This document shows positions 1 to 64,000 of a DNA stretch of 64,000 bases, in pieces. This DNA is from Chloroflexia bacterium SDU3-3 (GTDB lineage Bacteria > Chloroflexota > Chloroflexia > Chloroflexales > Roseiflexaceae). Positions within the stretch are counted from its first letter, which is position 1. Each line of letters begins with the position of its first letter. The DNA lies in contig WBOU01000007.1 of the NCBI GenBank assembly GCA_009268125.1, forward strand, positions 310,001 to 374,000. Reading direction: 5' to 3'. The position numbers and the translations under genes were made by a program. The notes under the pieces are model-generated. The model was not told the origin of the DNA. It did not search any database and saw only the letters and a list, made by a program, of their open reading frames with translations.

Positions 1-1
1 C

Positions 2-535
2 TACACCCAGGCGTTTGGCAACCTGGCCTACATCCTGAAGGCCCGCGTGCAGCTGCTGCGCGACATCGGCGCGGCGCTCAGCCCGTTCAACGCCTTCCTG
101 CTGCTGCAGGGCATCGAGACGCTGCCGCTGCGCATCGAGCGCCATAGCCAGAACGCCCTGGCGGTGGCCAGCTACCTCAAGGAGCACAGCAAGGTGGCCT
201 GGGTGAACTACCCCGGCCTGCCCGAGCACCCCAGCTACGAGCTGGCGCAGAAGTACTTCCCCAAGGGCCAGTCGGGCATCCTCGGCTTCGGCATCAAGGG
301 CGGGCGCGAGGCGGGCAAGAAGTTCATCGAGAACCTCAAGCTGTTCTCGCACCTGGCGAACATCGGCGACGCCAAGAGCCTAGCCATCCACCCGGCCACC
401 ACCACCCACAGCCAGCTGACCCCCGAGGAGCAGGGCCTGACCGGCGTGACCGACGACTACGTGCGCCTGTCGATCGGCCTGGAGACCATCGGCGACATCC
501 TGGCCGATCTGGATCAGGCGCTGGCGGCGGTGTAG
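2..535 (+). CDS. metY: O-acetylhomoserine sulfhydrylase (MetY), C-terminal part
   Basis: This is the 3' end of a PLP-dependent enzyme of the Cys/Met metabolism family; the gene begins before the window and the frame is open from base 2. The visible part (YTQAFGN...[28 protein letters not shown], then [18 protein letters not shown] near the end) is typical of O-acetylhomoserine aminocarboxypropyltransferases, which make homocysteine from O-acetylhomoserine and sulfide. The PLP lysine lies upstream, outside the window. metX follows on the same strand after about 55-90 bp and supplies its substrate, which supports the MetY call over a cystathionine enzyme. Confidence 0.93.
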
Positions 536-622
536 GGCGGCGACGCTGGGCGAAGGAACCAAACGATTAGCCGGGCGAGCGAGCCGCGCATGGGCGATGG
601 CTCGCTTTCCCACGTGATGCAT

Positions 623-1771
623 ATGACCGCAACTGCAGCCGCCCAGCGCCACGAGGGCGTCGGGCTTGTCGAGCGAAAATACGCCACCTGGACCGAGCCG
701 CTGGCCCTAGAGTGCGGGGCCGAGCTTAGCCCGCTGACGCTGGCCTACGAGACCTACGGCACGCTCAGCCCGCAGCGCGACAACGCCATCCTGCTGCTGC
801 ACGCGCTCTCGGGCGATGCGCACGCGGCGGGGCGGCACAGCGCCGCCGACCGCAAGCCGGGCTGGTGGGACAGCATGGTGGGGCCGGGGCGCCCATTCGA
901 TACCGACAAGTACTATGTGATCTGCTCGAATGTGCTGGGCGGCTGCCAGGGCAGCACCGGGCCATCCAGCATCAACCCGGCCACAGGGCGGCCCTACGGC
1001 GCGGCCTTCCCGGTCATTACCATCGGCGACATGGTGCGCGCGCAGGAGCGCCTGGTGGATCTGCTGGGCGTTGAGCGGCTGCTGGCGGTGGCCGGTGGCT
1101 CCATGGGCGGCTTCCAGGCGCTGGAGTGGGCCACGGCGCTGCCGCACCGCGTGCGCAGCGTGATCGCGATCGCCACCACCGCGCGCTCGTCGCCGCAGGC
1201 CATCGCCTGGAACAGCATCGGGCGGCGGGCGATCATGAGCGACCTGCGCTGGCGGAATGGCAGCTACTATGGGCACGAGGGGCCGGTGGATGGTCTGGCG
1301 GTGGCGCGCATGCTGGGGCATGTGACCTACCTCTCCGACCAGGCGTTCGAGGCGAAGTTTGGGCGCGAGTATCAGGATGGCTTTGGGCCGCGCTTCTCGC
1401 TCGAGTCGGAGTTTGCGGTGGAGAGCTACCTGGAGTACCAGGGGGCGATGTTCAACACGCGGTTCGATGCGAACTCGTATCTCTACATAACGAAGGCGAT
1501 CGACTACTGGGATCTGCCCGAGCGGCACGGCTCGCTGGAACACGCGCTGCGGCTGGGGGATGCGCCGCTGCTGCTGATCTCGTTCACGAGCGACTGGCTC
1601 TACCCGCCGAGCGACTCGCACGCGATCGCGCACGCCGCCCGCGCTGCTGGTAGGGCGGTCGAGCACCACGTGATTGAGTCGCGCGCGGGGCATGATTCGT
1701 TTCTGATCGATGAGGAAGAGCAGCGCCCGCTGATCACGCGGTTTCTGGCGCGGGCGGCGGCAAAAGAATAG
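623..1771 (+). CDS. metX: Homoserine O-acetyltransferase (MetX)
   Basis: Alpha/beta-hydrolase-fold acyltransferase that acetylates homoserine with acetyl-CoA in methionine synthesis. The nucleophile elbow GGSMGGFQ, the family segment [14 protein letters not shown] and the C-terminal GHDSFL with the catalytic His are all present; the protein has about 382 residues, normal for the family. The frame stays open upstream, with ATGs at 590, 617 and 623 and no convincing ribosome binding site before any of them. I chose 623 because homologues begin only a few residues before the VGLVERKY segment. It follows metY and the two are probably one operon. It could use succinyl-CoA, but the sequence resembles acetyl-type enzymes. 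Confidence 0.93.
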
Positions 1772-1814
1772 CGCGTGCCCTGGCGCAGGTACCACTCTGC
1801 GCCCCAGGCACGCG
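1771..1814 (+). terminator. Hairpin after metX
   Basis: A long imperfect inverted repeat (GCGCGTGCC...GGCACGCGC with an inner CTGGCGCAG/CTGCGCCCCAG pair) begins at the metX stop codon. There is no T-run after it, so it may be a stability hairpin or a Rho-assisted site instead of a true intrinsic terminator. Confidence 0.5.
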
Positions 1815-2298
1815 CCCCGGATAAGAGCCCCCAGCGTTGTTCGTCTTGTCCACGCATCCGCAGCAAGGCTACATCTAGGCTTCCTGCGTGGAGGCCCGGC
1901 TTCCAGCGCTGATGTTGCCGCCGTGCCAGCTTTTCCACCCAGGCATCGCTCGCAGAAGCACCGAGGCGCAATATGATGCATGCCGTGACGGTGGGAGCTT
2001 TGCCTAGCATGCTCATGTTCAGACAGCACAGCATCCAGCTGGTCCCGCACCAGCCCGGCGCTTGCGTATCGGTCTCCTCGCGGCGGGGCCGCCCCGCGAC
2101 GTTTCACCCGATTTATGGTCGGCTTCTTCTCCTCTAAGATACGCCGCCACTCACCTACTTGTGAGCTATTGCCTTGTTGTGTATGTGCTTCCCAAGATCG
2201 GTTGCTTGGGGGCTATGCGCTGATAATAGCACTGCAGCTTGGCGGTATCAACCTCTCTATCGATATTTAACGATTGAAGAGCGATTCTGCGGCGCTGG
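1815..2298. other. Non-coding gap between metX and the carotenoid desaturase
   Basis: About 480 bases between the 3' ends of metX and the minus-strand desaturase. Frames crossing it look like antisense shadows. The stretch near 2220-2290 is AT-richer than its surroundings, but I found no convincing promoter, RNA fold or gene. Confidence 0.4.
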
Positions 2299-3765
2299 TT
2301 AGAGATCGCGCAGCACGCGGCTGGCCACCGCACGCCCTGAGAGCAGCACCAGCGGGATGCCGCCGCCTGGGTGGGTGCCGCCGCCCACGAAGTAGAGGCC
2401 GCCCAGGCCCCTGGCGCGCAGCGGCGGGCGCAGGAACGCGCTAAACGGCGAGTTGGATGCCAGGCCGTAGATGCTGCCGCCCGGCGCATTGTAGCGCGCG
2501 GCGAAGTCGTCGGGGGTGAGGATCTGCTCGTAGGCGATGTGCGCACCCAGATCATCCAGCCCCATGCGCTCCAGCTTGGCGATGATGGTATCGCGGTAGC
2601 CCTGGGCCTCGCGCAGCCAGCGGGTGCGGCCCGAGGATGGGGCATTGACCAGCACGAACATGTTGGTGTGGCCAGCGGGCGCGTGGGATGGGTCGGCCAG
2701 GGCGGTGGCGCAGATGTAGATGGTGGGGTCGGGCGCGGGGACGCGGTGGCGGAACAGCGCCTGGAACTCGGCGGGGTAGTCGGCGGAGAAGAAGATGTTG
2801 TGGTGGCGCAGCTGGGGGTAGCGGCGGTCGACGCCCAGCAGCAGCACGAAGCCGCTGGTGGCCAGTTCGTGGCGGGCCAGCCGGGCCGCTGTGCCCGCGC
2901 CACCGGGGATGAGCCGCTCGTAGGCGTAGCGCGGGTCGGCGTTCACCACCACCGCGCGCGCGGGGATGCGCTGGCCCATGGCCCGCACGCCCACGGCGCG
3001 TCCACCGCGCAGCAGCACCTCATCCACTGGCGCACTGGTGTGGATCTCCACCCCCAGCTCGCGGGCCAGCGCGGCGATGGCCTGCACCAGGGCGTACATG
3101 CCGCCGCGCACATACCAGCCGCCCTCGGCTAGCTCGATGTAGGCGATCAGGTTGAAGGTGGCCGGGGCCAGGTAGGGCGAGGATCCGTTGTAGGTGGCGT
3201 AGCGGTTGAAGACCTGGCGCAGGTGGGGGCTGGCGAAGAACGAGCGCACCGCCTGATCGACGGTGCGCATGGGGTCGATCTTCCACGTATCGCGCAGCAG
3301 CTCGGGGCGCACGAGGTCGCGCAGGCCGTCGAAGGGGTTGAGCAGGAATGGCTCGGCCACGGCGCTATAGATCCGCTCGCCGTAGCGCATGAAGCGCAGC
3401 AGCGCCGCGACGTCGCGCGGCTCTAGTCGGCGGATCTCGTCTAGCAGCAGCGGCAGCGACTGGTGCGCGTCAAACTGCGTGCCGTCGGGCCAGCGGTAGC
3501 GGCAGGTGATCTCCAGCGGCTCAAGGGTGATATAATCGTCCAGCCGCCTGCCCGCCGCCGCGAAGAGCTGGCGCGCAACCCATGGCATGGTCATCAGCGA
3601 GGGGCCGATATCGAAGGTGTAGCCCTCGGCCTGCACCGCGCTGGCCTTGCCGCCGAGCGTGGCATTTTTCTCGAACAGGCGCACATGCCGCCCCGCCAGG
3701 GCTAGGTGGATGGCCGCCGCGAGGCCGCCCAGCCCCCCGCCCACAATAATCGTTGGCTCGCTCAT
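2299..3765 (-). CDS. Phytoene desaturase-family FAD oxidoreductase (CrtI type)
   Basis: Carotenoid-pathway flavoprotein of the phytoene dehydrogenase family, 488 residues. An N-terminal dinucleotide-binding motif GGGLGGLAAAI (residues 8-18) is followed by LFEKNATLGGKASA, and the C-terminus carries the signature YFVGGGTHPGGGIPLVLLSG. The start at 3765 (MSEPT) is preceded by an AAAGAA site; upstream codons in frame are not homologous. It could act as a phytoene desaturase, a carotene desaturase or a later-step CrtD/CrtO-like enzyme; sequence alone does not decide. It is divergent from two GT87 transferases with a gap of only 39 bp. Confidence 0.85.
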   Translation of the reverse strand: MSEPTIIVGGGLGGLAAAIHLALAGRHVRLFEKNATLGGKASAVQAEGYTFDIGPSLMTMPWVARQLFAAAGRRLDDYITLEPLEITCRYRWPDGTQFDAHQSLPLLLDEIRRLEPRDVAALLRFMRYGERIYSAVAEPFLLNPFDGLRDLVRPELLRDTWKIDPMRTVDQAVRSFFASPHLRQVFNRYATYNGSSPYLAPATFNLIAYIELAEGGWYVRGGMYALVQAIAALARELGVEIHTSAPVDEVLLRGGRAVGVRAMGQRIPARAVVVNADPRYAYERLIPGGAGTAARLARHELATSGFVLLLGVDRRYPQLRHHNIFFSADYPAEFQALFRHRVPAPDPTIYICATALADPSHAPAGHTNMFVLVNAPSSGRTRWLREAQGYRDTIIAKLERMGLDDLGAHIAYEQILTPDDFAARYNAPGGSIYGLASNSPFSAFLRPPLRARGLGGLYFVGGGTHPGGGIPLVLLSGRAVASRVLRDL

Positions 3766-3804
3766 CGTGTTCTTTCTTTTTTCAAGCACAGGCTGGTACG
3801 AACT

Positions 3805-4893
3805 ATGCACCTTCTTCGACAGCGCGACTTCCAGCTGCGATTGCTGATTGGCATTTTGGTGCTCGCTGGGGCGCTCTACTGCACAAGCTTTTTTCCCTAC
3901 ACGGATGCCATGCAGGACTACGCTGCCGCGTGGGGGCATTGGCACGGCTACTCCTCTAACGATAGCACACCCAAGCTGATGGCACTGTGTTGCTCTGACT
4001 TCTATCCCCCCGACCGTATCCCGCAGACCGCCCATCCTCCGCTGGCGACAGTGCTTTTTCTGCCGCTCGCATTGCTTTCGTGGAAGCAGGCCCAGCTGGT
4101 ATGGCTGCTGCTGAGTTGGCTGATCATGATCTGGGGCTGGCAGGCACTGAAGATACCTCCGCTGTCATGCCTGCTGACCGCGACCTTCTGGCTGGTGGTA
4201 CTCATCCTTGGCGGGCTTGAGGCGGCGATGTTCGGCCTGGTCGCCTTGTCTCTGCTGTGGAAGGATCGCTCTGAGCTTGGATCAGGGGTGGCAATTGGGC
4301 TGGCGGCGGCGCTCAAGCTCTACCCTGTGCTGTTCATCTTTGGGATGTGGGTAGCGGGGCGGCGCAGGGCGGCGGTGGCCGCTGCCGCAGCTGGGGCGCT
4401 GGCCACCATGCTCTCCGAGCTGGTGTTGGGTTTGGGCACCACCGCAGGCTGGCTGGCCTACACCCCGCAGAACACGCTGGTGCAGGTGCGCGACATCCGT
4501 AACCTCTCGGTGGTGCGCATCCTGTGGACTGTGCTGCCGAGCCTCTCGCCGATGCTTACCTCGCTGGCGGTGATCACGATCTTTATTGCGCTGACGTATG
4601 GGGCGATCCGGCGCAGCGAGGGGGTGAGGCCGCTGATCCCCACGATGCTGGCGGGCGCGTCGATCTGCTGGGAGCAGTATCTAGTGCTGCTGGCGCTGAA
4701 TCCGATAGGGAAAATCGAGCAGATCTGCCTGGCTATCTCGAGCATCATTATCTCACTTGTATGGCTACAGGTCATTCCCAGCGACAATCTTGCCCCAATC
4801 GGCTACGGGCCGCTCTTCCTTGTGCTGCTGCTCTCGTGGTATCGTCAGCGCCAGGCCAGCATGGCGGGCGCTGTTGTTGCATCAAAGCTATGA
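3805..4893 (+). CDS. GT87-type (DUF2029) membrane glycosyltransferase, first of a pair
   Basis: Polytopic membrane protein of 362 residues, with an N-terminal membrane helix (LLIGILVLAGALY) followed by many more. The AHPPLATVLFLPLALLSW segment and the GLAAALKLYPVLF motif are hallmarks of GT87/DUF2029 transferases, which use polyprenyl-phosphate sugars on the outer face of the membrane. I start it at 3805; the frame continues upstream through the desaturase start without homology. Its stop overlaps the next start (ATGA), so the two paralogues are translationally coupled. Acceptor and sugar are unknown. Confidence 0.72.
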   Translation: MHLLRQRDFQLRLLIGILVLAGALYCTSFFPYTDAMQDYAAAWGHWHGYSSNDSTPKLMALCCSDFYPPDRIPQTAHPPLATVLFLPLALLSWKQAQLVWLLLSWLIMIWGWQALKIPPLSCLLTATFWLVVLILGGLEAAMFGLVALSLLWKDRSELGSGVAIGLAAALKLYPVLFIFGMWVAGRRRAAVAAAAAGALATMLSELVLGLGTTAGWLAYTPQNTLVQVRDIRNLSVVRILWTVLPSLSPMLTSLAVITIFIALTYGAIRRSEGVRPLIPTMLAGASICWEQYLVLLALNPIGKIEQICLAISSIIISLVWLQVIPSDNLAPIGYGPLFLVLLLSWYRQRQASMAGAVVASKL

Positions 4894-6131
4894 TTACTAC
4901 GCTCTTGCGCCAACCCAGGCGGCTGAATCTGCTGTGCTGCCTGCTTGCTGCGCTGTGGCTCGCCCTGCTCGCGTCGGTCCTGACGTATGATGTCGATGAC
5001 TTTAAGCAACTGCGCCGAGGCGCGGTTGACCTGATTGAGCAAGGCAACCCCTACGCCAACCGTGAGCTGCTGGTGGAGACCTCGAAGCCTGGGCAGTCGG
5101 ATGATGGCAATGAGCAGGGCTTCAAGTATACGCCGGTCTTTGCCTACCTGTTCCGCCCGTTTGGCATGGTGAGCCACGCGCTGGGCCAGCGGATCTGGTT
5201 TGGGGTGAACCTGCTGGCGCTGGCCGGGCTGATCGCGGCGTGCCTGCAGCTGGCCCCCGCGCAGCTGGCGCGGCGCTACTGGGGCGTGCTGGCGCTGCTG
5301 GTGGCGCTGGCCCCGCCCACGCGGCTGAGCCTGCAGCTTGGGCAGACCAGCATCGTGATGGCGCTGCTGCTGGTGGCGGCCTATCTGTTCTGGAATACGC
5401 GCTCAGCCTTGAGCGGGATCTTTCTCGCATTGGCTACCATCGTGAAGCTCTACCCCGGGCTGATGGGCGTGTACGCGCTGGTGCGCGGGCCGCGCCGCGT
5501 GGCCTGGTGGGCTGTGGCGGCGGGACTGCTGCTGCTGGCGATCTTCCTGCCATTCTACGGCATCGATCACTACCGGATCTTTGCGTCCACGGTGATTACC
5601 AGCAGTAATCACCCCTATGGTGCCGAGTTCAACCTCTCGTTTCATGGCTTCTGGACGCGCCTGCTGGTGGCGAACCCCTACTCGCGGCCGCTTTTCGACG
5701 CACCTCTGCTGGCTCGCGCGCTGACGATCGTGTGCTCGGGCGGGCTGCTGGCGCTGTGCGCCGATGCCGTGCGCCGCGTGGATGACGAGCGTAAGCGGCT
5801 GCCGGAGTACTGCTTGTGGCTGTGTGCCATGCTGCTGCTCTCACCGATCAACGGGTCGTATAACTCGGTGCTGCTGCTGCTGCCGGGGTTGGTGCTGCTG
5901 CGCTATGTGGAGCAGACGCGCGACCGCAGCATCCGAGCGTGGCTGGTACTGGGCAGCGCGCTGGCGGTATGGCCTGCGGGTTGGACTGATGGCATGCCAC
6001 TGCTGTATAACGGGCTGCATATCGGCCTAGGCGTACTGCTGCTCACACCTGGGATCTATGGTATTGTGATCTACTGCGGTGTGCTCTACGCTGTGATCCG
6101 CAGGCCGTGGCCAGCTGCCCCCGCCGCCTAG
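4890..6131 (+). CDS. GT87-type (DUF2029) membrane glycosyltransferase, second of a pair
   Basis: Polytopic membrane protein of 413 residues, paralogous to its upstream neighbour. It has the same N-terminal helix, a periplasmic-type loop with FKYTPVFAYLFRPFG, and LATIVKLYPGLMGVYALV matching the KLYP motif of the family. The ATG overlaps the stop of the previous gene by four bases. The 3' end overlaps the stop of the convergent oxidoreductase by four bases. Two coupled GT87 genes beside a carotenoid enzyme invite the guess that they decorate a lipid or carotenoid, but nothing in the sequence fixes the acceptor. Confidence 0.75.
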   Translation: MITTLLRQPRRLNLLCCLLAALWLALLASVLTYDVDDFKQLRRGAVDLIEQGNPYANRELLVETSKPGQSDDGNEQGFKYTPVFAYLFRPFGMVSHALGQRIWFGVNLLALAGLIAACLQLAPAQLARRYWGVLALLVALAPPTRLSLQLGQTSIVMALLLVAAYLFWNTRSALSGIFLALATIVKLYPGLMGVYALVRGPRRVAWWAVAAGLLLLAIFLPFYGIDHYRIFASTVITSSNHPYGAEFNLSFHGFWTRLLVANPYSRPLFDAPLLARALTIVCSGGLLALCADAVRRVDDERKRLPEYCLWLCAMLLLSPINGSYNSVLLLLPGLVLLRYVEQTRDRSIRAWLVLGSALAVWPAGWTDGMPLLYNGLHIGLGVLLLTPGIYGIVIYCGVLYAVIRRPWPAAPAA

Positions 6132-6523
6132 GCATCGGCTGGCTCGAAGGCCAGGTAGACCCGGCTCTCGGTGCTGCCGCGCAGCTTGGCGAATACGTCG
6201 AAGAGGCGCTTCTGCCAGCCGTATTTTTTGTCCAGCGCCTGGCTGGCCTGCGCGGCCTCGGCGGCACCCAGGATGCGGCCCTGGGCGGGCACCGGCTGGC
6301 CCAGCGGCTCGCCTCGGCGGGTGGCCGGGGCCAGCTGCGCCATGGGGTTGGCCCGCAGCCGCTTGACCTTGCCCGAGCCATCCTGGGTGACGACATAGAG
6401 CGTGGCGCCGACCTGGGCGAACCAGACCGGCGTGACCACCGCCGCGCCGCTTTTGCGGTAGGTGGTGAGGTTTACAAACTCGTGGCCCTGAAGGGTGGGG
6501 AAAGCCTCGGCCCTGGCTGTCAT
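6128..6523 (-). CDS. PPOX-class F420-dependent oxidoreductase-like protein
   Basis: Small split-barrel flavin/deazaflavin-binding protein of 131 residues in the pyridoxamine-5'-phosphate oxidase-like superfamily. The order FVNLTTYRKSGAAVVTPVWF, then LYVVTQDGSGKVKRLRANP, then SRVYLAFEP resembles the Rv2061-type F420-binding subgroup. The start at 6523 (MTARAEAF) has GGAGG eight bases upstream; the in-frame ATG at 6541 would place that site inside the gene. The substrate is unknown. Confidence 0.75.
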   Translation of the reverse strand: MTARAEAFPTLQGHEFVNLTTYRKSGAAVVTPVWFAQVGATLYVVTQDGSGKVKRLRANPMAQLAPATRRGEPLGQPVPAQGRILGAAEAAQASQALDKKYGWQKRLFDVFAKLRGSTESRVYLAFEPADA

Positions 6524-6544
6524 GGTCGTATCCTCCGACAAACG

Positions 6545-6586
6545 CAGAAAGCGGCGGCTGGCACACTGCGCAGCCGCCGCTTTCTG
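6545..6586 (-). terminator. Terminator of the two-component operon
   Basis: A perfect 16-bp stem (CAGAAAGCGGCGGCTG paired with CAGCCGCCGCTTTCTG) lies 15 bases past the stop of the response regulator on the minus strand, with only a short T-rich tail. Confidence 0.75.
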
Positions 6587-6600
6587 TACGCTGTGGGGCG

Positions 6601-7392
6601 CTATTCGGTTTGCAGCATGTAGCCCATGCTGCGGATGCTCACCAGCATCACGCCGGTGGCCCCGGTGGACTCCAGCTTGTGGCGCAGCCGGGCGATGTGG
6701 GGGCGCAGCAGGGCGCGGGCCTCGTCCTCGGGCTGGGCGCGGCCATAGACCGCCTCGGAGAGCACCGAGTAGCTGAGGGCGGTGTCGGGCTGCTGCGAGA
6801 GCGCGGTGAGCAGCGAGAACTCGGTGCGGGTGAGCGAGAGGCTATGCCCGCCCAGCGTCACGCCGTGGCGGCGCAGGTCGAGCACCAGCGGCCCCACCTC
6901 GATCCGATCCGAGCTGCCGCCAGCGGGCTGCAGATCCAGGCCGCCGCCGCTCTCGATGATCCCGAGCGCGCGGGCGCTCTCGCTGATGCGCTGCAGCAGG
7001 TCGGTGCGCTGGATGGATGCGCGGCGGCGGGTCAGGCCGCGCTCAACCCGCTCGCGGATGTCGTGTACCTGGGCGGGCTTGAGCAGGTAGTCGTAGGCAC
7101 CGTGGCGTAGCGCGGCGATGGCGCTGTTGATCGAGCCGTGGGCGGTGAGCAGGATGACCTCGGTGGCGGGCCAGCGCTGCTTGATCTCTTGCAGCAGCTC
7201 GATGCCATCGATGTCGCCGAGCCGCAGGTCGAGCAGCACCATGTCGAACTCCACATCGATAATGTGCTCGCGCGCCTCGGCCCCCGACCCGACCGACTGC
7301 ACACGGTACCCGCTGGAACGCAACGCGGCCTCTAGCATCATTCGCACTGAGGGTTCATCATCGACTATCAGAATACGAACCGGCTGAGTCAT
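6601..7392 (-). CDS. Response regulator: receiver domain plus winged-helix DNA-binding domain
   Basis: Cytoplasmic transcription factor of 263 residues. The receiver domain (about 1-120) has D11/D12, phospho-acceptor D55 (LLDLRLGDIDG), T83 and K105, and the segment GAYDYLLKP is typical of NtrC-like receivers. After a linker of about 40 residues, an OmpR-type winged helix (about 165-262; LTRTEFSLLTALSQQP... and a terminal RSMGYMLQTE) binds DNA. It lies 13 bases downstream of the histidine kinase stop and is presumably its cognate partner. No sigma54 ATPase domain is present, so the NtrC-like receiver is joined to a different output. Confidence 0.9.
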   Translation of the reverse strand: MTQPVRILIVDDEPSVRMMLEAALRSSGYRVQSVGSGAEAREHIIDVEFDMVLLDLRLGDIDGIELLQEIKQRWPATEVILLTAHGSINSAIAALRHGAYDYLLKPAQVHDIRERVERGLTRRRASIQRTDLLQRISESARALGIIESGGGLDLQPAGGSSDRIEVGPLVLDLRRHGVTLGGHSLSLTRTEFSLLTALSQQPDTALSYSVLSEAVYGRAQPEDEARALLRPHIARLRHKLESTGATGVMLVSIRSMGYMLQTE

Positions 7393-7405
7393 AGACGTAC
7401 GCTCC

Positions 7406-8932
7406 TTATGCTTCTACAGGCAGAGTGATCGTGAAGGTGGTTCCCTCTCCCACAGTGCTGGTGACTGAGATCCGCCCCATATGACGCTCGATAATTGCCT
7501 TGCTGGTGTAGAGGCCAAGTCCCATCCCGCGCTCTTTGGTGGTGTTGAGCCCATCGAACAGGTGCGGGAGCTGATCGGCGGCGATGCCCACGCCGGTGTC
7601 GGCCACGACGATATCGATCACGCTGCCAAGGTTGGCCTCGTCGCGCGTGCGCGTGCTGACCCGCAGCTCGCCGCCGCCCTTCATGGCGTCGATGGCGTTG
7701 AGCACCAGGTTGAGCAGCACCTGCTTGATCTGGTCGGCTACGCAGGCGACCTGGGGCAGCGACGGGTCGAGGCTGCGCGCTGCCCGCACGTGGTAGCGCT
7801 CCATCTGCTTGCCGGTGAGGAGGAGTACGTTTTCGATCAGTTCGTTGATGTCGACCGGGGCAACCACATCGGCGCGCGGGCGGTAGAGGTCGCGCAGGCG
7901 GGCGATCACCTGCACGATCCGCTCGATCTCATCCTCGGCGAGCTGCAGGAACTGGAGGTTGGGCAGGCTTTCGTCGCACTGCTCGAGGAAGAGCGAGAGG
8001 AAGCCCTGGATGGCCTGCAGCGGGTTGCCGACCTCGTGGGCGATGCTGGCGGCCAGCTGGCCGATGGCGGCTAGGCGCTCGGCGCGCACCAGCTGGGTCT
8101 GCAGCGACACGCGCTCGGTGATGTCCTCCCAGACCTCGACCGCCTGCACGGGGCGCTCGTCGGCGTCGAAGAGCGGGAATCCGCTGACCTCAAGCAGGGT
8201 CTGCCCGCCGTCGGCGCGCTGCACCATGCGCCGCGTGTGGGCGGCCTGGCCGCTGAATAGTGTCTTGCTGGCGGGCGAGTCGGGCCAGGCCCCGATGGCG
8301 GCGCTGTAGTGCATGCCCACCAGCGCGGCGGGGTCTAGCCCCACCCGATCCGAGATCGCGCGGTTGGCGGCCAGCACGGTGCCGTCGGCATCCAGCAGCA
8401 CCAGGCCCATGGGGATGCTGTCGATCACGCCCCGTATCAGGTTGCGGCTCACCTGGATCTCGCGCACCCTGGCGCGCTCGGCGATCTCCTCGGCCTGCAG
8501 CTGGGCGGCGGCCAGCCGCCGCGCGGCATCCAGCGCCTCGGCGGCCAGCTGGGCGGCGGCCAGCACCTGCTGCGGATCGAATGGGGACTCGGCGGCGAAC
8601 ACGAGGATGGCCGAGCCGAGGTGGCGGCTGCCGTTCATCAGTGGGATGGCCAGGGCGGGCAGGCCATCGACCTGCACCTGCACCGGCTCGGCGCTCGCCC
8701 GCGTGCGGCGCAGCAGCGGCGAGATGTCCTTCGAGCGGGCTGGCGGCAGATCGCTCGCGCCGACGGCCAGCAGCAGGCGCGGGCTGCGCCCGGCATTGCC
8801 CACCAGCGATATATAGCATGCCTGCCCCCCAACTGCGCGCACAAGCCGCGAGGCTATTTGCTCGGCGCTTGTGTAAAGCGATGTTGTTTCTGGGAGCGGG
8901 ATGGCGGATTGAGGCGATGTACGCTGTCTCAC
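7406..8932 (-). CDS. Sensor histidine kinase (GAF-PAS-HisKA-HATPase)
   Basis: Protein of about 508 residues without obvious membrane helices, so probably cytosolic. It has an N-terminal GAF-like domain (about 15-150), a short coiled linker, a PAS domain (about 165-275; IPMGLVLLDADGTVLAANRA), a dimerisation/phosphoacceptor helix with His in SIAHEVGNPLQAIQGF, and a HATPase with N box (LNLVLNAIDAM), DTGVGI and GMGLGLYTSKAIIERH. The HisKA/HATPase type is NtrB-like. I chose the GTG at 8932 because a good promoter lies about 60 bases upstream; the frame is open to 9076. The signal is unknown. Confidence 0.88.
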   Translation of the reverse strand: MRQRTSPQSAIPLPETTSLYTSAEQIASRLVRAVGGQACYISLVGNAGRSPRLLLAVGASDLPPARSKDISPLLRRTRASAEPVQVQVDGLPALAIPLMNGSRHLGSAILVFAAESPFDPQQVLAAAQLAAEALDAARRLAAAQLQAEEIAERARVREIQVSRNLIRGVIDSIPMGLVLLDADGTVLAANRAISDRVGLDPAALVGMHYSAAIGAWPDSPASKTLFSGQAAHTRRMVQRADGGQTLLEVSGFPLFDADERPVQAVEVWEDITERVSLQTQLVRAERLAAIGQLAASIAHEVGNPLQAIQGFLSLFLEQCDESLPNLQFLQLAEDEIERIVQVIARLRDLYRPRADVVAPVDINELIENVLLLTGKQMERYHVRAARSLDPSLPQVACVADQIKQVLLNLVLNAIDAMKGGGELRVSTRTRDEANLGSVIDIVVADTGVGIAADQLPHLFDGLNTTKERGMGLGLYTSKAIIERHMGRISVTSTVGEGTTFTITLPVEA

Positions 8933-8989
8933 GGTGATACCTAATAATGCACATCCACTACAGCAGCGTGGTATGATGCCGGTGTTTTT

Positions 8990-9018
8990 ATTGTTGCATT
9001 TTGTATACATCTTGTCAA
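8990..9018 (-). promoter_or_regulatory. Sigma-A-type promoter of the two-component operon
   Basis: Reading the minus strand: TTGACA (9018-9013), a 17-base spacer, then AACAAT (8995-8990). It would give a leader of about 50 nt to the GTG at 8932. Confidence 0.6.
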
Positions 9019-9222
9019 GAGATTGTGCCCGATGTTTGGTCGTACCTATGCAGAAACTATGATCGCGTCTCGGCAATCTTCTTTGCGCTACGAACTATTG
9101 GGATTCAGCTGCTCGCCTCCCACCTCACTGGGGTGCGGCGATTTTTATACCGTGTGTAAGGTATATCTGCTCGCTGGCCAAACGGCGTTTGGTGCGTCAA
9201 ACTATTTGCAGGAGAAAAGACC

Positions 9223-10089
9223 ATGACAGAGGCTACGATTGGGGTGATTGGCGGCAGCGGGCTGTACGCTATGCCGGGGCTGGCCGATGTGGAGCAGGTG
9301 GCGCTGCAGACGCCCTTCGGGTCGCCGAGCGACACCTATGTGGTGGGCACGCTGGGCGGGCAGCGCGTGGCCTTCCTGCCGCGCCACGGCTTGGGCCACC
9401 GCCTCACGCCCAGCGAGGTGCCCAGCCGCGCCAACATTTTTGGGTTCAAGCAGCTGGGAGTAAAGGCGCTGATCGCGGTGAGCGCGGTGGGCAGCCTGCG
9501 CGAGGACTACGCCCCAGGGCAGCTGGTGGTGCCCACCCAGCTCTTCGACCGCACCAAGGGCATCCGCCCGGCCAGCTTCTTTGGCGAGGGCATCGTGGCC
9601 CACGTGCCCTTCGACAAGCCCTTCGACCCCGCGCTCTCGGCCATCCTGTTCGAGGCGGCGCAGCGGGCCGGGGCGGCGGTGCACTTCGGCGGCACCTACA
9701 CCTGCATGGAAGGGCCGCAGTTCTCGACCTTGGCCGAGAGCGAGGAGAACCGCCGCGCTGGGTTCGACCTGGTGGGCATGACGGCCCTGCCCGAGGCCAA
9801 GCTGGCCCGCGAGGCCGAGATTCCCTACGCCATGTTTGCCATGGTCACCGACTACGACTGCTGGCACCCCTCGCACGACGCGGTGACGGTGGAGATGGTG
9901 GTGGCGACCATGCACAAGAACACCGCCGCCGCCCAGCAGAGCATCGCCCAGGCCATCCCCGCCATTGCGGCTGGCTTCGACAGCCCGGCCTACCACGCCC
10001 TGGCCGGGGCGATCATGACTGCGCCCGAGGCCATTCCGGCGGAGCGCAGGCAGGCGCTGGCGCTGCTGGTGGGCAAGTACCTGGGCTAG
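9223..10089 (+). CDS. mtnP: S-methyl-5'-thioadenosine phosphorylase (MtnP)
   Basis: Soluble purine-nucleoside-phosphorylase-family enzyme of 288 residues that cleaves methylthioadenosine with phosphate in methionine salvage. The N-terminal GVIGGSGLY phosphate-binding motif, PRHGLGHRLTPSEVPSRANI, SAVGSLREDYAPGQLVVPTQLFDRT and CMEGPQFST are all as expected. The start has a clear AGGAGA site six bases upstream. Some relatives prefer methylthioinosine or guanosine; substrate choice cannot be proved here. The gene stands alone between the kinase promoter and a small membrane protein. Confidence 0.93.
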   Translation: MTEATIGVIGGSGLYAMPGLADVEQVALQTPFGSPSDTYVVGTLGGQRVAFLPRHGLGHRLTPSEVPSRANIFGFKQLGVKALIAVSAVGSLREDYAPGQLVVPTQLFDRTKGIRPASFFGEGIVAHVPFDKPFDPALSAILFEAAQRAGAAVHFGGTYTCMEGPQFSTLAESEENRRAGFDLVGMTALPEAKLAREAEIPYAMFAMVTDYDCWHPSHDAVTVEMVVATMHKNTAAAQQSIAQAIPAIAAGFDSPAYHALAGAIMTAPEAIPAERRQALALLVGKYLG

Positions 10090-10128
10090 GCCGCCCTGGC
10101 CAGCAGCGTCCGCCGTGGTGCTGCTGGC

Positions 10129-10398
10129 CTACGCCTCGGGCCGCTCGGCCTGGGGCTGCAGCGGCTCGGGCGCGGTGAACACAGTGGCGTAGTGCAGCAG
10201 CCAGTAGATCGCGGCGGGCAGCACCCCGCCCAGCAGTGCGGCCAGCATCCACCAGCGCGGCCCGACCATGTGCGTGGCCAGGCCGCGCTGCTCGCGGGCC
10301 GATGCGTCGCGCGACACGCCTGCGGCGAAGGCGATATGCAGCAGGATGGTGGCCACTCCCCAGATGAGTATGATCAGCAGCGTGATGCTATTTGACAT
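10129..10398 (-). CDS. Small two-helix membrane protein of unknown function
   Basis: 89-residue protein with two predicted membrane segments (ITLLIILIWGVATILLHIAFAA and WWMLAALLGGVLPAAIYWLL) joined by a charged loop, and a proline/glutamate-rich tail. A GAGGA site precedes the ATG. I do not recognise the family. It is convergent with mtnP. Confidence 0.65.
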   Translation of the reverse strand: MSNSITLLIILIWGVATILLHIAFAAGVSRDASAREQRGLATHMVGPRWWMLAALLGGVLPAAIYWLLHYATVFTAPEPLQPQAERPEA

Positions 10399-10520
10399 GA
10401 TGGTCCTCGCTCAATCCAGAATCCATAGTAAGGTACGATGTACGAATCGCTCGGTTTCACCCCTGCCCGTCCCAATGCGCCGCGCGCCTGCAATCAGCTG
10501 CCAGCGCCCGCCATGAATGA

Positions 10521-10529
10521 TGGTATAAT
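10521..10529 (+). promoter_or_regulatory. Extended -10 promoter before the GT2 gene
   Basis: TGGTATAAT, an extended -10 box, lies 33 bases before the start codon of the glycosyltransferase; no good -35 is visible. Confidence 0.5.
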
Positions 10530-10562
10530 GCCCGCCAGATATGGATAGATGGAGAGCGGCGA

Positions 10563-11465
10563 ATGCCCACGCTGGCAATAGTCATCGTTAACTACAACAC
10601 CCGCGATCTGCTGCGCGACTGCCTGCGCTCGCTGGATGCCCACCCCATGGCCACGCAGGTGACCACCTGGGTGGTGGATAACGCATCCGCCGATGGCAGC
10701 CCCGCCATGGTGGCCTCCGAGTTCCCGCACGTGCGCCTGATCGCCAGCCCCACCAACGGCGGCTACGCCTACGCCAACAACTTGGCCCTGAGCGAGGCCC
10801 TGGCCGACCAGGCCAGCCAGCCTGACTATGTGATGCTGCTGAACAGCGACACCGTGGTGCCCGAGGGCGCGGTCGACGCGCTGGTGGGCTATATGCAGCA
10901 GCACCCCGCCGTGGGCGCGTGCGGCCCCAAGCTGCTGCTGGCCAGCGGCAAGCTTGATCTGGCCTGCCGCCGCTCGTTCCCATCGCCAGCGGCCTTCGTG
11001 TACCACGCGGTTGGCCTCTCGAAGCTCTTCCCCTCCAGCCCGCGCTTTGGGGCCTACAACATGACCTACGCCGACATCGACCAGGAGCTAGAGGTGGATG
11101 CGGTGGTGGGCGCGTGCATGCTGGTGCGCACCGCCGCTGTGCGCGATGCCGGGCTGCTGGATGAGGCGTTCTTCATGTACGGTGAGGATCTGGACTGGGC
11201 CTACCGCATCAAGCAGTACGGCTGGAAGATCATGTATGTGCCTGCGGCGGTGGTGCACCACTACAAGCGGGCGTCGAGCAGCCAACGCCCCATCCCATCC
11301 ATCCGCGCCTTCTACGATGCGATGCGTATTTTTCACCGCAAGCACTATGCGGCCACCACGCCCGCGCCGGTCAACTGGATTATTGAAGCTGGCATCACAC
11401 TGAAGGAGGCGTGGAGCCTTGGCAGTAACCTCCTCCGCCCCGCCGCAGCCCGCCGTGTCGGCTAG
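10563..11465 (+). CDS. Family 2 glycosyltransferase (rhamnosyltransferase-like)
   Basis: GT-A fold transferase of 300 residues, similar to WbbL-type cell-surface rhamnosyltransferases. It has [18 protein letters not shown] at the N-terminus, [11 protein letters not shown], a DXD-like [14 protein letters not shown], and the acceptor-side motif [25 protein letters not shown]. It is soluble or membrane-associated. A GGAGAG site precedes the ATG. Its 3' end overlaps the start of the following sugar-phosphotransferase gene by 47 bases, so the pair is a tight unit for making a surface or exopolysaccharide repeat. Confidence 0.88.
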
Positions 11466-12879
11466 GCGGGTGCCGCTCTGGGTGCGGCGTATGGCGCTGC
11501 TGGCTGCGGCTGTGGGCTGCGACACGCTGGCGGTAAATGCGGCCCTGATCGGTGCCTACAGCTGGCGCTACAGTGTGGGCGATCTGAACGATCTCACCTT
11601 CCCAGATGACCCGCTGACCATCCCGCTGTTCCTGGTGCTGATCAATGTGGTGTTCATGGCCACCTTCATCGGCACCGGGCTGTATGTGCTGCGGCGCGGC
11701 GTCTCGCGCGTGGATGAGATGTTTAAGGTGGTGGTGGCGCTGTCGCTGGGCATGTTTGGCGCGCTGGTGGTCAACTCGTTCCTCACCGCGCCAGTGCCGC
11801 TCACCCCGGCGCTGATCGCGATCTGCTGGGGCAGCGCGGTGCTGGCCACGGTGCTGCTGCGGCTGTTCTACCGCACCCTGCTCTACGCCCTGCGGCGGCG
11901 CGGCTTCGACTCGCGGCGCGTGGTGATCGTGGGCGCGCGCGAGCCTGGCCAGGTGATCGCCGAGACGATCGCCCGCTCGCCCGAGCTGGGCTACCACGTG
12001 CAGGGCTTTGTCTCCAACAGCGCCGAGGTCGGCTCGCTGGTGCACGGCATCCCCGTGCTGGGCCGCCCCGATGTGCTGGGCGAGGTCATCCGCGACGCCC
12101 AGGCTGACGAAGTGATTATCGCGCTGTCGGGCCGCTCATCCGCCGAGGTGATGGATATTGTGGCGCTAGCCGAGGACGAGGCGGTGGAGATCAAGATCTA
12201 CCCCGACGCCTTCCAGCTGATCATCAACCCCGAGGTGACGGTGGGCGACCTGAGCGGCCTGCCGCTGCTGCCGGTGAAGAACGTGGCGCTCGACAACCCG
12301 ATCAACCGGGCTATGAAGCGCGCGCTCGACATCGTGTTCTCCAGCGTGGTGCTGCTGCTGCTCTCGCCGGTGATGGTGCTGATCGCGCTGCTGGTGCGGC
12401 TGGAGTCGCGCGGGCCGGTGTTTTTCATCCAGGAGCGCGTGGGGCTGGATGGCAAACCCTTCCCGACCATCAAGTTCCGCACCATGCGCTCCGATGCGCC
12501 GCAGATCAGCAACTGGACGGTGGAGAACGACCCGCGCATCACCACCATCGGGCGCTTCCTGCGCCGCTACTCGCTGGATGAGCTGCCGCAGTTCATCAAC
12601 GTGCTGCGCGGCGAGATGAGCGTGGTGGGGCCGCGCCCCGAGCAGCCGCGCTGGGTCGAGGAGTTCAGCCGCAGCATCCCGCGCTATGTGCGCCGCCACC
12701 GCCAGAAGGCCGGCATCACCGGCTGGGCCCAGGTGAACGGCCTGCGCGGCGACACCAGCATCGAGGAGCGCACGCGCTACGACCTCTACTATGTGGAGAA
12801 CTGGTCGCTGCTGTTTGACATCAAGATTATCATAAAGACGGCGGTGGGCGTCTTTACCGGAAAAGTCAGCGGGTACTGA
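11419..12879 (+). CDS. Undecaprenyl-phosphate sugar phosphotransferase (WcaJ/WbaP family)
   Basis: Polyprenyl glycosylphosphotransferase of 486 residues that starts lipid-linked exopolysaccharide units by moving a sugar phosphate onto undecaprenyl phosphate. Several N-terminal membrane helices (about 20-150) are followed by a CoA-binding-like domain ([19 protein letters not shown]) and the C-terminal catalytic domain beginning [20 protein letters not shown], with [45 protein letters not shown] and [11 protein letters not shown]. The start is a TTG at 11419 with a full AAGGAGG site at 11403-11409, inside the preceding gene. Confidence 0.93.
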
Positions 12880-12921
12880 TCGCTTCCCAATGCGGGTTTG
12901 AATAGAGTGCGAGGAGCACGC

Positions 12922-14379
12922 ATGGCAGAACTATATCATCTGACGATCGCCGAGGCGCGAACGCTGCTGGATACGGGCAAGGTCTCCTCCGAGGAGCTGA
13001 CGACGGCATTTCTGTCGCGCATCGAGGCGGTGGAGCCGAGCATCCGCGCCTTCCTCCAGGTCACAGGCGATCAGGCGCTGGCCCAGGCCAAAGCCGCCGA
13101 CGCCGAGCGCATGGCGGGCGCGGCGGTCGCGCCGCTGCACGGCATCCCCCTGGGCATCAAGGATGTGATCTCGACCAAGGGCGTCACCACCACCTGCGGC
13201 TCGAAGATCCTGGAGAACTATGTGCCGCCCTTCAACGCCACCGTGATGGAGCGGCTGAATGCGGCGGGCGCGGTGATGCTGGGCAAGCTGAACTGCGACG
13301 AGTTCGCGATGGGCTCCTCGACCGAGAACAGCGCCTTCGGCGTGACGCGCAACCCCTGGGACACCGAGCGCGTGCCCGGCGGCTCGTCGGGCGGCTCGGC
13401 GGCGGCGCTGGCGGCGGGCGAGGCCATGGGCACCCTGGGCACCGACACCGGCGGCAGCGTGCGCCAGCCCGCCGCGCTGTGCGGCATCACCGGCCTGAAG
13501 CCCACCTATGGCCGCGTCTCGCGCTTCGGCCTGGTGGCCTACGGCTCCTCGCTCGATCAGATCGGCCCTATGGCCCAGACCGCCCGCGACTGCGCCATCC
13601 TGCTGCAGGCCACGGCGGGCCACGACGAGCGCGACGCCACCACCGCCCAGGTGGCCGTGCCCGACTACCTGGCGGGCCTGACAGGTGATGTGCGGGGCCT
13701 GCGCATCGGTGTGCCCAAGGAGTACTTTGTCGAGGGCATGCAGCCGGGGGTGGAGTCCACCGTGCGCGCCGCGATCGAGGCGCTGCGCGAGCGCGGTGCC
13801 GAGGTGGTGGAGGTCTCGCTGCCGCACACATCCTACGCGTTGCCGGTCTACTACATCATCGCGCCAGCCGAGGCCAGCGCCAACCTGGCCCGCTTCGATG
13901 CCGTGCGCTACGGCCTGCACGAGGAGGGCGCGGACTACTGGCAGACCCTGGCGCAGTCGCGCGGCGCGGGCTTCGGGCCCGAGGTGCGGCGGCGCATCAT
14001 GCTGGGTACCTACGCGCTCTCGGCGGGCTATTACGATGCCTACTACAAGCGTGCCCAGCAGGTGCGCACGCTCATCCGCCGCGATTTCATGCAGGCCTTC
14101 GAGCAGGTGGATGTGATCGCCACGCCCACCTCGCCCTCGGTGGCTTTCAAGATCGGCGAGAACACCGACGACCCGCTGGCGATGTACCTGGAGGATGTCT
14201 GCACGCTGCCGGTGAGCCTGGCTGGCCTGCCCGGCCTGGCGGTGCCCTGCGGCTTCTCCGACGGGCTGCCGGTGGGCATCCAGCTGGTCGGCAAGCCCTT
14301 CGACGAGGCCACGCTGTTCCGCGTGGGCGACGCCTACCAGCAGATCACCGACTGGCACACCCGCCGCCCGCAGCTCTAA
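12922..14379 (+). CDS. gatA: Asp-tRNA(Asn)/Glu-tRNA(Gln) amidotransferase subunit A
   Basis: Amidase-signature subunit of GatCAB, 485 residues. It releases ammonia from glutamine to convert Glu-tRNA(Gln) and Asp-tRNA(Asn). The Lys-Ser-Ser catalytic triad is intact: K80 (GIPLGIKD), S155 (VPGGSSGGSAAALAAG) and S179 (GTDTGGSVRQPAALCG). The start has a GAGGAGC site. gatB and gatC are not beside it; it may be cotranscribed with the upstream polysaccharide gene 42 bases away, though the functions are unrelated. Confidence 0.96.
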   Translation: MAELYHLTIAEARTLLDTGKVSSEELTTAFLSRIEAVEPSIRAFLQVTGDQALAQAKAADAERMAGAAVAPLHGIPLGIKDVISTKGVTTTCGSKILENYVPPFNATVMERLNAAGAVMLGKLNCDEFAMGSSTENSAFGVTRNPWDTERVPGGSSGGSAAALAAGEAMGTLGTDTGGSVRQPAALCGITGLKPTYGRVSRFGLVAYGSSLDQIGPMAQTARDCAILLQATAGHDERDATTAQVAVPDYLAGLTGDVRGLRIGVPKEYFVEGMQPGVESTVRAAIEALRERGAEVVEVSLPHTSYALPVYYIIAPAEASANLARFDAVRYGLHEEGADYWQTLAQSRGAGFGPEVRRRIMLGTYALSAGYYDAYYKRAQQVRTLIRRDFMQAFEQVDVIATPTSPSVAFKIGENTDDPLAMYLEDVCTLPVSLAGLPGLAVPCGFSDGLPVGIQLVGKPFDEATLFRVGDAYQQITDWHTRRPQL

Positions 14380-14398
14380 GGTGCGGCGCGCGGCCCAG

Positions 14399-14436
14399 AC
14401 AAGCGGCGCGGGGAGCGAATCCCCCGCGCCGCTTGT
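14399..14436. terminator. Bidirectional terminator between gatA and the peroxiredoxin gene
   Basis: Perfect 15-bp stem ACAAGCGGCGCGGGG / CCCCGCGCCGCTTGT with an 8-base loop, sitting between convergent genes. Confidence 0.8.
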
Positions 14437-14441
14437 TGCGC

Positions 14442-14942
14442 CTACCCTTCGGCGGCGAGCTGCTGCACGATCGCCAGCGCCTCATCCACGTGCTTGCCGA
14501 AGTTGAACATCGAGTTGAAGATGTGCCGCACCACGCCCCGGCGGTCGATCACATACGTCACCCGCCCCGGCATCACCCCGAACAGCGCGGGCACACCGTA
14601 GAGCCTGCGCACCGCGCCGCCTGCATCGCTCAGCAGCACAAAGGGCAGCCGGTGCTTGTCGGCAAAGGCCTGGTGCGAGTCGCTGGTGTCGGTGCTGATG
14701 CCCACCACCTCGGCCCCGGCATCCTGGAACACCGCGTAGCTGTCGCGGAAGGCGCAGGCCTCGGCGGTGCAGCCCGAGGTGTTGTCCTTCGGGTAGAAGT
14801 ACAGCACCACCACGCGCTGCCCCAGCAGCGCGCTCAGCGCCACCGGCTCGCCCGACTGATTGGGCAGCGTAAAATCTGGTGCGCGGTCGCCAACCTTCAC
14901 TGGCCCCTCGGCCACCTTCCCGATGATCTCGTTCGCAGACAT
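14442..14942 (-). CDS. bcp: Thiol peroxidase, PrxQ/Bcp type
   Basis: Soluble peroxiredoxin of 166 residues that reduces hydroperoxides with thioredoxin. The active-site stretch FYPKDNTSGCTAEACAFRD carries T55, peroxidatic C58 and the resolving C63 five residues later, the alpha2 two-Cys arrangement of PrxQ. The start at 14942 has GGGGGAG upstream; an in-frame ATG at 14963 lacks a site. A TATAAT box lies at 15004-14999 on the minus strand, and a dispersed repeat sits just behind that promoter. Confidence 0.93.
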   Translation of the reverse strand: MSANEIIGKVAEGPVKVGDRAPDFTLPNQSGEPVALSALLGQRVVVLYFYPKDNTSGCTAEACAFRDSYAVFQDAGAEVVGISTDTSDSHQAFADKHRLPFVLLSDAGGAVRRLYGVPALFGVMPGRVTYVIDRRGVVRHIFNSMFNFGKHVDEALAIVQQLAAEG

Positions 14943-14998
14943 AGCTCCCCCAGCCGATTTCAAAGGGTTCTCTACGCTCGTTGCGCTTTAAGCTCACC

Positions 14999-15004
14999 AT
15001 TATA
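14999..15004 (-). promoter_or_regulatory. -10 box of the peroxiredoxin gene
   Basis: TATAAT on the minus strand, about 57 bases before the start codon; the -35 region is A-rich but not canonical. Confidence 0.5.
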
Positions 15005-15029
15005 CTCCGCTTTGCGGCGGCGCTTTTTT

Positions 15030-15112
15030 ACCACGGGGCTTCTTTACCACGAAGACGCGAAGGTGCGAAGATTTTTTACCACCAAGACACCAAGACACCA
15101 AGATTCGGCAGA
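15030..15112 (-). repeat. Dispersed 8-bp-period repeat upstream of bcp
   Basis: Contains TACCACGAAGACGCGAAGG and then TACCACCAAGACACCAAG with an extra ACACCAAG unit. It belongs to the family seen at about ten intergenic places in this window. On the minus strand it reads CTTGGTGTCTTGGTGGTAAA toward the bcp promoter and ends within about 10 bases of the -35 position. Confidence 0.85.
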
Positions 15113-15173
15113 ATGGTTTTGCAATAAAACCATGCTAGCTACGAGCTAGCGAGGGGTTCACCGAGGAAAGAGG

Positions 15174-15201
15174 GGGCCGTGCTCCGCCCGGAGCACGGCC
15201 C
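15174..15201 (-). terminator. Hairpin after the esterase gene
   Basis: Perfect 13-bp stem GGGCCGTGCTCCG / CGGAGCACGGCCC, ten bases past the minus-strand stop of the esterase; no strong T-run. Confidence 0.6.
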
Positions 15202-15210
15202 TGCCGCCAG

Positions 15211-15861
15211 CTAGCCTAGCCGCGCGCGCAGCCAGCCCACCACCGCATCCAGGCTGGCCGCGCTCACCTCGTGGCCCATGGGGAACTCGTGGTAGGCCAG
15301 GTCGACCGGCAGCGCCGCGAACACCTCGCGGCTCTGGCGACCGTGGCGGATGGGCAGCACATCGTCGTACACACCGTGCACGATCAGCACCGGCCTGTGG
15401 GCCAGCGCCGCCGGGTCGGCGGGGGCCATGTCGGGGGTGGCGCTGCCGCTCATCAGCGCCGCCCCGGCTAGCATGTCGGGGCGGGCCAGCAGCGTGGCCG
15501 CGCTCATGATCGCGCCCTGGCTGAAGCCCAGCAGGTACACCGGCCCGCCCTGGGGCTGGTAGGCGGCCTGGGCCTCGGCCACCAGCTGGATGACCCGCTG
15601 GCGCGCGGCCTGCACATCCTCGGCGCTGAAGCGCACGCCGTCCTCGCGCCAGTCGAGCGGGAACCAGGCGTAGGCACCCTGCCCCAGCGCGATCGGGGCG
15701 CGCACCGATACCACGGTGTAGCGCGGGTCGATGTAGGGCGCGAGGCCGAACAGGTCGCGCTCGTTGGAGCCGTAGCCGTGCAGCAGGATGAGCAGCGGCG
15801 CGGCCTGGCTGGGCTGGGCCGCGCGGGCGAGGTGAAAGAGCGAGAGCTGTGGCTGTGTCAT
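15211..15861 (-). CDS. Alpha/beta hydrolase, phospholipase/carboxylesterase family
   Basis: Soluble serine hydrolase of 216 residues. It has the oxyanion segment LILLHGYGSNERDLF, a nucleophile elbow LGFSQGAIMS, the acid Asp in VHGVYDDVLP and the His in PMGHEVS, the normal arrangement for the family (EstB, acyl-protein thioesterase-like, YpfH). The natural ester is unknown. It is the last gene of a minus-strand run with a GNAT protein and a GH13 enzyme, 22 bases after the GNAT stop. Confidence 0.87.
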   Translation of the reverse strand: MTQPQLSLFHLARAAQPSQAAPLLILLHGYGSNERDLFGLAPYIDPRYTVVSVRAPIALGQGAYAWFPLDWREDGVRFSAEDVQAARQRVIQLVAEAQAAYQPQGGPVYLLGFSQGAIMSAATLLARPDMLAGAALMSGSATPDMAPADPAALAHRPVLIVHGVYDDVLPIRHGRQSREVFAALPVDLAYHEFPMGHEVSAASLDAVVGWLRARLG

Positions 15862-15883
15862 GGGTTCTCTTCTATTGCTAGGG

Positions 15884-16323
15884 TTACTCCAGCGGCAGCC
15901 GCAGCGCCACGGCGTAGTCGCCGTAGCCGCAGCGGCGGTAGAGCGCCTGGGCGTCGTCGTTGTCGTCGCCGGTGAGGATCACCACCTCGGCTGCGCCGCG
16001 CTGGCGGGCCAGGGCGTGGGCGGCCCGCAGCAGCGCCGTGCCCACGCCCCGGCGGCGCTGGCTCGGTTCCACAAACAGGTCGCTCACCTCGGCGTAGGGC
16101 GTATCGTCGGACATAAACGGCACCACGCGCAGGCACACGAAGCCCGCAGGCTGGCCGTCGTGCTCGGCCAGCAGCGTGGTCTCCACGCCCGCGCAGGCCC
16201 GCAGCCGCGCCGCCATCTGCTCGGGCGCGATGGTGATGGCGCGGTAGTCGGCGTTGAACACCTCGAACATGCGGGCCAGCGTGGCGCTGTCGGCCTCGGT
16301 GGCCTCGCGTATCGCGATCTCGC

Positions 16324-16327
<4 letters not shown>
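15884..16327 (-). CDS. GNAT family N-acetyltransferase
   Basis: 147-residue acetyl-CoA-dependent transferase with the acetyl-CoA-binding motif VEPSQRRRGVGTALLRAAHALA and a C-terminal DAQALYRRCGYGDY strand-turn. The substrate cannot be told. Its ATG overlaps the stop of the upstream GH13 gene (ATGA), so translation is coupled, though a role in glycan use is not implied. Confidence 0.85.
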
Positions 16328-17796
<1,469 letters not shown>

Positions 17797-17861
17797 CTGG
17801 CTGCCTCGCTCCTCTGTGTCTCGCGCGAATGCTGCCCCAGGCCTAGCAAGAACAGCGCCAG

Positions 17862-19298
17862 CTAGCGCCCGCCCAGCCAGGCCTGCTCAAAATCGTTGCC
17901 CACCAGCAGTACGATGTCCACGCCCTCGGCCTCGGGCGGGTCGCCGGGGCCGGGGGTGTCGACCACGGCGCTGGCAGGCAGCCCCAGCGCGGCGGCCAGC
18001 CGCTGGGCCACCTCGGGCCGCCCGGCGAAGTCGATCAGGCGCGAGGTGTCGCTGGTGGTGATGGCGTTGTCGGGGTTCAGCATCTGGAAGCCCTGGGCGC
18101 GCAGGCTCTCGGTGATCTTGGTGGCCACGCCGTCGGTGTTGCTGGCGTTCAGCACCTGGATGCGGGCCGCCGCGCCGCCCGCCGCGCCCGCCGCGCCCTG
18201 CCAGCGGGCCACCAGCGCCTCGACATCGGCCTGGTTCCAGTAGAGATCCGAGCCGTCCATGGTCAGCTGGGCGTCGTCGGGGTTCAGGCTGAGCTGCACG
18301 ATGTGGTCGGGGCTGATCTCGCGGGCCAGCGCGGCCAGCGACGTGAGCGTGGCCGGGTCGCTCAGGGGCAGGGTGGTGCGCACGTTGGCGCTCAGCACAT
18401 CCAGCCACTTGCTGATCGCGCTGGCGTTCTCGACCAGGCCGCGCGCCTTGATCTGCTGGAGGATGGCGCGCAGCACCATCTGCTGGCGCTTGGCGCGGCC
18501 AAAGTCGTCGCTGGAGTGGCGCGAGCGGGCGAAGGTCAGCGCGGTCGCGCCATCCATCACCTGCAGACCGGCGGGCATATAGATGCGCTGCACGCCGTAG
18601 TCGTCGGTGGGGTACTCGGCATCCAGCAGGGGCTGCTGAAGGTCGATCGGCACGCCGCCGATCGCATCCACCAGCTGCGCGAACCCGCTGAAGTCGACCT
18701 GGGCCACATAGTCGATCTTCACGCCCAGGAACTGCTCCACCGTCTCGGCGGCCAGTGCGCCGCCGCCAGCGTCGGGCGCGGTGCCGCGCCCGTAGATCTG
18801 CTCGGCGTTGTTGTAGCCGGTGGCGAAGGCCGTGTTGATCTTGGCCTGGCCCACGTTGGGCACCTGCACAATCGTGTCGCGCGGGATGGAGAGCATGGCG
18901 GCGGTCTTCTGCTGCGGGTCCACGTGCACCGCGATCAGCGTGTCGCTGCGCACGCCCTCCTCGGGGTTGGTGCGCCGATCGACGCCCACCAGCAGGATGT
19001 TGAAGGGCGCGCCGAGCGAGCCTGCGGCGGGGGCGGCAGCGCCGGGCACGGCGGGCACCGCGCTCAGGCCGGATGGGGCCACGGTGGCGCGGCGCGGGTC
19101 ATCCTGCTGGATGCGGCCCATGGCGGCGTTGATGCCCGCGATGATGCTGACCATCAGCACGATGGCCACGATCCCCACCACGCCCACCGCAAGCCCGATG
19201 GGAAAGACCCGCTTTTTGGCTGCGCGTTTGGCGGCGATCCGCGCGCGGGCGGTGTCCTCGCGCGGCTGGGGCTGGCGGCGGCGTGGTGCTGTTGGCAA
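17862..19298 (-). CDS. LytR-CpsA-Psr (LCP) family protein with LytR_C domain
   Basis: Membrane-anchored protein of 478 residues thought to transfer lipid-linked glycopolymers to the cell wall. A basic cytoplasmic N-terminus (1-30) is followed by one membrane helix (about 33-55), a linker, the LCP domain (about 97-300) with ILLVGVDRR, SDTLIAVHVD, MLSIPRDTIV and ALTFARSRHSSDDFGRAKRQQ, and a C-terminal LytR_C-like domain (about 375-478). The start is a TTG with GAGAGG upstream. It may serve the polysaccharide system at 10.5-12.9 kb. Confidence 0.9.
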   Translation of the reverse strand: MPTAPRRRQPQPREDTARARIAAKRAAKKRVFPIGLAVGVVGIVAIVLMVSIIAGINAAMGRIQQDDPRRATVAPSGLSAVPAVPGAAAPAAGSLGAPFNILLVGVDRRTNPEEGVRSDTLIAVHVDPQQKTAAMLSIPRDTIVQVPNVGQAKINTAFATGYNNAEQIYGRGTAPDAGGGALAAETVEQFLGVKIDYVAQVDFSGFAQLVDAIGGVPIDLQQPLLDAEYPTDDYGVQRIYMPAGLQVMDGATALTFARSRHSSDDFGRAKRQQMVLRAILQQIKARGLVENASAISKWLDVLSANVRTTLPLSDPATLTSLAALAREISPDHIVQLSLNPDDAQLTMDGSDLYWNQADVEALVARWQGAAGAAGGAAARIQVLNASNTDGVATKITESLRAQGFQMLNPDNAITTSDTSRLIDFAGRPEVAQRLAAALGLPASAVVDTPGPGDPPEAEGVDIVLLVGNDFEQAWLGGR

Positions 19299-19440
19299 GG
19301 CGGGCCTCTCACTCTGCTTGAACGGCGGCTGGGCTAGGGGCGATTATACCAGCGGCGGCCATGCCTATCAAGGCTACGCCCGGCCTGAGCTTTCCTGAAC
19401 CATCCTGAGCAAAATACGACTTTCGGCGTAGCCAAGGGGG

Positions 19441-19470
19441 TTGACATAGAGCCGGGTACCATGATAGAGT
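19441..19470 (+). promoter_or_regulatory. Possible promoter of a structured transcript upstream of the HNH gene
   Basis: TTGACA at 19441-19446, then a weak -10 (ATAGAG at 17 or TAGAGT at 18 bases spacing). Confidence 0.45.
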
Positions 19471-19474
19471 AACC

Positions 19475-19686
19475 AGCGGATAGAAAGCCGATTGGAGTGA
19501 GCAGAACGATGATCTACGCGATATGCAGCACAGCACAAGATTGGGCGCGGGCCGGCAGCCACAGCTTGCCGCAGCTCAGCCTCGGCCTGCCTGCATACGC
19601 GAAGCCAACATGACTCGGACCGCACTGCGATGCGTTTTGCCGCTGCGCCGAGCTGGGGTTGCCCCGATCGACGCAGCGGTTTTTTG
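19475..19686 (+). ncRNA. Candidate structured RNA or attenuated leader
   Basis: About 200 bases between a TTGACA promoter and an intrinsic terminator, with no sensible gene. The core pairs CTACGCGATATGCAG (19514-19528) with CTGCATACGCGAAG (19591-19604) around an inner GGCCG/CGGCC stem, giving a long bulged hairpin. It could be a stand-alone small RNA (the size and long-hairpin shape recall 6S RNA, though I cannot match a consensus) or a regulatory leader of the HNH gene, whose GTG lies 57 bases after the terminator. Confidence 0.4.
19640..19685 (+). terminator. Intrinsic terminator upstream of the HNH gene
   Basis: Outer stem CCGCTGCG / CGCAGCGG, inner GGGG/CCCC, followed directly by six T. 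It is in the sense direction ahead of the HNH gene, so it ends the upstream transcript or attenuates the gene. Confidence 0.7.
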
Positions 19687-19742
19687 TTGCCGCGCGCCCA
19701 GCCCCAGCCCCTGGCACCTGAAAAGCTCTGAGGGGTGACATC

Positions 19743-20249
19743 GTGACAGAAGTCCTCGTGCTCAACGCCAGCTACGAGCCGCTGCGGCTCATTCCGGTTC
19801 GCCGCGCTATCCTGCTGCTGCTGCAGCAAAAGGCCGAGCTGATCGAGGCCGCCGAGCAGCGCCTGCGATCGCAGGGGGCCAGCTTCGCGCTGCCGGTGGT
19901 GGTGCGCCTGCTGCGCTACATCGCGCTGCCCCGCATCCAGAAGCTGGCCTGCACCCGCCGCGCTGTGCTGGCCCGCGACCGCGAGACCTGCCAGTACTGC
20001 GGCGCGCAGCCGGGCCGCGCCCAGCTGACCATCGACCACGTGGTGCCGCGCGCGCAGGGCGGGGCCACCACATGGGAGAACGTGGTGACGGCCTGCTCGG
20101 CCTGCAACCACCGCAAGGCCAACCGCACGCCCGATCAGGCCAGCATGGCCCTGCGCAGCCTGCCGCGCGAGCCGCGCTACGCCGCCTTTGCCCTGCTGGG
20201 CACGATCGAGCAGCACAGCACCTGGCGGAAGTACACCTATGGCCTGTAG
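19743..20249 (+). CDS. HNH endonuclease family protein
   Basis: 168-residue protein with a C-terminal HNH nuclease fold: RDRETCQYCGAQ, LTIDHVVPRAQGGATTWENVVTACSACNHRKANRTP. The Cys pairs for the zinc ribbon and the catalytic His of DHV are intact. The N-terminal VLVLNASYEPLRLIPVRRAILLLLQQKAELIE is a widely conserved layout in stand-alone bacterial HNH proteins of unknown role, so it need not be a mobile-element nuclease. The start is a GTG with GAGGGGTG upstream. Confidence 0.88.
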   Translation: MTEVLVLNASYEPLRLIPVRRAILLLLQQKAELIEAAEQRLRSQGASFALPVVVRLLRYIALPRIQKLACTRRAVLARDRETCQYCGAQPGRAQLTIDHVVPRAQGGATTWENVVTACSACNHRKANRTPDQASMALRSLPREPRYAAFALLGTIEQHSTWRKYTYGL

Positions 20250-20271
20250 CCCCATGCGCTAGCCCCTCTTC

Positions 20272-20344
20272 TGGCCGGTGGCGCAATGGTGAGCGCAGGT
20301 GTCTTATACACACCCGGCTGCGGGTTCGAGTCCCGCCCGGCCAA
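20272..20344 (+). tRNA. tRNA with anticodon UAU, predicted Ile (AUA)
   Basis: Canonical 73-nt cloverleaf. Acceptor TGGCCGG/CCGGCCA, D arm GCGC-AATGGTGA-GCGC, anticodon arm GGTGT-CTTATAC-ACACC with anticodon TAT at 20305-20307, five-base variable loop CGGCT, T arm GCGGG-TTCGAGT-CCCGC, discriminator A. No CCA is encoded. A UAU anticodon is unusual in bacteria, which normally read AUA with a lysidine-modified CAU anticodon. Confidence 0.8.
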
Positions 20345-20424
20345 CTACCCACCCTGTCGGTACAACCTACGGCGGCAGCCTGGGGTCACGCGCCCCTGGC
20401 TGGCCGCGCTATGCCAAACGCTAC

Positions 20425-20496
20425 CTGGGCGTCGTGCAGCGGTAGTACGCCGCGCCTTGCCGCGCGGGGCTGGTTCAAGCCCAGCCGCCCAGACCA
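20425..20496 (+). tRNA. Degenerate tRNA-like sequence, possibly Gly(GCC)
   Basis: Acceptor CTGGGCG/CGCCCAG, D arm GTGC-AGCGGTA-GTAC, a perfect T arm GCTGG-TTCAAGC-CCAGC, discriminator A and an encoded CCA are all present. The anticodon arm is wrong: the best fold is a 6-bp stem CCGCGC/GCGCGG with a 6-base loop CTTGCC, leaving a one-base variable region. The molecule is about three bases too short. It is either a decayed tRNA or a non-standard tRNA-like RNA. Confidence 0.5.
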
Positions 20497-20605
20497 ATAG
20501 ATAGCTCACTACCAGCGCAGAGCGCCACCGAGCCATTGGGTGTCGGTGCCCGCATGCCACAGTGCCCTTTTGCTTTCTCCATCACGCCTGGAAAGGAGGC
20601 CGACC

Positions 20606-20989
20606 TTGGATATGCTCACCCGTATCAGAGCGAACACCGATCTCGTGATCGCGCAGCTTGGGCCGCAGAGCGGAATCCCAGGGTTTGGCCGCAACCGCGA
20701 GTCGCTTGCGTTCGTCGAGCAGTTCATCGAGCGCACGCGCTCGTGTGGGCTGGGCAGCGTGGCCCGCGAGAACATGGCTGCGGTGTTCGGCTGCTTCCTC
20801 GGCGAGTGCGTGATCGCGGCCTACGGCGGCGAGTGGGAGGAGTACGAGGGCACGTGGTGTGTGCGGTTCGCCAATGGCACCATGGCCTTCCCGTTCGCCA
20901 AGGTCTGCAAGCTGGTTGAAAATGGCCTAGAGGGAGGCGATAGCATTGTCTCGTTCTACCGTGTCGTGCCGTTCATCCTCACCCGGTAG
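20606..20989 (+). CDS. Unknown small protein with LGE...GGEW motif
   Basis: About 127 residues. The core runs FVEQFIERTR, then AAVFGCFLGECVIAAYGGEWEEYEGTWCVRFANGTMAFPFAKVCKLVENGLEGGDSIVSFY. The LGE...GGEW layout resembles uncharacterised bacterial proteins of the DUF3806 kind; that is a resemblance only. A perfect AAAGGAGG at 20592-20599 fits a TTG start at 20606 (six-base spacing) better than the ATG at 20612. It follows the tRNA pair on the same strand. Confidence 0.65.
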   Translation: MDMLTRIRANTDLVIAQLGPQSGIPGFGRNRESLAFVEQFIERTRSCGLGSVARENMAAVFGCFLGECVIAAYGGEWEEYEGTWCVRFANGTMAFPFAKVCKLVENGLEGGDSIVSFYRVVPFILTR

Positions 20990-21001
20990 CCCTGCTGGAG
21001 C

Positions 21002-21030
21002 GCGCCCGGCGGCCCATGGTCGCCGGGCGC
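21002..21030 (+). terminator. Hairpin after the unknown small protein
   Basis: GCGCCCGGCG / CGCCGGGCGC stem with a 9-base loop, 12 bases past the stop codon; no T-run. Confidence 0.5.
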
Positions 21031-21046
21031 ATCGTGCAAAAAGCCT

Positions 21047-21092
21047 GCCTTCTTCCCTTCGTGCCTTCGCGTCTTCGCGGTATTCGTTCGCT
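21047..21092 (+). repeat. Dispersed 8-bp-period repeat upstream of holA
   Basis: Reads CTTCGTGCCTTCGCGTCTTCG and CGGTATTCG on the plus strand. It is about 55 bases before the holA promoter and points at it. Confidence 0.8.
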
Positions 21093-21147
21093 TTTGTCCG
21101 CTTGGGGTTTGGTGGGAAAAGAAGCTCCTGGCAAGATCCGCACAAAC

Positions 21148-21176
21148 TTGCGGGATGCCGCGCTCCGTGGTATCAT
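21148..21176 (+). promoter_or_regulatory. Probable holA promoter
   Basis: TTGCGG (21148-21153), 17-base spacer, TATCAT (21171-21176). It leaves a leader of nearly 200 bases with no feature that I recognise. Confidence 0.5.
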
Positions 21177-21375
21177 CCCACACGCCCTACGCTGAACGTG
21201 GGCGGGCTGTTGTTTCGAGCCAACAGTGTTTCGAAGGGAGCTCTGCTCCAATACAGGATATGCGGCGGGCCGCAGATGCCTGTGGGCGGGCACCCACCTG
21301 CTTCTGCAGGTTCGAAACAAACCCGTTCACGGCAGTGTTAGGGTATTTCTTTTTCTTCTACCCGTAGCGCCGCCT

Positions 21376-22335
21376 ATGATCACGCTTCTCCATGGCCCCG
21401 ACGAGCTGAGCCGCAGCGAGGCGCTCGCCGCCATCAAGGCGCAGTTCCCCGCCGACCTAGCCGACCTCAACACCACCACGCTCGAAGGCAAGAAGCTGAA
21501 GAGCGAGTCGCTGATCGCCGCCTGCGAGGCCTACCCCTTCCTGGCCGAGAAACGCCTGGTGATCGTGAACGACCTGCTGAAGAATCAGAAGGCAGGTTCG
21601 GAGCGCGATCAGACCAAGGCGTTCTTTGAGCGCTTCCCCGCCACCTGCGACCTGGTGCTGGTGGAGAGCGACGATGTGGACAAGCGCAACGCGCTGTTCA
21701 CCTGGCTGAAGAAGCAGGCCGAGAAGCGCGCCGCCCACGTGCGCGAGTTCCCGCTGCGCGAGGGTGCCGAGCTGCAGCGCTGGGTGGCCGAGCGCGCCCA
21801 GGCGCTGGGCGTGCAGATCGAGCCGCGCGCGGTGGCCAAGCTGATCGAGTACATCGGCGGCGAGAGCAGGCCGCTGGCCAACGAGCTGGCCAAGCTGGCC
21901 GCCTATGTGGGCGGCGGCGGCAGGATCGGCGCTGCCGAGGTGGAGCGCATGGTGGCCGATGGGCAGGAGCAGAACCTGTTCGCCTTTGTGGACGAGCTGA
22001 GCTTCCGCCGCCGCAGCGCCCTGGCCAGCCTGCGCCACCTGCTGAACGACGGGCAGGCCGCGCAGTACATCCTGTTCATGGTGGCGCGGCAGGTGCGCAT
22101 CCTGGTGAACGTGAAGGACGCCGCCAACCGCCGCATGCGCCCCGACGAGGTCGCCTCGCAGCTGAAGATGCAGCCCTTTGTGGTGCGCAAGGCTATGGAC
22201 CAGGTGCGTGGCTTCACCGACGCCGAGCTGCGCGCCCTGCACGACCGCGTGCTGGAGCTGGACCAGGCCACTAAGACCGGGCGCATGGAGGCCGAGACTG
22301 GGCTAGAGCTGCTGGTGGCCGAGATCTGCCGCTAG
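21376..22335 (+). CDS. holA: DNA polymerase III subunit delta
   Basis: Clamp-loader subunit of 319 residues that opens the beta clamp. It has the HolA-type N-terminal segment ITLLHGPDELSRSEALAAI in the degenerate P-loop position, KRLVIVNDLLK, a middle helical domain with GGESRPLANELAKLAAYVG, and the C-terminal collar domain (LRHLLNDGQAAQYILFMVARQVRILVNVKDA). I start at ATG 21376, where homology begins; the frame runs further upstream without similarity and there is no strong ribosome binding site. It is convergent with rpsT. Confidence 0.92.
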   Translation: MITLLHGPDELSRSEALAAIKAQFPADLADLNTTTLEGKKLKSESLIAACEAYPFLAEKRLVIVNDLLKNQKAGSERDQTKAFFERFPATCDLVLVESDDVDKRNALFTWLKKQAEKRAAHVREFPLREGAELQRWVAERAQALGVQIEPRAVAKLIEYIGGESRPLANELAKLAAYVGGGGRIGAAEVERMVADGQEQNLFAFVDELSFRRRSALASLRHLLNDGQAAQYILFMVARQVRILVNVKDAANRRMRPDEVASQLKMQPFVVRKAMDQVRGFTDAELRALHDRVLELDQATKTGRMEAETGLELLVAEICR

Positions 22336-22349
22336 GTTTTTGGGCAAAC

Positions 22350-22375
22350 AAAAAAGGCCGCTTGACGGCCTTCTT
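22350..22375. terminator. Terminator between holA and rpsT
   Basis: AAGGCCG / CGGCCTT stem. On the minus strand it is followed by a run of T, so it is a good intrinsic terminator for rpsT and may also serve holA. Confidence 0.75.
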
Positions 22376-22396
22376 GTCCATCGTATAGGGCTGGGC

Positions 22397-22669
22397 CTAC
22401 GCCGCGTTGGCGGTGTTGGCCTTCACCTGCTTGGCGACCAGCCGCGACTTGCGGCGGGCGGCGTTGTTGCGGTGGATGATACCCTTCGTCGCGGCCTTGT
22501 CCAGCAGGCTGATGGCGGCGCGGACCGCGTCATCGTTGGCCTTGCCAGAGAAGATCAGGGTCTCGGCCTTCTTGATAGCCGTCTTGACCTGCGAGCGATA
22601 GGCCAGGTTGCGAACGCGCTTGCGCTCATCCGAGCGAATGCGCTTCTGGGCTGATTTGGTGTTCGCCAA
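22397..22669 (-). CDS. rpsT: 30S ribosomal protein S20
   Basis: 90-residue basic ribosomal protein. [35 protein letters not shown] and [16 protein letters not shown] are diagnostic. The start codon is TTG (22669) with GGGGAGG upstream. The Escherichia coli rpsT gene also starts with UUG, which is linked there to autoregulation, so the rare start may be functional here. It is divergent from murJ. Confidence 0.97.
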
Positions 22670-22778
22670 AGTGACGATCCTCCCCTATAATGAGCGCCAT
22701 TACAAATAGTTTTCTAAAACCAAAGAGCGGCGCTATGCGCCGATGTGTGATTATAGCAGAAAGCATATAGCTGCGCAA

Positions 22779-24392
22779 ATGGCCCCTTCACCTTCCTCCT
22801 CGGCGGCATCCGCCGCAGCCCGCGCAACCATGCTGAACACGCTGATTGTTGCTGCTGGCTACTTTCTCAGCCGTGTGCTCGGCATTATCCGCGATATTAT
22901 TATCAACGCGCAGTTTGGCACGATCTGGCAGATGGACGCCTACCAGGCCGCCTTTCAGATCCCCGATCTGCTCTATATTGTGATCATGGGCGGCGCGCTC
23001 GGCTCGTCGTTCATCCCGGTGTTTAGCGGCTTCTTGGGCGGCGAGCGCAGCGACGACGCCTGGCGGCTGGCCAACGGCGTGCTGAATGTGGCGCTGGTGG
23101 TGATGGTGGGCATCGCCGCGCTGGTGGCCTGGCAGTCCGAATGGTGCATCCGCCTGATCTACCACGGCTTCTCGCCCGAGAAGTACGCGCTGGCCGCGTC
23201 GCTGCTGCGCCTGCTGCTCATCCAGCCGGTGCTGCTAGGCATCGGCGGGCTGGCCAAGGCCACGCTGGAGTCCTTCGACCGCTTCTCGGTGCCCGCGCTC
23301 GGCTCGAACCTGTACAACGTGGGCATCATCCTGGGGGCGCTGCTGTTCGCGCCATTCTGGGGCGTCTACGGCCTGGCGGCGGGCGTGATCGTGGGCGCGG
23401 TGCTGTTTCTGGCCGTGCAGGTGCCCTCGCTGGTGCGGCTGGGCTACCGCTACGCGCCCAACTTCGATCTGCGCACCCCCGGCCTGCTGCGGATCGGCGC
23501 GCTGATGGGGCCTCGGCTGTTCGGCCAGTCGGCGTGGCAGGTGGGCCTGATCATCTCGTCGGGCATTGCCGGGTCGCTGGGTGATGGGGCGGTGCGCGCC
23601 AACGCCATCGCGCTGCAGCTGATGATGCTGCCCCACGGCCTGCTGGCGCTGAGCCTGGGCACTGTGATCTTCCCGCGCATGGCCCGCGCCCACTCGGCGG
23701 GCGACAGCGCCGCGCTGCGCCGCGAGTCGGTGGGGGCTATGCGCAGCGTGCTCTTCCCGGTGCTGCCCACGGCGATCATCTTGGGTGTGCTGGCGGTGCC
23801 GGTTATCCGCCTGCTGTTCGAGCGGCTGCGCTTCGACGCCGCATCCACCGCGCTGACCGCGCAGGCGCTGCAGTGCTACGCGGTGGGGCTGGCCGCCTTC
23901 GCCGTGGCCGAGATCGTGGTGCGCACCTACTACGCCATGCAGGACACGCTGACGCCGGTGCTGGTGGGCATCGCCACCGTGGCGCTGAATGTGGCGCTGG
24001 CCTGGCTGCTTGTGGGGCGAGGCATGGGCATCGCGGGCGTAGGGCTGGCCTTTAGCATCGCGTCGATCGCCGAGGCGCTGCTGCTGCTGGTCATCCTCTG
24101 GCGGCGCTGGGGCACGCTGGATGGCCTCTGGCAGGCCCTAGGAGCGATGCTGCTGCTCAGCGCGGTGTTTGGGGCGGTGCTGCTGGGGCTGCGCTGGCTG
24201 TCGGCCCCGCTGCTGCCCTCCATACTGTTGGGCGGCGCGTACCAGTGGCCCTGGGGCTTTGTGCCGCTGGCTGCGTGGTCGGCGCTGGCGGCGGTGCTGG
24301 CGGGCGCGTGCTACATGGGGCTGGCGCTGCTGCTGCGGCTGCCCGAGGCGGGCGCGCTGCTGGCCCGCGTGCGGCGGCTGGTGCGCCGCTAG
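22779..24392 (+). CDS. murJ: Lipid II flippase MurJ
   Basis: Polytopic membrane protein of 537 residues with about 14 membrane helices (MviN family) that moves lipid II across the membrane for peptidoglycan synthesis. Family segments include AAGYFLSRVLGIIRDIIINAQFG near the N-terminus, ALGSSFIPVFSGFL, LPHGLLALSLGTVIFPRMAR and VVRTYYAMQDTLTPVLVGI. I begin at 22779 (MAPSP), after the divergent promoter region with rpsT; an ATG at 22743 is also in frame. Confidence 0.93.
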   Translation: MAPSPSSSAASAAARATMLNTLIVAAGYFLSRVLGIIRDIIINAQFGTIWQMDAYQAAFQIPDLLYIVIMGGALGSSFIPVFSGFLGGERSDDAWRLANGVLNVALVVMVGIAALVAWQSEWCIRLIYHGFSPEKYALAASLLRLLLIQPVLLGIGGLAKATLESFDRFSVPALGSNLYNVGIILGALLFAPFWGVYGLAAGVIVGAVLFLAVQVPSLVRLGYRYAPNFDLRTPGLLRIGALMGPRLFGQSAWQVGLIISSGIAGSLGDGAVRANAIALQLMMLPHGLLALSLGTVIFPRMARAHSAGDSAALRRESVGAMRSVLFPVLPTAIILGVLAVPVIRLLFERLRFDAASTALTAQALQCYAVGLAAFAVAEIVVRTYYAMQDTLTPVLVGIATVALNVALAWLLVGRGMGIAGVGLAFSIASIAEALLLLVILWRRWGTLDGLWQALGAMLLLSAVFGAVLLGLRWLSAPLLPSILLGGAYQWPWGFVPLAAWSALAAVLAGACYMGLALLLRLPEAGALLARVRRLVRR

Positions 24393-24406
24393 TCCGGGCG
24401 AAAAGC

Positions 24407-24439
24407 AAGGCCGCCGCATCCCAGCGATGCGGCGGCCTT
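24407..24439. terminator. Bidirectional terminator between murJ and the diguanylate cyclase
   Basis: Perfect 14-bp stem AAGGCCGCCGCATC / GATGCGGCGGCCTT with a 5-base loop between convergent genes. Confidence 0.85.
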
Positions 24440-24449
24440 TATGTTGCCG

Positions 24450-27008
24450 CTAGGCGATCCGCGCGATGGCCTCGGCCACCACCACACAGTCGCGGCCCTG
24501 CGCCTTGGCGGTGTACAGCGCGTCGTCGGTGGCCTGCAGCAGCTGCTCCACCGCGCTGGCGTGCTCGGGGTAGGCCGCGATGCCGATCGAGACGGTGACC
24601 TTGCCCAGCGGGTAGCCGCCGTGCGACACATGCAGATCGTGCATGCCTCGGCGGATGTCCTCGGCGCGGCGGCGCAGGTCGTCGGCGCTGGCGTTGGGGA
24701 TGATCAGCAGGAACTCCTCGCCGCCGTAGCGGCAGGCGATATCCTCGGCGCGGATGCTGTGCAGGATGTACTCGCCCACCTCGCGCAGCAGCGTGTCGCC
24801 TGCGGCGTGGCCGAAGGTGTCGTTGACGCGCTTGAAGTAGTCGATATCGACCATCATCAGGCCCAGCATACCGCGGGTGCGCTCGGCCCTGCGCAGCTCG
24901 CGCTCAAGCGACTCGACCATATGGCGACGGTTGAACAGGCCGGTGAGCGAGTCGCGCACGGCGTCGGCGCGCAGCTCCTCGTTCAGCATCTGGTTGGCGA
25001 TCGCCAGGGCCAGGTGCTCGCCCACGGTGATGGCCAGCTGCTGCTGGGGGGCAGAGAGCGCGGCGTGCCCGCCGTCGCGCGTGCTGGGCGCGCTCAGCTC
25101 CAGCAGGCCGATGACATGCCCCTGGTTGAGCAGCGGCACGCAGATGGTGCTGTTGGGCGTGTGGGTGGCGCAGCTAGCGCAGGCCAGATCGGCGCTGTAG
25201 ACCTGCGGGCGCTTGCGCTCGATGGCCTTGCAGCCGCTGCAGGGCTGGCGCTGCGCGGGCGTGCTGCCGCCCCATAGCATCATCAGGCCGAGCGAGGAAG
25301 ATTGGCCATGGCAGAGGTAGAGGGCCCCCGAGGAGCCAGGGAACAGCTGCTCGGCGAAGCGCGCCGCCACGTGGCACGACTCCACCACATTCTGGCTCGA
25401 CTGGAGCATCTCGCTCATCTGGCTGAGCGTGGTCAGCTCGCCGGTGCGCTGCTCCAGATCGCGCACCGAGCGGGCCAGCTTGGCGTTGGCGGTGTAGAGC
25501 GCCTGCTCGATGTGCTTCTGGTGGGTCACATCGGTGATTACGCCGTCGTACCAGCAGATCTGGCCGCTGGCGTCGAAGGCGGGGCGATTCTGATCGCAGA
25601 TCCAGCGGATGGAGCCGTCGGCGTGGAAGATGCGGTACTCCAGCGAGAGCGGCAGCGCGCCGCTGCGCTGGGCCGAGAGCGCCGCGCTGACAAAGGCGCG
25701 GTCCTCGGGGTGGATGAGGTCGAAGAGCTCGCGGCCCTCTTTCACGAACTCCTGCGCCGAGTAGCCGGTGATCCCCTCCACCGCCGCGCTGATGAACATC
25801 TCCGACCAGTTGCTGGCCCGCGCGCGGTAGATCGCGCTGGGCACATTGGCCACCAGCGAGCGGAATCGGGCCTCGGATCGCGTGGTCTCCTCGATCAGGC
25901 GGGCGTTGGCGATGCCTAGCGAGGCGCAGCTGAGCAGCAGCTGCACCAGCTCAAACTCGATCTCGGTGAACACTCGGGTGTTTAGCCGGGTGACAAAGAA
26001 CACGCCGAGCGTCAGATCGCGGGCGCGCACGGGGCATGCGATCATGTGCTCGATCGCGGGGCGCTCGCCGGGGGCGTAGAGGCTGCGCGGGTCGTGCTGG
26101 GCGTGGTTGACCAGCTGGCTGTGGCCGCTGGCCACGGCGTGGCCGATGATGCCCTTGCCCAGCGGGATGTTCCAAGTGTTGGTGGCGGGGTGCGGCAGGT
26201 CTTGGCCCGCCATGGCGTATGGCTCCAGCACGCCAGCCTCGCTGTTCAGCCAGTAGAGGCCAAAGGCGTCGATGGGCACCAGGCTGCGCAGGGCATACTC
26301 GGCCTGCTGGAACACAGCGTCGATGGTGGTCGGCTCAAGCATGGCCTGCGAGAGCTGCCAGATCTCGAAGCGCTCGCGCGAGCGCTGGAAGCTGGCCAGC
26401 TCGTCTTGGCGCATCAGTTCGTCGTGCGACTGCTGGAGGGCGTGGTAGCGGCGCTCGATCTGGGCGAGCTGGTGCTGATTATAGCGGTGCTGCATCCAGA
26501 TCATGCTCAGCATGACGGATGATATGACCAGCACCCCGGCGCTGTTGAACAGGCCCACCGCCGTGGGGATGGCCCACTCTTGCAGCGCGATCCAGATCAC
26601 GAGGGCGATCTGGGCGACTGGCAGCGCTAGCATGCCACGCCCGAAGACTGGGGCCAGCACGGGGATGGCGGTGACCGCCCCCAGCACACTGGTGAGCACA
26701 AAGAAGGTTAGCGCCTGCGGCAGCACCCCCACGCCGATCGGGCCGATCGCCATCAGCCCAGCGCTGATCGCCAGACGCGCCGCCGTGAGCAGGCCCTGGC
26801 CAAGCAAGATGGTGGCGATCAGCAGGATGCATGCATAGACGAGGATGCCCGATAGCCCGATAACCTCAAGCACGCGCCAGCGCGCATCCCCCAGCGCGAT
26901 GATCGATGCGCCGATCGCTAGCGCACCCCAAACCTGCCACATGATGAATCGAAGAAAGCTGTGGCGCTCATGGGTGGATTCAAGCGGCGGTTGGGTTGGT
27001 GCGAGCAT
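24450..27008 (-). CDS. Membrane diguanylate cyclase with GAF and PAS sensor domains
   Basis: 852-residue signalling protein that should make cyclic di-GMP. Order: about six N-terminal membrane helices (20-175), a coiled linker, a GAF domain (about 235-385), a PAS/PAC domain (about 390-515), a second GAF with a Cys-rich patch (CSGCKAI, CASCATH; about 540-680) and a GGDEF domain (about 685-850). The active site GGEEF (762-766) is intact, and RAED five residues before it fits the RxxD inhibitory I-site. I start at 27008 with AGAGAG upstream. The paired cysteines might bind a metal or sense redox state. Confidence 0.9.
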   Translation of the reverse strand: MLAPTQPPLESTHERHSFLRFIMWQVWGALAIGASIIALGDARWRVLEVIGLSGILVYACILLIATILLGQGLLTAARLAISAGLMAIGPIGVGVLPQALTFFVLTSVLGAVTAIPVLAPVFGRGMLALPVAQIALVIWIALQEWAIPTAVGLFNSAGVLVISSVMLSMIWMQHRYNQHQLAQIERRYHALQQSHDELMRQDELASFQRSRERFEIWQLSQAMLEPTTIDAVFQQAEYALRSLVPIDAFGLYWLNSEAGVLEPYAMAGQDLPHPATNTWNIPLGKGIIGHAVASGHSQLVNHAQHDPRSLYAPGERPAIEHMIACPVRARDLTLGVFFVTRLNTRVFTEIEFELVQLLLSCASLGIANARLIEETTRSEARFRSLVANVPSAIYRARASNWSEMFISAAVEGITGYSAQEFVKEGRELFDLIHPEDRAFVSAALSAQRSGALPLSLEYRIFHADGSIRWICDQNRPAFDASGQICWYDGVITDVTHQKHIEQALYTANAKLARSVRDLEQRTGELTTLSQMSEMLQSSQNVVESCHVAARFAEQLFPGSSGALYLCHGQSSSLGLMMLWGGSTPAQRQPCSGCKAIERKRPQVYSADLACASCATHTPNSTICVPLLNQGHVIGLLELSAPSTRDGGHAALSAPQQQLAITVGEHLALAIANQMLNEELRADAVRDSLTGLFNRRHMVESLERELRRAERTRGMLGLMMVDIDYFKRVNDTFGHAAGDTLLREVGEYILHSIRAEDIACRYGGEEFLLIIPNASADDLRRRAEDIRRGMHDLHVSHGGYPLGKVTVSIGIAAYPEHASAVEQLLQATDDALYTAKAQGRDCVVVAEAIARIA

Positions 27009-27202
27009 AGCTCTCTTGGTTGAACACACGCTGGTGGCGCGTTGGGCTGCAGCACAGGGCTACCCGCAGGGAGATGCCGAACTCGTTACAGCACGAGGAG
27101 AGAGGTGCACCATTGCATCGCAGAAGGTTGTGGACCTGCGCCCTGGCCGAGCCATAACGAAAAGATTACAGGTTTTTAACCATAGTTACATGATTATTTC
27201 CT

Positions 27203-27231
27203 ATTATACATCGTAGGTCGGAGGATGTGAA
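27203..27231 (-). promoter_or_regulatory. Promoter and palindrome upstream of the diguanylate cyclase
   Basis: Minus strand: TTCACA (27231-27226), 17 bases, TATAAT (27208-27203). The -35 is covered by a perfect inverted repeat GGATGT-GA-ACATCC (27222-27235), which could be an operator. Confidence 0.55.
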
Positions 27232-27245
27232 CATCCAGATTCGCC

Positions 27246-28127
27246 CTACGAGCTGCGCAGCGCCCGCAGCTGCTGGAACAGCTCCTTCTCTTTCTCGCTC
27301 AGGTTGGTGGGCAGCTGGGCCTCCACCACCACGTACAGGTCGCCGCGGGTCTCGGGGGTGCGCAGCTGGGGCATGCCCTGGCCGCTGACCCGGATCTTGC
27401 GCCCGCTCTGGGTGCCTGCGGGGATGGTGAGCCGCACGGTGCCACCGCTGAGCAGGGGCACGCGGGCCTCGCCGCCCAGCAGCAGGGTGTAGATGTCCAC
27501 CGGGGCGCGGTAGGTCAGGTCGCTGCCGCTGCGCTCGTAGCGCTCGTGCGGGGCGATGCTGACGGTGACGTAGAAGTCGCCGCGCCGCCCACCGCCTGCG
27601 CCGGGCATGCCCTCGCCGGCCACGCGCACGCGGGTGCCGCTCTCGGCCCCGGCAGGGATCTTGACCTCGATCCGGCGCTGCTGGCCGCCCACCTGCATGC
27701 TGAAGACGCGCACGGTGCCGTGGTAGGCCTCATCCAGCGTGATCTCGGCGGCCTGCTCGACATCCTGGCCATCGATCTTGTAGCCCACGTGGGTGGATGT
27801 GGTGGTGCGCCTGCCGCCAGCCGGGCCGCCGCCGCCGCCGAATAGCGTCTCGAAGATGTCGGAGATGTCGACGCCGCCGGGCGCGCCACCGCCGCCGAAG
27901 CCACCCGCGCCGCCCACCTGCCCGAAGCGGTCGTACTGCTCGCGCTTCTGCGGGTCGGAGAGCACGTCGTTGGCCTCGTTGATCTCTTTGAACTTGCGCT
28001 CGACCTCTTTGTCGCCAGGGTTGATGTCCGGGTGGTACTTGCGGGCCAGCGCGCGGTAGGCCTTTTTGATCTCGCTCTCGCTGGCGGTGCGGCTCACGCC
28101 AAGGACTTCGTAGTAGTCGCGTGCCAT
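27246..28127 (-). CDS. DnaJ-class co-chaperone without zinc finger (CbpA-like)
   Basis: Cytosolic Hsp40 of 293 residues that stimulates DnaK. The J domain (1-70) has the HPD motif at residues 32-34; a Gly-rich/Phe linker (72-105) follows, then two C-terminal client-binding domains ([15 protein letters not shown]... and a terminal [13 protein letters not shown]). The four CXXCXGXG repeats of true DnaJ are absent, so it is a type II protein like CbpA. No CIRCE operator is seen upstream. A promoter should lie in 28130-28250, but I cannot pick one with confidence. Confidence 0.93.
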
Positions 28128-28340
28128 TGTGCTTGCTCCCTGTGAGCCTATGCAAAAACCCTGCGTGGGCCGGGTCTTTTCGGAAGGATCGTGTACCCGC
28201 TATTATACGGAAGCTGCAAAATCTGTGTCAATCTCCAGCGGGTGGGCGGGCGCATGCGATCATTGATGGAGCGGCGGGTCTTGTGCCTGCCCGCGCCGCG
28301 TACATCGAGTTGGATTTCGATGCGGGCGGCGCATGGCGAT

Positions 28341-28363
28341 GGGGCGGACACGAGGTCCGCCCC
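28341..28363. repeat. REP-like palindrome, copy 1
   Basis: GGGGCGGAC-ACGAG-GTCCGCCCC, followed by TACACC. A close relative is at 62839-62869, suggesting a small dispersed palindromic element. Confidence 0.6.
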
Positions 28364-28430
28364 TACACCCGCTGGAAATCATTGCGGGCACCGGGCCGGG
28401 GACGATGGCGGCAATGCGTGATGCTTGTCG

Positions 28431-28640
28431 CCCCCACCCGGCCCATACGGCGAAGGTGCCGCTGGTGTTTTGATGGCCATATGCACCAATACCAGCCGCC
28501 AGGGAAGCGCATACGAATGCCTCAAATTGGGGGTTTCGAAGGGGGTGACGCCCCCTCGCGGGGTTCCTAGGGGCAGGCCCCTAGGCGCTGCCCGCGCAGG
28601 GCATCCACCAACCAACCAGGAGGAGCCACCATACCGAAAG
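28431..28640 (+). repeat. Shared hairpin module, copy A
   Basis: A block of about 200 bp also found at 37.65 and 58.89 kb, and partly at 62.73 kb. It begins CCCACCCGGCCCATACGGCG. It holds three dyads: GCTGGTGTT...AATACCAGC around GGCCATATGCAC, GGGGGTGACGCCCCC, and CTAGGGGCAGGCCCCTAG. It ends in CCCGCGCAGGGCA. No protein is evident; open frames through it appear on several strands. Confidence 0.8.
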
Positions 28641-28746
28641 CGTACCCAAGCCGAATCAACGACAACGCATACTTTTACCAGAAACACCTCGGAAGCCTGT
28701 AGAACGTGACACCTCGCGAGGGCGTAGCCCCTTCGCCGCATGGGAA

Positions 28747-28948
28747 GGGCCTGTGCGAGTTGGGGAAGGGCCTGTGCGAGTTGGGGAAGGGCCTGTGCGA
28801 GTTGGGGAAGGGCCTGTGCGAGTTGGGGAAGGGCCTGTGCGAGTTGGGGAAGGGCCTGTGCGAGTTGGGGAAGGGCCTGTGTAAGTTGGGGAAGAGCCTG
28901 TGTAAGTCGGGGAAGGGCCTGTGCGAGTTGGGGAAGGGCCTGTGCGGC
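28747..28948. repeat. 21-bp minisatellite A (about 10 units)
   Basis: Unit GGGCCTGTGCGAGTTGGGGAA repeated with an exact 21-bp period (CCTGTG at 28750, 28771 and so on to 28939). Units 7 and 8 carry substitutions (TGTAAGTT, AAGAGCC). All copies are direct with no spacers. Frames stay open on both strands (for example GLCELGK), which follows from the period being a multiple of three. Confidence 0.95.
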
Positions 28949-28974
28949 CTGGCCCATCCGGCGAAGGTGTGAGA
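28949..28974 (+). repeat. Module fragment after minisatellite A
   Basis: CCTGGCCCATCCGGCGAAGG, the first 20 or so bases of the shared module, placed directly after the minisatellite as at the other two loci. The rest of the gap to 29067 shows nothing I recognise. Confidence 0.7.
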
Positions 28975-29067
28975 AAACGATGGCTGGCCATGATCCAGCC
29001 CGCAGCGGTGAGGCTTTGGATGGAAGATGGCCAGCTTTTTCTCAACCTGTGCGGCGCGGCCTGGGGG

Positions 29068-31434
29068 CTACTCCACCGTCACCGGGCAGAGGAAGACCTT
29101 CTCGGCGCGCGGGATGGCGCGGGATGCGCCGGTGATGGTGAAGGCCGACTCGGCGCGGATGTCCTGCGAGGAGCTGCCGACCAGCACGGCGATCTCGCCC
29201 GGCTCGACGGCGAACTCCATCTTGCTGTCGTAGAAGCCCAGCTGGCGCACATCCAGGTGGAAGGTCAGGGTCTTGGTCTGGCCTGGCTCCAGGGCCACGC
29301 GGGCGAAGCCCTTCAGCTCCAGCACGGGGCGGGTGACGCTGGCGTGGCGCTGGCGGATGTAGAGCTGGGCCACCTCGTCGCCCGCGCGCGCGCCGGTGTT
29401 GGTGATGTCCACGCTCACGGCCACGCTGTCGCCCACGGCGGCCTGCTGGCGATCCAGCCGGGCCTCGCTATAGGCGAAGGTGGTGTAGCTGAGGCCGAAG
29501 CCAAAGGGGTAGAGCGGCTTGGTGCTCATCTCCACGTAGTCGCCCTTCCAGTGCGAGCGCCCGCCCGAGGGCTTGTGGTTGTAGTAGACGGGCACCTGGC
29601 CCACGCCGCGCGGGAAGCTGATCGGCAGCCGCCCGCCGGGGTTGACATCGCCGAACAGCACGTCGGCCACGGCGTTGCCGCCCTCCTCGCCGGGCAGCCA
29701 GACCTCCAGGATGGCCGGGACGTTCTCGGCGATCCAGGGGATGGAGAGCGGGCGACCGTTCATCAGCAGCACCACGGTGGGCGTGCCGGTGGCCACGATG
29801 GCGCGCACCAGCTCCTCCTGCACGCCGGGCAGGCCCAGCTCGGCGCGGTCGCGCGACTCGCCGCTGGAGCAGCTGTCGGTGAGGCCGGCCTTGTCGCCCA
29901 CCACCACCACGGCCAGCTCGGCGGCCTGTGCGGCGGCGACGGCCTCGGCGAAGCCCTGGCGGGACTCGTCGCGCACCTCGCAGCCCTTGGCGTAGCGCAC
30001 GGTGGTCTGCGGGCTGATCTTGGCGCGGATGCCATCGAGCACGCTGACCATAGCCACGCCGCTCTCGGCCAGCTCGACTTTGTCGGGCAGGGTCTGGGGC
30101 AGCTGGCCGGGCTGCTCAAGCATCTCCAGCAGCGTCTCGATGTGGGCGGGGTAGGAGTAGTCGCCCATCTGGTGGCGCACGTTGTCGGCGTTGGGGCCGA
30201 TCACGGCGATCGAGCCGATGGCGGGGCTGATCGGCAGCAGGCCGCCCTCGTTGCGCAGCAGCACCACCGACTTCTGGCCGATCTCGCGGGCCAGGGCGCG
30301 CTGGGCGGGGGTGTCGAAGTGGGCCGCGCAGGCGTCGGCATCCACAAACGGGTTCTCGAACAGGCCCAGGCGGAACTTCATGGCCAGCACGCGGGAGACC
30401 ACCGCATCCAGCAGGCGCTCGCTGACCGCGCCCGCCTCGATGGCCTGGTTCAGCGGCTCGCCGTAGCAGTCGGTGCCGGGCAGCTCGATGTCGATGCCGG
30501 CCTCAAGCGCCAGGCGGGCGGCCTCGGCCTTGGTGGGGGCCATGCGGTGGTACTCGTGGATCATCTGCACCGCGAAGTAGTCGGAGACGACCAGGCCGTC
30601 GAAGCCCAGCTCGTCGCGCAGCAGCTCGGTGAGCAGCCAGCGCGATGCGGCGCAGGGCACACCGTCCAGCTCGTGGTAGGCGTTCATCACCGAGGCCAGC
30701 CCGGCCTCTTTGATCGCGGCCTCGAAGGGCATCAGGAAGACCTCCAGCAGCTCGCGCTGGGGCACGTGGGCGGGCGCCCAGTTCATGCCGCCCTCGGAGA
30801 CGCCGTAGGCGATGAAGTGCTTGGCGGTGGCCACGATGCCCTCGCGCACATTGTCGGTCTGCAGGCCGCGCACGAAGGCGGTGCCCATGCGCGTCACCAG
30901 GTAGGGGTCCTCGCCGAAGGTCTCCTCGACGCGGCCCCAGCGGGCCTCGCGGGTGACATCGAGCACGGGGGCCAGGGCCTGGTGGCCGCCGACCGAGCGC
31001 ATCTGGGTGCGGATGACCTCGCCCATGGCCTCGACCAGCTCGGGCTGCCAGGTGCTGGCCGCGCCGATGATCTGGGGGAAGCAGGTGCCGCCACGGGCCA
31101 TGTAGCCGCTGCAGGTCTCCTCGTGGACCATGGCGGGGATGCCCAGGCGGGTGTGCTCGCGCAGGAAGGTCTGGATGGCGTTGGCCAGCTGGGCCGATTC
31201 CTCGGGGCGCACGCTGCTGGCCCCGCCGATGCGGGTGATCTGACCGATGCCGTGGGACATAAGGGCCTGGCCTTTGTCGGCGCGGAACTTCGCGCCGTCG
31301 GCCAGCTCGTAGACCCAGGCGCTGCCCAGCTGGGCGATCTTCTCCTCGCGGGTCATCTGGGCCAGCAGGTCGCGCACGCGGGCCTCGACGGGCTGGGCGG
31401 GGTCGCGGTACAGGGCGGATGTGGTCGTCGTCAT
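29068..31434 (-). CDS. GH3 beta-glycosidase
   Basis: Glycoside hydrolase family 3 enzyme of 788 residues without a signal peptide. The N-terminal TIM barrel has KHFIAYGVSEGG and the nucleophile Asp in GFDGLVVSDYFAV; the C-terminal domain has LLMNGRPLSIPWI and PGEEGGNAVADVLFGDVNPGGRLP; a fibronectin III-like domain closes it (LGFYDSKMEFAVEPG). Beta-glucosidase or beta-xylosidase activity are both possible. The start ATG overlaps the stop of the upstream lacI-family gene (ATGA), which argues that this enzyme is what the regulator controls. Confidence 0.92.
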   Translation of the reverse strand: MTTTTSALYRDPAQPVEARVRDLLAQMTREEKIAQLGSAWVYELADGAKFRADKGQALMSHGIGQITRIGGASSVRPEESAQLANAIQTFLREHTRLGIPAMVHEETCSGYMARGGTCFPQIIGAASTWQPELVEAMGEVIRTQMRSVGGHQALAPVLDVTREARWGRVEETFGEDPYLVTRMGTAFVRGLQTDNVREGIVATAKHFIAYGVSEGGMNWAPAHVPQRELLEVFLMPFEAAIKEAGLASVMNAYHELDGVPCAASRWLLTELLRDELGFDGLVVSDYFAVQMIHEYHRMAPTKAEAARLALEAGIDIELPGTDCYGEPLNQAIEAGAVSERLLDAVVSRVLAMKFRLGLFENPFVDADACAAHFDTPAQRALAREIGQKSVVLLRNEGGLLPISPAIGSIAVIGPNADNVRHQMGDYSYPAHIETLLEMLEQPGQLPQTLPDKVELAESGVAMVSVLDGIRAKISPQTTVRYAKGCEVRDESRQGFAEAVAAAQAAELAVVVVGDKAGLTDSCSSGESRDRAELGLPGVQEELVRAIVATGTPTVVLLMNGRPLSIPWIAENVPAILEVWLPGEEGGNAVADVLFGDVNPGGRLPISFPRGVGQVPVYYNHKPSGGRSHWKGDYVEMSTKPLYPFGFGLSYTTFAYSEARLDRQQAAVGDSVAVSVDITNTGARAGDEVAQLYIRQRHASVTRPVLELKGFARVALEPGQTKTLTFHLDVRQLGFYDSKMEFAVEPGEIAVLVGSSSQDIRAESAFTITGASRAIPRAEKVFLCPVTVE

Positions 31435-32477
31435 TGTCGAATCCCTTCTAGTGGGGCCAGCTCGCCAATGGGCTGGCATGTGGAACGGGTAACGATGCGG
31501 GTTGGCACGCTGGCCAGCGCCGGGTCGGGCTGCTCGTCCTGCAGCATCTGGAGCAGCATGATGGTGGCGTTGAAGCCGAGCTGCTGGATGGACTGGTCGA
31601 CGGTGGTGAGCGGCGGGGTGGCCATGGCCGCCTCGGGGATGTTGTCGAAGCCCATGATCGAGAGATCGTGGGGGATGCGCAGGCCGAGGGCGCGGGCCGC
31701 GTCCATCGCGCCCAGCGCGGCGGCATCGCAGGTGGCGAAGATGGCGGTGGGCGGCTGGGGCAGGGCCAGCAGCGCGACGGTGGCGGCGTAGCCGGACTCG
31801 CGGGTGTAGTCGCCGGGCTGGGTGAGGCTGGGGTCCACATCCAGGCCGCGCTGGGCCAGGGCGGCGCGGTAGCCCTCCAGGCGGTCGGCGGCGCTCTGGG
31901 CGTCCTCGCGCCCGCCGATGAAGCCGATGCGGCGGTGGCCTAGCCCCAGCAGGTGGGCCACGGCATCCTGCGCGCCCTGGCGGTTGGTGGCCACCACCGA
32001 GGGCAGGTCGGTGCCGCCGCCGTGGGGGTCGATCACCACGATCTTGGCGCCCTGCTCGAAGCGCGGGGCCGAGGGGGTGACGACGATCACGCCGTCGGCT
32101 AGGCCGCCGCTGAGCAGGGCCAGGTGCTCTTGCTCCCAGGCGGGGCGGCTGCGCAGCGGCAGCTTGCCCTTGGTGTAGATCACCAGATCGTAGCTGGATT
32201 CCTGGATGGCCTCGCCCACGCCCTTCACCACCTCCAGGTTGAACGGTGCGGTCAGCTCGGGCACCACCAGGCCGATGATGTTGGTGGCCTGGATGCGCAT
32301 GCTGCGGGCCGCGAGGCTGGCGGTGTAGCCTAGCTCCTCCATCGCCTGGCGCACGCGGGCCGAGGTCTCGGGGGCAACCTCGGCGCGGTTGTTCATCACG
32401 CGCGAGGCGGTGGCGATCGAGACCCCGGCGGCGCGGGCGACATCGCGGATGGTGGGGCCAAGCTGTTTCGTGGGCAT
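31431..32477 (-). CDS. LacI-family transcriptional regulator
   Basis: 348-residue repressor-type protein with a LacI helix-turn-helix at the N-terminus (TIRDVARAAGVSIATASRVMNN) and a periplasmic-binding-like sugar sensor domain (NIIGLVVPELTAPFNLEVVKGVGEAI...GFIGGREDAQSAADRLEGYRAAL). It is the first gene of an operon with the GH3 glycosidase (four-base overlap). A palindromic AAACGTTT site lies in its own promoter region, so autoregulation with release by a disaccharide or glucoside is likely. Confidence 0.93.
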   Translation of the reverse strand: MPTKQLGPTIRDVARAAGVSIATASRVMNNRAEVAPETSARVRQAMEELGYTASLAARSMRIQATNIIGLVVPELTAPFNLEVVKGVGEAIQESSYDLVIYTKGKLPLRSRPAWEQEHLALLSGGLADGVIVVTPSAPRFEQGAKIVVIDPHGGGTDLPSVVATNRQGAQDAVAHLLGLGHRRIGFIGGREDAQSAADRLEGYRAALAQRGLDVDPSLTQPGDYTRESGYAATVALLALPQPPTAIFATCDAAALGAMDAARALGLRIPHDLSIMGFDNIPEAAMATPPLTTVDQSIQQLGFNATIMLLQMLQDEQPDPALASVPTRIVTRSTCQPIGELAPLEGIRQ

Positions 32478-32512
32478 GGGCGGTTCCTTTTCTAACCGAT
32501 TATAGCGATGCC

Positions 32513-32552
32513 GGAAACGTTTTCATCGTACCGTGTTTTTGAATTCTGTCAA
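32513..32552 (-). promoter_or_regulatory. lacI-family promoter with a LacI-type operator
   Basis: Minus strand: TTGACA (32552-32547), then a possible TACGAT. GAAAACGTTTCC (32524-32513), with the 8-bp palindrome AAACGTTT and central CpG typical of LacI-family operators, lies just downstream. A second TATAAT at about 32505-32500 is also possible. Confidence 0.55.
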
Positions 32553-32570
32553 GGGGGAAGAAGACCGATT

Positions 32571-32632
32571 TACCACCAAGACACCAAAGGAGAACCGATT
32601 TACCACCAAGGCGCGAAGGGAAGAGGAGAAAT
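32571..32632 (-). repeat. Dispersed 8-bp-period repeat upstream of the lacI-family gene
   Basis: TACCACCAAGACACCAAAGG and TACCACCAAGGCGCGAAGGG on the plus strand, so it reads toward lacI on the minus strand and ends 19 bases behind its -35. Confidence 0.85.
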
Positions 32633-32744
32633 GGTAGCGAGTTCGGTCTTGAGCTATCCCAATGAGGTATCTTGGGCAGATGGCCAGCATGGGGCGAGGG
32701 CGAAAAAAGCTGGTCCCTCGCCATCTTCTCATATGGTTTGCTCC

Positions 32745-32852
32745 CTTAGAGTCTTGGTGGTAAAGAACTTGGCGGTATACGTCACCTTTTTGCTTCCTTG
32801 GCGTCTTGGAGCCTTGGTGGTAAAAATCTCGTGCCTTCGTGTCTTCGTGGTA
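32745..32852 (+). repeat. Dispersed 8-bp-period repeats upstream of the GT4 gene
   Basis: Three units in a row in the opposite direction to the neighbouring lacI copy: TTAGAGTCTTGGTGGTAAAG, then CTTGGCGTCTTGGAGCCTTG, then CTTCGTGTCTTCGTGGTATT. They read toward GT4 and stop 15 bases before its -35. This divergent gap thus has both orientations, each facing its own gene. Confidence 0.85.
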
Positions 32853-32867
32853 TTCGTTCTCCCGCGC

Positions 32868-32896
32868 TTGACCCTATCTGTGTCAGCGCGTACAAT
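32868..32896 (+). promoter_or_regulatory. GT4 promoter, leaderless arrangement
   Basis: TTGACC (32868-32873), 17-base spacer, TACAAT (32891-32896). Transcription should start about four bases before the ATG at 32907, leaving no room for a ribosome binding site. Confidence 0.7.
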
Positions 32897-32906
32897 CCCC
32901 TATGTT

Positions 32907-34160
32907 ATGAACATTGTGCATATCGTCCAGCTCTACCACCCTGTCGCCACTGGATCTGCGCGCTACTTTATCGAGATCAGCGCCCGCCTCGCCGCCGAGG
33001 GCCACCGCGTGACCGTGGTGGCCACGGATGCGTATGACCTTGAGCACTTCTGGATGGCGGGCAAGCGCCGCGCCGAGCCGCCCGAGGAGCTGCACCGGGG
33101 CGTGCGGATCGTGCGGCTGCCGGTGCGGCGTGCGCCGGGGCCGCCCATCCTCTACCCCGTGCTGCGCCGCCTGATGGTCGAGCTTGGCCGCGTGCCCGGC
33201 AGCGCGCCGCTGCTGCGGCGCATGGCCACGATCACCCCGCGCCTGCCCGGGCTGCCCGCGCAGCTGGCGGGCGGGCCGGTGGATCTGATCCACACCACCA
33301 ACATCACGCTGGATTTTGCGATTGTACCAGCCTGGCGCATGGCGCGCCAGCGCGGCATAGCGTTCTTCTGCACCCCGCTGATGCACCTGGGCGAGCCGGG
33401 CGACCAGTCGCTGGCGCGCTACTACAGCATGCCCCACCAGATCGATATGCTGCGCACCAGCGACCGCGTGCTGACCATGACCGACATCGAGCGCGGCTAC
33501 CTGGCCGGGCGCGGCGTGCCCGCCGAGCGCCTGCGGCGGGTGGGCGTGGGCGTCTCGCCCGACGAGGTGGCGGGCGGCGATGGCCAGCGTTTCCGCGCCG
33601 AGCACGGTATCGTTGGGCAAATGGTGCTGGCCATCGGCGCGATGGCGCGCGACAAGGGCACGCCCCACGTGGTGGAGGCGATGCAGCGCCTGTGGGATGC
33701 CGGGTCGGATGCCACGCTGGTGCTGATCGGCGCGCCGCTGGAGCACTTCACCGCCTTCTACCAGCAGCTGCCGCCGCAGCACAAGGCCAAGATCGTGCTG
33801 CTGCCCTACGCCCCCGAGCAGACCAAGCGCGACGCGCTGGCCGCCGCCACGCTGCTGGCCCTGCCCTCGCGCACCGACTCGTTCGGGATCGTGTTCCTGG
33901 AGGCCTGGCTCTACGGCCTGCCGGTGATCGGCGCGCGCGCCGGGGGCATCCCCGACGTGGTGGCCGAGGGCCAGGATGGCCTGCTGGTGCCCTTCGCTGC
34001 GCCCGATGAGCTGGCCAGCGCCATCGGCGCACTGCTGGCCGACCCGGCGCGGGCCAGCGCCATGGGCGCGGCGGGCCGGGCCAAGGTGCTGCGCGAGTAC
34101 ACCTGGGACAGCGTCTATGCGCGCGTGCGGGCCGCCTACGATGAGGTGCTCGGCTCGTAG
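32907..34160 (+). CDS. Family 4 glycosyltransferase
   Basis: GT-B fold transferase of 417 residues. The N-terminal domain begins MNIVHIVQLYHPVATGSARYFIEISARLAAEGHRVTVVAT, and the C-terminal domain has VLAIGAMARDKGTPHVVEAM, LLPYAPEQTKRDALAAATLLALPSRTDSFGIVFLEAWLYGLPVIGARAGGIPDVV with the nucleotide-sugar Glu. It is predicted to be cytoplasmic and to act in surface glycan or glycolipid synthesis. The start is fixed by the promoter lying directly upstream. It is followed by a GNAT gene after about 12 bases. Confidence 0.9.
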   Translation: MNIVHIVQLYHPVATGSARYFIEISARLAAEGHRVTVVATDAYDLEHFWMAGKRRAEPPEELHRGVRIVRLPVRRAPGPPILYPVLRRLMVELGRVPGSAPLLRRMATITPRLPGLPAQLAGGPVDLIHTTNITLDFAIVPAWRMARQRGIAFFCTPLMHLGEPGDQSLARYYSMPHQIDMLRTSDRVLTMTDIERGYLAGRGVPAERLRRVGVGVSPDEVAGGDGQRFRAEHGIVGQMVLAIGAMARDKGTPHVVEAMQRLWDAGSDATLVLIGAPLEHFTAFYQQLPPQHKAKIVLLPYAPEQTKRDALAAATLLALPSRTDSFGIVFLEAWLYGLPVIGARAGGIPDVVAEGQDGLLVPFAAPDELASAIGALLADPARASAMGAAGRAKVLREYTWDSVYARVRAAYDEVLGS

Positions 34161-34172
34161 CGCCATGGAGCG

Positions 34173-34667
34173 ATGATGGAGATCAGCTTTCGCCCGGTGG
34201 AGCATCGAGATTTCCCACTGCTGCTGGCCTGGCTGGCCAGACCCCACGTGAGGGAGTGGTGGGATAACGGCGACGATACGCTTGAGAAGGTGGCCGCGCA
34301 CTACGGCAGCCCTAGCGCGGCGCGCTTTATCGCGCTGCAGGGCGAAGGGCGGCCCATCGGCTATATCCAGTACTACCGCGCGGATGCGGATGAGGTCGGC
34401 GTCGACATGTTTCTCGGCGAGCCAGAGCTGGTCGGGCGCGGGGTGGGAACGGCCACCCTGCGCGCCTTCCTCGGCCTGGTGGCGCAGCGCGAGCACCCCC
34501 GCACGGTGATCGTCGACCCCGACCCGCGCAACGGGCGGGCCATCCGCTGCTACACCAAGGTCGGCTTTCAGCCCGTGGCCACCATCACCAACGATGATGG
34601 CCACCCCGCGCTGATCATGCGCCTTGATCTGCGCACGCCGACACCAGATAAGGAAGGGACGACGTGA
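34173..34667 (+). CDS. GNAT acetyltransferase resembling aminoglycoside 6'-N-acetyltransferases
   Basis: 164-residue protein. FRPVEHRDFPLLLAWLARPHVREWWDNG, GRPIGYIQYY, LVGRGVGTATLRAFL and DPDPRNGRAIRCYTKVGFQPV follow the layout of the AacA4 (AAC(6')-Ib) group and of siderophore-type transferases. Chromosomal members of this group usually have unknown substrates, so resistance is not implied. Its stop overlaps the next start as GTGA. Confidence 0.8.
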   Translation: MMEISFRPVEHRDFPLLLAWLARPHVREWWDNGDDTLEKVAAHYGSPSAARFIALQGEGRPIGYIQYYRADADEVGVDMFLGEPELVGRGVGTATLRAFLGLVAQREHPRTVIVDPDPRNGRAIRCYTKVGFQPVATITNDDGHPALIMRLDLRTPTPDKEGTT

Positions 34668-35335
34668 CCAATTTCTACCTCATCCGCCATGGCGAGACCG
34701 ACTGGAACATCACTGGGCGCTGGCAGGGCCACGCCGACATACCCCTGAACGCAGCTGGGCGCGCCCAGGCCGAGCGCGTGGCCCAGCGCCTTGAGGAGGA
34801 GGCCATCCCCTTCGCGGCGCTCTACAGCAGCGATCTGCTGCGCGCCTGGGACACCGCCCGCGCGATCGGCGACATGATCTCGATCGACCCGGTGCCCGTG
34901 CCCGATCTGCGCGAGATCGACATCGGCTGGTGGAGCGGCCTGACCCGCGCCGAGATCGCCGTGCGCGATCTGGCCGCGCTTGAGCAGCTCGACGGCGGCG
35001 CGGATCTGCCGCGCGGCAACGCCGAGAGCATGACCGATCTCTACCATCGCGCCAGCGCCGCGCTCGATCAGATCGCCGCGCGCCACGCCAAGGGCAACGT
35101 GCTGATCGTCGCGCACGGCGGCACCATCCGCGCCCTGATCGAGCACGCCCGCACCGATGGCGAGGCCACCTGGCCCTGGCCCTTCACGCTGGTGGGCAAC
35201 ACCTCGATCTCGATCATCTCGCAGCGCAAGGGGCACTGGCAGCTCCACTCGGTCAACGACACCGCCCATGTCGCACACGACTCGCCAGGGGTGAACTTCC
35301 TGCCCCCGGCGCAGGATGATGTGCAGCAGGTATAA
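34664..35335 (+). CDS. Histidine phosphatase family protein (phosphoglycerate mutase-like)
   Basis: 223-residue soluble phosphatase with the RHG catalytic motif (FYLIRHGETDWN), LYSSDLLRAWDTA, the acid residue region LREIDIGWWSGL and the second His in LIVAHGGTIRAL. Members range from cobalamin-pathway phosphatases (CobC) to broad sugar phosphatases; the substrate is open. The start is a GTG overlapping the previous stop, with GGAAGG upstream, so it is coupled to the GNAT gene. Confidence 0.88.
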   Translation: MTNFYLIRHGETDWNITGRWQGHADIPLNAAGRAQAERVAQRLEEEAIPFAALYSSDLLRAWDTARAIGDMISIDPVPVPDLREIDIGWWSGLTRAEIAVRDLAALEQLDGGADLPRGNAESMTDLYHRASAALDQIAARHAKGNVLIVAHGGTIRALIEHARTDGEATWPWPFTLVGNTSISIISQRKGHWQLHSVNDTAHVAHDSPGVNFLPPAQDDVQQV

Positions 35336-35387
35336 TATGCCGCGCAGCGCAGATCGCGCGGGCGCGTAGAGCCAGGGGTCTCGATAG

Positions 35388-36263
35388 ATGTACGACACCT
35401 ATACGGTAGACACGCCGGAAAATATCGAGTTCAGCTACGACGTGGCTGGCATCGGGTCGCGCTTTCTGGCTGCGGTGGTCGACTCGCTGCTGATCGCGCT
35501 GGCCATGGCGGTGGTGCTGTTCGGCGCTGGGCTGCTGCGCGACTCGATCGGCGTGCTGGATGGCGCGTCCGAGAGCGTGATCGCGGCCCTGATCATCCTG
35601 CTGGTGATGGTAATCCTGTGGGGCTACTACATTATCTTCGAGCTGGTGTGGAGCGGCCAGACCCCCGGCAAGCGCCTGGTGGGCCTGCGGGTGGTGCGCG
35701 ACGGCGGCCAGCCCGTGACCTTCCTGAGCGTGGCCATCCGCAATTTCATCCGGCTGGTCGACTTCCTGCCGGCGTTTTACGGCATCGGCGTGATCACGAT
35801 GTTTATCGACACCCGCTCGCGCCGCCTGGGCGACTTCGCGGCGGGCACGCTGGTGGTGCGCGAGCGCCAGGATGTGACCCTGGCCAGCCTGAGCGCCCCC
35901 GCCCCGGCCCGCCCCGCGCCGACACCCACCGCGCCCCAGGGCGCGCCGCTGCCCCAGGCCAACCTGATCAGCGAGCAGGACTATACGCTGGTGCAGGAGT
36001 TCCTGCGCCGCCGTGGCGAGCTGGGCCGCGAGGCCTGCCAGCGCCTGGGCGTGCAGCTGGCCAGCGGCCTGCAGCAGAAGCTGGCCCTGCCGCAGGGCGG
36101 CGACGCCGAGCGCTTCCTAGAGTACGCGGTGGCCGAGTTCCAGCGCCTCCGCGCCGAGCCTGCCGATCTGCCCCCGTCTATCCCCGTGCTTGAGCCGCAG
36201 CCCACACCCGAGCCGCCGCCCGCGCCGCCCGCCGAGGGCGATCAGTCCGAGCGCGGCGCGTAG
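35388..36263 (+). CDS. RDD family membrane protein
   Basis: 291-residue protein. An N-terminal RDD domain (about 10-165) has three membrane helices and the family signature GIGSRFLAAVVDSLLIALAMAVV, GQTPGKRLVGLRVVRDGGQPV, RSRRLGDFAAGTLVVRER. The C-terminal half is a cytosolic Ala/Pro-rich linker and a helical domain (ISEQDYTLVQEFLRRRGELG) ending in a Pro/Glu-rich tail. The function is not established; RDD proteins have been linked to ion transport. A TATAAT box at 35331-35336 may drive it. Confidence 0.87.
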   Translation: MYDTYTVDTPENIEFSYDVAGIGSRFLAAVVDSLLIALAMAVVLFGAGLLRDSIGVLDGASESVIAALIILLVMVILWGYYIIFELVWSGQTPGKRLVGLRVVRDGGQPVTFLSVAIRNFIRLVDFLPAFYGIGVITMFIDTRSRRLGDFAAGTLVVRERQDVTLASLSAPAPARPAPTPTAPQGAPLPQANLISEQDYTLVQEFLRRRGELGREACQRLGVQLASGLQQKLALPQGGDAERFLEYAVAEFQRLRAEPADLPPSIPVLEPQPTPEPPPAPPAEGDQSERGA

Positions 36264-36267
36264 CCGA

Positions 36268-36308
36268 GCAAAGGGGCCTGCGCGGCAACGCCGCGCAGGC
36301 CCCTTTGC
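36268..36308. terminator. Bidirectional terminator between the RDD gene and miaA
   Basis: A perfect 19-bp stem GCAAAGGGGCCTGCGCGGC / GCCGCGCAGGCCCCTTTGC with a 3-base loop, between convergent genes. Confidence 0.85.
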
Positions 36309-37225
36309 TATGCCGCCAGCAGCCCCAGCGCCGCGCCCAGCAGGTCGGGTGTGTCGGCGGGCAGCTGGGCCAGCCCCGGCAGGCGGCGGAACCACGCGGG
36401 CTGCTTGCGGGCGAAGCCGTGGGTGTTGAACTTCAGCCGCTCCACGCACTCGGCCAGTGCGTCGCCGCCCTCGATGTAGGGCTGGAACTCGCGGTAGCCC
36501 AGGCTCGACATGGCGGGCAGATCCCAGCCGTAGCCCTGCGCCACCAGGCCGCGCACCTCATCCACCAGCCCCGCCGCCACCATGGCATCCACGCGGGCGT
36601 CGATCCGCGCGTAGAGCGGCTCGGCGGGCAGCTGCAGCCACAGCGTGCGGATGCGGTAGGGCGGCGGCACCTTGCCCTGCTGCGCCGAGATCGGCTGGCC
36701 GCTCAGCTCGTACACCTCCAGCGCGCGGATGACGCGGCGGGTGTTGCTGGCCAGGATGCCTGCGGCGGCCTGCGGGTCCACGGCGGCCAGCCGCGCGTGC
36801 AGCGCATCCGCTCCCAGCTCTGCCGCCTCGGCCTCCAGCCTGGCCCGCAGCGCCGGGTCGGGCGCGACGCGCGGGATCTGCCAGCCCTCCAGCACGGCGG
36901 CTAGGTACTGCCCGGTGCCGCCCACCAGCATGGGCAGCCTGCCGCGCCCGGCCACCTCGGCGATGGCGGCGCTGGCCAGATCTTGGTAGCGCGCCAGCGA
37001 GAAATCCTCATCCGGCTCGGCGATATCGATCAGGTGGTGCGGCGCTGCGGCCAGCTCGCCCGCCGTGGGCTTGGCGGTGCCGATGTCCATCCGCCGGTAG
37101 ATCTGGCGCGAGTCCGCCGATATGATCTCGCCGCCCAGCCGCTGGGCCAGCGCGATCGCCAGCGCGGTCTTGCCCACCGCCGTCGGCCCGACGATGGCAA
37201 GGATCGGTTGTTGTTGTGTGTCCAT
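36308..37225 (-). CDS. miaA: tRNA dimethylallyltransferase
   Basis: 305-residue enzyme that prenylates A37 of tRNAs reading UNN codons. The P-loop GPTAVGKT (13-20), ISADSRQIYRRMDIGTAKP, PHHLIDIAEPDEDFSLARYQ, MLVGGTGQYL and SNTRRVIRALEVYELSG are diagnostic. The start ATG at 37225 is preceded by an in-frame ATG at 37243 without better support. Its first 24 or so codons and upstream flank are repeated at 38041-38152, on the far side of a 780-bp repeat block that lies in its upstream region. Confidence 0.94.
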   Translation of the reverse strand: MDTQQQPILAIVGPTAVGKTALAIALAQRLGGEIISADSRQIYRRMDIGTAKPTAGELAAAPHHLIDIAEPDEDFSLARYQDLASAAIAEVAGRGRLPMLVGGTGQYLAAVLEGWQIPRVAPDPALRARLEAEAAELGADALHARLAAVDPQAAAGILASNTRRVIRALEVYELSGQPISAQQGKVPPPYRIRTLWLQLPAEPLYARIDARVDAMVAAGLVDEVRGLVAQGYGWDLPAMSSLGYREFQPYIEGGDALAECVERLKFNTHGFARKQPAWFRRLPGLAQLPADTPDLLGAALGLLAA

Positions 37226-37458
37226 GGCCGTATGATACCGCATCTGCAGGCCATGCCTGGGCGAAACGGCGCAGCCTGCGCAGCCAAGATACCAAGGGAA
37301 CCCGCTTCAACGCGAGGACTCGAAGGCGCGAAGGTCAGAAAAGCGCAGGGGAAATCGGCCTGCCAGCGACCCGCCCAGCCTTCCCGCTGCGGTGAAGAGT
37401 ATGGCCAGCCGCCACACGCACATGCCTTCGTCGGATGGGCCGGGCCGCGCTGCTGCAA

Positions 37459-37638
37459 TCTGGCTCCGGGGTGACGCAAACGGCTTTCGGTGTGACACAA
37501 ACGGCTTCCGGGGTGACGCAAACGGCTTCCGGGGTGACACAAACGGCTTCCGGAGTGACGCAAACGGCTTCCGGAGTGACGCAAACGGCTTCCGGGGTGA
37601 CGCAATTGGCTTCCGGGGTGACGCAATTGGCTTCCGCG
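37459..37638. repeat. 21-bp minisatellite B (about 8.5 units)
   Basis: Unit GTGACGCAAACGGCTTCCGG plus G, exact 21-bp period (GTGAC at 37471, 37492 and on to 37618). Variation includes CAAACGG to CAATTGG in the last two units. The sequence is unrelated to minisatellites A and C although the period is identical. Confidence 0.95.
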
Positions 37639-37649
37639 ATATTCCAAAC

Positions 37650-37802
37650 CTTACCCACCCGGCCCATGCGGCGAAGGTGCCGCTCGCGCACACTGGCCAT
37701 ATGCACAAACACCAGCAGCCAGGGAACAGCACAGGAACGCCCAAAATTGGGGGATCGAAGGGGGCATCGCCCCCTCGCGGGGTTGCTAGGGGCAGGCCCC
37801 TA
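37650..37802 (+). repeat. Shared hairpin module, copy B
   Basis: Begins TTACCCACCCGGCCCATGCG right after minisatellite B. The first dyad has lost its left arm (GCTCGCGCACAC replaces GCTGGTGTTTT), while GGCCATATGCAC and AACACCAG remain. The GGGGGCATCGCCCCC and CTAGGGGCAGGCCCCTAG dyads are intact. Confidence 0.85.
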
Positions 37803-38040
37803 GCCGCCGCCCGCGCAGGGCACACACCCACCAAACACGAGGAACCATCCTCATCGAAGCCGCAGCCGGGCGGGCCGACCGAGCCGCCGCCCGCGCAGGG
37901 CACACACCCACCAAACACGAGGAACCATCCTCATCGAAGCCGCAGCCGGGCGGGCCGACCGAGCCGCCGCCCGCGCAGGGTACACACCCACCAAACGCGA
38001 GGAACCATCCTCATCGAAGCCGCAGCCGGTCGGCCCGACC
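37803..38040 (+). repeat. 80-bp tandem array, three units
   Basis: Units start at 37803, 37883 and 37963 (GCCGCCGCCCGCGCAGGG), the first two identical over nearly their whole length. Each contains ACGAGGAACCATCCTCATCG and ends in GCAGCCGGGCGGGCCGACC; the third ends GGTCGGCCCGACC. A homologous array lies at 59.05 kb. Confidence 0.9.
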
Positions 38041-38124
38041 TGGGCCAGCGCGGTCTTGCCCACCGCCGTCGGCCCGACGATGGCAAGGATCGGTTGTTGT
38101 TGTGTGTCCATGGCCGTCCGATAC
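38041..38124 (-). pseudogene. Duplicated 5' fragment of miaA
   Basis: Starting at an ATG at 38124, it repeats the first codons of miaA (MDTQQQPILAIVGPTAVGKTALA) and then misses 12 bases relative to miaA before running into the 80-bp array. The match continues upstream of the start codon to about 38152 with a few substitutions. The open frame continues into the repeat units, but the enzyme domain is absent. Confidence 0.85.
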
Positions 38125-38182
38125 CGCATTTGCAGGCCATGCTCGGGCGAAAAAGCCCGGGTGGCGAGATATGATCTGTCGG

Positions 38183-38211
38183 TTGACAAGCGTATACTTT
38201 TGTGCTATCGT
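38183..38211 (+). promoter_or_regulatory. Promoter of the aroH operon
   Basis: TTGACA (38183-38188), 17-base spacer, TATCGT (38206-38211). Transcription should begin near 38218 and run through the leader peptide. Confidence 0.7.
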
Positions 38212-38250
38212 CACCACTGCATCAGTCAGTACCAAAAGGGTTAGCTTTTC

Positions 38251-38334
38251 GTGAACGCAGCTCGCAACAACTCGTTTTACTTTTATTACTTCTACGCCAG
38301 CCTAAAACGAGCCTGGTTGCTTCGCGTTGACTGA
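38251..38334 (+). CDS. Leader peptide of the aroH attenuator
   Basis: 27-codon open frame starting with GTG, preceded by AAAAGGG at a spacing of about 10. Codons 9-15 are TTT TAC TTT TAT TAC TTC TAC (FYFYYFY), and codon 22 is Trp. The 5' arm of a perfect 9-bp hairpin (38271-38279 with 38303-38311) precedes the Phe/Tyr run, so ribosome position there would set the RNA fold. A leader with seven consecutive Phe/Tyr codons ahead of a chorismate mutase gene is what ribosome-mediated attenuation predicts: stalling when charged Phe- or Tyr-tRNA is scarce. Confidence 0.85.
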   Translation: MNAARNNSFYFYYFYASLKRAWLLRVD

Positions 38335-38397
38335 AATTTCCCAAGAACGACTTTCAGAGGCGTGGAGCAACGAGGCTCCACGCCTCTTCTGTTTTTA
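38271..38397 (+). promoter_or_regulatory. Attenuator structures for aroH
   Basis: Hairpin 1:2 pairs CTCGTTTTA (38271-38279) with TAAAACGAG (38303-38311), enclosing the Phe/Tyr codons. A candidate antiterminator pairs GAGCCT (38309-38314) with AGGCTC (38373-38378), which would break the terminator below; it shares bases with hairpin 1:2, so the two exclude each other. CTGAAA/TTTCAG (38331-38336 with 38352-38357) may extend the alternative fold. Confidence 0.75.
38356..38397 (+). terminator. Attenuator terminator upstream of aroH
   Basis: AGAGGCGTGGAGC (38356-38368) pairs perfectly with GCTCCACGCCTCT (38375-38387) over a 6-base loop and is followed by TCTGTTTTT. It lies 22 bases after the leader peptide stop and about 80 bases before the aroH start. 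Confidence 0.9.
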
Positions 38398-38478
38398 ACC
38401 GAGGGCAGCGTAGCCCACCGTAGGCGACAGAGCGACAATCAACCGATGCATCGCATCCACACTGCAAGGAGAGCGACC

Positions 38479-38895
38479 GTGACCATCTACTGCCGAGGCA
38501 TCCGCGGGGCGACCACATGCGAGGCCAACACCCGCGAGGAGATTCTTGAGGCGACCCGCGATATGCTTGAGCGCATCATCCGCAGCAACGACCTGCGCCC
38601 CGAGGATATCGCCAGCGCTATCTTCAGCACCACGCCCGATCTCAACGCGGAATTCCCTGCGGTGGCCGCGCGCCAGCTCGGCTGGCTCGACACGGCGCTC
38701 ATGTGCACGCACGAGATGGCGGTGCCCGGCAGTCTCCAGCGCTGCATCCGCGTGCTGGTGCATTGGAACACCACGCGCCAGGCCGATGAGGTGGTGCACG
38801 TCTACATCCGAGGCGCGGTGAACCTGCGCCCCGAGCGCGCCCAGCTCACATCGGCCAGCGCCCAGCGGCAGAGTAGCCCCACCTCGGTGGAGTAG
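38479..38895 (+). CDS. aroH: Chorismate mutase, monofunctional AroH class
   Basis: 138-residue cytosolic enzyme converting chorismate to prephenate for Phe and Tyr. It matches the Bacillus subtilis-type AroH trimer: [61 protein letters not shown] and [15 protein letters not shown] with the active-site Arg and Tyr region. The start is a GTG at 38479 with AAGGAGAG upstream. Its transcription should be controlled by the leader described upstream, and a terminator follows it before aroF. Confidence 0.95.
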
Positions 38896-38896
38896 C

Positions 38897-38928
38897 ACGG
38901 CGGTGCCAGCGTGGCCCGCCGTTTTTTT
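38897..38928 (+). terminator. Terminator between aroH and aroF
   Basis: ACGGCGG / CCGCCGT stem followed by seven T, starting two bases after the aroH stop. It could reduce read-through into aroF or separate the two transcripts. Confidence 0.75.
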
Positions 38929-39050
38929 ACGCCCATGGAGCCACGCCAATGACCGCGCTTTCGTACGAGATCGAGCTGCCGCCAGCCGCCGCGCTGGCAG
39001 CACACCATGACATAGAGCGACTGCTACCACTCATTCAGAAGGAGCCGACC

Positions 39051-40091
39051 ATGATCATCGTGATGCGTAACAACGCCACCCAGGAAAACATCGACCGCGT
39101 GCTGGGCCGCCTGGCCGAGCACAAGCTGCAGGGCCACCTCTCGCAGGGTGCCGAGCGCACCATCATCGGCGTCGTCGGCGCGAGCATCCCGCCCACCCTG
39201 CGCGAGGAGGTCGAGCACTTCGAGGGCGTGGAGGAGGCCGTGCGGATCACGCGGCCCTACAAGCTGGCCGCCCGCGAGTTCCACCCGCAGGACACCGTGG
39301 TGAACGTGCGCGGGATCGAGATCGGCGGCGGCGGCTGCGTGGTGATCGCCGGGCCGTGCGCGGTGGAGAACGAGGAGATGATCATCGAGAGCGCCAAGCA
39401 GGTGAAGGCCGCCGGGGCGACCATGCTGCGCGGCGGCGCGTTCAAGCCGCGCTCCTCGCCCTACACCTTCCGCGGCCACGGCGAGGCGGCCCTGAAGATG
39501 ATGGCCAAGGCCCGCGACATCACCGGCCTGGCGATCGTCACCGAGGTGATGACGCCCACCGACGTGGATCTGGTCGCCAGCTACGCCGACATTCTGCAGA
39601 TCGGCGCGCGCAACATGCAGAACTACCAGCTGCTGGAGGAGGCGGGCCGCAGCGGCAAGGCTGTGATGCTCAAGCGCGGCCTCTCGGCCACGATCGAGGA
39701 GTGGCTGCTCTCCGCCGAGTACATCCTGGCCACTGGCAACCCCAACGTCATCCTGTGCGAGCGCGGCATCCGCACCTTCGAGACCGCCACCCGCAACACC
39801 ATGGATCTGAACGCGGTGGCCCTGGCCAAGCGCCGCTCGCACCTGCCGATCATCGCCGACCCCTCGCACGCCACCGGCAAGTGGTACCTGGTGCCGCCGC
39901 TGGCCCTGGCCTCGGTGGCCGCCGGTGCCGACGGCATCATCGTCGAGGTCCACCCCGACCCCGACCGCGCCCAGTCGGACGGCGGCCAGTCGCTCACGTT
40001 CCAGAACTTCGCCACCATGGTGCCGCAGCTTCAGGCCGTGGCCCAGGCCGTCGGTCGCCACATCATCCTCCCCGAGGAGGCGCTGGCCTAG
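39051..40091 (+). CDS. aroF: 3-deoxy-7-phosphoheptulonate synthase (DAHP synthase, type I-beta)
   Basis: First enzyme of the shikimate pathway, 346 residues. An N-terminal ferredoxin-like regulatory domain ([27 protein letters not shown], about 1-70) precedes the TIM barrel: [84 protein letters not shown] and [17 protein letters not shown]. An AAGGAG site precedes ATG 39051; the ATG at 38949 would add 34 residues not seen in the family. It follows aroH, so the pair makes prephenate precursors. Confidence 0.94.
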
Positions 40092-40126
40092 CGCTGTGCT
40101 GTGAGGGAATAGAGGGTAGGGAATAG

Positions 40127-40161
40127 GGAGAGGCGCAGAGTTCATGCGCCTCTCCTTTTTG
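40127..40161 (+). terminator. Terminator after aroF
   Basis: GGAGAGGCGCA / TGCGCCTCTCC stem with a 7-base loop, followed by TTTTT. Confidence 0.9.
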
Positions 40162-40204
40162 ATGGACTGCGAGTGTAACACGGCGGCCCGCGAATGTAAA
40201 CCAG

Positions 40205-40232
40205 CTGGCCTCGCCCATCCAGCGAAGGTGCG
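40205..40232 (+). repeat. Fragment of the shared module
   Basis: TGGCCTCGCCCATCCAGCGAAGGTG resembles the start of the shared module; CTGCTGGCCATA follows closely. It is a decayed or partial copy in the aroF-solA gap. Confidence 0.5.
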
Positions 40233-40298
40233 CCCCTATGCCTGCTGGCCATAATCCTCGCCGCAGCGGGAAGGCCTCGCCCAGCGCAGGTAGATCGC

Positions 40299-40400
40299 TT
40301 TTTCTTGGAGCCTTGGCGTCTTGGTGGTAAAAGAACTTCGCGCCTTCGCGTCTTCGTGGTAAACGGTTCCCGTTTGCTTCTTGGCGCCTTGGTGGTAAAC
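40299..40400 (+). repeat. Dispersed 8-bp-period repeats upstream of the amine oxidase gene
   Basis: CTTGGAGCCTTGGCGTCTTG with GTGGTAAA, then CTTCGCGTCTTCGTGGTAAA, then CTTGGCGCCTTGGTGGTAAA. They read toward the next gene and end about seven bases before its -35 position. Confidence 0.85.
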
Positions 40401-40425
40401 CAGAACGCAGCGGCCCGCGCAGCCG

Positions 40426-40434
40426 TGCTACAAT
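40426..40434 (+). promoter_or_regulatory. Extended -10 before the amine oxidase gene
   Basis: TGCTACAAT, 37 bases before the ATG at 40472. Confidence 0.55.
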
Positions 40435-40471
40435 TTCCCCAGGCCACCCACACAACAGCGAGAAGAACGCC

Positions 40472-41611
40472 ATGAACAATGTGTACGACACCATCGTCGT
40501 CGGCTTGGGCGCGATGGGTAGCGCCGCCGCCTATCACCTGGCCCAGCGCGGCCAGCGCGTGCTCGGGCTAGAGCAGTTTACCCCCACCCACAGCAACGGC
40601 TCCAGCCATGGCCGCTCGCGGATCGTGCGGCAGGCCTACTTCGAGGGCGCGGCCTACGTGCCGCTGCTGCTGCGCGCCTACGAGCTGTGGCGGCAGCTTG
40701 AGCGCGACTCGGGCGAGCGACTGCTGACCCTGAGCGGCGGCCTGATGATCGGCCCGCCCGACAGCGCCACCGTGGCCGGGGCCTTGCACAGCGCCCGCGA
40801 GCACGGCCTAGCCCACGAGCTGCTGGACGCCGCCGAGATCCAGCGGCGCTACCCCATGATGCGGCCCTCCCCCGGCACCGTGGCGCTCTACGAGCCAAAC
40901 GCGGGTGTGGTTATCCCCGAGCTGGCCAACCTGGCCCACCAGCGGCTGGCCGCCGCGCGCGGTGCCGAGCTGCACTTCGAGGAGCCGGTGCTGGGCTGGC
41001 AGGCCGATGGCGAGGGCGTGCGCGTCACCACGGCCAGCGGCAGCTACCGCGCCGCGCGGCTGGTGCTCTCGCCGGGGGCCTGGGCACCCCGCCTGATGGC
41101 CGACCTGGCGCTGCCGCTGCTGGTCGAGCGCCAGGTGCTCTACTGGTTCGCCCCCAAGAGCGGCTTCGCGGCCTACCAGCCGGAGCGCTTCCCGATCTTC
41201 ATCTGGCAGCTGGAGGATGGCCTGCAGTTCTACGGCTTCCCCGCCGAGCCGAGCGAGCCGCTGGGCGTGAAGGCGGCCTACTTCCGCAAGGGCGCGGCCT
41301 GCGAGCCCGATGCGGTGGACCGCGCCGTCCACCCCGAGGAGGTGGCCCACATCCGCGCCACCATCGATCGGCTGATGCCCGACCTGGGCGGCGAGCTGGT
41401 GGACGCCAAGACATGCCTCTACACCACCACCCCCGACGAGGATTTCATCATCGCGGCCCACCCGCAGCACCCCAACGTCATCCTGGCCTCGCCCTGCTCG
41501 GGGCACGGCTTCAAGTTCGCCAGCGTGGTGGGCGAGGTGCTGGCCGACCTAGCGGCGGATGGTGCGACGGCGCACCCGATCGCCATGTTCCACCCAGGGC
41601 GCTTTGTATAG
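40472..41611 (+). CDS. Monomeric sarcosine oxidase / N-methyltryptophan oxidase-like flavoenzyme
   Basis: 379-residue FAD-dependent amine oxidase. The N-terminal DTIVVGLGAMGSAAAYHLAQRG binds ADP; SSHGRSRIVRQAYFE and ELWRQLERDSGERLL follow the MSOX/SolA pattern; a Cys in ASPCSGHGFKFA (near residue 342) matches the covalent flavin cysteine of the family. It probably removes methyl groups from secondary amino acids, giving formaldehyde and hydrogen peroxide; the actual substrate is open. A GAGAAG site precedes the ATG. Confidence 0.9.
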   Translation: MNNVYDTIVVGLGAMGSAAAYHLAQRGQRVLGLEQFTPTHSNGSSHGRSRIVRQAYFEGAAYVPLLLRAYELWRQLERDSGERLLTLSGGLMIGPPDSATVAGALHSAREHGLAHELLDAAEIQRRYPMMRPSPGTVALYEPNAGVVIPELANLAHQRLAAARGAELHFEEPVLGWQADGEGVRVTTASGSYRAARLVLSPGAWAPRLMADLALPLLVERQVLYWFAPKSGFAAYQPERFPIFIWQLEDGLQFYGFPAEPSEPLGVKAAYFRKGAACEPDAVDRAVHPEEVAHIRATIDRLMPDLGGELVDAKTCLYTTTPDEDFIIAAHPQHPNVILASPCSGHGFKFASVVGEVLADLAADGATAHPIAMFHPGRFV

Positions 41612-41700
41612 GCCTGGGCATCGGTCCTTCTTCTGATCATAGGGCGGCAGAAAATCCGCCGAGCGATGGAGCGCGCGCGGCGGCTCTGCGCTGCCGCCTA

Positions 41701-41709
41701 TGCTATACT
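41701..41709 (+). promoter_or_regulatory. Extended -10 before the aldo/keto reductase gene
   Basis: TGCTATACT, about 125 bases before the start codon; the intervening leader has no feature I recognise. Confidence 0.45.
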
Positions 41710-41832
41710 TCCCGCGTCCCACCTACAGGATACAGAACGCCGTCGCCCGCGCCCGTGTGCTGCGGCAGCCACACCACGCTGCCCGCCTGTGGCCGTGCGC
41801 TCGCTCGGCGTGCGTTCAGAAGAGAGGGAGCG

Positions 41833-42804
41833 ATGCAGTACGTCAATCTGGGGAAAACTGGCCTCAAGGTCTCGCGGATCTGCCTGGGCACCATGACCTA
41901 CGGGACGCCGGAGTGGCGGCCCTGGGCGCTTGATGAGGAGAGCAGCCGCCCGCTGATCAAGCGCGCGGTGGAGCTGGGCATCAACTTCTTCGACACCGCC
42001 GACTTCTACTCGCTGGGCGTCAGCGAGCAGATCCTGGGGCGGGCGCTGAAGGAGTACGCGCGGCGCGACCAGGTGGTGGTGGCCACCAAGGTCTGCCTGC
42101 CCGTGGGCGACGGCCCGAACGACACCGGCCTCTCGCGCAAGCACATCATGGACTCGATCGACGCCTCGCTGCGGCGGCTGCAGACCGACTATGTGGATCT
42201 CTACCAGATCCACCGCTTCGACCCCGACACGCCCATGGAGGAGACCATGGAGGCGCTGAACGACCTGGTGCGGGCGGGCAAGGTGCGCTACCTCGGCGCG
42301 TCGAGCATGTACGCATGGCAGTTCGCCTCGCTGCAGTTCACCGCCGAGAAGCACGGCTGGAGCAAGTTTGTGAGCATGCAGAACCACTACAACCTGGTCT
42401 ACCGCGAGGAGGAGCGCGAGATGAACCCGTTCTGCCGCGCCACCGGTGTGGGCCTCATCCCGTGGAGCCCGCTGGCGCGCGGGTTTCTGGCCGGAGGGCG
42501 CGGCCAGGGCGGCGAGACCCAGCGCGCCAAGACCGACCAGGGCATCGCCGCGCTCTACCACAGCGAGAGCGACGCCGCCATCGTCGGGCGCGTCAGCGAG
42601 CTGGCCCAGCAGCGCGGCGTGAGCAACACCCAGGTCGCGCTGGCCTGGCTGCTGCACCAGCCCGGGGTCAGCGCGCCGATCGTCGGCTCGACCAAGGCGC
42701 ACCACCTCGATCAGGCAGTCGCGTCCGCCGCGCTCACCCTTGCCCCCGACGAGCTGACCTTCCTTCAGGAGCTGTACCAGCCCCACGTCATCCTGGGCCA
42801 CTAG
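41833..42804 (+). CDS. Aldo/keto reductase
   Basis: 323-residue NADPH-dependent oxidoreductase. It has GINFFDTADFYSLGVSEQILGRAL with the catalytic Asp and Tyr, a Lys in VVVATKVCLP, the His in YQIHRFD, and cofactor-binding SPLARGFLAGG and APIVGSTKAHHLDQAVAS. The subgroup resembles YajO and voltage-channel beta-like reductases. The start at 41833 has GAGGGAG upstream, although the frame is open further back into the amine oxidase gene. The substrate is unknown. Confidence 0.92.
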   Translation: MQYVNLGKTGLKVSRICLGTMTYGTPEWRPWALDEESSRPLIKRAVELGINFFDTADFYSLGVSEQILGRALKEYARRDQVVVATKVCLPVGDGPNDTGLSRKHIMDSIDASLRRLQTDYVDLYQIHRFDPDTPMEETMEALNDLVRAGKVRYLGASSMYAWQFASLQFTAEKHGWSKFVSMQNHYNLVYREEEREMNPFCRATGVGLIPWSPLARGFLAGGRGQGGETQRAKTDQGIAALYHSESDAAIVGRVSELAQQRGVSNTQVALAWLLHQPGVSAPIVGSTKAHHLDQAVASAALTLAPDELTFLQELYQPHVILGH

Positions 42805-42805
42805 C

Positions 42806-42844
42806 AAACAGCGGCCATCTGCATCGCGCAGGTGGCCGCTGTTT
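42806..42844. terminator. Terminator after the aldo/keto reductase
   Basis: AAACAGCGGCCA / TGGCCGCTGTTT, a perfect 12-bp stem starting two bases past the stop. Confidence 0.8.
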
Positions 42845-42883
42845 CCCTACCCTCAAACCTTCGCAGTACGCATCCTCTTCTAT

Positions 42884-42955
42884 CTCTTGGATCCTTGGGG
42901 TCTTGGTGGTAAAAGCCCTTTTTCAAATCTTCGCGTCTTCGCGTCTTCGTGGTTA
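42884..42955 (+). repeat. Dispersed 8-bp-period repeat between convergent genes
   Basis: CTTGGATCCTTGGGGTCTTG with GTGGTAAA, then CTTCGCGTCTTCGCGTCTTC with GTGGTTA. This is the only copy not upstream of a gene. Its end supplies the stop codon (TTA on the plus strand) of the minus-strand HAD gene. Confidence 0.85.
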
Positions 42956-43618
42956 CTGCTCGCCCAGCGGCGAGCTGTCGAGCCGGGCCAGCAGGTCCGC
43001 CGGGTCTTGGTACACCGCCGCAGCCCCGCGCAGCTGGTTGTCGCCCCAGCCGCCGCAGCGCAGCGCGATGCTGGCCACGCCCGCCCGCGCGGCGGCCTCC
43101 ACGTCGTAGGGTGTGTCGCCCAGCATCAGTGTGCGCTCGGGTGCACTGCCCAGCCTTTCCAGCGCCGCCTGCACGATGTCCGGGTCGGGCTTCGAGCGCT
43201 CGGCATCATCCGAAGATGTTTCGCGCTCGATCAGGTCGTCGACCCCTGCGATCTTCAGCAGCGCGCCCAGCTCATCGGCCTGGGCCGAGCTGGCCACCGC
43301 CAGACGCAGCCCACGCCCCCGCAGCGCCTCGGCCAGCGCGCGGGCGGCGGGGAAGGCCCGCAGCTGCGGCAGGTAGCGCTCGCGGAAGATCTGGCCGCGC
43401 CGCTCGCTGACGCGCCTGCCCTCGGGTGAGTCCTTCCCGGCCCCGCATACCTCGGGGATGAGGTGATCGCTGCCCTTGCCGATCAGGCTGCGCACCTGGG
43501 CCATATCGGCGTCGATGCCAAGCTCGCCGAAGGCCTCCACCCAGGCGCGGGCGTGGGCGTCGTTGCTGTCCACCAGCGTCCCATCCACATCTAGGATCAC
43601 GCTCTCAAATTGGGCCAT
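42953..43618 (-). CDS. HAD-family hydrolase (phosphoglycolate phosphatase-like)
   Basis: 221-residue phosphatase of HAD subfamily IA. Motif I is ILDVDGTLVDSN with both Asp residues, motif II VASSAQADEL, motif III Lys in SKPDPDIV and motif IV MLGDTPYDVEAAARAG. The alpha-helical cap lies between motifs I and II. It could act on phosphoglycolate, sugar phosphates or nucleotides. The start has AAGGAAA upstream. The last codons run into a dispersed repeat, so the C-terminus may have been set by the repeat. Confidence 0.9.
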   Translation of the reverse strand: MAQFESVILDVDGTLVDSNDAHARAWVEAFGELGIDADMAQVRSLIGKGSDHLIPEVCGAGKDSPEGRRVSERRGQIFRERYLPQLRAFPAARALAEALRGRGLRLAVASSAQADELGALLKIAGVDDLIERETSSDDAERSKPDPDIVQAALERLGSAPERTLMLGDTPYDVEAAARAGVASIALRCGGWGDNQLRGAAAVYQDPADLLARLDSSPLGEQ

Positions 43619-43691
43619 GGCTGTTTCCTTCCACAGAACCGTGCCTGCCGATGCCCTGCAGAGAGTATGCCATTGGATGGGCCAGAACGGG

Positions 43692-44738
43692 CTACATCCC
43701 CGCGCCGATGCCCAGCCCGAGGATGAGGGTCAGCGCCACCGCCAGCAGCGCCAGCAGCGACCCGACCACCGCCACCGCCACCTGCGGCCCCACGCGGCGC
43801 ACGGCGGGCAGGTTCACCTCCAGCCCCAGCGCGGCCATGGCCACCACGGTGAGAATGCGGCTCAGGTTGCCCACCGCGTCGCTCAGACTCGCCGGGAACA
43901 GACCCACGCTGCGCACGGCGGCCATGATAAGAAAGCCCACGATGAACCACGGCACCAGCCTGCTGATCGCGATCTTCTGGCCCGGCGCGCGCCGCCGCAG
44001 CGAGAAGAACAGCACCACCGGCCCCAGCATCAGCACGCGCACCAGCTTCACCAGCGTGCCGATCTCGCCGCTCACCTGGCTCACCGGGAAGGTGGCGGCC
44101 AGCACCTGCGGCACAGCGTACACCGTCATTCCGGCCAGCACGCCGTACTGGTAGAAGCTGAGGTGCAGCAGCGGGATGAGCAGCGGCAGCAGCAGGATGA
44201 CCGCCACGCCCAGGATTGCGGTCAGCGCGATCGAGCTGGCCACATCGTCCGGCTCGGCGTCGATCACCGGGGCCACGGCGGCGATCGCCGAGTTGCCGCA
44301 GATCGAGTTGCCCACCGCCACCAGGGTGGCCAGCTTGGGGCGCAGGCCCACCGCCCGCCCGATCAGCGCGCTGAAGCTGATGCCCAGCACCACCACCGCC
44401 ACGATCGCGCCCAGCAGCACTGGCCCGGCCTTCAGCACCATGGGCACGTTGATCGTCGCGCCCAGCATCAGCACCGCGAACTCCAGCAGCTGCTTGCCCG
44501 CGAAGGCCACGCCGGGCCGCGCCGCCTCGTGCAGGCCGCGCGCCGCCCGCCACGCGATCCCCAGCAGCAGCGCGATCACCAGCGCCTCGATGGCGGCGTG
44601 CCCAAACACGCGCTCCTCGGCTAGCTGCAGCAGCCAGGCGAACAGGGCTATCGCGCCAGCCAGCCACAGCCCAGGGAGGTAGCGCTGCATGCTTGGCAGC
44701 CGGTAGTGGCTGGCGTCGCGGTCAAAAAAACGTCGCAT
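43692..44738 (-). CDS. YeiH/UPF0324 family putative sulfate exporter
   Basis: Integral membrane protein of 348 residues with about ten helices. KQLLEFAVLMLGATINVPMVLKAG, VGNSICGNSAIAAVAPVIDA and YGVLAGMTVYAVPQVLAA are the conserved blocks of the UPF0324 family, annotated as putative sulfate exporters from the link with taurine/sulfonate breakdown. Start at ATG 44738 with GAGGA upstream (a GTG at 44741 is adjacent). It is divergent from a LysR-type regulator, the same pairing as yeiH and yeiE in Escherichia coli. Confidence 0.9.
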   Translation of the reverse strand: MRRFFDRDASHYRLPSMQRYLPGLWLAGAIALFAWLLQLAEERVFGHAAIEALVIALLLGIAWRAARGLHEAARPGVAFAGKQLLEFAVLMLGATINVPMVLKAGPVLLGAIVAVVVLGISFSALIGRAVGLRPKLATLVAVGNSICGNSAIAAVAPVIDAEPDDVASSIALTAILGVAVILLLPLLIPLLHLSFYQYGVLAGMTVYAVPQVLAATFPVSQVSGEIGTLVKLVRVLMLGPVVLFFSLRRRAPGQKIAISRLVPWFIVGFLIMAAVRSVGLFPASLSDAVGNLSRILTVVAMAALGLEVNLPAVRRVGPQVAVAVVGSLLALLAVALTLILGLGIGAGM

Positions 44739-44828
44739 CACACATCCTCGCAGTATGCGCCTCGGCGGGCGTCTTGGCCCGTCCAGACGCGCAGAAAAGC
44801 TACCTGTGCAGCGTAGCGGAAAGCTGGC

Positions 44829-44834
44829 TATAAT
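44829..44834 (+). promoter_or_regulatory. -10 box of the LysR-type gene
   Basis: TATAAT, 43 bases before the start codon. Confidence 0.5.
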
Positions 44835-44859
44835 TCCAATACATATTCCTTCTCTTTCT

Positions 44860-44874
44860 ATAACAAGAAGTTAT
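44860..44874. promoter_or_regulatory. LysR-type T-N11-A dyad
   Basis: ATAAC-AAGAA-GTTAT, a perfect inverted repeat containing T-N11-A, ends three bases before the LysR start codon. It fits an autoregulatory binding site for the divergent pair. Confidence 0.55.
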
Positions 44875-44877
44875 CGC

Positions 44878-45756
44878 ATGAACTTGCACCTCGTCCGTCT
44901 CTTCGCCGCCGTGGCCGCCGAGCAGAGCTTCAGCCGCGCCGCCGAGCGGCTCTATATCAGTCAGCCCGCCATCTCCAAGGGCATCCAGGAGCTGGAGCGC
45001 CAGCTTGACGCCAAGCTGATCGACCGCAGCGCTAGCCCGATCGGCCTGACCGAGGCGGGGCGGCTGCTGCAGCGCTACGCCGCGCAGATCTTCGCCGCCG
45101 AGCGCGGGGCCGAGCGCGCCCTGGCCCAACTGCACAACCTGGAGCGCGGCCACCTGACCATCGGAGCCAGCAGCACGATCGGCATCTATATGCTGCCCGC
45201 GCTGCTGGGCACCTACCACCAGCGCCACCCCGGCGTCGAGCTAGTGCTCGACATCGGCAACACCCAGCAGATCCTCGACCGCCTCACTAGCATGCCGCTG
45301 GACATGGCCTTTGTCGAGGGGCCGGTCGATGCCGAGGGCGTGGCCACGCGGCCCTGGCGCAGCGATACGCTGGTGGCGATCGCCGCGCCCGCGCACCCAC
45401 TGGCCGTCCTGCCTAGGGTCACACTGGCGCAGATCCAGGGCGCCCCGTTCATCGTGCGCGAGCATGGCTCGGGCACCCGCGAGGTGACCGAGGCCGCGCT
45501 GCGCGAGCACCACGTGGAGATCCAGATCGCCATGGAGCTGGGCAGCACCGAGGCGATCAAGCAGGCGGTGATGGCCCGCCTGGGCATTGCTATCGTCTCC
45601 GAGGCCACCGTGAGCGCCGAGCTAGAGAGCGGGCGGCTGGTGGTGCTGGATGTGGAGGGCCTGCGCATCCAGCGCATGCTCAGCACGTTGCATGTGGCCG
45701 GTCGGCCCGCCAGCCGTGCGCTGGAGGCATTCGAATTGCTTCTGGATGAGGTGTAG
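44878..45756 (+). CDS. LysR-type transcriptional regulator (YeiE-like)
   Basis: 292-residue regulator with an N-terminal winged helix (LVRLFAAVAAEQSFSRAAERLYISQPAISKGIQELERQLDAKLIDR) and a periplasmic-binding-like effector domain (LTIGASSTIGIYMLPALLGTYHQRHPGVELVLDIGNTQQI). The GASSTIG...P motif and HGSGTREVTE are typical of the CysL/YeiE branch, which senses sulfite or related oxyanions. Its place beside the YeiH exporter supports control of that exporter. Confidence 0.92.
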   Translation: MNLHLVRLFAAVAAEQSFSRAAERLYISQPAISKGIQELERQLDAKLIDRSASPIGLTEAGRLLQRYAAQIFAAERGAERALAQLHNLERGHLTIGASSTIGIYMLPALLGTYHQRHPGVELVLDIGNTQQILDRLTSMPLDMAFVEGPVDAEGVATRPWRSDTLVAIAAPAHPLAVLPRVTLAQIQGAPFIVREHGSGTREVTEAALREHHVEIQIAMELGSTEAIKQAVMARLGIAIVSEATVSAELESGRLVVLDVEGLRIQRMLSTLHVAGRPASRALEAFELLLDEV

Positions 45757-45813
45757 ATGCGGAGAACTAGGGGAGCGCAGCGTGTAGAAACGTGCAATTT
45801 CGCAAATATGTGC

Positions 45814-45842
45814 TTGTGAAAACGGTACATCTGTGCTATAAT
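45814..45842 (+). promoter_or_regulatory. Promoter of the SSB-linked gene pair
   Basis: TTGTGA (45814-45819), 17-base spacer containing an extended TGC, then TATAAT (45837-45842). Confidence 0.7.
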
Positions 45843-45970
45843 TACGGCTACATCCCCTGGGCTTGCGGCACTCGCCGCCAACGCGACAGCAGGGAAGAGC
45901 ATCTACTGGTAAACACGAGTAACCGTCGCCTGGCCCGCTCCCACAGCAGCCAGACAGGAGGAACACCACC

Positions 45971-46651
45971 ATGGCAACTACCCGCAAAGCAAGTGAAGAC
46001 CGCAGCGTCGCCCGCACCTACCGCGCCGCCGTGCGCATCGGCGAGGACTACATCACCATCGAGGAGACCGTCACCCTGCCGGTGGACGCCACCGACGAGG
46101 ATGTGACCAAGGCGGTCGACCTCGGCATGCGCATCTACCAGGCCCAGCGCGAGGCCGTGGAGGCGCAGATCAGCGCCATCCGCGAGGCTGGCGGTGCCCC
46201 CGCGCCCTTCACCGTGCGCGACCCTGATTCGCCTGCCAGCGACAAGCAGCGCAACTACATCGCCGCCCTTCAGGAAGACCTGGCGTGGAGCGCCGAGCAG
46301 CTCTCGGCCTACGCCGGCGAGCAAGAGGTCGACCTGGTGACAATGACGAAGGGCCAGGCCAGCACCTTTATCGATGGCCTGAAGAAGCTGGCCGAGGAGC
46401 GCCCTGCCTACCGTGGCGCTGCCGCCAGCAGCCAGCCCGCGCCGCGCCCTGCCGCCCCTTCTGGCCAGCCCGCCGATGAGCGCCAGCTCCAGGCCCTGGA
46501 GAAGCTGGCTCGCACCCACAGCATCTCGCTGGAGGATGCGGCCCAGGATCGCTACGGCGTCGCCTCGGCCCAGCTCACCTACGATCAGGCCGCCACGCTG
46601 CTGCGTGAGTTCCAGAAGAACGGCCAGCAGCGCCGCGTTGTCGCATCCTAA
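45971..46651 (+). CDS. Unknown protein with two DUF3072-like repeats, next to ssb
   Basis: 226 residues, soluble. An N-terminal domain (about 15-75) is followed by a motif SDKQRNYIAALQEDLAWSAEQ...LVTMTKGQASTFIDGLKKL (about 88-140). A Pro/Ala linker and a second, diverged copy (DERQLQALEKLARTHSISLEDA...LTYDQAATLLREFQKN, about 168-218) follow. The KQ..YI..L / LTK.QAS..ID.L pattern resembles the small DUF3072 domain. An AGGAGG site precedes the ATG. It shares a strand and probably a transcript with ssb, so a DNA-related role is a fair guess. Confidence 0.7.
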   Translation: MATTRKASEDRSVARTYRAAVRIGEDYITIEETVTLPVDATDEDVTKAVDLGMRIYQAQREAVEAQISAIREAGGAPAPFTVRDPDSPASDKQRNYIAALQEDLAWSAEQLSAYAGEQEVDLVTMTKGQASTFIDGLKKLAEERPAYRGAAASSQPAPRPAAPSGQPADERQLQALEKLARTHSISLEDAAQDRYGVASAQLTYDQAATLLREFQKNGQQRRVVAS

Positions 46652-46770
46652 ATCGCGCTCGAAATCAGGCGATATCTGCGTAACTCCCCTCGCCCAACGG
46701 CGGTATATAGCCAAAGACCAGCCGCTTGTTGCTGGCACCTAAACAAGAGTATCTACGAAAGGGAAGAGCA

Positions 46771-47190
46771 ATGAACACCATCAAGGGCACGACAAACCGG
46801 GTTGAGCTGATCGGTTGGCTGGGGATGGACCCCGAGCAGCGGTTCCTGCCATCGGGCGTTGCGGTCTGCAACTTCCGAGTCGCAACCAAGCGCTACGCCG
46901 GGCGCATGGAGTCTGGTGAGCGGATCGTGGAGACGGATTGGTTGCCGGTCGAGGTTTGGGAGCGTCAGGCAGAGCTGTGTGGCCAGTTTTTGCACAAGGG
47001 CAGCCGCGTCCGGGTGGTCGGGCATCTTGAGACGCAGTCGTGGGAAGACAAGAAGACCGGCGAGCGGCGCTTTAAGCTGTTGGTCCGCGCCGAAGACGTG
47101 CTCTTCCTCGATGCGAAGCCGGAGGCACAGCAGGCCGCCGAGGCGGCGGAGGATCTTTCCCAGGACTCGGTCGAGGATCTTCCGTTCTAG
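46771..47190 (+). CDS. ssb: Single-stranded DNA-binding protein
   Basis: 139-residue OB-fold protein: NRVELIGWLGMDPEQRFLPSGVAVCNFRVATKRY, WLPVEVWERQAELCGQFLHKGSRVRVVGHLETQSWEDKKTGERRF. The C-terminus ends EDLPF, a good match to the acidic tail (DDIPF type) that recruits replication and repair proteins. The disordered linker is very short. GGGAAGAG precedes the ATG at 46771. A larger housekeeping ssb may exist elsewhere. Confidence 0.93.
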   Translation: MNTIKGTTNRVELIGWLGMDPEQRFLPSGVAVCNFRVATKRYAGRMESGERIVETDWLPVEVWERQAELCGQFLHKGSRVRVVGHLETQSWEDKKTGERRFKLLVRAEDVLFLDAKPEAQQAAEAAEDLSQDSVEDLPF

Positions 47191-47208
47191 CACCCCGCCG
47201 CCAAGGCA

Positions 47209-47249
47209 CACCAGGGCCGGGCAACCGCACAGGTTGCCCGGCCCTGGTG
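47209..47249 (+). terminator. Terminator after ssb
   Basis: A perfect 18-bp stem CACCAGGGCCGGGCAACC / GGTTGCCCGGCCCTGGTG with a 5-base loop, without a clear T-run. Confidence 0.75.
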
Positions 47250-47346
47250 CGTGCTGGCCCCAAAGTTGCTTGCCCTATGCGAAGAAAACCTCTGCGCCGC
47301 TCGCTGCGTATAGATGCTAGGCATAGCAACAGGAGGAATATCGACC

Positions 47347-48369
47347 ATGAGTCTCATTTCCATAAAACGAAGCGCCGCAAAACGAAGCGCCCCGAAGCGC
47401 CAGCCCAAGCTCGCCACGGCGCTGGGCGGCGGGGCGCTGGCCACGCTGCTGGGCGGCATCGCCTACAGCGCGTGGGTGGTGCCGCACGAGCTGCCGCTTC
47501 CCAACGCCGTCTCGGGCGAACGCCGCGAGCTGAGCAGCGCCACGGCGGGCCAGCTAAGCTACTACACGGCGGGCGAGGGCGAGCCGCTGCTGCTCATCCA
47601 CAGCATCAACGCCGCCGCCTCATCCTACGAGGTCCGCCCGATTTACGAGCACTATGCGCCTAACCGCAAGGTCTACGCGCTTGACCTGCCGGGCTTCGGC
47701 TTCTCCGAGCGCTCCGACCGCAGCTACACGCCGCGCCTGTTCACGGATGCCGTTCTGGCCATGGTCGAGGAGATCCAGCGTGAGACCGGCGCGGAGCAGA
47801 TCGACGCGCTGGCGCTCTCGCTCAGCAGCGAGTTCCTGGCCCGCGCGGCCAGCGAGCGCCCCGAGGCCTTCCGCAGCCTCGCGCTGGTCTCGCCCACAGC
47901 GTTCAGCGCGGGCGACCGCTACTATGAGGAGCCGGGCAGCACGCGGGGAATCCCCGCGCTGCAGTCGGTGTACAAGGTGCCGCTGTGGAGCCAGGCCTTC
48001 TTCGATGGCCTGAACAGCCGCGCCAGCCAGCGCTACTACCTGGGCAAGACGTTTGGCTCGGAGCATATCGACAAGGGCCTGCTGGAGTACTCGTATCAGA
48101 CGGCGCACCAGCCGGGGGCGCGCTTCGCCCCGCTGACGTTTATCTCGGGCACGCTGTTCAGCGCCGACATCGACCGCGTGTACGACCAGCTTGATATGCC
48201 GGTGTGGCTGGCCCACGGCACCCACGGCGACTTCCAGGACTACACGGGCGTGGGCAAGGTGCAGAACCGGCCCAACTGGAAGGTGCGCGAGTTCCCAACC
48301 GGCGCGCTGCCGCACTTCGAGCTGCTGGATGTGTTCACATCCGACTACGATGCCTTTCTGAACAGCTAG
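47347..48369 (+). CDS. Membrane-anchored alpha/beta-fold hydrolase-like protein
   Basis: 340 residues. A basic N-terminus is followed by one membrane helix (about 22-48), then an alpha/beta hydrolase fold: LLLIHSINAAASSYEVRPIYEHYAPNRKVYALDLPGFGFSERS. The expected nucleophile elbow G-x-S-x-G reads ALALSLSSEFLARAA, so a Ser is present but both glycines are replaced. A late His lies in GALPHFELLD. It may be an active but divergent hydrolase or a non-catalytic relative. The start has AGGAGG upstream. Confidence 0.78.
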   Translation: MSLISIKRSAAKRSAPKRQPKLATALGGGALATLLGGIAYSAWVVPHELPLPNAVSGERRELSSATAGQLSYYTAGEGEPLLLIHSINAAASSYEVRPIYEHYAPNRKVYALDLPGFGFSERSDRSYTPRLFTDAVLAMVEEIQRETGAEQIDALALSLSSEFLARAASERPEAFRSLALVSPTAFSAGDRYYEEPGSTRGIPALQSVYKVPLWSQAFFDGLNSRASQRYYLGKTFGSEHIDKGLLEYSYQTAHQPGARFAPLTFISGTLFSADIDRVYDQLDMPVWLAHGTHGDFQDYTGVGKVQNRPNWKVREFPTGALPHFELLDVFTSDYDAFLNS

Positions 48370-48385
48370 ATCGTCGTTTTATGTG

Positions 48386-48417
48386 GCCGTGCGCTGGGAA
48401 ACTGGCGCACGGCTTTT
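48386..48417 (+). terminator. Terminator after the hydrolase gene
   Basis: GCCGTGCGC / GCGCACGGC stem followed by TTTTGC. Confidence 0.8.
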
Positions 48418-48535
48418 GCATTCATCGATGTGTTATGATGGCGTCATCGCGGCCTCACGCGCTATTCATTCGCCTCGTGCCTTACTTCATCTATGGTAGA
48501 CACGGTTAGGACACTGTAGCAATGGAGGAAAATCG

Positions 48536-48931
48536 ATGAGCGCATCACTTGTTGTCAATGTCATTGTGGTGCTGCTGCTTGGCGCGGCGGCGCTACGTGC
48601 TGGCCGCAGGCCAGAGCGCGCACCCTGGCTGGGATGGCTGCTGGTGATTTTGTATCTTGCCGCCTGCGCGGCTGCCTTTTTGGTGTGGGGGCGCGATGGC
48701 GAGGGCATGGCGCTCGCTGGGCTGCTGGTGGGTATGCCATGGTCGTTTGGCATAGCGCTGCTGCTCAGCCCAGTGATCACGATTGACGCGCTGATCGCTT
48801 GGCCGGGCGGCGCAGCGGTAGCGACCTGCGCGCTGCTGCTGATCATGACGCTGAACGCGCGACTGCTGTTCTTGGTGGGTAGTCGGCTGCCTGCGCTGTG
48901 GGGAGGGCGGGCGGCATCCCCACAGCCATAG
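48536..48931 (+). CDS. Small polytopic membrane protein of unknown function
   Basis: 131 residues with about four predicted membrane helices (LVVNVIVVLLLGAAAL, GWLLVILYLAACAAAFLVW, FGIALLLSPVITI, ATCALLLIMTLNARLLFLV). A TGGAGGA site precedes the ATG. The layout recalls small actinobacterial SCO4225-like membrane proteins, but I cannot assign a function. Confidence 0.65.
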   Translation: MSASLVVNVIVVLLLGAAALRAGRRPERAPWLGWLLVILYLAACAAAFLVWGRDGEGMALAGLLVGMPWSFGIALLLSPVITIDALIAWPGGAAVATCALLLIMTLNARLLFLVGSRLPALWGGRAASPQP

Positions 48932-48965
48932 CTGGCTAGGGCTGGAGCGCCTTCATTGATCCTGT

Positions 48966-49002
48966 AGAATCTTGGTGCCTTGGAGTCTTGGTGGTAAAGG
49001 AT
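48966..49002 (+). repeat. Dispersed 8-bp-period repeat upstream of mfd
   Basis: TAGAATCTTGGTGCCTTGGA followed by GTCTTGGTGGTAAAGG, reading toward mfd. Confidence 0.8.
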
Positions 49003-49075
49003 CTGCTTTCTGTTGAGAACGCATAGACCACTCCGGTGTAGATCAGGCCCGATCATGTGGCGCGGGTACGCCTCG

Positions 49076-49084
49076 TGCTATAAT
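49076..49084 (+). promoter_or_regulatory. Extended -10 before mfd
   Basis: TGCTATAAT, about 100 bases before the start codon; no good -35. Confidence 0.5.
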
Positions 49085-49184
49085 GCGAACACATATGTTA
49101 CGGGGCCAGTCGTCAGCGACTTGGCCCTCTTTCGACTGCACAAAAGCCCTGTGTCGATGGGGTCTGAGAAATACCTAGGGACGA

Positions 49185-52100
49185 ATGGAACTACACCAAC
49201 TTCTCACCGAGCTGGCCGACAGCCAGCAGGTGACGGCGATCATGGCCAGCCTGCGCGAGCGGGAGGCGGCGCGGCTGCGCGTGGCCCCGGCGCTGGGCGC
49301 GGCGCGGCCCGCCCTGGTGGCCGCGCTCGCGGCCCGCTGGGATGCCCCGGTGCTGTATGTGACAACCAACGACGACCTAGCCCAGCGCGCCCACGCCGAC
49401 CTCTGCGAGTGGCTGGGCGACGGCGTGGCCATCCACTTCCCCGCCAGCGATGCGCTGCCCTACGAGCAGATGTCGCCCGGCCCCGGCGTGCTGGCCGGGC
49501 GGCTGCGGGTGCTGGCCCGGCTGGCCGCGCCCCAGCCGCCGCTGGTGGTGGTGGCCTCGGCCAAGGCGCTGATGCAGATCACGCTCACGCCCGAGCAGTG
49601 GCGCTCCGCCGCGATCACGCTGCGGCAGGGCGAGGAGCGCAGCCCCGATGGGCTGGTGCAGCGCTGGGTCGACCTGGGCTACCGCACCACGCCCACCGTG
49701 GAGGAGCCGGGCGAGCTGAACCGGCGCGGCGGCATCCTGGATATCTGGCCGCCGGGCGATGACCTGCCGCTGCGGATCGAGTTTTTCGGCGACGAGGTGG
49801 ACAGCCTGCGCCGCTTCGACCCGGTGAGCCAGCGCAGCGAGCGCCGCGAGCGCGAGGTGGTGGTCGGCCCGCCGACCGATATACCGCTGTGGAATGCGGC
49901 CAGCGCCGCCGCGCGGCTGCGGGCCATGCCGATCGACTCGCTGCGGATCGAGGCCCGCGAGGAGTGGAACGCGGCGATCGAGCGGATCGCCAGCGGCGAG
50001 CGCTTCGAGGCGCGCGGCTTCTACGCGCCGTTCTTCCGCGCCGAGGGCGAGCGGGCCTCGCTGCTGAGCCACCTGCCCGAGCAGGCGCTAGTGCTGCTGG
50101 GCGACACCGTGCTGCTGGAGCAGCACGCCTGGGAGGTCGACCAGCAGGCCGAGGAGCGCCGCGCCACCCATATCGAGTCGGGCGAGCTGCCGCGCAGCTT
50201 CCCCAAGCCCTACCTGGCCTGGGCCGAGCTGCTGGGCCACGCCGAAGATCTGGCGCAGGCCGACCTTTCCAACAACGACCTGCCCAGCCAGCGCGGCGAG
50301 CTGGTGCTGGCCCCGCCCGAGCTGCTGCCCGCCGACCTGTTTGGCGGCCAGCTCAAGGGCCTCATCCACGACATCGTGGAGCGCACCCAGCGCGGCGAGC
50401 GCGTGATCGCGATCACCCCGCAGGCGGCGCGCATCCAGGAGCTGGTGGCCGAGGCCCAGGCCGAGCAGGGCGGCGACCCCGAGCTGTTCACCGCGCTGCA
50501 CGGCGCGCTCGACCAGGGCTGGCGCGCGCCGTGCATCCCCGCCACGCTCTACACCGACAGCGAGATCTTCGGCTGGCGGCAGCGGCGCGTGGTGGGCGAG
50601 CGCAAGGGCCGCGACCGCGACGCCGACGCGCGGGCCAGCTTCCTGCGCGGGCTGAAGCCGGGCGACTACGTGGTGCATATCGAGCACGGCATCGCCCAGT
50701 ACGATGGCGTGATACGCCGCACCGTGGGCAAGATCGAGCGCGACTACCTGGTGCTGAAGTACGCCGAGGGCGACAAGCTGTATGTGCCGGTCGACCAGAT
50801 CGACCGCGTGTCGCGCTACATCGGCTCGGGCGACGCCACGCCGCAGCTGACGCGGCTGGGCACCCAGGAGTGGGAGCGCGCCAAGCGCAAGGCCCGCGCC
50901 GCCGTGGAGGATCTGGCCGACGACCTGCTGGAGCTGTATGCGGCGCGGCAGGCCAGCGAGGGCTTCGCCTTCTCGCCCGATAACGAGTGGCAGCGCGAGA
51001 TGGAGGACGCCTTCCCCTACATCGAGACCGCCGACCAGATCCGCGCGATCGAGGCCACCAAGCAGGACATGGAGCACTCGCTGCCCATGGACCGGCTGGT
51101 GATCGGCGACGTGGGCTTTGGCAAGACCGAGGTGGCGCTGCGGGCGGCCTTCAAGGCTATTCAGGATGGCAAGCAGGTGGCCGTGCTGGTGCCCACCACC
51201 GTGCTGGCCCAGCAGCACTACGACACCTTCAAGCGGCGGCTGGCCACCTTCCCCGTGAAGATCGAGATGCTCTCGCGGCTGCGCTCTGCCATGCAGCAGA
51301 CCGAGATCCTGGGCGAGCTGCTGCGCGGCGAGGTCGACATCCTGGTGGGCACCCACCGGCTGCTCTCGCAGGATGTGGTGTTCAAAGATCTGGGGCTGCT
51401 GGTGGTAGATGAGGAGCAGCGCTTTGGGGTGCGCCACAAGGAGCGAATCAAGCAGATCCGCGCCAATATTGACGTGCTGACCCTGACCGCGACGCCCATT
51501 CCGCGCACGCTGCACATGGCCATGGCCGGTATCCGCGACATGAGCGTGATCGACACGCCGCCCGAGGACCGCATCCCGATCAAGACCTATGTGATGCCGC
51601 ACGACGACAAGCTGGTGCGCGAGGCTATCCTGCGCGAGATCGAGCGCGGCGGGCAGGTGTTCTACATCCACAACCGCGTGCAGAGCATCTACTACATGGC
51701 CGACCGCCTGAAGCACCTGGTGCCCGAGGCCCGCTACATCGTTGGGCACGGCCAGCTGGGCGAGAAGCAGCTTGAGAAGGTGATGCTGGACTTCTTCAGC
51801 GGCAAGGCCGATGTGCTGGTGAGCACCACCATCGTGGAGAGCGGGCTGGATGTGCCAAACGCCAACACCATCATCATCGACGACGCGGTGAACTACGGTC
51901 TGGCCCAGCTCTACCAGCTGCGCGGGCGGGTGGGCCGCAGCACCCAGCGGGCCTACGCCTACCTGTTCTACGCTGCCGACCGCCGGATCTCCGACGAGGC
52001 CCACGAGCGGCTCCAGGCCATCCAGGAGGCCACCGAGCTAGGCGCGGGCCTGCGTATCGCCATGCGCGACCTGGAGATACGCGGCGCGGGCAACCTGCTG

Positions 52101-52802
52101 GGGGCCGAGCAGAGCGGCCACATCGCCGCCGTGGGCTTCGACCTCTACACGCGGCTGCTGGAGCAGGCGGTGAGCACGCTCAAGCAGCAGTTCAACGCGG
52201 GCGTGCCGGTCAAGCCCAAGAAGCAGGCCGCGCCCAAGGGTGCCGCGCCCGCCGCACCGGACGCGCCCGCCGCACCCAAGGCCGCGCCCAAGAAGCCGAC
52301 CATCAAGGTCGACGAGAAGGTGCTGGTCGGCCCGCTGGTGACGCTGGATCTGCCGCTGGATGCCTACATCCCCGCCGACTACATCCCCGACGACCGCGTG
52401 CGGCTGGAGGTTTACCAGCGCCTGGCCGAGGCCCAGACGCCCCAGCGCGTGCGCGAGCTGCGCACCGAGCTGCGCGACCGCTTCGGCGAGCCGCCCGAGC
52501 CGGTGGAGAGCCTGCTCACCTGGCTGATGATCAAGGCGCTCTCGCTGCGCGCCGGGGTCGGGTCGATCGTCACCACCGACGAGGAGTTTATCATCCGCCT
52601 GCCCGAGGCGGGCGTGGCCGAGCGCGAGCGGCTACGCCAGAGCCTCAAGCACGATGGCGCGGTCAAGATCGGGCCGCAGTTCGCGCGGCTGGATCGGCGC
52701 ACGGTGCGCGACGAGTGGGTGCCCGCGCTCTCGGGCATCCTGGAGACAGTGGCCCGCCAGCGTGCCGAGCGGCTGCCTACTGGCGCGCAAAAATATACAT
52801 AA
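49185..52802 (+). CDS. mfd: Transcription-repair coupling factor Mfd
   Basis: 1205-residue ATPase that removes stalled RNA polymerase and recruits UvrA. The UvrB-homology region (about 10-330) is followed by the polymerase-interacting domain (DYVVHIEHGIAQYDGV...KLYVPVDQIDRVSRYIG, about 485-550), and the RecG-like motor with Walker A GDVGFGKTE (near 640) and DEEQ box (near 740), motif VI region QLRGRVGRSTQRAYAYL, and a C-terminal TRCF domain. A lysine/alanine/proline-rich insert (about 1010-1042) precedes TRCF. Its 3' end overlaps the convergent DUF218 gene by 26 bases. Confidence 0.97.
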   Translation: MELHQLLTELADSQQVTAIMASLREREAARLRVAPALGAARPALVAALAARWDAPVLYVTTNDDLAQRAHADLCEWLGDGVAIHFPASDALPYEQMSPGPGVLAGRLRVLARLAAPQPPLVVVASAKALMQITLTPEQWRSAAITLRQGEERSPDGLVQRWVDLGYRTTPTVEEPGELNRRGGILDIWPPGDDLPLRIEFFGDEVDSLRRFDPVSQRSERREREVVVGPPTDIPLWNAASAAARLRAMPIDSLRIEAREEWNAAIERIASGERFEARGFYAPFFRAEGERASLLSHLPEQALVLLGDTVLLEQHAWEVDQQAEERRATHIESGELPRSFPKPYLAWAELLGHAEDLAQADLSNNDLPSQRGELVLAPPELLPADLFGGQLKGLIHDIVERTQRGERVIAITPQAARIQELVAEAQAEQGGDPELFTALHGALDQGWRAPCIPATLYTDSEIFGWRQRRVVGERKGRDRDADARASFLRGLKPGDYVVHIEHGIAQYDGVIRRTVGKIERDYLVLKYAEGDKLYVPVDQIDRVSRYIGSGDATPQLTRLGTQEWERAKRKARAAVEDLADDLLELYAARQASEGFAFSPDNEWQREMEDAFPYIETADQIRAIEATKQDMEHSLPMDRLVIGDVGFGKTEVALRAAFKAIQDGKQVAVLVPTTVLAQQHYDTFKRRLATFPVKIEMLSRLRSAMQQTEILGELLRGEVDILVGTHRLLSQDVVFKDLGLLVVDEEQRFGVRHKERIKQIRANIDVLTLTATPIPRTLHMAMAGIRDMSVIDTPPEDRIPIKTYVMPHDDKLVREAILREIERGGQVFYIHNRVQSIYYMADRLKHLVPEARYIVGHGQLGEKQLEKVMLDFFSGKADVLVSTTIVESGLDVPNANTIIIDDAVNYGLAQLYQLRGRVGRSTQRAYAYLFYAADRRISDEAHERLQAIQEATELGAGLRIAMRDLEIRGAGNLLGAEQSGHIAAVGFDLYTRLLEQAVSTLKQQFNAGVPVKPKKQAAPKGAAPAAPDAPAAPKAAPKKPTIKVDEKVLVGPLVTLDLPLDAYIPADYIPDDRVRLEVYQRLAEAQTPQRVRELRTELRDRFGEPPEPVESLLTWLMIKALSLRAGVGSIVTTDEEFIIRLPEAGVAERERLRQSLKHDGAVKIGPQFARLDRRTVRDEWVPALSGILETVARQRAERLPTGAQKYT

Positions 52803-53403
52803 GGTAGGCCCCGGCCTCGCGCAGCACGTGCCCGGCCTCCTCGGCGGAGAGCCCGGAGGATGCCGACTGGATGGGCGCGGGCGCGGCGTCTAGCCCCAGG
52901 TCGTGGGCGATCTTCAGCGAGCGCAGCATGTGGTAGCCGTCGCTCACCAGCAGCACGGATGGCATGCCCTGCTCGCGGATGATCTGCGCGGCGTTGGTCA
53001 GGCTCTCCAGTGTGGTGGTGCCGGTCTCCTCGGCGAACAGCGCCCCCGGCTCGACCCCGCGCGAGAGCAGGTACTCGCGGCCCGCCGCCGCCTCGCTGGT
53101 GGTGTCGCCCTTGCCCACGCCGCCGGTGAGGATGATGGCGCTCACGGTGCGGCGCTGGTACAGGTCCAGCGCGCGGTCGAGCCTGGCCCGCAGCACAGGC
53201 GAGGGCGAGCCGTTCCACTGGGCCGCGCCCAGCACCACGGCCACGTTGGCCTGGTGGGCCTCGTCGCGCCCGGCCTGGGCCACGATCAGGCCGCAGACCA
53301 GCAGCAGCAGGGCCACGGCCCCGGCGGCGATCAGGCCCAGCCCGCGCAGGGCGCGCAGCAGCAGTCGGCGCTGCTGGGTGAAGGTTCGTATGGATGTGAT
53401 CAT
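52777..53403 (-). CDS. YdcF/DUF218 family membrane protein
   Basis: 208 residues. A short basic N-terminus, one membrane helix (about 20-45; LGLIAAGAVALLLLVCGLIVAQ), then a DUF218 domain: VAVVLGAAQWNGSPSPVLRARLDRALDLYQRRTVSAIILTGGVG, SEAAAGREYLLSRGV, EETGTTTLESLTNAAQII, VLLVSDGYHMLRSLKIAHDLGL. Related proteins (SanA, YdcF) are envelope-linked with unproven chemistry. A TTGCGC-17-GATAAT promoter ends six bases before the ATG, so the mRNA looks leaderless. It is convergent with mfd. Confidence 0.88.
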   Translation of the reverse strand: MITSIRTFTQQRRLLLRALRGLGLIAAGAVALLLLVCGLIVAQAGRDEAHQANVAVVLGAAQWNGSPSPVLRARLDRALDLYQRRTVSAIILTGGVGKGDTTSEAAAGREYLLSRGVEPGALFAEETGTTTLESLTNAAQIIREQGMPSVLLVSDGYHMLRSLKIAHDLGLDAAPAPIQSASSGLSAEEAGHVLREAGAYLMYIFARQ

Positions 53404-53409
53404 GCCGCC

Positions 53410-53438
53410 ATTATCGCCACAGCGGCGGAGTTGCGCAA
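53410..53438 (-). promoter_or_regulatory. Promoter of the DUF218 gene, leaderless arrangement
   Basis: Minus strand: TTGCGC (53438-53433), 17 bases, GATAAT (53415-53410), then six bases to the ATG at 53403. Confidence 0.55.
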
Positions 53439-53462
53439 GTTGACGCCCTGCGAGCGTATCAA

Positions 53463-53640
53463 GGATATGTACCACCAAGACTCCAAGAGATGCAAATGTG
53501 TGGCCTGCTGCGAAGATATGGGATATCCCATGTTTTGGCGGTAAACGGTTTTCCTCTTCGCTTCTCCGTAGTATTCGTCCCCTTCGTGCCTTTGCGTCTT
53601 CGTGGTATTTATTCCCTTGTGTCTTGGTGGTAAACGGTTC
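53463..53640. repeat. Dispersed 8-bp-period repeats in both directions between divergent genes
   Basis: ACCACCAAGACTCCAAGAG (53471-53489) reads toward the minus-strand DUF218 gene. CTTCGTGCCTTTGCGTCTTC with GTGGTATT and GTGTCTTGGTGGTAAACGG (about 53583-53640) read toward the plus-strand gene at 53713. The 53495-53580 stretch between them shows only decayed units. Confidence 0.85.
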
Positions 53641-53676
53641 ATCCCCCTTGCTGCAACCGCCCACGACGAGATCTCG

Positions 53677-53682
53677 TATAAT
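53677..53682 (+). promoter_or_regulatory. -10 box of the small membrane protein gene
   Basis: TATAAT, 30 bases before the ATG at 53713; AAAGAAAGGG follows as a ribosome binding site. Confidence 0.5.
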
Positions 53683-53712
53683 TGCCACATCTGAAAGAAA
53701 GGGCGGGGCGCG

Positions 53713-54066
53713 ATGCATAGATTCGACTGGCGCTGGGTGGGCGTGGTGGCGCTGATCATCTTCATTACCCAGATCCGCTATATGCCGCCGGTGTTTGCGG
53801 CGGTGTTCCTAGCGGCTGGCGGCGGCTACTTTATTTACGTGGGCTGGCAGCAGTGGCGGCGCGGCGGCGGCACCGGCCTTGCGCCCACATCCAGCAAGAA
53901 GGTGACCTACTGGCGCGGCCAGCGGATCGAGCTGGCCCCCGAGCGGCGCGGCCCGCGCGCGCCCTCGCTGCGCAGCGCGGCTCCGGCGGTGCTGTTCATG
54001 CTGCTGGGCGCGGCGCTGGTGCTGATCGCGCTCTTCAGCGGCGTGGGGGCGCTGGGCGTGCTGTAG
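53713..54066 (+). CDS. Small membrane protein of unknown function
   Basis: 117 residues with two N-terminal hydrophobic segments (VGVVALIIFITQIRYM, PVFAAVFLAAGGGYFIYVGW), a basic cytoplasmic loop (YWRGQRIELAPERRGPR) and a C-terminal helix (APAVLFMLLGAALVLIALFSGV). AAAGAAAGGG lies upstream. I do not recognise a family. Confidence 0.65.
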   Translation: MHRFDWRWVGVVALIIFITQIRYMPPVFAAVFLAAGGGYFIYVGWQQWRRGGGTGLAPTSSKKVTYWRGQRIELAPERRGPRAPSLRSAAPAVLFMLLGAALVLIALFSGVGALGVL

Positions 54067-54165
54067 CGCTGCACTTTGTGGGTGTTGGGCGGTGCCCCGC
54101 TGGGGTGCCGCCTTTTCTTTTGACGGTACAATGGCCTGCACGCCGATAGCCCCAAGGAGCTTTGT

Positions 54166-54687
54166 ATGGAACCACAGCCGATCACCCTGCGCCCTGTGCG
54201 CGCCGACGACCTGCCGACCCTTGAGCAGTGGCAGAACGATTTCGAGATGCTGAGCGCCTACAACATGTTTGGCCTGAAGCCGACCAATCGCATGGCGCGG
54301 GCCTTTGAGGAGGATGGCTTTCTGACCCAGCAGCATGGGCGGCTGCTGATCGAGGAGCGCGGCGGGCTGCTGGTGGGCGACATGGACTACCGCCAGGTGC
54401 ACTATGGGCCGGGCTGGGGGAATGTGGCCTACGCCATCGGGATCAGCCTGGTGGTGGCGGCGCGTGGCAAGGGCTACGGCACGCTGGCGCAGCGCCTGTG
54501 CGCGGAGTACCTGTTTGCGACCTACCCGATCATGCGGGTGGAGGCCAGCACCGATATCAGCAACACCCGTGAGCAGCGCTCGCTGGAGAAGGCGGGTTTC
54601 ACCCGCGAGGGCCTGGCGCGCAAGGCCCAGTGGCGCGGCGGCGAGTGGCACGACCTGGTGCTCTATAGCAAGCTGCGCGGCGAGTAG
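54166..54687 (+). CDS. GNAT acetyltransferase, RimJ/RimL-like
   Basis: 173 residues. ITLRPVRADDLPTLEQWQND, GDMDYRQVHYGPGWGNVAYAIGISLVVAARGKGYGTLAQRLCAEYLF and VEASTDISNTREQRSLEKAGFTREGLARKAQWRGGEWHDLVLYSKL give the typical acetyl-CoA site (ARGKGYG) and C-terminal strand pair. The substrate is unknown. CAAGGAG lies upstream of the ATG, and a GGTACAAT box about 40 bases before it may be the -10. Confidence 0.87.
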   Translation: MEPQPITLRPVRADDLPTLEQWQNDFEMLSAYNMFGLKPTNRMARAFEEDGFLTQQHGRLLIEERGGLLVGDMDYRQVHYGPGWGNVAYAIGISLVVAARGKGYGTLAQRLCAEYLFATYPIMRVEASTDISNTREQRSLEKAGFTREGLARKAQWRGGEWHDLVLYSKLRGE

Positions 54688-54743
54688 CGGCGGCCAGGGC
54701 GGGGCGTGCGCCGTGTGGCGCATCCCCCGCCCTGGGGGGCATG

Positions 54744-54962
54744 TCAGTGCTCATCGATCTCCCGCAGGGTCTCGCGGGCGGTGTAGATCAGGTCGTTCAG
54801 CCACCCGCGCAGATCCTCGCGGCTCAGCGGCGTCGCCTCGTCGATCTGGCCGTTCGAGGCGTAGTCGTGCAGCAGGTCGAGCCGCAGAAACAGCTCCTCC
54901 ATCCCCTCGGCGGTGTAGTCGCGGCGGATGCGCTCGCGCAGGATGCGATCCAGCATGCCCAT
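54744..54962 (-). CDS. Small acidic helical protein of unknown function
   Basis: 72 residues: MGMLDRILRERIRRDYTAEGMEELFLRLDLLHDYASNG and then REDLRGWLNDLIYTARETLREIDEH. It is mostly helical, with no cysteines. AAGAAAGGAC before the ATG at 54962 fixes the start. I do not recognise it. Confidence 0.6.
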   Translation of the reverse strand: MGMLDRILRERIRRDYTAEGMEELFLRLDLLHDYASNGQIDEATPLSREDLRGWLNDLIYTARETLREIDEH

Positions 54963-55214
54963 GGCGTGTGTCCTTTCTTGCTGGTCTGGCTGGGTGACGG
55001 AAAAGAAAAAGGTGCGAGGCTGGTTAGGCCTCACACCTTGGGTGAAGATCTCGCGCTGTGCCGCTGGCTCACATGCGCGCCCCCCCTGATGCTTGGCGCT
55101 TCCCACCTGCTGATATGCGTGCATAGCCTCGCATGGCGTCGCTTGGCTTGAACGGCGCGCACAGGCTCTGTTGCGGCAGATTCTCCAGGTGGAATTTGGG
55201 GGCGCGTAAGCTGA

Positions 55215-55424
55215 TCACGGGTTGACCTCGATCTTGGTGGTGTCGAGCATCTTTAGGATGCTGGACCCCTTGATAAAGACACGGCGGATGCTTTCAGGTC
55301 GGCTGGCCTCAAGCTGGCCTGCGGCGATCAGGCGCTTGATGGTGCTGAGGCTGACGCCGAGCACGTCGGCGGCTTCCTCGCGGGAGTAGATCGCCTCGGG
55401 ATTGACCGGCTCTCGTTTCGTCAT
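55215..55424 (-). CDS. Excisionase-family helix-turn-helix protein
   Basis: 69-residue DNA-binding protein with a MerR-like winged helix (IYSREEAADVLGVSLSTIKRLIAAGQLEASRPESIRRVFIKGSSILKML). GGAGGAC precedes the ATG. Such small proteins occur both in mobile elements and as free-standing regulators; no integrase is nearby, so a chromosomal regulator is more likely. Confidence 0.8.
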   Translation of the reverse strand: MTKREPVNPEAIYSREEAADVLGVSLSTIKRLIAAGQLEASRPESIRRVFIKGSSILKMLDTTKIEVNP

Positions 55425-55519
55425 GGGCAGTCCTCCAGAATCCAGATGAATGTAGCATAGCTCAAGAGGGGCGTCAATGGGTCAAAAGTCGGAGGGGACT
55501 GGGCTGAAAGGATGATTTG

Positions 55520-56053
55520 TTAGGCGTCGCGCCATGCGCCGGGGGCTAGGTCGCCCAGGCGGTAGGGGCCGACGGCCACGCGGATGAGGCGCAGCGTGGG
55601 GAAGCCGACCGCCGCTGTCATGCGGCGCACCTGGCGGTTGCGGCCCTCGCGGATGGTGAGCGCCAGCCAGGATGTGGGCACACTCTTGCGCTCGCGGATG
55701 GGCGGGGTGCGCGGCCACACCTCGGGCGGCGCGATCAGCTGGGCCTGGGCGGGGCGGGTGGGGCCGTCGTTCAGCTGCACGCCCTGGCGCAGCGCGGCCA
55801 GCGCCTGCTCGCTGGGCAGGCCCTCCACCTGCGCCCAGTAGGTCTTGGGCATCTTGTGGCGCGGGTCGGCGATCTGCTGCTGGGCCTTGCCGTCGTCGGT
55901 GAGCACCAGCAGGCCCTCGCTGTCGTGGTCGAGCCGGCCTGCGGCGTACACGCCCGGCACGGGGATGTAGTTGGCCAGGGTCGGCCTGCCATCGGGGTCG
56001 GTGAACTGGCAGAGCACGAGGTAGGGCTTGTTGAAAAGGATGATGCGTGACAT
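55520..56053 (-). CDS. 23S rRNA pseudouridine synthase, RsuA family (RluE-like)
   Basis: 177-residue enzyme. [53 protein letters not shown] holds the catalytic Asp of [21 protein letters not shown] and [30 protein letters not shown] complete the family. It lacks the N-terminal S4 domain, as RluE does, so modification of 23S rRNA near U2457 is the best guess. A TGCTACAAT box ends six bases before ATG 56053, so the mRNA looks leaderless. Confidence 0.9.
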
Positions 56054-56059
56054 TGGGCT

Positions 56060-56068
56060 ATTGTAGCA
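56060..56068 (-). promoter_or_regulatory. Extended -10 of the pseudouridine synthase gene, leaderless
   Basis: Minus strand TGCTACAAT; the last T is six bases from the ATG. Confidence 0.6.
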
Positions 56069-56136
56069 TAGCGCTGCCCCGCGTCTGTTTTTGGCAGGCC
56101 CGGCGGCCCGCTCCATGGCGTCGCGCCAAACGCGGC

Positions 56137-56145
56137 TGCTATAAT
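56137..56145 (+). promoter_or_regulatory. Extended -10 of the DUF2270 gene, leaderless
   Basis: TGCTATAAT; the last T is six bases from the ATG at 56152, mirroring the divergent gene. Confidence 0.65.
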
Positions 56146-56151
56146 ACCCCT

Positions 56152-56910
56152 ATGAACGAGCAGCTAGCGCCACCGCCTATCTCGGCCAGCGTGCATATCT
56201 ACCGCGGCCTGATGGACCGCGCCGTCTCGTGGCGGCAGCGGATCGACTCCCCCACCAACTGGGCGATCACCACCAGCGGCACTGTGGCCAGCTTTGTGCT
56301 GAGCGACGCGGGGCACCCGCATGTGGTGCTGCTGCTGATGATGGTGCTGATGTATGCGTTTCTGATCATCGAGGCGCGGCGGATGCGCTACTACGAGCTG
56401 TGGGCCAGCTGGGTGCGCCTGCTGGAGACCGACTACTTCGCGTCGATTCTGCGCGATGGCCAGGCGGGCATCGGCCAGCCCTGGCAGCAGCTGATCGTGC
56501 ACGACTTTGCAAACCCGCACTTTAAGACCCCGATCGTGCATCTGGTGGCCCGCCGTCTGCGGGATAACTACCTGCTGCTGCTGCTGTTTCTGCTGGCCTG
56601 CTGGCTGGTGAAGCTGGTCATTCACCCGTCGGGCGGTGCGGCGGGCCTGGTCGAGCGGGCCTCCATCGGGGTTATCCCAGGCGCGGCGGTGTTTGCGGCG
56701 GTGCTCGGCTCGTATGTGCTGCTGGTGCTGTTCACCGCGCTGTATGGCCGCCGCGTGCCAAACGCCGAGCTGCTGCCCCGCGAGCTGCTGGCCGAGCGCA
56801 TGCTGGCTGTGCCCGAGCGGCTGGGCAGCTACCAGCTGCGCGCCGCCCTGCGCGAGCGCTTCCTGAGCAGCGAGGACGACCTGCCGCTGCGGCGCGATGA
56901 CTGGGACTGA
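56152..56910 (+). CDS. DUF2270 family integral membrane protein
   Basis: 252 residues. DRAVSWRQRIDSPTNWAITTSGTVASFVLS, then VLLLMMVLMYAFLIIEARRMRYYELWASWVRLLETDYFASILRDG, then two C-terminal helices (YLLLLLFLLACWLVKLVIHP and AAVFAAVLGSYVLLVLFTALYG) match the DUF2270 pattern. The function is not known to me. The start is fixed by the promoter directly upstream. It is divergent from the rRNA pseudouridine synthase. Confidence 0.88.
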   Translation: MNEQLAPPPISASVHIYRGLMDRAVSWRQRIDSPTNWAITTSGTVASFVLSDAGHPHVVLLLMMVLMYAFLIIEARRMRYYELWASWVRLLETDYFASILRDGQAGIGQPWQQLIVHDFANPHFKTPIVHLVARRLRDNYLLLLLFLLACWLVKLVIHPSGGAAGLVERASIGVIPGAAVFAAVLGSYVLLVLFTALYGRRVPNAELLPRELLAERMLAVPERLGSYQLRAALRERFLSSEDDLPLRRDDWD

Positions 56911-57063
56911 GCACTATTGAGCTTGGTGCGAGGCAGGAACCTAGCTGCTGCCGCGCCGTTCTTCTGCTAGAATACGACGCTTTTCGAGCGCCGATGTTTC
57001 CCGACCTAGGCTGGGGCGCGGCCATGCCCGCCCTGCATTGTTGACATAGAAGGAAATCGACCG

Positions 57064-58530
57064 ATGAACACAGGCAGCGCCGCCCTGATCCTCACCGCAC
57101 ACGCGCCCTACCTGCGCTCCGCCGGGCGCGAGCCGGTGGGCGAAGACCGCCTGCACGAGCTGACGGCCAGCGCCCTCATCCCTGCCCTGAACACACTCTA
57201 CGACCTGTGCGAGCGCGACCTGCGGCCCCGGCTGGGTCTGGCGCTCTCGCCGCTGCTGCTGGAGCAGCTGGGCGACCCGGTGGTGCAGAAGCACTTCTAC
57301 TTCTGGATCGAGCGCCGGATCGCCCAGGCCCAAGATGCGCTGGCCAGCGCGGCGGGCGACCAGGGCCGGGCCTACCTGGCCCAGTTCTACATCGACTGGG
57401 CCGAGGGCATCCGCACCAGCTTCGACGTGCGCTTTGGCCGCAACCTGGTGGCGGCGCTGCGCCCGCTGGTGGATGCGCAGATCGTCGAGCCGCTGGCCAG
57501 TGCGGCCAGCTACCCTCGGCTGGCCAGCATCGGCAGGGCCACCACGCTGCGCGCCCAGATCGACCTGGGCGTGATGGCTGCCGCCCAGGCCTATGGCTGC
57601 CGCCCGCGCGGCTTCTGGCCGCCCTCGGGGGCCTACCGCGCCGCCGCCGGCCCCATGCTGGCCGATAACGAGGTGGCCTATGTGCTGCTCGACCCCGCCG
57701 ATGTGCAGGACCGCTCGACCGCGCCCGGCTGGGTGGTGCAGCGTAGCCTAATGGGCATCCCGGTCGACCGCGCCTTCGACGCCTATGTCAGCGCCCCCGA
57801 CCTTGACTACAGCGGCGACCCGCTCTACCGCGCGCCCGTGGCCGATGCCGACGGCTTCGCCTGGCACCGCAACGGCATGGGCGGCCAGCCTGAGCTATAC
57901 GACCCCTACGACGCCTACCAGCGCGCCCAGGAGCACGCCGCCCACTTCCTAGAGGTGATGGCGGCACGCGGGCGCGAGTCGCAGCGCGAGCTGAGCGTGA
58001 TCGTGCTGGATGCCGCCGTGGTGGGCGGGCGCTGGTTCGAGGGGGCCTCGTGGTTTCGCGCCCTGCTCACCGAGCTGGCCGAGCGCGAGGATCAGGCGCT
58101 CACCACGCCGGGGGCGTATATGGATGCGGTGCTCATCCGCCGCACCCTGGCGCTGCGGCCCGAGCCGCTGGCCGAGGGCGGCGTGTACGGTGGCCAGCAC
58201 CTGTTCTCGCTGCAGCAGTCGCTGCGCGCCGCCGAGGCCCGCCTAGGCGCGCTGGCCAAGCGCCACCCCACCGCCGCCGCCGAGCGCGAGCGCGTGCTGC
58301 AGCAGGCCGCCCGCGAGCTGCTGCTGGCCCAGTCGCACGATCTGGCCGCCCGCGAGGAGGCCCACAGCGCGCCCCGCCAGATGATGCGCCACCTGACGCG
58401 CTGCATCCAGCTGTGCGACCTGGCCGAGCGCCCCGAGCTGTCCGAGGATGATCTGGTGCTGCTGGAGACGCTGGAGGAGGAGGATAACCCCTTCGCGCAT
58501 GTCAACTATCGCATTTTTGCCGATCTGTAG
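57064..58530 (+). CDS. GH57-like protein lacking the catalytic glutamate
   Basis: 488 residues resembling GH57 (DUF1957) alpha-glucan branching enzymes: ALILTAHAPYLRSAGREPVGEDRLHELTASALIPALNTL, RPRLGLALSPLLLEQLGDP, GCRPRGFWPPSGAYRAAAGPMLADNEVAYVLLD and VIVLDAAVVGGRWFEGASWFRALL. In active enzymes the GFWLPECAY-type motif carries the nucleophile Glu; here that position is Ser188. The second catalytic Asp may be D316 in VLDAAVV, but the usual GHWWFEG has become GGRWFEG. It is probably a non-catalytic relative. AAGGAAA precedes the ATG. A role in glycogen metabolism is not shown. Confidence 0.75.
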   Translation: MNTGSAALILTAHAPYLRSAGREPVGEDRLHELTASALIPALNTLYDLCERDLRPRLGLALSPLLLEQLGDPVVQKHFYFWIERRIAQAQDALASAAGDQGRAYLAQFYIDWAEGIRTSFDVRFGRNLVAALRPLVDAQIVEPLASAASYPRLASIGRATTLRAQIDLGVMAAAQAYGCRPRGFWPPSGAYRAAAGPMLADNEVAYVLLDPADVQDRSTAPGWVVQRSLMGIPVDRAFDAYVSAPDLDYSGDPLYRAPVADADGFAWHRNGMGGQPELYDPYDAYQRAQEHAAHFLEVMAARGRESQRELSVIVLDAAVVGGRWFEGASWFRALLTELAEREDQALTTPGAYMDAVLIRRTLALRPEPLAEGGVYGGQHLFSLQQSLRAAEARLGALAKRHPTAAAERERVLQQAARELLLAQSHDLAAREEAHSAPRQMMRHLTRCIQLCDLAERPELSEDDLVLLETLEEEDNPFAHVNYRIFADL

Positions 58531-58698
58531 CGGGCCGCGAGAAGCCCCTGCCCTCACGTGGCGTCGCCGCAATTGAGATGCAGCACAGGCACATCGGAAG
58601 ATTGGATTGAGCCGTGCTATGCGCATCGTCTGGCGCGCGAGATGGTGTCGCCCCCGGTGTGTGGATGAGCAGCGTACATAACGTGAGATCTTTTGAGG

Positions 58699-58730
58699 GC
58701 GGGCCACCAACATATGGTGGCCCGCGTTTT
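58699..58730 (+). terminator. Terminator downstream of the GH57-like gene
   Basis: GCGGGCCACCA / TGGTGGCCCGC stem with a 5-base loop followed by GTTTT; it is 170 bases past the stop. Confidence 0.7.
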
Positions 58731-58757
58731 CTTTGAGCGGCGAGGAAACGCGCGCGA

Positions 58758-58888
58758 GAGGTAGGTGAACGCTCGACGAAGGCAGGTGAACGCTCGACGA
58801 AGGCAGGTGAACGCTCGACGAAGGCAGGTGAACGCTCGACGAAGGCAGGTGAACGGACGAATGAGGCAGGTGAATGCTCGACGAAGGC
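58758..58888. repeat. 21-bp minisatellite C (6 units)
   Basis: Unit AGGTGAACGCTCGACGAAGG plus C, exact 21-bp period (AGGTGA at 58763, 58784, 58805, 58826, 58847 and 58868), with one altered unit (GGACGAATG). Unit sequence differs from A and B. Confidence 0.95.
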
Positions 58889-59045
58889 TCGCCCCACCTG
58901 GCCCATGCGGCGAAGGTGCCGCTAGGGTTTTGATGGCCATATGCACGAACACCAGATGCCTGACTTCGGCATAGGAATGCTACAAATTGGGGGTTTCGAA
59001 GGGGGCGTAGCCCCATGGCGGGGTTGCTAGGGGCAGGCCCCTAGC
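58889..59045 (+). repeat. Shared hairpin module, copy C
   Basis: Begins CGCCCCACCTGGCCCATGCG right after the minisatellite and holds GGCCATATGCACGAACACCAG, a decayed GGGGGCGTAGCCCC dyad, and CTAGGGGCAGGCCCCTAG. Confidence 0.85.
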
Positions 59046-59338
59046 CGCCGCCCGCGCAGGGCACGCACCAACCGAACAAGAACTCCCATCCTCATCGAAG
59101 CCGCAGGCGGTCGGGCCGCCCGCGCAGGGCACGCACCAACCGAACAAGAACCACCATCCTCATCGAAGCCGCAGGCGGTCGGGCCGCCCGCGCAACGCAG
59201 CAAGCATTGCCTACGGTCGGGTCGCCCGCAAAAACGAGGCATCACCTCAAGGTTGGGCAGCACCGCCGCCCGCGCAGGGCACACATCAACCGAACAAAAA
59301 CCACCATCCTCATCGAAGCCGCAGGTGGTCGGGCCGAC
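59046..59338 (+). repeat. Tandem array of about 70-bp units
   Basis: Three clear units (from 59046, 59116 and 59267) contain GCCCGCGCAGGGCAC, CAACCGAACAAGAAC or close variants, and CATCCTCATCGAAGCCGCAG. A diverged block sits at 59185-59266. The units are homologous to the 80-bp units at 37.8 kb. On the minus strand each keeps a frame reading GFDEDGG...CPARAA. Confidence 0.85.
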
Positions 59339-59397
59339 TACTGCACCGAGAAGCAGCCACCCTGCGGCCCAGCCGCGCGTTTTGTCTGACGTTGAGG

Positions 59398-59889
59398 CTA
59401 GCTGCTCAGCGTGCGTGCTGCCCGCTCGATCTGGCGGATGTGGGGTCGCTCGTGGTTGATCAGCCGCAGTGCGTAGTCGCGTACGGTGCGCCGCAGTGGG
59501 CGGCCCGCGCCCGTGACAGTGGCGGCCAGGCTCCAGCCCTCGGGCGGCAGCGCCCGCAGCGTGGCCAGCAGCGCCTCGCGCTGCGCCGCGAAGGCCTGGA
59601 GCGAGGGCAGGAAGTCCAGCTGGGGGTAGTCGGTCTGCCTGATCCAGGTGGTGGGGTTGATAGCCCGGATGGTCGCGCCGGGCTGGGCGATGATCGTGGC
59701 GATGGCCTCGCCCCACACATCGGCGCAGGATCGCAGGTGGGCCAACACCTCGCTGGCCGACCACTCGCCGGGCGCGGGTGGCGCGCGCAGCAGGGCGGGC
59801 GGCACGCCCTGGGCGGCGGCGGCCAGCCGGGGCGGCGCGCTGGCCAGCAGCTCGATCAGCTCGTGGGGGGGACGCTCGTGGTCAGCCAT
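59398..59889 (-). CDS. DinB family protein
   Basis: 163-residue four-helix-bundle protein of the DinB/YfiT superfamily of putative metal-dependent thiol transferases or hydrolases. EWSASEVLAHLRSCADVWGEAI carries the first His and DYALRLINHERPHIRQIERA the second pair, consistent with a three-His metal site. AAGGAGGAG precedes the ATG. It follows priA by 17 bases, so they are one transcript, though no functional link is evident. Confidence 0.87.
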   Translation of the reverse strand: MADHERPPHELIELLASAPPRLAAAAQGVPPALLRAPPAPGEWSASEVLAHLRSCADVWGEAIATIIAQPGATIRAINPTTWIRQTDYPQLDFLPSLQAFAAQREALLATLRALPPEGWSLAATVTGAGRPLRRTVRDYALRLINHERPHIRQIERAARTLSS

Positions 59890-59906
59890 GGGTCTCCTCC
59901 TTTTTG

Positions 59907-62450
59907 CTACAGCACGTGCGCCGGGTCGATATCCACCACCCAGCCGGGCGGCGGGCGCAGCACCGCCAGCAGCGGCGCAGGGTCGTCGCAGCGCAGCAGC
60001 AGGTGCCAGCGGAAGCGATTGCGCTGGCGGTGGAAAAAGGCGGGGGCTGGCCCGATGATTGCCCAGCCGCGCATGCCCAGCGCCGTGGCCTGCTGCTCGA
60101 CCTCGATCGCCAGCGCCTGGGCGGCGGCGCGGCTGCGGGTGTCGCTCGCGCCGCTGTAGATGAAGCGCACCAGTCGGCTAAACGGCGGATAGCGCGTCTG
60201 TTTGCGGTAGGCGATCTCCTGGGTGAAGAAGGCCTGGTAGTCGTGCTCCTGCGCGGCCTGCAGCGCGTAGTGCTCGGGGTCATAGGTCTGGATGACCACC
60301 TGCGCGTCGGCCTGCCTGCGGCCGGCGCGGCCCGCCACCTGGGTGAGCAGCTGGAAGCTGCGCTCGCCCGCGCGGAAGTCGGGCAGGTGCAGCCCGGTGT
60401 CGGCGGCCACCACCCCCACCAGCGACACCAGCGGCAGATCTAGCCCCTTGGCGATCATCTGGGTGCCCACCAGCACATCGGCGCGGTGCTCTAGGAAGGC
60501 GTCGAGCAGCCGCTCGTGGTCGCCCTTCTTGGTTACGGTGTCGCGGTCCCAGCGCAGCGGGCGGGCCTGCGGGAACAGCGCCGCCACCTCTTCCACCACG
60601 CGCTGTGTGCCCACCCCGAACGACTTGATGCGCGTGCTGAAGCACTCGGGGCAGAATGGCGGCGTGGTGGCGCGGTGGTTGCAGCCGTGGCACACCAGGA
60701 TGGATGACGACAGCTCGTCGCCCGCCAGCCGCTGGATGCCGCCCTGGCTCGGCTCCTCGTGGTGCAGGGTGAGCGGCGACGAGCAGTTGGGGCAGCTGAT
60801 CACGTGGCCGCAGTCGCGGCACATCACGAACGAGGCCGCGCCGCGCCGGTTGATGAACAGGATGGCCTGCTGCCCGCGCTCTAGGGTGCGCAGCAGCCCC
60901 TGCTGAAGCGCGCGGCTGAAGATCGAGCGGTTGCCCTTCTCCAGCTCGCGGCGCATGTCCACCAGCTGCACGGGCGGCAGCGGCAGCGCCACCGAGCGCG
61001 GCAGGCCGAGGGCGTCGCGCCCGCTGCCCACGCGCTCGGCCAGGCGCAGCAGGGTGTAGCGGCCATCCAGCGCGGCCTGGTAGCTCTCGACCGAGGGCGT
61101 GGCGCTGCCCAATATCAGCACGCTGTCGGTGAGCCGCGCCAGGGTGCGCGCCGCCTCGCGGGCGTGGTAGCGCGGGCTGCTGTCGTGCTTGAAGGTCGGC
61201 TCGTGCTCCTCATCCACGATGATCAGGCCCAGCTCGGGCAGCGGCGCGAACACCGCCGAGCGCGAGCCGATGGCCAGCCGGGCCTCGCCCCGCCGCAGCC
61301 GCCGCCACTCGTCGTAGCGCTCGCCCATGCCCAGGCCCGAGTGTAGCACGGCCAGCTGGCCGGGGAAGCGCGCCGCGAACCGCCGCACCAGCTGGGTGGT
61401 GAGCGCGATCTCGGGCACCAGCACTAGGGCCTGCCTGCCGCGCCGCATGGCCCGCGCGATCGCCCGCAGGTAGATCTCGGTCTTGCCGCTGCCGGTCACA
61501 CCGTGCAGCAGGAAGGTGCGGTCGCCCCGCTCGTCGGCCTGCTCCAGCGCCTGCGCGATCGGTCTCCAGACGGCCTCCTGGGCCACGGTGAGCGCCGGGG
61601 GCATGTCGGGCGGGGTGGCGTCGCCCGCCAGCGGGTCGCGGCGCACCTCCAGCTCGCTCAGCTCGACCAGGCCGCGCTGCTCAAGCGCGCGCAGCGCCGT
61701 CAGGTTTGCGCCGGTCTGGGCGTAGAGCTGCGTGGTGGGGTAGATCTGGCCATCGGCGGCCTGCTCGGCCAGGTGGCGCAGCGCGGCCTGCTGGCGCGGG
61801 GCGCGCTGCAGTTCGGCCAGCGCGGCCTCGCGCTGGGCCGGGTCGGCCAGCAGCCGCACCATGCGCTCGATGCGCGGGCGGGCCTTGGCGCGGGTGGTGG
61901 CGCTCTCGCGGGCGATCAGGCCGCGCTCGGCCAGGGCGCGGTAGATCTCGCGCAGCTCGCCGTCGCCGCCGCGCAGCCGCTGGCGCAGCTCGGCCTCGCG
62001 GGTGGGGCCGAGCTGGCGCAGCAGGTAGAGCACTGCCCGCTCGGCCTCGGGCAGGCCGCCCAGGTCGCTGGCCAGCCCGGCGGCGCTGGCGCGGTAGACC
62101 GGCTCGGACTCCTGGCTGACGCCGGGGGGCAGCATCAGCGCCAGCGCCTCGTAGGTGGGCACGCTGTAGTAGGCGGCCAGCCAGCGGGCCAGCGCGATCT
62201 GCGGCTCGGTGAGCGCGGCCTCGGGGTCGGCCAGATCGTCGATCTCGCGGTACGCCGCGCCGCCGCCCTCGTCGTTGGGGTAGGTATCCAGCACCACGCC
62301 CTGCACGCGCTTGCGCCGCAGCGGCACCCACACCAGCCGCCCTGGCCGGATGTGCTGGCGCAGCCGCGCGGGCGCGCGGTAGGTGAAGATCGGGTCGGCG
62401 TCGGGGATGCTGACGTGCACCGCGACATCGGCGAGCAGCTCTGGTGGCAT
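59907..62450 (-). CDS. priA: Primosomal protein N' (replication restart helicase PriA)
   Basis: 847 residues. An N-terminal DNA-binding region (VAVHVSIPDADPIFTYRAPARLRQHIRPGRLVWVPLRRKRVQGVVL) is followed by a winged-helix region, a helicase with Walker A GVTGSGKTE (near 320) and DEEH box (near 410), the zinc-binding stretch (CRDCGHVISCPNC and CHGCNHRATTPPFCPEC, about 540-610), and VAGRAGRRQADAQVVIQTYDPEH. An extra stretch (SQGGIQRLAGDELSSS) sits between the two zinc motifs. The promoter is TTGCCC-17-TACACT. Confidence 0.96.
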   Translation of the reverse strand: MPPELLADVAVHVSIPDADPIFTYRAPARLRQHIRPGRLVWVPLRRKRVQGVVLDTYPNDEGGGAAYREIDDLADPEAALTEPQIALARWLAAYYSVPTYEALALMLPPGVSQESEPVYRASAAGLASDLGGLPEAERAVLYLLRQLGPTREAELRQRLRGGDGELREIYRALAERGLIARESATTRAKARPRIERMVRLLADPAQREAALAELQRAPRQQAALRHLAEQAADGQIYPTTQLYAQTGANLTALRALEQRGLVELSELEVRRDPLAGDATPPDMPPALTVAQEAVWRPIAQALEQADERGDRTFLLHGVTGSGKTEIYLRAIARAMRRGRQALVLVPEIALTTQLVRRFAARFPGQLAVLHSGLGMGERYDEWRRLRRGEARLAIGSRSAVFAPLPELGLIIVDEEHEPTFKHDSSPRYHAREAARTLARLTDSVLILGSATPSVESYQAALDGRYTLLRLAERVGSGRDALGLPRSVALPLPPVQLVDMRRELEKGNRSIFSRALQQGLLRTLERGQQAILFINRRGAASFVMCRDCGHVISCPNCSSPLTLHHEEPSQGGIQRLAGDELSSSILVCHGCNHRATTPPFCPECFSTRIKSFGVGTQRVVEEVAALFPQARPLRWDRDTVTKKGDHERLLDAFLEHRADVLVGTQMIAKGLDLPLVSLVGVVAADTGLHLPDFRAGERSFQLLTQVAGRAGRRQADAQVVIQTYDPEHYALQAAQEHDYQAFFTQEIAYRKQTRYPPFSRLVRFIYSGASDTRSRAAAQALAIEVEQQATALGMRGWAIIGPAPAFFHRQRNRFRWHLLLRCDDPAPLLAVLRPPPGWVVDIDPAHVL

Positions 62451-62489
62451 GGTGTGTTGGCCTATAGATCAGGGAAGGGTCCGGGGCGT

Positions 62490-62518
62490 AGTGTAGCGGA
62501 ATCGCGGCGGCGGGGCAA
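62490..62518 (-). promoter_or_regulatory. priA promoter
   Basis: Minus strand: TTGCCC (62518-62513), 17-base spacer, TACACT (62495-62490). Confidence 0.55.
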
Positions 62519-62548
62519 GTGCTGGCCAGCCGCCGCGCGGGAGATTTT

Positions 62549-62703
62549 TCACCACGAAGACACGAAGGCGCGAAGGGCAGCCATTTTACCACCAAGACAC
62601 CAAGGCACAAGGGGACAAAAGAGAACGAATACCACGAAGACACGAAGGCACGAAGGGCAGCCGTTTTACCATCAAGATACCAAGGCACCAAGGGATCAAG
62701 AGG
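62549..62703 (-). repeat. Dispersed 8-bp-period repeats upstream of priA
   Basis: Four units: CACCACGAAGACACGAAGGC, TACCACCAAGACACCAAGGC, TACCACGAAGACACGAAGGC, and TACCATCAAGATACCAAGGC. The CGAAG and CCAAG subtypes alternate. All read toward priA on the minus strand. Confidence 0.9.
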
Positions 62704-62725
62704 AAATAAATATTGGCGAGATGCT

Positions 62726-62800
62726 AGCCCTACCCACCTGGCCCATGCGGCGAAGGTGTCGCTGATGTTTTGATGGCCATATGCACGAACATCAGCGACC
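62726..62800 (+). repeat. Partial shared module, copy D
   Basis: CCTACCCACCTGGCCCATGC GGCGAAGGTG followed by a perfect 12-bp dyad GTCGCTGATGTT / AACATCAGCGAC around GGCCATATGCAC. The later parts of the module and any minisatellite are absent here. Confidence 0.8.
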
Positions 62801-62838
62801 AAGAGACGGCATTGGATAGGCATTGGGGGCGATGCACG

Positions 62839-62869
62839 CGTAGGGGCGGATCTCGTGTCCGCCCCTACG
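62839..62869. repeat. REP-like palindrome, copy 2
   Basis: CGTAGGGGCGGA / TCCGCCCCTACG, a perfect 12-bp stem with a 7-base loop, 29 bases past the stop of the phosphatase gene; it may also act as its terminator. Confidence 0.65.
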
Positions 62870-62897
62870 CCAATGATCCTATCGCTTGCGTGGCAGC

Positions 62898-63386
62898 CTA
62901 GCTGGCCACGGCCAGATCGCGCTGGATGGCCTCCAGCAGGCCGCGCCCGCCCGCCTCGACCATGTGGTAGACCGCCTCGAAGTTGCCCGTGTAGTAGGGG
63001 TCGGGCACATCCTTGGCGGCGCCCTCGGGGATGAAGTCGGAGAGCAGGGCCACCTTCGCACCGGCCCGCTGCCCGATCGCCCGCAGGTCGCTCAGGTTGG
63101 TGCGGTCCATGGCGATCAGGTAGTCGAACTGCTCGAAGTCCTCCACGCCCACCTGGCGGGCGGCGTGGGCGTAGCTGATGCCGCGCTGCTGCAGCAGGGC
63201 GCGCGTGCCTTGGTGGGGCTGCTCGCCCAGGTGATAGTCGCCGGTGCCCGCCGAGTCGGCCTCGACGATGTCCTGCATCCCGGCCTGCTTCACAAGGTCG
63301 CGGAATACGGCCTCGGCCATGGGCGAGCGGCAGATGTTGCCGAGGCAGACGAAGAGCACGCGGACTTTGGGTGCTGTGTTTGTCAT
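62898..63386 (-). CDS. Low molecular weight protein-tyrosine phosphatase
   Basis: 162-residue phosphatase. The P-loop VLFVCLGNICRSPMAEAVF has nucleophile C14 and R20, and the general acid Asp is in VPDPYYTGNFEAVYHMVE. ADSAGTGDYHLGEQPHQGTRALLQQRG is the standard family stretch. Bacterial members often control exopolysaccharide tyrosine kinases, which would fit the polysaccharide genes at 10.5-12.9 kb, but an arsenate-reductase role is less likely. It follows yidD by 44 bases. Confidence 0.93.
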   Translation of the reverse strand: MTNTAPKVRVLFVCLGNICRSPMAEAVFRDLVKQAGMQDIVEADSAGTGDYHLGEQPHQGTRALLQQRGISYAHAARQVGVEDFEQFDYLIAMDRTNLSDLRAIGQRAGAKVALLSDFIPEGAAKDVPDPYYTGNFEAVYHMVEAGGRGLLEAIQRDLAVAS

Positions 63387-63430
63387 AACGCTCCTGAGAC
63401 GTATGAGGGCGACGGAACCGAAGGTTGCCG

Positions 63431-63640
63431 CTAGGGCACAGGGTCGTGGCCGCCGTGGGCGAAGGGGTGGCAGCGCAGGATGCGCTTGGCCCCCAGCCAG
63501 CCGCCCCTCAGCACGCCGTACCTGCTGATCGCCTCGTAGGTGTAGGCCGAGCAGGTGGGCGTGTAGATGCAGCTTGGCGGCAGCGCGGGCGAGATAAACT
63601 TCTGGTAGAAGCGGATGAGCTTCAGTGCGATCCAGCGCAT
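63431..63640 (-). CDS. yidD: Membrane protein insertion efficiency factor YidD
   Basis: 69 residues: [62 protein letters not shown], with the conserved CSAYT and three cysteines. It is associated with the inner membrane and helps YidC. It is not beside rnpA and yidC here, where it often lies. Confidence 0.95.
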
Positions 63641-63685
63641 AGGTGTGTGGGCGCAGGGCGGCGTGGCCTCCGCTGCGCGCTAGGG

Positions 63686-64000
63686 CTATTTCTGCCGAAA
63701 GATCTCCCAGACCATGTGGCGCAGCTCGGGCAGGATGAGCTTTTCCATGCCCAGCCGCACCGCGCCGGTCGAGCCGGGCAGGCAGAAGATCAGCGTGTCG
63801 CCGTACAGCCCGGCGGTGGCCCGCGAGAGCATGGCCGCCGCGCCGATCTCGTGGTACGACAGCATGCGGAACAGCTCGCCGAAGCCCGGGATGCGCTTGT
63901 GCAGCAGCCCGTCGATGGCCTCGTAGGTGGCGTCGCGCGCGGCGATGCCGGTGCCGCCGTTGGTGATAATCACCTGGCAGCCCTGGGCGGCTAGGCCCTG
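63686..64000 (-). CDS. moaB: Molybdenum cofactor biosynthesis protein MoaB/Mog, C-terminal part
   Basis: At least 104 residues; the gene starts beyond the window edge and the frame is open to base 64000. [49 protein letters not shown] and [30 protein letters not shown] match the MoaB/MogA fold that adenylates molybdopterin. The gene precedes yidD by 45 bases on the same strand. Confidence 0.92.

Follow-up and report, generated by a model that had tools for sequence, protein, structure and literature searches.

A GH57 branching-enzyme-like protein without the nucleophile glutamate in Chloroflexia bacterium SDU3-3, probably a pseudoenzyme kept for a noncatalytic role

The closest described systems to the protein studied here are the solved GH57 branching enzymes (PDB 1ufa/3p0b, 3n8t, 5wu7, and 2b5d), in which a histidine serves as transition-state stabilizer, according to the available text of PMC10346327. 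Relatives without catalytic residues have been described by Martinovicova and Janecek (2018) as "GBE-like" GH57 proteins (60 sequences; PMC6037648), a paper that is, going by titles and abstracts, the sole on-subject work on such proteins among those listed by the literature searches. Its available text holds no discussion of function or of a series of orthologues, and the searched literature, as far as its text was available, yielded nothing further on a glycogen branching enzyme as pseudoenzyme or on GBE-like function. Whole-fold pseudo-glycosidases of unassigned role are known from sequence surveys, and Glu-keeping orthologues for comparison are seldom at hand.

The protein of 488 residues that we describe is encoded in a 64,000-nucleotide stretch of the Chloroflexia bacterium SDU3-3 genome (the window) and shares with the solved GH57 branching enzymes the whole fold, the BE_C domain, the proton-donor Asp, and the GFW.P and WFEG segments. 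It differs from them in lacking the nucleophile Glu, the first His of conserved segment CSR1, the His of CSR2, and seven canonical Trp residues, and in scoring far below the NCBIfam cut-off. Judged by its residues, it fits the GBE-like definition in the available text of PMC6037648. The existence of branching-enzyme-like GH57 proteins without catalytic residues was known already in 2018; new here are an operon link and the finding that orthologues across the order grade from Glu-keeping to disarmed. The presence of both states in one order gives a testable order of events, namely, cleft-residue loss, enzyme replacement, nucleophile loss, and gain of a new partner. We consider the protein to be, in all probability, unable to branch, and our favored explanation is that of a pseudoenzyme whose ancestor was a GH57 glycogen branching enzyme and which is probably kept for a noncatalytic role.

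Gene, predicted fold, and active-site residues

The 488-residue open reading frame with an ATG start at positions 57064 to 58530 of the forward strand is confirmed, as are the serine at residue 188 in place of Glu and the GGRWFEG in place of GHWWFEG that the sequence-only reading had picked out. A Shine-Dalgarno-like AGAAGGA, presumably functional, lies 5' of the ATG (57048 to 57054, forward strand), and GC content at the three codon positions is 77/48/91%. Pfam domains BE_C (4.6e-16) and Glyco_hydro_57 (2.1e-6) are present, and the nearest PDB matches (5wu7 at 4e-41, 3n8t at 9e-38, and 1ufa at 3e-27) are all GH57 branching enzymes, indicating that this is not a chance frame. The protein is the sole GH57 match in its own genome. 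It matches the NCBIfam GH57 branching-enzyme equivalogs at 1.9e-43, yet with scores of 149 bits against a cut-off of 1000 and 137 against 920. These cut-offs are a harsh test, since a canonical GH57 enzyme of family f3 with all residues in place likewise stays below them (560 and 478 bits).

The AlphaFold2 model (pLDDT 87.8, pTM 0.90), built from an input alignment of 34 sequences (the 488-residue protein, its orthologue L072, and 32 other relatives), contains both the (beta/alpha)7-type barrel and the helical domain that the solved enzymes have at the C terminus. It superimposes on solved GH57 branching enzymes with Z scores of 40.9 to 44.2 and root mean square deviations of 2.0 to 2.5 Å over 467 to 481 residues, with 2b5d (Z 44.2, 471 aligned, 2.0 Å), 3n8t (Z 43.7, 481 aligned, 2.5 Å), and 1ufa (Z 42.5, 467 aligned, 2.2 Å) among them, and Foldseek finds 1ufa at 1e-29. 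The claim that fold-specific GH57 segments can be recognized is thereby borne out by Pfam, PDB matches, and model alike. L072, which belongs to a different family within the order and is Glu-less as well, is also predicted to fold as a branching enzyme (pLDDT 86.0; Z 37.6 to 40.8, the highest to 1ufa), so the predicted fold survives loss of the nucleophile. Non-GH57 structural matches (deacetylases and GH38) ranked below the GH57 rows and were taken as reflecting the shared barrel only.

With respect to the active site, we compared the protein with canonical branching enzymes (32 in all, of which 17 come from Chloroflexota genomes and 15 from named-genome loci); the names CSR1 to CSR5 follow PMC6037648, and their positions in the 488-residue protein were mapped here by alignment. 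Residues 183 to 191 read GFWPPSGAY, with Ser188 (codon TCG, 57625 to 57627, forward strand, as are all codons below) opposite the E of the W-L-P-E segment of the PDB relatives, ungapped in the sequence alignment, at the nucleophile position of CSR3, which is Glu in 32/32 canonical rows. Three canonical His residues are replaced: the first His of the HxHxP segment (CSR1) by Thr11 (57094 to 57096), the His of the ATHGY segment (CSR2) by Tyr150 (57511 to 57513), and His322 by Gly, the last together with Trp323 by Arg in residues 321 to 327, which read GGRWFEG (codons 322 and 323, 58027 to 58032). Seven canonical Trp residues are gone, six through substitution (R29, S243, R323, L369, Y375, and S382) and one, the Trp of SSDW, through deletion after D426. 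Retained are H13, which is the second His of CSR1, as well as W185, Y249, Y255, Y279, H291, W324, E326, and Asp316 (codon GAT, 58009 to 58011) at the proton-donor position of CSR4. In the alignment, the damage to the site extends past the motifs of the sequence-only reading, and the presumed acid/base Asp316, which went unmentioned there, is retained.

Now that the nucleophile is missing, along with much of the cleft that holds the sugar, a covalent glycosyl-enzyme intermediate would no longer be possible, on a branching-enzyme fold that appears to be kept whole, barrel and helical C-terminal part included. A binding role had also been suggested for this protein; glucan binding through the old cleft is a weak proposal, since seven Trp residues of the canonical enzymes are replaced or deleted. 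The columns of R29 and S382 hold Trp in 0/46 clade members, Glu-keepers included, indicating that the cleft was remodeled before the nucleophile was lost.

We also looked at acidic residues gained by Glu-less members, which occupy 12 columns. The 488-residue protein is acidic at five of them (167, 235, 280, 409, and 468), and the same columns are acidic in 67, 50, 100, 83, and 33%, respectively, of Glu-keeping members. None of these five lies within a conserved catalytic segment, and a compensating acidic residue conserved among Glu-less members was rejected as a candidate.

Orthologues, nucleophile states, and selection

Matches to the protein occur in 87 of the 158 genomes of its class. Within the order (82 genomes) we recovered 50 full-length orthologues, two partial ones, and one decayed copy, the gene being absent from the other 29. 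A sample of 400 genomes of the phylum gave 54 with a match at 1e-30, and 21 of those lie outside the order; the out-of-order matches are weaker (2.5e-39 at best, against 1.1e-62 for the weakest in-order match) and span just part of longer frames (562 to 764 residues), indicating that the clade is a trait of one order of Chloroflexota. A scan of named genomes (80 loci, 15 of them in the tree and 33, including L072, in A2/A3) returned mostly canonical enzymes and a single clade member, L072.

In the tree, 46 orthologues form a single clade (SH-aLRT 99) adjoining canonical enzymes of other Chloroflexota. The tree takes in these 46 of 52 extracted clade sequences and 32 canonical enzymes; left out of it and of the residue counts are four near-identical f3 sequences (L044 to L047) and the partial orthologues L052 and L053, the latter with Asp at the nucleophile position. 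Among the genus groups of the order, we tentatively take g8 to be Roseiflexus, g12 Chloroflexus, and g29 Herpetosiphon. In the Roseiflexus-like genome G068 (contig C59, L054) just residues 4 to 71 and 390 to 486 are left, with stops, and congeners are intact; this decayed copy was kept out of the alignment. The opposite half-loss is seen in G087 (L055:3965-5650), where a canonical-type GH57 branching enzyme keeps the Glu and has Ala for the proton donor.

The state of the nucleophile divides the clade, with Glu in 12 of the 46 rows, Gly in 27, Ala in three, Ser in two, Asn in one, and Asp in one. Orthologues that keep the canonical residue, which the sequence-only reading had regarded as counting against it, thus exist in one part of the clade, and the residue is absent from the other 34 rows. 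The fewest Glu/not-Glu changes are four if canonical enzymes are included and three in the clade alone, and the losses sit in f2 (27/27 rows), in f4, in G050, where Asp has replaced Glu, and in the pair of the 488-residue protein and its sister in genome G062 (SH-aLRT 97). Ser188 and the Ser found in G056 (f4) arose separately. The G062 protein, the nearest relative at 49 to 51% identity, has Ala, and this, together with the mixture of residues in the remaining Glu-less rows, argues against a serine nucleophile. New Ser-based catalysis, one of the roles proposed earlier, was rejected accordingly, Ser being found in 2 of 34 Glu-less rows. Asp316 is kept in 42/46 rows overall, with Asn in G012 and G010, His in G025, and Gln in G050 at its position, and H13, W324, and E326 are present in all 46.

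Clade proteins annotated as branching enzymes may well not branch. The hypothetical protein A9WAT0 of Chloroflexus aurantiacus, for instance, carries the label "1,4 alpha glucan branching enzyme MT3115 like" in the available text of PMC7727763, where branching is assumed to be its activity. It is probably an f2 orthologue of the 488-residue protein, and if so, the branching label is doubtful, since no f2 row has the nucleophile.

Selection was assessed by dN/dS in chosen close groups only, with the five closest pairs per group. In the Glu-less groups (g10, g12, g13, g20, and g25) dN/dS ranges from 0.051 to 0.317, with 18 of 19 pairs at or below 0.157; five pairs of the Glu-keeping group g8 give 0.109 to 0.136, and six pairs of canonical enzymes give 0.072 to 0.215. 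Purifying selection therefore persists after nucleophile loss in those Glu-less groups. Further, 29 columns show conservation at 95% or more within the clade and at 90% or more among canonical enzymes, W185, W324, E326, Y249, Y255, Y279, and H291 among them.

These observations bear on whether the gene is a decaying remnant, that is, an unneeded branching enzyme that is functionless in the SDU3-3 lineage and has its frame open merely through recency. Such a remnant would be in keeping with a clade that evolves faster than its canonical sister group (mean root-to-tip distance of 1.61 over 46 rows versus 0.90 over 21), with the losses of cleft residues being greatest in the 488-residue protein and its G062 sister, with the two stop-ridden fragments in G068, and with the complete absence of the gene from 29/82 genomes of the order. 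It is hard to square with intact frames in 50 genomes across four families, with the low dN/dS of Glu-less groups, and with the 29 shared columns, and we regard decay as unlikely. The earlier claim of a maintained frame as opposed to decay stands for the intact frame and the selection seen in Glu-less relatives; it does not extend to dN/dS in the SDU3-3 lineage itself, which falls outside the groups compared because G062 is too divergent. This last point also tells against the pseudoenzyme explanation, for which selection in the SDU3-3 lineage lies beyond the reach of dN/dS, as does the retention of Asp316 in 42 of 46 rows, which is beyond what a wholly noncatalytic role needs.

Other glucan enzymes in the genomes

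GH13 GlgB above the NCBIfam cut-off is found in 52 of the 82 genomes of the order, accompanying 27/34 Glu-less rows and 0/12 Glu-keeping rows. The 10 Glu-keeping f1 genomes gave no GlgB over the cut-off, no second GH57 protein, and no unclassified CBM48-GH13 protein at 1e-60 (0/10 in each case), and they encode GlgA (10/10) and GlgC (9/10) over the cut-off. The clade protein is the sole branching-enzyme candidate found in these f1 genomes, indicating that there it probably still branches. Mat Roseiflexus has been proposed to make glycogen, according to the available text of PMC4400912.

On the gene content of the f1 Glu-keepers, the order's ancestor would probably have had a working branching enzyme, and the catalytic residue was lost several times with the protein kept, presumably where another glucan-branching or GH13 enzyme was at hand. 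The association between Glu loss and GlgB or a substitute enzyme is suggestive and not significant (two to three independent pairs), which weakens the pseudoenzyme explanation, and it has exceptions: in G052 the Glu is lost, yet no substitute enzyme was found, and in the f3 g29 genomes the Glu is kept alongside a canonical GH57 enzyme. Three further Glu-less genomes without GlgB (G002, G010, and G026) are incomplete drafts (82 to 86%).

SDU3-3 itself encodes two GlgC-like proteins (one over the cut-off), two GlgA, one GT4 synthase, GlgP, and TreZ, and GH57 and NCBIfam searches of its genome found no recognized branching enzyme. Glycogen-synthesis genes are thus present without one, and the combination of glgC, glgA, and glgP with no recognized branching enzyme is an awkward fit to the pseudoenzyme explanation. 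An unclassified protein with CBM48 and GH13 domains (G000:C5:209456-211126; L172:857-2527) is a candidate for a substitute enzyme, either branching enzyme or amylase; among NCBIfam models it matches TreZ best, below the cut-off. It occurs also in the Glu-less sister G062 (78% identical), in G063, G064, G055, and G056, in most of f3, and weakly in G032.

The same gene content, an ADP-glucose glucan apparently made without a recognized branching enzyme, would suit a protein that is still an enzyme by another mechanism, with Asp316 as acid/base and water or substrate in place of the nucleophile (an inverting hydrolase, or transfer assisted by phosphate or by the substrate). In favor of such a mechanism, 30 of the 34 Glu-less rows still have Asp316, and H13, W324, and E326 are kept throughout the clade. 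The canonical site of the 488-residue protein, however, lacks seven cleft Trp and three His residues, its gained acidic columns (5 of 12) all lie outside conserved catalytic segments, the residue replacing the nucleophile varies among Gly, Ala, Ser, Asn, and Asp, and the Asp316 position itself is Asn or His in G010, G012, and G025. We consider continued catalysis of this kind distinctly improbable.

Neighboring genes and possible partners

Directly upstream of the GH57-like gene, at a distance of 153 bp and on the same strand (56152 to 56910, forward), lies a gene for a predicted integral membrane protein of the DUF2270 family, for which our literature search found no publications. DUF2270 is directly upstream and co-directional in 10 genomes, from f1 (G000, G057, and G062) and f3 (G043 to G048 and G050). 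In a DUF2270 tree that took in 6 of these 10 copies, the GH57-adjacent copies group with six nonadjacent f4 copies in a single paralogous clade (12 of 21 rows, support 100/100), apart from the main DUF2270 gene, of which a copy is also present in most of these genomes. The adjacency in both f1 and f3 suggests that the DUF2270-GH57 link is old, reaching two deep lineages.

Partner genes vary by family, with none common to all clade members. In 22 of the 27 f2 genomes, the gene directly upstream is co-directional and encodes a membrane Ser/Thr kinase; of the remaining five, four hit a contig end within 850 bp and one (G036) has 1,479 bp upstream. A PP2C-like gene follows directly downstream in 8/8 f3 genomes, and other partners are DUF4190 (4/4 f4 genomes), an APH-type kinase (five g8 genomes), and WecG (three genomes). 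In G061, none of these listed partner genes is adjacent. The f2 kinase directly upstream of the GH57-like gene (L164:7165-8910) has a long Thr/Pro repeat tail, and its gene is divergent from one for a regulator with FHA and winged-helix domains, identified like the kinase by domain search, and from presumed AroA-like and GalE-like genes.

For the SDU3-3 lineage, the pseudoenzyme explanation would most likely take the form of a noncatalytic function in glucan metabolism at the membrane, be it as partner, scaffold, or regulator, where the conserved adjacency points to a partnership with the DUF2270 protein encoded upstream; that the two work together at the membrane is a tentative proposal, somewhat less than an even chance in our estimate. 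The variation of operon partners between families tells against the explanation insofar as a single partner cannot account for the whole clade. A broader and rather speculative view, to which we give little weight, is that one gene in one order displays every stage, from Glu-keeping sole branching enzymes through Glu-less proteins beside a replacement to a fully disarmed, membrane-linked, noncatalytic partner of glucan metabolism, operon-linked to DUF2270, to a Ser/Thr kinase, or to a PP2C phosphatase. A dead enzyme would then have given rise to a bacterial equivalent of the glycogen-targeting subunits of eukaryotes.

Adjacency to the f2 kinase (22/27) and the f3 PP2C-like gene (8/8) could also be read as the mark of a glucan sensor or targeting subunit, the surface of which binds glycogen and brings in a kinase or phosphatase, and many f2 members do retain several cleft Trp residues. 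We hold this to be very improbable, as adjacency alone does not show interaction, the kinase and the PP2C gene are both nonadjacent at the SDU3-3 locus, and the 488-residue protein has lost cleft Trp residues. A sequencing or assembly artefact is virtually out of the question, given that TCG is at least two substitutions from the Glu codons GAA and GAG, which excludes a single base error, that more cleft residues are altered, and that the sister G062 is Glu-less too.

No Rfam families were found in positions 50000 to 64000 of the window. Just 3' of the GH57-like gene there is a 21-bp tandem repeat of 6.8 copies (58747 to 58888), and further 3' a 68-bp repeat unit is present in 2.2 copies (59047 to 59194), with a separate third copy at 59263 to 59336. 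Upstream of a minus-strand 847-residue open reading frame, a degenerate 37-bp repeat of 3.8 copies (62547 to 62694) contains ACCAAGACACCAAGGCACGAAGG-like text.
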